20,087 nt of DNA from positions 1-20,087 of the forward strand of contig JAGQYZ010000126.1 in NCBI GenBank assembly GCA_020435865.1. The letters run 5' to 3'. The translations under genes were made by a program, and so were the position numbers. The notes under the pieces were generated by a model that did no database searches, was not told the origin of the DNA, and saw only the letters and a program-made list of their open reading frames with translations. Of the stretch, positions 1 to 20,087 are shown piece by piece. This DNA comes from Aequorivita sp. GTDB taxonomy: Bacteria > Bacteroidota > Bacteroidia > Flavobacteriales > Flavobacteriaceae. How positions within the stretch are numbered: the first letter of the stretch is position 1; each line of letters begins with the position of its first letter.

Positions 1-177
<177 letters not shown>

Positions 178-244
178 AATTTTTATTTAACCTCTCGAAT
201 AATATCTAAGGTATTAATTTTCCTTTGATTGTAATTAAATGAAA

Positions 245-276
245 AGCCCTAGCTGTTGAAAGCTAGGGCTTTTTTT
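245..276. terminator. Bidirectional intrinsic terminator between serS and the 298-1071 gene
   Basis: A perfect 10-bp stem (245-254 with 261-270) has a 6-base loop. It is flanked by an A-run on the left and a T-run (271-276) on the right, so it can stop both serS (+) and the convergent gene at 298-1071 (-). Confidence 0.88.
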
Positions 277-297
277 AAAATAAGTCTATTTTAATTA

Positions 298-1071
298 TTA
301 CTGATCTTTTTGCAAGGTCATATCTGTATATGCTAATACAAGTGCGCTAAACCAGTCCCAATTTATTGATTTGTATGGATATTTTTTCATAAACTCAGCA
401 TTATCGCCAAAAAGCAGCTCATAATTTTCTTCAAAATCACTTTTTGGCAACCAGAATACTTTATCGCCTTTTTGTACATAATATGATTTTACTACGCCAC
501 CCCCGATTGCTGGTGCTCCGCCTATTGAAAACCCTTTAGATTCCTTTGCAAATGGGTCGTGATATACAGCGATTATTTGGCTGAAATCCGGATTGATCAA
601 TTGCATTAAAAATTCCTGCTCATCCTTTTTATTTTTTAACGAGACCTTTTGGTTAACAAAATATATCTGGTCATTACTTGTCAGTTTTTTTGTACTGTTT
701 CTTCTTCCCATACCATAGTTGCTAAATTTTTGGGATACTTTCCCAAATTTTTCCCACCCACTTGCGTACAGATAGGCTTCAGCAATCTGTGTTGCATCAT
801 AGATTTCTTTCTTGTCGGTGATACTATCTTTAAACACAATTTCTCGAATTTGTCCTTTTTTGGTTATTACGCCCTTGCAATACCCCTTATGCTCCGATCC
901 GTCTTTCATTATAACGGTGGAAACTTTTTTAGTGGCTGGTTGGTTGAAACCTTCATTGAAAAAATAGGTCTTAAGCATGTCGCGTTCTTCGTCAGAATAT
1001 TTAACCTTGTCTTGCGCAAAGGCAAAACCACAGGCCATCATAAATACAATAGATAAAATTTTTAGTTTCAT
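298..1071 (-). CDS. Exported protein of unknown function (257 aa)
   Basis: I do not recognise a named family. The first 19 residues form a signal peptide (positively charged MKLK, hydrophobic core, FAFAQ cleavage region), so the protein is probably periplasmic or on the inner face of the outer membrane. The rest is soluble and lysine-rich. It has a 'MKDGSEHKGYCKG' stretch near residue 55 that resembles the small beta motif seen in many flavobacterial exported proteins, an aromatic stretch YLYASGWEKFGK near residue 100, a glycine-rich patch (SIGGAPAIGGG, about 182-192) and a tryptophan-rich end (INWDWFSALV). There is no lipobox and no T9SS C-terminal domain. The ATG at 1071 fits the signal peptide. 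The gene appears monocistronic: its terminator is shared with serS, and the PiT transporter upstream has its own terminator. Confidence 0.8.
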   Translation of the reverse strand: MKLKILSIVFMMACGFAFAQDKVKYSDEERDMLKTYFFNEGFNQPATKKVSTVIMKDGSEHKGYCKGVITKKGQIREIVFKDSITDKKEIYDATQIAEAYLYASGWEKFGKVSQKFSNYGMGRRNSTKKLTSNDQIYFVNQKVSLKNKKDEQEFLMQLINPDFSQIIAVYHDPFAKESKGFSIGGAPAIGGGVVKSYYVQKGDKVFWLPKSDFEENYELLFGDNAEFMKKYPYKSINWDWFSALVLAYTDMTLQKDQ

Positions 1072-1214
1072 AATTTTAAGTTTTATTAGTTGTTATAGCA
1101 ATATTCCAACATAAATTTTAAACTATGAGTTTGTTTTGCTAAAAATCTTGTCCAAAACCATCAAAATAAGGCAATTGCCCTATGCTATTTAGATTGGTTG
1201 TAAGACTTAAAGCA

Positions 1215-1242
1215 AAAAAAGAGCCCTTTTAGGCTCTTTTTT
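1215..1242 (-). terminator. Terminator of the PiT transporter gene
   Basis: An 11-bp stem (1215-1225 with 1232-1242, loop 1226-1231) has its GC core in GAGCC/GGCTC. Its left arm is an A-run that becomes the U-tract on the minus strand. It lies just past the PiT stop codon at 1261. T-runs on both strands make it potentially bidirectional. Confidence 0.85.
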
Positions 1243-1260
1243 TTGTTGAAAAATGAAATG

Positions 1261-3504
1261 TTACGCTTTTTTGTAACTTGAATAATATTCCTCAATCAAG
1301 TTCATCAAGGCCGATACCAAATCTTTGGTTTCCAACAAAAGGCTGAAATACAAAGTAGTGTTTTTAGGACTTGATTCTTCGGTACGGGTTCGGGCTATTT
1401 GCTTTTCAATTTTATTTGAAAGGCTTTCAAAGATTTCTTCTTTTTTATTGAGTATGTTTTTAATTCTTTGGAATTCCTTTTTGTGGAAAATATCTTCAAT
1501 TTCATTAAGTAGTTCTTCCAAATGTTCGTCAATTTCCTGTAGGTCCTTTATTTGGTTAAAACGAAGTGCTTTGTGATTGTTATTTACATGTTTGTAGCTT
1601 GCTTTAGAAATAAATTCCAAAGACTGGACAACATCGGTCAAATAGCCAAGAATCGTAATGTAGAAATTACTTCCACGAACGCTGGTTTCGTCTAGGTTTT
1701 TGATGAAATAGAAAATGTTATCACGCAACTCTTCCACTTCATCATTTAATTTGCTTACACCTTTCTTGCTCTTTTTTAATTTTTTGGTGTCCTGTTTGGC
1801 GAGGCCACGAAGCATATCGCTGTATATTTTGTTTGAACGCGAAACTACATTGCTTATATGCTCTGCACTTTCCTGGATGATTCCCTGAACGGTCTTGCTT
1901 TCGGTTTTCTTTAATCCAGTTTTGTCAAGCTTCAGTTTCACTTTATTTTTATGTGAAAGATAATTTCTTACCAATAAGAGAATGGCCAATAATAGCAATA
2001 CAGCAATCATTGCGCCTCTTCCAATATAAATTAAGTAGGTTAAAGTTCCGGCTGCCACAAAGGCAACGAAGGCCGTAAAGAACCAACCACCAATAACGTT
2101 TAGCACTCCTGCAACTCTATAAACTGCGCTTTCACGTCCCCAAGCTCGATCGGCCAAAGATGTACCCATAGCAACCATAAATGTTACATAAGTCGTAGAA
2201 AGTGGTAATTTCATAGAAGTTGCTGTAGCAATCAATATACCTGCAACCACTAGGTTTATGGAAGCACGTACCATATCAAAAGCAGGCAATTCATATGTTT
2301 TGTGTTTTGGAAGATTTACAATTGGTTTTTCAAAACGCTTGTCAATTTTTTCCTGAAGAGAATTTGGTACTATATAATTAAAATAAGTAGATAGCTGTGT
2401 GCTGGATCTTACCAAAAACCTAGAAAGCATATTTGGATTGAATTTTTCGTAGCCTTCGCCCTGGCGTGCTAAATCTATTTCGGTATCGGAAACTGTTCTT
2501 GCTTTTTTGGAAAACCAAAGCGTAAGAACCATTACACCGCCTGCAATAAATAGGAGCAAGGGTTCTGCTGGAACTTTTTCTGCAAGACTGTGCATACTGT
2601 ATTCTGATGCGGGAATCCCAGAGGCAGACCAATCCATAAAACTATGATACGCAGCCATTGGAACTCCAATAAAGTTTACCAAATCATTGCCAGCGAAAGC
2701 CAAAGCAAGGCTGAAAGTACCTACAGCTATTACTATAATAAGAATGCTCTTTTTGAAAATCATCATAAAAAGTTGTGAAAAAATGGTCAAAACAACAAAG
2801 CTTACACCTATTATCATCCACGTATCGCCTTCAACGATGTCTTTAAAATCTCCATAAAAGGGAGTTCCTTTAAGACCTTTCATAAATATGAAATAACTTA
2901 TAGCAGTCAAAGCCACACCTCCAAAGATGGCACCGAAATATTTCATTTTTTGTTCGGCATGGAATGTGAAAATAAGCCGCGAAATATATTGAACAACCAT
3001 CCCGACAGAAAAAGCAACTCCTACAGAAATTACAATCCCAGAAATAATTTCTAGGGCTTTGTCGGTATTAATATATTTTGTGAGTGCTGAAATAGTTTCC
3101 GTATCAGAATGACCAATTTTTATCAACGCCATAATAACGGCCGCTCCCAAAAGCTCAAAAACAATGGATACCGTTGTGGATGTCGGCAGACCTATAGTGT
3201 TGAAGAAATCCAGTAACAAAATATCGGTGATCATTACTGCCATGAAAATGATCATTATTTCATCAAAGTAGAATTCTCCCGGGACAAAGATTCCTTTTCG
3301 TGCCACTTCCATCATTCCACTAGAAAAAACAGCTCCAATGAAAATTCCTAGGCTTGCAACTATCAAGATGGTTCTAAAGGATAGTACTTTGGAGCCTATG
3401 GCCGAGTTTAGAAAGTTTACGGCATCATTACTAACTCCAACTACCAAATCTGCAATGGCTAGTGCAGCAAGGGCGACAATCATCAATAAATAAATATTAT
3501 CCAT
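1261..3504 (-). CDS. PiT-family inorganic phosphate transporter with C-terminal PhoU-like domain (747 aa)
   Basis: This inner-membrane phosphate permease is of the PiT (PF01384) type, driven by an ion gradient. Both halves of the duplicated PiT signature are visible: GVSNDAVNFLNSAIGSK (23-39) with GLPTSTTVSIVFELLGA (105-121), and AGNDLVNFIGVP (271-282) with PLSTTYVTFMVAMG (434-447). Hydrophobic segments fill residues 1-330 and 410-515. After residue 520 the chain becomes soluble, charged and helical (about 530-745), as in PhoU-like DUF47 proteins, so permease and putative regulator are fused in one chain. In many other bacteria the DUF47 protein is a separate gene beside pit. The gene lies 76 bases downstream of the porin on the same strand, with a candidate 11-bp-repeat site in that gap, so it may be read both from the porin promoter and from its own. 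The ATG at 3504 starts directly on the first membrane segment. Confidence 0.92.
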   Translation of the reverse strand: MDNIYLLMIVALAALAIADLVVGVSNDAVNFLNSAIGSKVLSFRTILIVASLGIFIGAVFSSGMMEVARKGIFVPGEFYFDEIMIIFMAVMITDILLLDFFNTIGLPTSTTVSIVFELLGAAVIMALIKIGHSDTETISALTKYINTDKALEIISGIVISVGVAFSVGMVVQYISRLIFTFHAEQKMKYFGAIFGGVALTAISYFIFMKGLKGTPFYGDFKDIVEGDTWMIIGVSFVVLTIFSQLFMMIFKKSILIIVIAVGTFSLALAFAGNDLVNFIGVPMAAYHSFMDWSASGIPASEYSMHSLAEKVPAEPLLLFIAGGVMVLTLWFSKKARTVSDTEIDLARQGEGYEKFNPNMLSRFLVRSSTQLSTYFNYIVPNSLQEKIDKRFEKPIVNLPKHKTYELPAFDMVRASINLVVAGILIATATSMKLPLSTTYVTFMVAMGTSLADRAWGRESAVYRVAGVLNVIGGWFFTAFVAFVAAGTLTYLIYIGRGAMIAVLLLLAILLLVRNYLSHKNKVKLKLDKTGLKKTESKTVQGIIQESAEHISNVVSRSNKIYSDMLRGLAKQDTKKLKKSKKGVSKLNDEVEELRDNIFYFIKNLDETSVRGSNFYITILGYLTDVVQSLEFISKASYKHVNNNHKALRFNQIKDLQEIDEHLEELLNEIEDIFHKKEFQRIKNILNKKEEIFESLSNKIEKQIARTRTEESSPKNTTLYFSLLLETKDLVSALMNLIEEYYSSYKKA

Positions 3505-3553
3505 TTCTTTTTATTTAAACTGGTGCAAATTTCCCACTTAAAATAGGATTGTT

Positions 3554-3575
3554 TGTTACCAAATTGTTAACTGTA
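3554..3575 (-). promoter_or_regulatory. Candidate Pho-box-like site before the PiT gene (two 11-bp units)
   Basis: On the plus strand two direct repeats begin with TGTTA at 3554 and 3565, exactly 11 bp apart, in a 7-4-7 layout (TTGTTAC, CAAA, TTGTTAA, from 3553). A weaker TTGTT follows at 3576. The site is 50-71 bases before the PiT start codon. A one-mismatch TAnnTTTG box (GAAATTTG on the minus strand, 3533 to 3526) lies between them. The spacing is that of PhoB/PhoP-type binding sites. Which regulator binds is inference. Confidence 0.45.
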
Positions 3576-3580
3576 TTGTT

Positions 3581-4807
3581 TTAAAAATCAATTTGTAAAC
3601 GGCCTTGCAAAACGCTTGCGTTGCCTTTATCTTCTATATTAGCCCAAACATGGTTTATCATTATTCTGGTTACAGGGTTTAGGTACCAATTTAACCCCAA
3701 AGTAATGTCTGATTGTTGCCCGCCCAAAACATCTTTATTGGTAAGGTCTGAATTTGAATAGCGCAACGCAACTTCCCAAGCGCCTGCACCTTTGTCTTTT
3801 CCGCCGAAATTCTTTTTGGGTTTTACCCTGTCAAAGCCTTCATAAGAGCCTTTATATTTCTTGCTTTCACCAGTGATGTAATAGCTTAATTGGCCATAAT
3901 AGCTTTTAAAGTTATATTTTTCAAAAGTAGCATTGGCAGTATTTTTCAGCGTTGCACTTAAATATTCTCCTTGTATTGAAAATGGACCACTAACAAAAAC
4001 GGCTTCAAAATTTGCGAGATTTATATTGTCCACATTTTCAATGGTTTCTGTATTTATATATTTTAGTTCCAAATGTGCTTCGGGCCTTGAAGATACACTA
4101 TAGGTCTTGCTTTCTGGTTTTCTATAGCTATATCCCAACCCTAGATGGAGTAGTTGTCTTTTTTCTGGATTTTGTATTGCCAATCCTGTAATTCTTCCCG
4201 TAAGGGCATATCCATCATCTGCGAGTATATCATTTCCAGTGTTGTCTGCCATCCTAAACGCGCCAGCTTGAGCAGAAAGGCGTTTTCCCAAAAAGTCATT
4301 GAAAACTAAAATACCATTATTGCGCTCTTGCGAAAAATCTATATTGAATGCACGCTCCATAAAAGTAATGTATTTACTGCTTGTCAAAGCATCAAGTCGG
4401 AATGGTTCCTTAATGTGGCCAATACGAATATTACCAACGGCAGGTATTTCTTCAAGGCCAATGTACATATCCTTAAAGGCAACATTACCACCTGCAAAAT
4501 CAAATTGCAACTTGAATTGTACATTGCTATATACGGTTCCGGACATAAATAAGCGGGCGCGCCTAAATTCTGTACCACTCTTTGATAAAAGGGGCCCATA
4601 AGTATTATTTAATTCATCGTTTTGGAAAAAATAGGCGTGGTCCACCATAATGCGACCGCCAAATTTTAAAGAGAATTGCTTGTCTTGGCTTTCTAGTTTA
4701 AAGCCATTGTCCCATTTAAAAGAAAAAGGATTTGGTTTTTCGTTTTGTGAAAATACAGTTGTAATCACAAAAAATAGTACGCCAAAGAGTAAGCCTTTGT
4801 GTGTCAT
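3581..4807 (-). CDS. Phosphate-selective porin O/P family outer-membrane protein (408 aa)
   Basis: This is a predicted 16-stranded-type outer-membrane porin of the OprO/OprP family (PF07396), which passes phosphate or polyphosphate. After a signal peptide (MTHKG, hydrophobic core, VFSQ at residues 17-20) comes the family-typical start 'FSLKFGGRIMVDHAYFF', then RRARLFMSGTVY, IGHIKEPFRLD and a C-terminal aromatic residue (LQGRLQIDF) as expected for insertion by the Bam machinery. A longer reading frame begins at a TTG at 4837, but the ATG at 4807 gives a clean signal peptide, so I use it. The gene is directly upstream of the PiT transporter on the same strand, which supports a phosphate role and an operon. 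Inverted repeats that could cover the start codon are listed separately. Substrate specificity cannot be read from the sequence alone. Confidence 0.88.
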   Translation of the reverse strand: MTHKGLLFGVLFFVITTVFSQNEKPNPFSFKWDNGFKLESQDKQFSLKFGGRIMVDHAYFFQNDELNNTYGPLLSKSGTEFRRARLFMSGTVYSNVQFKLQFDFAGGNVAFKDMYIGLEEIPAVGNIRIGHIKEPFRLDALTSSKYITFMERAFNIDFSQERNNGILVFNDFLGKRLSAQAGAFRMADNTGNDILADDGYALTGRITGLAIQNPEKRQLLHLGLGYSYRKPESKTYSVSSRPEAHLELKYINTETIENVDNINLANFEAVFVSGPFSIQGEYLSATLKNTANATFEKYNFKSYYGQLSYYITGESKKYKGSYEGFDRVKPKKNFGGKDKGAGAWEVALRYSNSDLTNKDVLGGQQSDITLGLNWYLNPVTRIMINHVWANIEDKGNASVLQGRLQIDF

Positions 4808-4840
4808 TAAAATCAGTTTTAGTTTTTGTCGCTGCAAAGG

Positions 4841-4873
4841 ACTGATTTTAATATTACTTTAATGTTAAGCGAA
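4841..4873 (-). promoter_or_regulatory. Degenerate 11-bp-repeat block before the porin
   Basis: Three 11-bp steps begin ACTGA (4841), TATTA (4852) and TGTTA (4863). Only the last matches the repeat core seen at the other sites, and the first two resemble each other mainly at their TTTAA ends. The block is 34-66 bases before the porin ATG, where an activator site would be expected. The support is weak. Confidence 0.25.
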
Positions 4874-4900
4874 GAAATAAAAAAAAGTATTTTTAGAATG

Positions 4901-4929
4901 AAAAAGGGCCGTACACGAATGTACAGCCC
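4901..4929 (-). terminator. Terminator-like hairpin with UUCG loop in the porin leader region
   Basis: Arms 4906-4915 and 4920-4929 pair over 10 positions with one mismatch. Read on the minus strand the loop is TTCG, a very stable tetraloop, and the stem is followed by five T residues (4905 to 4901). On the plus strand no T-run follows, so it points to the minus strand. No protein gene on that strand ends just before it. It would either end a small RNA begun further upstream or act as an attenuator of the porin transcript. Confidence 0.6.
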
Positions 4930-5112
4930 AATCTTAAAATCTAGTCGACAAAAACTAATTGATTTTAAATAATGCCTATTTTTATAGGCAAATACAAAGA
5001 AAATACTTCAACATTGTTTTTGTGTAAACTTTGCTTTACCAAATCATTAAATCATTTGTTGCGTTATATAAATTTATTTAAAATCCTTAAAATGAATTAA
5101 TTATAGCTTTAA

Positions 5113-5156
5113 TGTTAAGTTAACGTTACGAAATAGTTTCGTAAGGGTTAATTTTG
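5113..5156 (+). promoter_or_regulatory. Candidate Pho-box-like site before the MORN gene (four 11-bp units)
   Basis: Four consecutive 11-bp units start TGTTA (5113), CGTTA (5124), AGTTT (5135) and GGTTA (5146). The last unit abuts a perfect TAnnTTTG box, with no clear TTG -33 element at the usual distance. That is the architecture of promoters in which an OmpR-type activator replaces the upstream promoter element. It points toward the MORN gene (ATG at 5194). The porin start is more than 300 bases away on the other side. Confidence 0.5.
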
Positions 5157-5164
5157 TAAATTTG
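5157..5164 (+). promoter_or_regulatory. Bacteroidota -7 promoter box of the MORN gene
   Basis: TAAATTTG matches the Bacteroidota -7 consensus TAnnTTTG exactly and lies 29 bases before the ATG at 5194. An overlapping-type alternative, TAATTTTG, sits directly before it at 5149-5156. The -33 position has only TTC, not TTG. Confidence 0.5.
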
Positions 5165-5193
5165 AATATTCCAAAAACTTAAAAGACGTACTT

Positions 5194-5553
5194 ATGAAAA
5201 ATATAATCTCAATTTTAGTAATCCTATTTATAACTTCTGCTTCTTTTTCACAGAGCAAAACGAAAAATACATACATCTTAAATGGTGATGTTGTAAAGGC
5301 AACCATATATCACGACAATGGAATGGTTGCCCAAACAGGTTTTTATAACAAAGAAAATAAACTTACTGGAGAATGGGTAAGTTATGATTTAAACGGAAAC
5401 AAGACTGCTGTTGCACAATATAACAATGGTGAAAAAGTAGGTACTTGGTATTTTTTTACGGATAGAGGTATTAAAGAAGTTTCCTATATGGATGCCCGAG
5501 TTGCTAAAGTAGTAAATTGGAAATCTGACAATACACAGATTGTATCTAATTAA
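5194..5553 (+). CDS. Small exported MORN-repeat protein (119 aa)
   Basis: A signal peptide (MKN, hydrophobic core, SASFSQ; residues 1-20) is followed by about three MORN-like repeats (MORN_2 / YwqK type). These are YHDNGMVAQTGFYNKENK, then LTGEWVSYDLNGNKTAVAQYNNGEK, then VGTWYFFTDRGIKEVSYMDAR. The repeats form short beta-hairpins and fill almost the whole mature chain. In databases such proteins often carry the uninformative name 'YwqK family antitoxin'. No toxin partner is visible here, so I do not call it an antitoxin. It is predicted to be periplasmic or envelope-attached. It is transcribed away from the phosphate porin/PiT genes and follows a four-unit 11-bp-repeat site, so a role in phosphate stress is possible but unproven. 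A convergent terminator follows. Confidence 0.82.
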   Translation: MKNIISILVILFITSASFSQSKTKNTYILNGDVVKATIYHDNGMVAQTGFYNKENKLTGEWVSYDLNGNKTAVAQYNNGEKVGTWYFFTDRGIKEVSYMDARVAKVVNWKSDNTQIVSN

Positions 5554-5574
5554 AAGCTAATTCTATTTATATAA

Positions 5575-5605
5575 AAAAACCCTGACTTAAAAAGTCAGGG
5601 TTTTT
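5575..5605. terminator. Convergent bidirectional terminator (MORN gene / TonB receptor)
   Basis: A perfect stem (5579-5588 with 5592-5601) with a 3-base loop is flanked by an A-run on the left and a T-run on the right. It serves the MORN gene (+) and the TonB-dependent receptor (-). Confidence 0.9.
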
Positions 5606-5631
5606 GGCTATACACTTAATTCAAACAAAAA

Positions 5632-8454
5632 TTAAAAATTGATACTGTAACTTAAACTAATATCCTGCCCAGGGTTCCATTTAGAATATATTTGGTCTTC
5701 AGTACCATAGGACTGATAAACACTTTCAATAGCATTGTTCAAAATGTTATCGAACTTTAACGATAGTGTGGAGTTTCTATTCACCCCAAGTGTTTTTGAA
5801 ATATTTAGTTTTACGTTGTGGTATGGTAAGGTATACACATCTGGAATATCTTCCGCCCCAACTATTTGTAATGTTTTTCCTTGCACGTTATAAAAAATTC
5901 CACCTTGTAATCCCATGTCTTTATTGTCATAGTTGAATCCAATATTTATTAGGTAAGGTGATTGCCCTTGTAACTGGCGGTTATCAGCAAGGGTTTCCCC
6001 TACACGTAAATTGTCTTGACGGTTTGCTCTTTCATCAGCACTGAACTGTTGCTGTGATTCAATGATTGAAACATTAGTACTGAAATTTAGGTCTTGCAAG
6101 CCAGAAATAAACCCAAGATTTTTTCGTATTTCTATTTCGCCTCCAAACACTTTTGCATCACCTAAATTAAGAGGTGTAAATTGGCCGGAAGCACCGCGAA
6201 TGAAAGAAATTTCAATAGGATCCTTGAAAGATTTGTAAAAACCACTCAATGCGAAAAAGTCACCCTGATCTCCATATTTTTCAAAGCGAAGATCATAGTT
6301 GTCAATATAGGTAGGCTGTACGTTTATATTCCCTATAAAGAATGTACTATTTATAGGGTCAAAAATTTCTGCTAATGAAGCTTCTTTAAAAGATGGACGT
6401 GCAGTTGTTCTTGAATAGGACACCCTTATTTTTTTATTTGCATCTTCATTAAGGTCAAAAATTAAGTTTGCAGATGGAAAGAAATCGGATTTGTCAAGAA
6501 TTTTTGCATTGTCAAAGCGGGTTCCATCTTGGCGCTGTCCTGTATAGATTAGATCATATTTTTCATAGCGAACTCCCAAAACCGTGTTGAACCAACTGGC
6601 TACTTTAAATTCTTCAGAAATATAACCAGCTGCCACAGAGGTGTTGGCTTTAAAGGAATCTGAAATTCCGGAATCCCTTCTTACAAAAACACCACTACCA
6701 GTTGCAGGGTCATAAATGTTTTGCGGTGCCAATATTTGGTTAGGATCACCTTCAAAGGTTGCACTCGCAACATTTAAAAGGGAAAAGGAATATTGCACTA
6801 CGTTGAAATCTCTCTTTTTATAATTATAGGCACCTCCAAATTTTAGTTTGGCATCGCTACCAAAAAGGCTGTGTTTTCTGGTAAAATCCGCTTTTCCCGG
6901 AAGGCTTATTTCCTCAAGGGTTCTATAAATACGAATTGGTTCTCCAGATTCACTGGGCTCAATGGTATAGGTAGGTTCCCCACCATCAGGGCTTTCAGTA
7001 ACTTTGAAAGGTGTTACCTTAAAATCTTTATCCTCCACTCTCGCATAAGAAGGTGAAAGTTTGTACTCTAAAGTCCAGCTGGCGTCCTCATTGGTGTTTT
7101 TACCATTAAAAAGTACATTGGAAATGGAGCGCTGTGTATATATCGAGTTGTCTTTCTTTATTTCGTTAACACTAATGATACGGTTGGATTGTTGAAATAT
7201 GGAAGCTTCACTCTCTCCATTTTGAATGTGCAGCAGGTTCAATTTATATTTGGATCTTTCGGTTTTAAAAGAAATTCCCGCCAAACCGCTTAGCAATACA
7301 TTATTATTTCCAAGTTGACCTTGCTGCAATCGGTCCACACGTAATTCGTTAATGGCAGGATCTGTATTCTTTCTGAATACCTGTCCGTCAATATAATCAT
7401 CGTAATACTCCGTTTCGTTTTTGTAAGAAAGGGACGCCAAAAAGCCAAGTTGGTTTTTGCCCACATCATATTGATTTCCTCCAGTTGCTGAAAAACTATA
7501 GTCCATAAAACTTTGTTCTTTTTTAACAGCAAGGTTTGGATCAAACCTTTGTGTAAGTGTTCTTACCGTGGTGCCGCTCTGTTGTGGTAATGGAATTACT
7601 TGCGCCTCTGGGATGGGATTGTTGCGAAAACCGTCGTCAAAACCCAAAAAGTCCGTTTTGCTTTTTTCACCAGTTAGATAGTTGTCATTAAAGTGAAATG
7701 AGGAATTGTATCCCAACCCAAGTGATACACTATATTCTTCACGCGAAGGGATATCTTTGGTAACAATATCCACAACACCGCCCGTAAAATCTGCAGGTTG
7801 GTCCGCAGTTGATGATTTTGTAACTATTAAGTTTTCGAGAATTTTAGTAGGAAAAATGTCTAGTTGCAAGGTATTTCTATCTGGATCCAGCCCGGGAACA
7901 TCCATTCCGTTTAGGATGGATTTGGTATATCTATCACCAAGACCTCGTACATAAACAAATTTACCATTTTGAACCGAAACTCCAGGAACATTGGTTACTG
8001 CGCTTGCAATATTGCTTGCCCCGGTTTTATTGATTGTTTCAAGAGAGAGGCCATCCATTAAACTAACCGAATTCTGTTGTATGCTTAATACAGCCGCAGC
8101 GGTGTTTTGCCGTGCTGTGGTCTTGATTACAACTTCATCCAATTGCCCTGCGCTTGCTTTTAAGGTAACATCTAGATTGGTCGTTTCGCCTTGTTTTACA
8201 ACTACTTCTGCAATTTCTACGGTTTGGTAACCTACGAATGAAAAGCTCAATGTATACGTTCCTGGTTCTAATTTAAGATTATATTTTCCCTCAAAATCTG
8301 AGGTTGTTCCAGTTTGTGTTCCTTTCACAATAACATTTGCAAAAGGAAGCACATCGTTGTACTCGCCGTCAAGCACTTTTCCTGCAACAACTCCTTGTGA
8401 GAAGCCAGCTTGAACAAATAATCCAATTATTGCGAATAATAGTATTTTTTTCAT
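5632..8454 (-). CDS. TonB-dependent outer-membrane receptor with CarboxypepD_reg-like domain (940 aa)
   Basis: This is an outer-membrane active transporter powered by TonB/ExbBD. From the ATG at 8454 the chain has a signal peptide (MKKILLFAIIGLFVQAGFSQ, residues 1-20), a CarboxypepD_reg-like beta-sandwich (about 21-108), a TonB-box-like LDEVVIKTTA (about 109-118), a plug domain (about 130-240, including VRGLGDRYTKSILNGMDVPG and ADFTGGVVDIVTKD) and a long beta-barrel ending in the aromatic residue of SYSINF. A longer frame opens at a TTG at 8502 but would put an extra 16 residues before the signal peptide. The gene lies 80 bases downstream of the beta-helix lipoprotein on the same strand, separated by a hairpin. 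It is larger and different in plan from SusC, and the neighbour is not a SusD. The substrate is not evident. The nearby phosphate genes and the repeat site upstream of the lipoprotein hint at a phosphorus compound. Confidence 0.9.
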   Translation of the reverse strand: MKKILLFAIIGLFVQAGFSQGVVAGKVLDGEYNDVLPFANVIVKGTQTGTTSDFEGKYNLKLEPGTYTLSFSFVGYQTVEIAEVVVKQGETTNLDVTLKASAGQLDEVVIKTTARQNTAAAVLSIQQNSVSLMDGLSLETINKTGASNIASAVTNVPGVSVQNGKFVYVRGLGDRYTKSILNGMDVPGLDPDRNTLQLDIFPTKILENLIVTKSSTADQPADFTGGVVDIVTKDIPSREEYSVSLGLGYNSSFHFNDNYLTGEKSKTDFLGFDDGFRNNPIPEAQVIPLPQQSGTTVRTLTQRFDPNLAVKKEQSFMDYSFSATGGNQYDVGKNQLGFLASLSYKNETEYYDDYIDGQVFRKNTDPAINELRVDRLQQGQLGNNNVLLSGLAGISFKTERSKYKLNLLHIQNGESEASIFQQSNRIISVNEIKKDNSIYTQRSISNVLFNGKNTNEDASWTLEYKLSPSYARVEDKDFKVTPFKVTESPDGGEPTYTIEPSESGEPIRIYRTLEEISLPGKADFTRKHSLFGSDAKLKFGGAYNYKKRDFNVVQYSFSLLNVASATFEGDPNQILAPQNIYDPATGSGVFVRRDSGISDSFKANTSVAAGYISEEFKVASWFNTVLGVRYEKYDLIYTGQRQDGTRFDNAKILDKSDFFPSANLIFDLNEDANKKIRVSYSRTTARPSFKEASLAEIFDPINSTFFIGNINVQPTYIDNYDLRFEKYGDQGDFFALSGFYKSFKDPIEISFIRGASGQFTPLNLGDAKVFGGEIEIRKNLGFISGLQDLNFSTNVSIIESQQQFSADERANRQDNLRVGETLADNRQLQGQSPYLINIGFNYDNKDMGLQGGIFYNVQGKTLQIVGAEDIPDVYTLPYHNVKLNISKTLGVNRNSTLSLKFDNILNNAIESVYQSYGTEDQIYSKWNPGQDISLSYSINF

Positions 8455-8472
8455 CAAAAATGATTTTATATA

Positions 8473-8507
8473 AGAAATTGCCCGTTGCATTTTAACGAGC
8501 AATTTCT
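8473..8507 (-). other. Intergenic hairpin between lipoprotein and TonB receptor genes
   Basis: A 13-bp stem (8473-8481 with 8499-8507, then 8483-8486 with 8494-8497; one C-A mismatch) has a 7-base loop and sits between the lipoprotein stop and the receptor start. No strong T-run follows on the minus strand, so it is more likely a weak terminator or an RNA-stability element. Either would make the lipoprotein more abundant than the receptor. Confidence 0.5.
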
Positions 8508-8534
8508 ATTAAGAATAATATGTTATATTAAGTA

Positions 8535-9779
8535 TTATAGGGCGCCTTTTGATTTTGCAAACGTCCAAGAAAAAACAGACAAGTCAGCTCCTCCACTTGT
8601 TCCTGAGGTAGACCAAGCTGCAGCTCTTTCAGTAAAGGTTGGATTAAGAATAATTGGATTTTCTCCTTCTCCGGTTTTTTCTACGAAAATTGAATTTGCA
8701 GTGGGAACGCCAGTTGGTAGGTTGATAACCCAGTTTTGGAAAACAATTTTGCCATCAAGAAAATTCTGTGCAACGGCATTGTTGTCAAGCTCAAGATCAG
8801 AGTCTGTTTTAAATCCAGTAGCATAAATGTTTTTAAATGTGCCTTCTGGCTTGTCTCTTAAATCTGCATATTCTCCGCCTTCTGTAACAGTATTACCAAT
8901 TAAGGTAATTTTATCAAATACAAAACCACGTTGAAAAGAACCTTCTCCTCCGTCAATTTCCATTGCGTGATCTGAAATCTCTCCTTCTATTACTACAGAG
9001 TTAGAAACGGTACCGCCAAAAGCTTGGTCTACATCAAGTCCATCATCACCATGGCCCCATGTCAACAGGTTAGAAACGTTTACTTTTCCACCAAAAAACT
9101 CAACACCATCATCAAGATTCCCAATAATTTCAACGTTAGAAATTGTAGTTCCAGAACCTACACCACCTAAAGTAAGGCCGTTGATTTCATTTCCTTCGCC
9201 AATAGCTGTTCCACCGTGACGAATGGAAACATAATTAATGACACCAGAATTGTCTGCATCATCACTACCTCCATAAAGACCATCTGAATCACTCGCTGGA
9301 ATTCCTTCTATTTGGCTTTCGCTTGCATTTCCCGCTACTGAAATTTTTGCTTTTCCTAAAACCAAAAGTCCACCCCAAAGAGCACGGTCATTTACGCCAA
9401 GGTTTGTTCCGAATTTTTGGCCTACGTTAATGTTATCTGCAACAGAAGTAAAAACAATAGGCTCGTCAGCAGTACCATTTGCCATTATTTTAGCTCCTCT
9501 AGCAATAATAAGTGTTGAGGCATTTGCACCAGAACCAGGCAATGCTTTAATAATTGTACCTTTGTCTATAGTTAATGTTGCACCGTTGGTAACGGATACA
9601 CGACCACTAAGCTGCCAAATTACATCATTTGTCAATGTCATGTCTGACGTAATTTTTCCAGAAAGAGTTGTGTTTACTGGATCTGGCTCAACCGGGATAA
9701 CATTATTGTCATCTTTGCTACAACTAAAAACTAACAGTAGTGATGTAAGCACAATCGAGGATAAAAAGATTTTTTTCAT
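8535..9779 (-). CDS. Predicted surface lipoprotein with right-handed beta-helix (414 aa), partner of the TonB receptor
   Basis: From the ATG at 9779 the protein has a lipoprotein signal with the lipidated Cys at residue 20 (LLLVFSC). It is followed by SKDDNN, similar to the acidic export signal that sends Bacteroidota lipoproteins to the cell surface. After a proline-rich linker, residues 40-350 are built of short Gly/Asn/Asp-rich, Val/Ile-rich turns (VTNGATLTIDKGTIIKA, IISNVEIIGNLDDGVEFFGG-like steps), the pattern of a parallel beta-helix. Acidic clusters DDGVEFFGG (223-231), GHGDDGLDVDQ (242-252) and AMEIDGGEG (272-280) could bind metal or ligand. I see no T9SS domain and no clear catalytic triad. 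A longer frame opens at a TTG at 9812 but the ATG fits the lipoprotein signal. The function is unknown. Co-orientation and tight spacing with the receptor suggest a substrate-capturing partner. Confidence 0.82.
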   Translation of the reverse strand: MKKIFLSSIVLTSLLLVFSCSKDDNNVIPVEPDPVNTTLSGKITSDMTLTNDVIWQLSGRVSVTNGATLTIDKGTIIKALPGSGANASTLIIARGAKIMANGTADEPIVFTSVADNINVGQKFGTNLGVNDRALWGGLLVLGKAKISVAGNASESQIEGIPASDSDGLYGGSDDADNSGVINYVSIRHGGTAIGEGNEINGLTLGGVGSGTTISNVEIIGNLDDGVEFFGGKVNVSNLLTWGHGDDGLDVDQAFGGTVSNSVVIEGEISDHAMEIDGGEGSFQRGFVFDKITLIGNTVTEGGEYADLRDKPEGTFKNIYATGFKTDSDLELDNNAVAQNFLDGKIVFQNWVINLPTGVPTANSIFVEKTGEGENPIILNPTFTERAAAWSTSGTSGGADLSVFSWTFAKSKGAL

Positions 9780-9847
9780 TGTTTTTGTTTTATGGATTTT
9801 TTGTTTTTTCAAGTGTTATTTTATTTACGGCAAAGATGACTCTCTTA

Positions 9848-9913
9848 TGTCATGTCTATGTTAAAAGGAAGTTATCAATAAATGATTTTAGTGTTAGTTA
9901 AAGGTTAAGAAGA
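9848..9913 (-). promoter_or_regulatory. Candidate Pho-box-like array before the lipoprotein/receptor unit (six 11-bp units)
   Basis: On the plus strand six successive 11-bp units begin TGTCA (9848), TGTTA (9859), AGTTA (9870), AATGA (9881, degenerate), TGTTA (9892) and GGTTA (9903). A one-mismatch promoter box (CATCTTTG on the minus strand, 9838 to 9831) lies 9 bases from the array and 52 bases before the lipoprotein ATG, so the lipoprotein is the likeliest target. dgt starts 66 bases to the other side without a clear TAnnTTTG box. Confidence 0.5.
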
Positions 9914-9979
9914 GAAGCCAAAAAATATTATTGCTTTCCATATTGAAAATGGTATCTTGCTTTCCAAATTTTCACAATT

Positions 9980-11314
9980 ATGATGCAATGGGAACAGTTG
10001 CTCTCGCTTCGTAAGCAAGGCGATAAAAATAAACGCCTGCGAATAGAAGAAAATGAAACTCGCTTGGGTTTTGAGGTTGATTATGACCGTGTTATATTTT
10101 CGTCGGCTTTTCGCAGTTTGCAGGATAAAACCCAGGTTATTCCACTATCAAAAACATCTTTTGTCCATACGCGATTGACTCATAGTTTGGAAGTTTCTGT
10201 GGTTGGTCGATCTCTGGGAAGAATTGTGGGAAAGGAAATTTTAAAAAAACACCCGCAATTGCAAAATGTGTATGGCTATCAATTCAACGATTTTGGAGCT
10301 ATTGTGGCTGCAGCTGCTTTAGCACACGATATTGGCAATCCACCCTTTGGGCATAGTGGTGAAAAAGCGATTGGCGATTATTTTTTAAATGGAAATGGTA
10401 AGCGGTTTAAAAATCAACTCACAGAAAAGGAATATCAAGATTTAGTAGATTTTGAAGGGAATGCCAACGGTTTCAAAATTTTGACCGAATCTAAAAACGG
10501 CGTTGAAGGAGGTCTTCGATTAACATATGCAACTTTAGGCGCATTTATGAAATACCCAAAACAATCCCTTCCCAAGAAGCCCACAACTCACGTTGCCGAT
10601 AAAAAATTTGGCGTTTTTCAAAATGAAACAGATTTTTTCAATGAAGTGGTTTCGGAACTTGGTCTTTTAACCAGAAACAATAGTGGTTATTCACGCCATC
10701 CACTAACATTTCTCGTGGAAGCCGCTGATGATATTTGCTATACCATAATAGATTTTGAAGACGGCATCAATCTCGGGTTAATTGAAGAAGAAATAGCACT
10801 GGAATATTTGATCAATTTGGTTAAGAATAATTTAAAAAAGGATGTGTATTCCAAATTGAAAACTTCTCAGGATAGATTGGCTTATTTGCGCTCGCTTGCC
10901 ATAAACACTTTAATTGCCGAAGCTGCAACTATATTTATTGAGAACGAAGAAGCTATATTGAAAGGAGCTTTTTCTGAAGCTTTGCTTGATAGAAGCCAAT
11001 ACAAAGCCCAAATTGCAGACATCATTAAAATAAGTGTTGAAAAAGTGTACCAAAGCACTGAAGTGATGGAAAAGGAAATTGCTGGTTATACAATTTTGTC
11101 AACTCTGCTTGAAGTATTTACTACGGCTTTTGAAAACCAATATCTTGGAAAGACACGTCAGTATGATAAACTATTGTTGAAAATGTTTGGTAGTGATCTT
11201 TCACAAAAACCCAATTCAGCTTATGAATATATAATGGAGTGCTGCAGTTTTATTTCCAGACTTACTGATGGGAACGCACTTCAGATTTTTCAGAAAGTAA
11301 AAGGGAATCTATAA
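9980..11314 (+). CDS. dgt: Deoxyguanosinetriphosphate triphosphohydrolase-like HD protein (444 aa)
   Basis: This HD-domain dNTP triphosphohydrolase hydrolyses dGTP (or other dNTPs) to the deoxynucleoside and triphosphate, helping control dNTP pools in the cytoplasm. The metal-site motif is complete: RLTHSLEV (His68), AHDIGNPPFGHSGE (His116-Asp117, with the second HxxGxxxHxxxE-type residues His125 and Glu128) and EAADDICY (Asp250/251). FEGNANGFKILTE (158-170) and the N-terminal 'RTEFEVDYDRVIFSSAFRRLQ'-type block (here FEVDYDRVIFSSAFRSLQ, 31-48) are also family hallmarks. The length is usual. Two ATG codons stand in tandem (9980 and 9983) and I use the first. The gene stands alone, with the lipoprotein gene divergent upstream. 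I see no strong terminator behind it, so some transcription may run on into the first protease gene. Confidence 0.93.
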   Translation: MMQWEQLLSLRKQGDKNKRLRIEENETRLGFEVDYDRVIFSSAFRSLQDKTQVIPLSKTSFVHTRLTHSLEVSVVGRSLGRIVGKEILKKHPQLQNVYGYQFNDFGAIVAAAALAHDIGNPPFGHSGEKAIGDYFLNGNGKRFKNQLTEKEYQDLVDFEGNANGFKILTESKNGVEGGLRLTYATLGAFMKYPKQSLPKKPTTHVADKKFGVFQNETDFFNEVVSELGLLTRNNSGYSRHPLTFLVEAADDICYTIIDFEDGINLGLIEEEIALEYLINLVKNNLKKDVYSKLKTSQDRLAYLRSLAINTLIAEAATIFIENEEAILKGAFSEALLDRSQYKAQIADIIKISVEKVYQSTEVMEKEIAGYTILSTLLEVFTTAFENQYLGKTRQYDKLLLKMFGSDLSQKPNSAYEYIMECCSFISRLTDGNALQIFQKVKGNL

Positions 11315-11365
11315 AATCACTTCATCTGAGTGTTAAATATTGATTTTCAGATTGTAGAGCCATGT

Positions 11366-11402
11366 TTTTATGATAATTTTAGAATTGCATTTTTCAGAAA
11401 TT
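11366..11402 (+). promoter_or_regulatory. Upstream block shared with the second protease gene
   Basis: Positions 11366-11402 align without gaps to 14226-14262, with 29 of 37 identical bases by my count. The block starts TTTTATGATA in both. It ends 36 bases before the first protease ATG and probably holds the promoter or operator carried along in the duplication. Confidence 0.45.
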
Positions 11403-11437
11403 TGCTTCCTATAATATTTTAACTAAACCTAATTCAC

Positions 11438-14026
11438 ATGAAAAAAATACTCTACTTTCTATTTCTTTTGGCTGTCAATCTTTCTTTTGCACAAGATTTT
11501 TCTTCTGCAGTAAAAACGTATCTACAAAATAATCGATCACAATTTGGATTGCAACCTCAGGATATCTCTGACGTTAGTATTGCTTCACAGAGCTTTTCCA
11601 AGAGCCTGAAAGCAAATACTGTTTATGTTGAACAGAACTATCAGGGCATTAAAGTGTTCAACGCTACCTCGCCTTTTATTATTCAGGATGGTTCAGTTAC
11701 CTTAGCGAAAGTTTCTTTTGTTCAAAATATAGCTTCAAAAGTGAATGCCACTTCACCAGGATTAGCTCCAAATATGGCAATAGTAAAGGCAGCTGCTGCG
11801 CTGGGATTGGAAACTCCTTCCAATCTAAATTTACTTGAAACAGGGATGGACAATTCCTATATTTTTTCTAAAGGGAATATTTCTTTGGAAAACATTCCGG
11901 TACAATTGGTATATCAAAAAATGGAAGGCGCTAATATCCTGCGACTAGCCTGGGATGTGAGTATTTATTTGTTGAATGCAGACCATTATTACGATGTTCG
12001 TATAGATGCAATTACCGGAGATTTATTGGAAACTATGGATTGGGTTTCACAATGTGAAATGCCCAGTTTTTCCGTAAATCGAAATACTAACAAAAAAAAT
12101 GATGAAAATGTGTTGTTTGAAAACAGCATTCCTGAATATACAAGTACACTCGTGGATGCTCAATATAGAGTTTTTGCCTTACCGCTGAGAAATCCTAATG
12201 ACGGACCAGATACATTGGTGATCACTCCTGAAGATGCTACAGCCTCTCCGTTTGGATGGCATGATACTAATGGCACTACAGGTGCAGAATTTACAATTAC
12301 AAGAGGAAATAATGCATATTCATATTTGGATTTATGTAATACAAATTCAGGAAACTCACCAGATGGTGGCGCTTCATTAAATTTTGATTTCCCTTTTAAT
12401 TTACCTCAATCTCCTGCTAATTTTAGAGATGCATCAGCAGTGAATTTGTTTTATTTGAATAATATCATTCACGATGTAATGTATCAATATGGTTTTGATG
12501 AAGCCAGTGGGAACTTTCAGGAAAACAATTATGGGAATGGAGGATTAGGTAGTGACTCTGTAAATGCTGAAGCACAGGATGGTGGTGGCACCAATAACGC
12601 AAATTTTGGCACACCACCAGACGGAGGTAACCCGAGAATGCAAATGTATATTTGGACAAGCGGTGCTGGAGGTCCCATTGCTGATATTTTTTCAATTAAT
12701 GGTGGCCCATTGGCAGGTGTCTATAGTGGTGTGCCTGCAAATTTCGGCGGCGGTATTCCACTGAACCTTACTGGAGATTTAGCTTTAATAGAAGATGATG
12801 ATTCAGGGCCTTCTTCCGATCCAAACGACGGTTGTGACAATATTACGAATGGTGGTTCCTTAAATGGAAAAATTGTAGTTATCAGAAGAGGTGAATGCGA
12901 ATTTGGATTTAAAGTATTGGCTGCTGAAAATAATGGTGCCGTTGCTGTAATTATTGTAAACAATGTAGCAGGTGATCCACCGCTTATGGGTGGTGGAGTA
13001 GTCGGTTGTCAAGTAACCATTCCAGCATTTGCAATTTCTGATGTTGATGGAGAGCCCATAATCACGCAACTAGGTTCTGGATCTGTCAACGGAACCATTA
13101 ATGGAACAAATGTCCCATTAAGTCTTGACGGGGATCTTGATACAGAAATTGTTACTCATGAATATGGCCACGGAATTTCAAATCGACTTACTGGCGGGCC
13201 TAGTAATACAAGTTGCTTGCAGAACGAAGAGCAAATGGGTGAGGGCTGGAGTGATTTCTTCGCTTTGGTTATGACCATTTACAGTGGTGATCAAGGATCA
13301 GGTGTTAGACCTATGGCTTCATACGCTTCTGGTGACTCAAACGGTATCAGAACATATCCATATAGTACTAATTTTGCAGTAAACCCTCATACCTATGATG
13401 ATATTAAAACAGAAGTTGCCCCCCACGGTGTGGGCTCAGTATGGACGGCCATGTTGTGGGAAATGACCTGGGATCTAATAGGGGAATATGGTTTTGACCC
13501 AGACATTTATAATGGTACAGGAGGTAATAATATAGCCTTACAATTAGTAATAGATGGATTGAAACTACAACCCTGTAGTCCGGGATTTGTTGACGGTAGG
13601 GATGCTATTCTTGAAGCAGACGAATTAGCTAATGGTGGTGCAAACCGATGCCTAATCTGGCGTGCCTTTGCAAGAAGAGGATTGGGGCTTAGTGCCAATC
13701 AAGGTAGTTCAAATAGTAAATCAGACGGTACTGAGGCTTTTGATGTTCCAGTAGATTGCCAATTGGGCGTTAATGATGCTGGTAGTATCAATAATTTTAT
13801 TATCTATCCAAACCCATCAAACGGGCAGATAAATATCTATTCCAGATTTGATGTGGGCAACACAACCATATCCATTTTTGATTTAAACGGAAGAAAGGTA
13901 TTTACTCAGCAGGTGGAACTCCATGATACCACAAATATAAACGCAAGTGGTCTAAATACAGGGGTTTATTTAATAAAAGTAGAAAGTGCGGATCGTACAC
14001 AAACTTCCAAAATGATTATCAACTAA
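11438..14026 (+). CDS. Secreted M36 fungalysin metalloprotease with PA insert and T9SS sorting domain (862 aa), copy 1
   Basis: This is an extracellular zinc endopeptidase. The order is: signal peptide (1-19, ...LSFAQ); fungalysin/thermolysin-type propeptide (about 20-200, with FTP and PepSY-like parts ending DAITGDLLETMDW); M36 catalytic domain from about 240, starting YRVFALPLRNPNDG and continuing through ASPFGWHD and NNIIHDVMYQYGFDE; a protease-associated (PA) domain inserted at about 440-560 (NGGSLNGKIVVIRRGECEFGFK); zinc motif HEYGH (His574, Glu575, His578) with third ligand Glu602 in GEGWSD; HGVGSVWTAMLWE (His663); and a type A T9SS C-terminal sorting domain (about 787-862, YPNPSNGQ to VYLIKV). 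The propeptide should be cut off to activate the enzyme outside the cell. The gene is followed by a strong inverted repeat and then by its paralogue in the same direction. All key residues are present. The natural substrate is unknown. Confidence 0.93.
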   Translation: MKKILYFLFLLAVNLSFAQDFSSAVKTYLQNNRSQFGLQPQDISDVSIASQSFSKSLKANTVYVEQNYQGIKVFNATSPFIIQDGSVTLAKVSFVQNIASKVNATSPGLAPNMAIVKAAAALGLETPSNLNLLETGMDNSYIFSKGNISLENIPVQLVYQKMEGANILRLAWDVSIYLLNADHYYDVRIDAITGDLLETMDWVSQCEMPSFSVNRNTNKKNDENVLFENSIPEYTSTLVDAQYRVFALPLRNPNDGPDTLVITPEDATASPFGWHDTNGTTGAEFTITRGNNAYSYLDLCNTNSGNSPDGGASLNFDFPFNLPQSPANFRDASAVNLFYLNNIIHDVMYQYGFDEASGNFQENNYGNGGLGSDSVNAEAQDGGGTNNANFGTPPDGGNPRMQMYIWTSGAGGPIADIFSINGGPLAGVYSGVPANFGGGIPLNLTGDLALIEDDDSGPSSDPNDGCDNITNGGSLNGKIVVIRRGECEFGFKVLAAENNGAVAVIIVNNVAGDPPLMGGGVVGCQVTIPAFAISDVDGEPIITQLGSGSVNGTINGTNVPLSLDGDLDTEIVTHEYGHGISNRLTGGPSNTSCLQNEEQMGEGWSDFFALVMTIYSGDQGSGVRPMASYASGDSNGIRTYPYSTNFAVNPHTYDDIKTEVAPHGVGSVWTAMLWEMTWDLIGEYGFDPDIYNGTGGNNIALQLVIDGLKLQPCSPGFVDGRDAILEADELANGGANRCLIWRAFARRGLGLSANQGSSNSKSDGTEAFDVPVDCQLGVNDAGSINNFIIYPNPSNGQINIYSRFDVGNTTISIFDLNGRKVFTQQVELHDTTNINASGLNTGVYLIKVESADRTQTSKMIIN

Positions 14027-14046
14027 GCCTAACAAAGTTTTTGATT

Positions 14047-14080
14047 TTATAAAGAGACCTTTAAAAAGGTCTCTTTATAA
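14047..14080 (+). terminator. Terminator after protease copy 1
   Basis: A perfect 16-bp inverted repeat (14047-14062 with 14065-14080) has AGAGACC/GGTCTCT as its GC part and a T-rich right arm. The two-base centre means the real loop is slightly larger. Confidence 0.82.
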
Positions 14081-14225
14081 TTTAAATGGAAAAGGGATTT
14101 GATTGTTTTTCCAAAAAATGATTGTGTTTTGCGAATGGAAATTGCAGAAATAGATATTTGTAGACAAAACTGAACATTGCTGCCAAAAATGTTAAAAATT
14201 GAATTAAAATAGGGTATATCGCCAA

Positions 14226-14262
14226 TTTTATGATATTTTTAGCAATTCTATTTTTGGAAATT
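14226..14262 (+). promoter_or_regulatory. Upstream block of protease copy 2 (shared with copy 1)
   Basis: This is the counterpart of 11366-11402, lying 67 bases before the copy 2 ATG. It contains TATTTTTG (14249-14256), which matches the Bacteroidota -7 box. The same place in copy 1 reads CATTTTTC and does not match, so expression of the two copies may differ. Confidence 0.45.
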
Positions 14263-14328
14263 ATAAATCAACATTTTCTTGATCAATCATTTCTGATCAT
14301 ATTCACTTAAATATTTAATTTTTATCTT

Positions 14329-16917
14329 ATGAAAAAAGTTCTTTACTTACTTATCATTTTTACTGTAAATATCTCCTTTGCTCAGGATTACAGTAGTTTG
14401 ATAAAAACGTACCTTCAACAAAACCGAGCACAATATTCGCTTCAACAGCAGGATATTTCGGGCATTACTATTGCTTCACAGAGTTCCTCAAAAGGGATGC
14501 ATGTTCAAAATGTATATGTGGAACAGCGCCACCAAGGCATTAAATTGTTCAATTCTACTTCTACTTTTGTTATTAAAGAAGGGGCGGTATATAGTGCTAA
14601 GCTTTCCTTTACACCGAATGCTGCTGCAAAAGTAAATAGCACTTCGCCATCTATTTCTGCAGTAAGTGCAATATCAAAAGCAGCTAATTGGCTTGGATTG
14701 GAAAATCCTTCAAATCTCAATTTGTTGGAAACAGTCTCAGATCACAGCTATATTTTTTCAAATGGTAATATTTCATTGGAAAACATTCCAGTAGAACTTG
14801 TTTATCAAAAAATGAATGAAACAGGTGTTTTAAAACTTGCTTGGGATTTAAGTATATACCTTTCAGATGCTTCACATTATTACAGTGTTCGTATTGACGC
14901 CCTTACTGGTGAGTTATTGGACACAAACGATTGGGTAGTGAGTTGTAACTTTGAGGGTTCACATTCCCACTCCAATTCTGGCAGTGTGCTTTTTTCAAAA
15001 AATAAAGTAACCAATTCAAGCCGTATGCTTGGCGATGGGGCTTCATATCGTGTTTTTCCTTTGCCGCTGATTGCTCCTAATGATGGAGAGGACCAAATAG
15101 TTTCTGACCCTTCTGATCCAACAGCTTCTCCTTTTGGATGGCACGATTGGGATGGTGTTGCAGGTCCGGAGTTTACTGTTACAAAAGGGAACAATGCTTG
15201 GGCAAATGAAGACCAAAACGGAAATAATGGAAATGGAGCAACTGCAGAGGGAGGTCCAACACTTACTTTTGATTTCCCTTTTAACCTTCCTCAGGCCCCT
15301 GCAAGCTTTTTGGATGGTGCAATTACCAATTTGTTCTACATGAACAATATGATGCATGACATTATGTATCATTATGGTTTTGATGAGGAAAGTGGAAACT
15401 TTCAAAAAAATAATTATGGCAATCCTGGTAGTGGAAATGACTTTGTTGTTGCCGATGCTCAAGATGGTAGTGGCTCGAACAATGCTAACTTTGGAACACC
15501 ACCAGATGGTAGTACACCAAGAATGCAAATGTATCTTTGGAGTGCCCCTGGCCAGGTATTAGGAACTTTTCTAACCGTTAACAATGGTCCTTTGGCTGGT
15601 GCTTATTATGGTGCCGAATCCAATTTTTCACCACCACCACCAGTTTCTCCTATAACTGCAGACCTTGTAGTAATAGAGGATAATGCTGGCGACCCAAACG
15701 ATGGTTGTGAAACTATAACCAATGGAGGTGACTTGAACGGTAAAATTGTGTTAATCAGAAATGGAAGTTGTGCTTATAACGCAAAAACACTTGCCGCACA
15801 AAATGCGGGAGCTTTAGCTGTTATAATTGTTAATGACATTCCTGCGGATCCTATTGCAATGGGAGGAAGTGGTTCTGGCATAACTATACCAGCCATTATG
15901 ATATATCAATCAGACGGAGAGGCATTGATTACTTCGCTTTTAAATGGAGACACCATCAATGCAACATTAAAAGATGACGGTTCTGGAAATGATCCTTTCC
16001 AAAGAGATGGTGATTTAGACAATGTGGTAATCGCGCACGAGTACACACACGGAATTTCTAACCGTTTGACAGGAGGTCCTAGTCAAGCTAACTGTCTTCA
16101 AAATGACGAACAAATGGGTGAGGGTTGGAGTGATTATTTTGCATTGATGGTAACAATGAAGCCTGGGGACACTAGAAACGATTACCGTGGAATAGGTACC
16201 TATGTTGAAGGACAAGGAATAGGAGGAAGAGGTTTAAGAACCAAATATTACACCACAGACATGTTAGTAAATAATTTTACATACAATTCCATTAAATTCC
16301 AATCAATTCCACACGGAGTGGGCTCCGTTTGGACAACCATGCTTTGGGACTTAACTTGGGACCTAATTGACCGATATGGTTTTGATCCTGATATTAAAAA
16401 TGGTTCTGGTGGTAATAATATAGCACTTCAGCTTGTAATGGATGGAATGAAACTTCAGCCTTGTAGCCCAGGATTTGTAGATGGACGGGATGCTATTTTA
16501 GAAGCCGACCAACTTCGTTATGGTGGCGTTAACAGATGTCTTATCTGGCGTGCTTTTGCTAGGAGAGGTCTTGGAGAAAACGCACTTCAAGGAAGTAGTA
16601 GCAGCAGATCTGATGGAACAGAGAATTTTGATATTCCAGCAGGATGTGAGTTAGGTATTTCTGATAATGGGGCTAATGATAACAATTTCATAGTTTATCC
16701 AAATCCATCAAATGGAGAACTTAGCATTAAATCCCGAGTTGATGTTGGAGAAGCTACAATCTCTATTTTTGATATGAATGGTAGAAAAGTGTTTAATCAA
16801 ACAATTGAACTTCATCAAAGCACCACTATTAATGCCTCTGGGCTTTCCTCAGGTATTTACTTGATGCAGATTGATAGTGCGGACCGTTCACAAACAACTA
16901 AATTGATAATCAACTAG
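14329..16917 (+). CDS. Secreted M36 fungalysin metalloprotease with PA insert and T9SS sorting domain (862 aa), copy 2
   Basis: This is a paralogue of the preceding gene with the same plan: signal peptide (1-19), propeptide (about 20-200), M36 catalytic domain, inserted PA domain (about 440-555, NGGDLNGKIVLIRNGSCAYNAK), zinc motif HEYTH (His570, Glu571, His574), third ligand Glu598 in GEGWSD, HGVGSVWTTMLWD and a type A T9SS sorting domain (about 785-862). Both proteins are 862 residues long, although small insertions and deletions differ. By eye, identity is about 36/60 in the first 60 residues and 52/60 around PCSPGFVDGRDAILEAD. Differences concentrate in the linker after the propeptide (a His/Ser-rich SHSHSNSGS here), in the PA domain and around residues 615-650 after the zinc site, which may shift substrate choice. 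The enzyme is intact and probably secreted to the surface or medium. It is followed by a convergent terminator with dxs. Confidence 0.93.
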   Translation: MKKVLYLLIIFTVNISFAQDYSSLIKTYLQQNRAQYSLQQQDISGITIASQSSSKGMHVQNVYVEQRHQGIKLFNSTSTFVIKEGAVYSAKLSFTPNAAAKVNSTSPSISAVSAISKAANWLGLENPSNLNLLETVSDHSYIFSNGNISLENIPVELVYQKMNETGVLKLAWDLSIYLSDASHYYSVRIDALTGELLDTNDWVVSCNFEGSHSHSNSGSVLFSKNKVTNSSRMLGDGASYRVFPLPLIAPNDGEDQIVSDPSDPTASPFGWHDWDGVAGPEFTVTKGNNAWANEDQNGNNGNGATAEGGPTLTFDFPFNLPQAPASFLDGAITNLFYMNNMMHDIMYHYGFDEESGNFQKNNYGNPGSGNDFVVADAQDGSGSNNANFGTPPDGSTPRMQMYLWSAPGQVLGTFLTVNNGPLAGAYYGAESNFSPPPPVSPITADLVVIEDNAGDPNDGCETITNGGDLNGKIVLIRNGSCAYNAKTLAAQNAGALAVIIVNDIPADPIAMGGSGSGITIPAIMIYQSDGEALITSLLNGDTINATLKDDGSGNDPFQRDGDLDNVVIAHEYTHGISNRLTGGPSQANCLQNDEQMGEGWSDYFALMVTMKPGDTRNDYRGIGTYVEGQGIGGRGLRTKYYTTDMLVNNFTYNSIKFQSIPHGVGSVWTTMLWDLTWDLIDRYGFDPDIKNGSGGNNIALQLVMDGMKLQPCSPGFVDGRDAILEADQLRYGGVNRCLIWRAFARRGLGENALQGSSSSRSDGTENFDIPAGCELGISDNGANDNNFIVYPNPSNGELSIKSRVDVGEATISIFDMNGRKVFNQTIELHQSTTINASGLSSGIYLMQIDSADRSQTTKLIIN

Positions 16918-16940
16918 GATTAGAAGTTATATTTGATACT

Positions 16941-16970
16941 AAAAAGAGGCTCTTTTGAGCCTCTTTTTTT
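16941..16970. terminator. Convergent terminator (protease copy 2 / dxs)
   Basis: A 12-bp stem (16941-16952 with 16957-16968) with a TTTT loop is followed by T-residues on the plus strand and preceded by an A-run for the minus strand. Its right end touches the dxs stop codon (16969-16971), so on the dxs side the hairpin starts at the stop itself. Confidence 0.88.
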
Positions 16971-18750
16971 ATAAGTTTTTTTGAATAATTTGATTTATTT
17001 TTTCTGAAGAAATGCCTGCAATTTCCTGCAATTCTGAAATGGTGCCGTGTTCAAGAAAAACATCTGGAATACCTATAATTTCAATTTTGTTTTTATAACC
17101 TTTTGAAGCTGCGAAAGTGCCTATTGAAGTTCCCAGGCCACCAATAGCTGACCCGTCTTCAACCGTAATAATTGTTTCGTATTTTTTGAAAACTTGATGC
17201 AGGAGCATTTCATCCAAAGGCTTTAAGAAACGCATATCAACCAAACCAATTTTTTCTTGTTGCATAGCCGATAGCATTTCAATGGCTTCCTTTGCATTAT
17301 CCGCTATTGTTCCAATAGTTAAGACAACTATTTCACTTCCTTCTTTTATAACCTCAGCTTTTCCAATTTTAATCTTGCTAAAAGGTTTTTGCCATTCCAA
17401 AATCTTTCCCCTACCTCGCGGATAACGGATGAAGATAGGTAATGTCAATCCTTGCTGGGCCGTGAACATAATATTTCGAAGTTCCATTTCGTTGCGAGGT
17501 GCAAAAATAATTAGGTTTGGAATACAGTTTAAAAAGGCCAAGTCAAAAGCACCATGGTGTGTTGGACCATCCTCACCAACAATTCCAGCGCGGTCCAAAC
17601 AGAAGATTACTGGTATTTTTTGCAAACAAACATCGTGTATCACTTGGTCATAAGCTCGCTGCAAAAAAGTGGAATAAATATTACAGAAAACCGTAAGTTC
17701 TTGCGCTGCCAAACCTGCTGCAAATGTTACCGCATGTTGTTCTGCAATACCCACGTCAAAAGCTCTTTCGGGATAAATATCCATCATAAACTTTAAGGAA
17801 CTTCCTGTAGGCATTGCGGGGGTTATACCTATGATTCTTTCATTTTTTGAAGCAAGTTCAACCAGCGTTTTCCCAAATACATCCTGAAATTTTGCTGGCT
17901 GAACATTATTGCTTTTTGGAGCCAAATCGCCAGTAAGAGCATCAAATTTTCCGGGAGCGTGATATGTTACTTGGTTTTCTTCGGCTTGTCGTAATCCCTT
18001 GCCTTTTGTTGTAATAACATGAAGTACTTTCGGCCCTGGAACTTTTTTAAGCCGTTCCAATTCTGAAATTACTAGGGTTAAATTATGACCGTCGATTGGC
18101 CCAGAATAATTAAAGTTTAATGCTTCAAAAATATTGTCAGCTTCCTTAGCCCCATCAAGTTTTACCTTGGTAAAATAATTTTTTAATGCACCCACGCTTG
18201 GGTCGATGCCGATTGCATTATCGTTCAGGATAACCAAAAGGTTTGTGTCTGTAACACCAGCGTGATTCAAGGCTTCAAAGGCCATTCCGCTGGCGATGGA
18301 GGCATCACCCACCACGGCTATGTGCTGCTTATCAGTTCCACCTTTAAGTTTTGAAGCAATCGCCATTCCCAGTGCTGCCGAAATCGCAGTACTACTATGG
18401 CCAACGCCAAAAGTGTCATATATGCTTTCACTTCTCTTAGGAAAACCACTAATTCCTCCAAGCTGTCTGTTGGTGTGAAAAATTTCTTTTCTTCCCGTTA
18501 TTATTTTATGCCCGTATGCTTGGTGACCCACATCCCAAACTAAAATATCATTTGGCGTGTTGAATACATAGTGAAGTGCAATGGTAAGCTCAACTACGCC
18601 AAGGCTAGCGCCCAAATGACCCTCTTTGGTTGCAACAATATTTATAATAAATTCACGAAGTTCTTGTGCCAATTTAGGCAAACTTTCCTTTGGGATTTTC
18701 CGAAGGTCTTCGGGAAATTTTATAGTATTTAAAATATTTTCTAGCACCAT
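16969..18750 (-). CDS. dxs: 1-deoxy-D-xylulose-5-phosphate synthase (593 aa)
   Basis: This is the first enzyme of the MEP isoprenoid pathway. It uses thiamine diphosphate to join pyruvate and glyceraldehyde 3-phosphate, and its product also feeds thiamine and pyridoxal synthesis. Visible marks are EGHLGASLGVVELT (His45), WDVGHQAYGHK (His76), GVGHSSTAISAALG (His118), the ThDP/Mg motif GDASIASGMAFEALNHAG with Asn176/Asn178 (148-178), DVGIAEQHAVTFAAGLA with catalytic-type Glu337, and DRAGIVGEDGPTHHGAFD. The length is usual for Bacteroidota, slightly shorter than the E. coli enzyme. The ATG at 18750 fits the family start. A perfect -7 box lies only one base before it, which implies a leaderless or very short-leader mRNA. 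tadA is divergent upstream. Confidence 0.96.
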   Translation of the reverse strand: MVLENILNTIKFPEDLRKIPKESLPKLAQELREFIINIVATKEGHLGASLGVVELTIALHYVFNTPNDILVWDVGHQAYGHKIITGRKEIFHTNRQLGGISGFPKRSESIYDTFGVGHSSTAISAALGMAIASKLKGGTDKQHIAVVGDASIASGMAFEALNHAGVTDTNLLVILNDNAIGIDPSVGALKNYFTKVKLDGAKEADNIFEALNFNYSGPIDGHNLTLVISELERLKKVPGPKVLHVITTKGKGLRQAEENQVTYHAPGKFDALTGDLAPKSNNVQPAKFQDVFGKTLVELASKNERIIGITPAMPTGSSLKFMMDIYPERAFDVGIAEQHAVTFAAGLAAQELTVFCNIYSTFLQRAYDQVIHDVCLQKIPVIFCLDRAGIVGEDGPTHHGAFDLAFLNCIPNLIIFAPRNEMELRNIMFTAQQGLTLPIFIRYPRGRGKILEWQKPFSKIKIGKAEVIKEGSEIVVLTIGTIADNAKEAIEMLSAMQQEKIGLVDMRFLKPLDEMLLHQVFKKYETIITVEDGSAIGGLGTSIGTFAASKGYKNKIEIIGIPDVFLEHGTISELQEIAGISSEKINQIIQKNL

Positions 18751-18751
18751 G

Positions 18752-18759
18752 CAAAGATA
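18752..18759 (-). promoter_or_regulatory. -7 promoter box touching the dxs start codon
   Basis: On the minus strand the sequence is TATCTTTG, an exact TAnnTTTG match, with a single C before the ATG at 18750. Transcription would begin at or just inside the start codon. No TTG is seen 17-19 bases upstream, so the call is tentative. Confidence 0.4.
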
Positions 18760-18767
18760 CAGTTATT

Positions 18768-18815
18768 GCGAATTTGTTAATTGGTGAATTCGTTAATTTG
18801 TTAATTCGTAATTTC
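18768..18815. repeat. AT-rich degenerate tandem repeats between dxs and tadA
   Basis: Three to four loose copies of a GAATTnGTTAATT-like unit follow each other (GTTAA at 18776, 18792 and 18800). The spacing is irregular (16 and 8 bp), unlike the 11-bp sites elsewhere in the window. It looks like low-complexity intergenic repeat DNA. Confidence 0.6.
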
Positions 18816-18826
18816 GTGTTTGAAAC

Positions 18827-18851
18827 TGTCACCCTGAGCGGAGTCGAAGGG
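18827..18851. repeat. Short dispersed-type repeat (CCCTGAGCGGAGTCGAAGGG element)
   Basis: The word CCCTGAGCGGAGTCGAAGGG, preceded by TGTCA, is from memory a very common intergenic repeat in Bacteroidota and some other phyla. It is far richer in G+C than its surroundings and has CCCT/AGGG ends that can pair. Translated in the tadA frame it gives VTLSGVEG, a peptide typical of over-extended gene starts. Its copy number in this genome cannot be seen here. Confidence 0.6.
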
Positions 18852-18866
18852 TTTAAATTTAAAAAC

Positions 18867-19322
18867 TTGAGCTTAATCAATCCTTACGACGACACCTATT
18901 TTATGAAACGCGCTCTGCAAGAAGCTAAAGCTGCTTATGAAAAGGGAGAAATTCCAATAGGTGCAATAATCGTGGTTAATAATCAGATTATTGCCCGAGC
19001 GCACAATTTAACCGAAACATTGAATGATGTTACAGCACACGCCGAAATGCAGGCCATTACTGCTGCTGCAAATTACCTTGGTGGGAAATATTTAATTGAT
19101 TGCACGCTCTATGTAACCATTGAGCCCTGCCAAATGTGTGCAGGAGCTTTGTTTTGGAGCCAAATTTCAAAAATAGTTTTCGGCGCTAGAGATGAACAAC
19201 GGGGCTGTATTTCTTTAAACACGAAATTACATCCCAAAACTGTTATGATGGGCGGAGTGATGGCAACTGAAGCTTCAAAATTGTTGAAACAGTTTTTTAT
19301 CCAGAAAAGAAATTTGAACTAA
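18867..19322 (+). CDS. tadA: tRNA adenosine(34) deaminase (151 aa)
   Basis: This enzyme converts adenosine to inosine at the wobble position of tRNA-Arg(ACG). It belongs to the zinc-dependent cytidine/deoxycytidylate deaminase fold. Zinc ligands and the catalytic Glu are visible as HAE (His58, Glu60) and PCQMC (Cys88, Cys91), numbered from the start chosen here. IPIGAIIV and ARDEQRGCISL are also typical. The frame is open back to 18774, but that stretch runs through a dispersed repeat and low-complexity DNA, so it is not coding. Homologues begin M-INP-DD-YFM-. The TTG at 18867 gives exactly MSLINPYDDTYFMKRAL, whereas the first ATG (18903) would cut off the first helix. I therefore choose TTG, with moderate confidence in the start. 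A convergent terminator follows directly. Confidence 0.9.
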   Translation: MSLINPYDDTYFMKRALQEAKAAYEKGEIPIGAIIVVNNQIIARAHNLTETLNDVTAHAEMQAITAAANYLGGKYLIDCTLYVTIEPCQMCAGALFWSQISKIVFGARDEQRGCISLNTKLHPKTVMMGGVMATEASKLLKQFFIQKRNLN

Positions 19323-19326
19323 AAAG

Positions 19327-19354
19327 AAAAGCCTTTCAAAAATGAAAGGCTTTT
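19327..19354. terminator. Convergent terminator (tadA / cold-shock gene)
   Basis: A perfect 12-bp stem (19327-19338 with 19343-19354) has an AAAA loop. Its A-rich left and T-rich right arms let it work for both strands. It begins 4 bases after the tadA stop. Confidence 0.87.
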
Positions 19355-19375
19355 AAAATCCGTAACATATATCTT

Positions 19376-19573
19376 TTAGTCGTGGATTACGCGAACTTGG
19401 GCCGCAACACGTCCTTTTCTTCCTTCTTCTTCAACATATTCTACTTTGTCACCTTCGTTTAGGGCTTCGCCGTTTAAACCGGTTACGTGTACAAAAATGT
19501 CTTTTCCAGTTTCATCATTTGTGATAAAACCAAAACCTTTAGATTCGTTAAAAAACTTTACTGTTCCTTCCAT
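19376..19573 (-). CDS. Cold-shock domain protein (65 aa)
   Basis: This is a CspA-family single-stranded nucleic-acid-binding protein, a five-strand OB fold that acts as an RNA chaperone in the cytoplasm. RNP1 (KGFGFI, residues 12-17) and RNP2 (DIFVHV, 25-30) are present, and the whole chain is one cold-shock domain. Two usual aromatic positions at the start are kept (VKFFN). The second RNP has FVHV where many family members have FVHF or FVHY. A -7 promoter box 33 bases before the ATG suggests a short leader, not the long cold-sensing leader of E. coli cspA, so cold induction should not be assumed. Confidence 0.95.
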   Translation of the reverse strand: MEGTVKFFNESKGFGFITNDETGKDIFVHVTGLNGEALNEGDKVEYVEEEGRKGRVAAQVRVIHD

Positions 19574-19605
19574 TGTAAATAAAAAATAAATTAATACTAA
19601 GACTG

Positions 19606-19613
19606 CAAATGTA
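19606..19613 (-). promoter_or_regulatory. -7 promoter box of the cold-shock gene
   Basis: The minus strand reads TACATTTG, an exact TAnnTTTG match, 33 bases before the ATG at 19573. The -33 region has ATG in place of TTG. A 7-bp inverted repeat (19623-19629 with 19640-19646) lies just upstream. Confidence 0.45.
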
Positions 19614-19670
19614 TAATAATTATGATTTCATGTGTTAAAGAAATCAAAAATTTTTATATATCACCAGTTG

Positions 19671-19916
19671 CTATATTTTTTTATCTTTTTGGTAATCCTG
19701 CATTTTTTCAATGTTTTCCTTGTTAAGCATATAATCTTTTACGCTTCTGTCTTTCCATCTATGATAAATGAAAAGAGGCATTAAAACAAAAAATCCAGCC
19801 ATTAGAGCAAGTCCAATAATTAAATCTCCAGTTGCCTGGTCTTCTGGTTTTATAAAAAAACCAATGCCCAAGGCTATGAGAATTGAAACAAACAGTATGG
19901 TCAAAAAATATTTCAT
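19671..19916 (-). CDS. Small two-span membrane protein of unknown function (81 aa)
   Basis: I do not recognise a named family. Two hydrophobic segments are clear: residues 3-22 (FLTILFVSILIALGIGFFI) and about 30-50 (DLIIGLALMAGFFVLMPLFIYH). A short loop KPEDQATG lies between them and a charged, lysine-rich C-terminal tail (WKDRSVKDYMLNKENIEKMQDYQKDKKI) follows. The positive tail suggests both ends face the cytoplasm. The ATG at 19916 starts at the first membrane span and is preceded by an A-rich region. The gene follows the chloride-channel-like gene on the same strand with a 27-base gap, so the two may be cotranscribed. Confidence 0.75.
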   Translation of the reverse strand: MKYFLTILFVSILIALGIGFFIKPEDQATGDLIIGLALMAGFFVLMPLFIYHRWKDRSVKDYMLNKENIEKMQDYQKDKKI

Positions 19917-19943
19917 CGTATTTTATTTTTACTCACTACTGAA

Positions 19944-20087
19944 TTATTTTCCCGAAAAATCAATCAATTTTCTTCGATATGCCGTGAGCAGTTTAGATTT
20001 TGAAACGAAACCGTAATACTCACCATCTTTGATTACTGGAAGATTCCAAGCACCAGTATCTTGAAATTTTTTCATCACATCGGTCAT
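19944..20087 (-). CDS. C-terminal CBS domain, probably of a ClC-type chloride channel (partial)
   Basis: The last 47 codons and the TAA of a gene that begins outside the window are present. The peptide (MTDVMKKFQDTGAWNLPVIKDG, then EYYGFVSKSKLLTAYRRKLIDFSGK) is the second half of a CBS domain: a helix with 'VMKKFQDTG', the strand 'NLPVIKDGEYYGFVSKSKLL' and a short tail. CBS domains bind adenine nucleotides and regulate the protein they are attached to. The ending resembles that of flavobacterial ClC chloride channels with cytoplasmic CBS pairs, but an IMPDH-like or stand-alone CBS protein cannot be excluded. The ATG at the window edge is probably an internal methionine. Confidence 0.7.
   Translation of the reverse strand: MTDVMKKFQDTGAWNLPVIKDGEYYGFVSKSKLLTAYRRKLIDFSGK

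Follow-up and report, generated by a model that had tools for sequence, protein, structure and literature searches.

Gene context of an 11-bp repeat array

The window, that is, the whole 20,087-nt stretch of Aequorivita sp. DNA analysed here, encodes on its minus strand an outer-membrane lipoprotein and a TonB-dependent receptor (TBDT), preceded by an array of 11-bp units that is near-certainly real and regulatory. The features immediately around this array are:

9843..9908, minus strand: six-unit 11-bp array with a TAAC core, upstream of the lipoprotein/TBDT unit (plus-strand register 9848-9913)
9831..9838, minus strand: -7 box CATCTTTG, with the last array unit starting 23 bp upstream of its end
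8535..9779, minus strand: beta-helix-type outer-membrane lipoprotein (lipobox, AlphaFold model, Foldseek)
5632..8502, minus strand: TonB-dependent receptor with CarboxypepD_reg domain (domain match)
9980..11314, plus strand: dGTP triphosphohydrolase (dgt; NF002205 over cut-off), a divergent neighbour that is context outside the system

Inspection of the intergene reproduced the six consecutive steps on which the initial annotation had been based, starting with TGTCA (9848), TGTTA (9859), AGTTA (9870), AATGA (9881), TGTTA (9892) and GGTTA (9903). Read on the minus strand, toward the lipoprotein, the units run from 9908 down to 9843 as TTAACCTTTAA, CTAACACTAAA, ATCATTTATTG, ATAACTTCCTT, TTAACATAGAC and ATGACATAAGA. 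The sixth is followed by GAGTCATCTTTG, whose TTTG ends at 9831; the -7 box contained therein, described as near-consensus, differs at its first base from TAnnTTTG, the flavobacterial sigma A consensus as printed in PMC9723704.

Six TAAC cores at 11-bp steps match the sequence in 21 of 24 core bases, and any other step from 5 to 22 gives 15 or fewer. Dinucleotide shuffling of the 200-bp intergene (5000 rounds) never produced a score of 21, nor did 300 shuffles of the whole window, the best of which gave 20. As the TAAC core was picked after the site had been seen, more weight rests on an independent held-out test: a 66-column model (R1), for which 37 relatives were used and the window and its 95%-identical relative left out, scored the window array with 29.2 bits (E = 2.3e-6) and ranked it as the best place in its own genome among the 150 best first-look candidates, to which scoring was confined. 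A loose pattern of two TAAC cores plus TNA, again in 11-bp steps, showed no enrichment in the own genome, with 12 matches vs. 17 for the reversed control.

The array is conserved in step and register

For relatives of the lipoprotein, 80 loci were kept of 556 confirmed. An ungapped search of 81 upstream regions (including the window, which also fed the iterated matrix of this search; the R1 and R3 searches were held out for it) found six units in register at more than 8 bits in 71, the other ten scoring 8 bits or less. Eleven base pairs was the unique best step in 75 of the 80 scorable upstreams (window included, one upstream of <200 bp left out), the remainder comprising three ties and one best step each of 7 and 13. 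Measured between the first base of unit six and the last base of TTTG, the distance amounted to 23 bp in 69 of the 71 promoters that scored above 15 bits, and to 34 bp in the other two. This 23-bp register is common to three promoters, namely those of the lipoprotein (six units; n = 69, picked for this spacing out of 71), of the small RNA introduced below (four units; n = 59) and of the porin (three units; n = 65). The one-turn direct repeats that had been likened to PhoB/PhoP-class sites are thus present in both spacing and fixed register, and, as in a Pho-box-type site, the register places the array over the -33/-35 region of the promoter, itself a prediction. With regard to half-site type, the proposed likeness to the TTAACA of B. 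subtilis stood, and that to the TGTCA of E. coli did not.

Searched against 14 whole genomes, R1 found its best match at an array of the window's lipoprotein type in 12. In one of the other two (G005) this match preceded a related TBDT/lipoprotein pair adjoining MORN, Pit and phoB genes, and in the other (G006, locus L107) it fell in a place without a recognised phosphate gene. Family-wide, 285 of 397 genomes and 187 of 237 genera were matched at E 0.01, whatever gene follows; the remaining 112 genomes gave no match.

The uptake pair is exchanged behind a constant array

All 20 aligned lipoproteins share the lipobox cysteine (residue 20), and the AlphaFold model is beta-rich (pLDDT 86). The first PDB matches returned by Foldseek are tailspikes, pectate lyases, pectin methylesterases and a polygalacturonase, all of them weak: none of 271 matches had an E-value at or below 0.001, and the TM-scores of the 50 listed were all 0.49 or less. 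The term beta-helix lipoprotein therefore holds in outline, by lipobox and model, and the fold matches behind it are weak.

In G040, a genome of the same genus, the lipoprotein at this site is 69% identical to that of the window. In G267, also of this genus, the same array is flanked by dgt, an M36 peptidase and the MORN, porin and Pit genes (L217, G267:C1:1262001-1282000); behind it, a TBDT is followed by a lipoprotein, the reverse of the window order, and this pair is only distantly related to that of the window (39% identity over 297 aa and 33% over 382). Judged by these alignments, the array is retained across an exchange of the uptake pair. The window itself encodes tandem M36 fungalysin-type peptidases with a PA domain and a T9SS sorting tail (11438-14026 and 14329-16917).

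Arrays mark a phosphate locus

Further down the minus strand, the window contains additional arrays and genes with a bearing on phosphate uptake:

5194..5553, plus strand: small MORN-repeat-like protein (Pfam 26.6 bits, below the cut-off of 29.6), divergent to the porin side
5108..5151, minus strand: second array, four units, score 29.4, adjoining the MORN start and TGTTA-type when read from the MORN side
4847..4868, minus strand: fourth array, at the porin promoter (two clear units in the window, three in the relatives' consensus; E 0.23; -7 box ends at 4835)
3581..4807, minus strand: Porin_O_P outer-membrane porin (PF07396)
1261..3504, minus strand: Pit-type phosphate transporter (PHO4, PF01384)

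Behind Pit, at 298-1071, lies a 257-aa protein without a Pfam match that is 88% identical at the same place in G267. Among 80 relative loci, several of which end at contig edges, Pit was found in 47 and dgt in 51, and phoB lay divergent to the lipoprotein within 500 bp in 24.

That the array might be no commoner before phosphate genes than elsewhere had been named as the outcome that would speak against phosphate control. A generic model (R3), trained without any sequence of the window's genus and applied to 150 candidates per genome, gave 23 matches at E 0.3 or less in six whole genomes. All 15 with E <0.03 were located at the uptake pair, the MORN/porin intergene, the porin promoter or phoB, and so support the phosphate association: six beside MORN (four of them in the MORN/porin intergene), one at the porin promoter, three at the uptake pair beside dgt (including the exchanged pair in G267), two between phoB and a divergent TBDT, and three upstream of phoB alone. 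The eight weaker matches comprised the window's porin promoter, one site between porin and Pit, and six at other genes. In G040 and G267 (99-100% complete), three out of three R3 matches each corresponded to the MORN/porin intergene, the uptake pair beside dgt, and phoB. Since lipoprotein and MORN/porin arrays of other genera served to train both the unit matrix and R3, matches at these promoters partly reflect homology. The phoB arrays were not collected as training sites, a single array being shared where phoB is divergent to the lipoprotein.

A four-unit scan over 1.42 Mb around the relatives' loci yielded 116 matches, 51 of them before the lipoprotein, 13 before Pit and 28 before unnamed frames, four out of four of which, when checked by Pfam, proved to be Porin_O_P. 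Another eight preceded TBDT-matching frames (a small CarboxypepD_reg protein where inspected), and the rest fell before porin (3) or MORN (3), at places without a gene (8) or at other genes (2). Across 316 genes from 20 stretches of G267, only four had a four-unit score above 8, and these four belong to the stretch that had been selected to cover this locus. Next in rank, with a three-unit score of 23.1, were phoB and the gene divergent to it, on the second selected stretch; in the remaining 18 stretches no four-unit score above 2.8 occurred among the top 12 listed.

A phoB array (top 2.2% of background, four units, within 250 bp upstream) was present in 14 of 16 orthologues and absent from two (L177, L181). 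Where phoB is distant from the lipoprotein site (other contig or >100 kb), it was found in seven of nine cases, which are partly independent of the training sites. In the window's genus (L118, that is G000:C356, and L306 and L307), this array lies between phoB and a divergent gene, which in the own genome (L118) bears a T9SS sorting tail.

Enrichment had also been expected before pst, phoX and pit genes. This expectation was borne out for the Pit/porin promoters and failed for pst and phoX. No PstS was recognised in 22 genomes; 13 PF12849 matches in 11 of them, considered as PstS candidates, were rejected since their first residues point to LysR-type regulators, and served as an unplanned negative control, one of the 13 falling in the top 2% of background with four units. 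Six genes of the PhoX family occurred in five of the 22 genomes, and none of the five scorable ones reached the top 3% with four units (background fractions 0.038 to 0.47; L208, 0.016 with three units). Na/Pi cotransporters, found in three of the 22 genomes, had an array in one of three cases. Taken together, these sequence comparisons support the array as a mark of phosphate genes, chiefly phosphate-uptake genes, in the genomes examined.

Array-like sites were also noticed elsewhere. In Flaviramulus, Maribacter and Lutimonas (L108, L110, L116), an approximately 120-aa CarboxypepD_reg protein has its own array, followed in Maribacter by a porin-like frame (by its first residues) and accompanied in Lutimonas by a divergent Na/Pi cotransporter. 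An ECF sigma factor gene of Arenibacter (L111, G007:C37) has an array-like site upstream (E 0.002).

A PhoB-like regulator

The OmpR-family regulator encoded on contig C356 of the own genome has one close relative in each of 15 other genomes (68-93% identity), the next full-length match among those listed being 39% identical. PhoB is its best NCBIfam family, with scores below the equivalog cut-offs (TIGR02154, 220.8 vs. 296.2 bits; NF053854, 209 vs. 270). As PhoB remains the best family in spite of this, we term the regulator PhoB-like. It is likely to be the protein reading the array, judging from sequence; the own genome (69% complete) encodes one Trans_reg_C protein.

A candidate small RNA is complementary to the porin leader

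Between the MORN and porin genes, a third array precedes a candidate small-RNA gene, whose parts are:

5007..5050, minus strand: third array, four units (TTAAT/GTAAA/TTTAC/ACAAT), small-RNA promoter
4995..5002, minus strand: small-RNA -7 box TTTCTTTG
4899..4992, minus strand: predicted small RNA of ~94 nt comprising a 5' hairpin, a seed hairpin and a terminator (z = -6.9; ends deduced from the sequence)
4944..4955, minus strand: seed GUUUUUGUCGAC, complementary to the porin leader
4901..4929, minus strand: intrinsic terminator hairpin plus T run
4808..4831, minus strand: porin mRNA leader CGACAAAAACTAAAACTGATTTTA, proposed small-RNA target

The window RNA folds with -32.5 kcal/mol. A consensus fold keeps the terminator and the seed hairpin, with compensatory changes in 8 of 14 pairs, and 19 of 23 single folds show the seed in a small stem-loop. 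The variable 5' hairpin was poorly aligned by RNAalifold and therefore left out of the RNA model (R2).

The motif GTTTTTGTCGAC was present in 27 of 57 MORN-to-next-gene intergenes, the window included, and in each of these 27 a (C/T)GACAAAAA(A)C leader is found ahead of the next long frame, no farther than 260 nt away in 25 of them; the RNA-to-leader distance was 1.1 kb in L013 and 2.8 kb in L008. The 30 intergenes without the motif were followed by Pit, the lipoprotein or other genes, L017 being a case of a porin without the RNA motif. For pairing, 59 of 66 alignment rows were used, from which identical rows and seven more had been dropped and which excluded L008 and L013, their leaders being too far away. 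Standard pairs accounted for 95.1% of RNA-leader pair cells in these 59 sequences, compared to 37-53% when the strands were slid against each other, a control that keeps species relatedness. Double-changed pair cells numbered 18 vs. 4.8 in shuffles, none of 500 of which reached this value, although shuffling does not remove relatedness. Pairing at the start codon (helix 1, 89.3% of cells) was below that of the seed (97.5%). In a permutation of cognate pairs, 0 of 10000 permutations reached the observed value, with 1277 species pairs for and 354 against, kinship of the species not being removed.

The RNA model matched 207 of 397 genomes and 146 of 237 genera. Out of 50 loci (the 30 best plus 20 chosen to include weak and distant ones), 49 sites remained after removal of one duplicate, and 46 of these had a Porin_O_P-type gene with a complementary leader downstream (44 by script with BLAST to known porins, plus L259 and L272 by eye and Pfam). 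At L276 (G282:C1), a variant RNA (GTCAAC) is accompanied by a matching leader before a 335-aa protein without a Pfam match, and two orphan copies, in G134 (L241/L260) and G027 (L275), lack an adjoining porin. A search by leader pattern for further targets in six genomes returned 14 places; in three of these genomes, the reversed control gave more. With its own promoter, intrinsic terminator, conserved structure and covarying target complementarity, the locus has the sequence attributes of an antisense RNA, and the small-RNA gene is very likely real. No Rfam 15 family matched at gathering threshold (best E-value, sbrA, 0.0052; 25.6 of 45 bits), and we found no description of such an RNA in the open-access literature. 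It is apparently undescribed, the 85 new RNAs of F. psychrophilum being covered here by the text of their paper rather than by sequence.

Discussion

We infer, with good confidence, that the array is a Pho-box-type operator, whose TAAC half-sites on one DNA face would be bound by the PhoB-like OmpR-family regulator in a phosphate-responsive manner. The regulator would activate the -7-box promoter, with the last array unit covering the -33 region, and at low phosphate the arrays would turn on the lipoprotein/TonB-receptor pair, the MORN and porin-Pit side, the small RNA and phoB itself. Once made, the RNA could pair with the leader and start codon of the porin message, probably blocking translation, and the cell would thereby shift from porin/Pit uptake to the TonB-dependent pair. 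We infer this sign, and regard repression of the porin at low phosphate as probable; given that the porin promoter also has an array, its activation and the RNA block would oppose each other.

The E. coli Pho box consists of TGTCA-type direct repeats at 11 bp, the last one over the -35 region. It shares with the array the 11-bp direct repeats on one helix face, a last repeat over -35/-33 and phosphate genes downstream, whereas the arrays described here have a TAAC-type core, number up to six units and belong to -7 promoters of the Bacteroidota type. Sites of B. subtilis PhoP, TTAACA-like repeats with a spacing of about 11 bp, have nearly the same half-site and spacing, with several repeats in a row, but belong to another phylum, promoter type and set of genes, and differ from the fixed register and up to six units found here. 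R. anatipestifer is a relative within Flavobacteriia. For its OmpR-family PhoP, DAP-seq gave TTTAACA as the "most conserved nucleotides" (PMC9603813), and PhoP binds before its own operon; we liken this system by its in-vitro motif (PMC9603813, PMC5399024). The words 11 bp, direct repeat and spacing are absent from the text of PMC9603813, and the passages of the two papers differ as to the role of this PhoP in phosphate control. B. fragilis PhoB binds the pstC promoter, with no consensus in the passages covered (PMC3547664), and Pho boxes have been predicted near plcP of marine bacteria, again with no sequence in those passages (PMC4796936). Within the open-access literature covered, we found no 11-bp array for Bacteroidota, "11 bp" itself having been searched inside PMC9603813.

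A further parallel is the phoBR operon/PUSIV of F. johnsoniae, where phosphate depletion strongly induces a TBDT and a pectin-lyase-type lipoprotein beside phoBR and OprP (PMC8115612). Locus numbers and text place the TBDT ahead of the lipoprotein (Fjoh_0545/0546), as in the G267 pair and unlike that of the window. OprP was not induced (-1.3, FDR 0.25), and the text covered contains none of the terms "Pho box", "motif" and "promoter" (PMC8115612). Rfp18 and other small RNAs of F. psychrophilum likewise exemplify flavobacterial RNAs conserved beyond one species, but their predicted targets are proteases, and the text covered does not contain the word "porin" (PMC9723704).

Could the array be chance, or a generic feature of A/T-rich promoters? 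The A/T-richness of the region, the deviation of units three and six from the core, and a loose pattern no commoner genome-wide than its reversed control would speak for this; yet the shuffles (0 of 5000), the unique 11-bp step in 75 of 80 upstreams, the identical -7 box spacing in 69 of 71, the held-out E-value of 2.3e-6 and the restriction of four-unit scores above 8 to 4 of 316 sampled G267 genes, all at the phosphate cluster, have already refuted this explanation. Direct-repeat sites of 10-11 bp are common to OmpR-family regulators, and another member reading the array for a non-phosphate outer-membrane or nutrient signal, with coincidental phosphate neighbours, would fit the layout as well. 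A precedent of sorts is R. anatipestifer, in which pstS was higher in a PhoP mutant and PhoP was compared with that of M. tuberculosis (PMC5399024). We consider this quite unlikely, as the array precedes phoB in 14 of 16 genomes and sits at Pit and porin promoters, the lipoprotein lies beside phoBR in 24 of 80 relatives, and a single Trans_reg_C protein is encoded in the own genome, at 69% completeness.

For the RNA, the complementary stretch might instead be the leader or attenuator of a longer porin transcript, or a protein-bound inverted repeat in DNA, which would covary as well. RNA gene and porin are adjacent and co-oriented, so that a read-through transcript could pair internally. This is unlikely in our view: the RNA has an in-register promoter and a terminator of its own, and a second promoter, that of the porin, follows this terminator; both the terminator and the seed hairpin are conserved; pairing extends into the start codon; and in L008 and L013 the leader is 2.8 and 1.1 kb away from the RNA, with two orphan copies lacking a porin altogether. 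It seems reasonably probable that an RNA from a PhoB-type array promoter, antisense to the start codon and the whole leader of the neighbouring Porin_O_P gene, occurs family-wide, so that porin shut-off would be an integral part of how flavobacteria respond to phosphate, and that the same array keeps the uptake pair inducible despite pair exchange.

Flavobacteriaceae are widespread in the sea and in soil, where phosphate often limits growth. Their phosphate regulon is known by expression, and TTTAACA of R. anatipestifer PhoP is the only binding motif given in the literature covered. The array provides an exact, countable operator, defined by unit, spacing and register, which can be scanned for in genomes of the family, and it names a regulon core composed of the lipoprotein/TonB pair, the MORN protein, porin-Pit and phoB. 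To this regulon, the present analysis would add an RNA arm, apparently undescribed, for which both the target and the base pairs are predicted.
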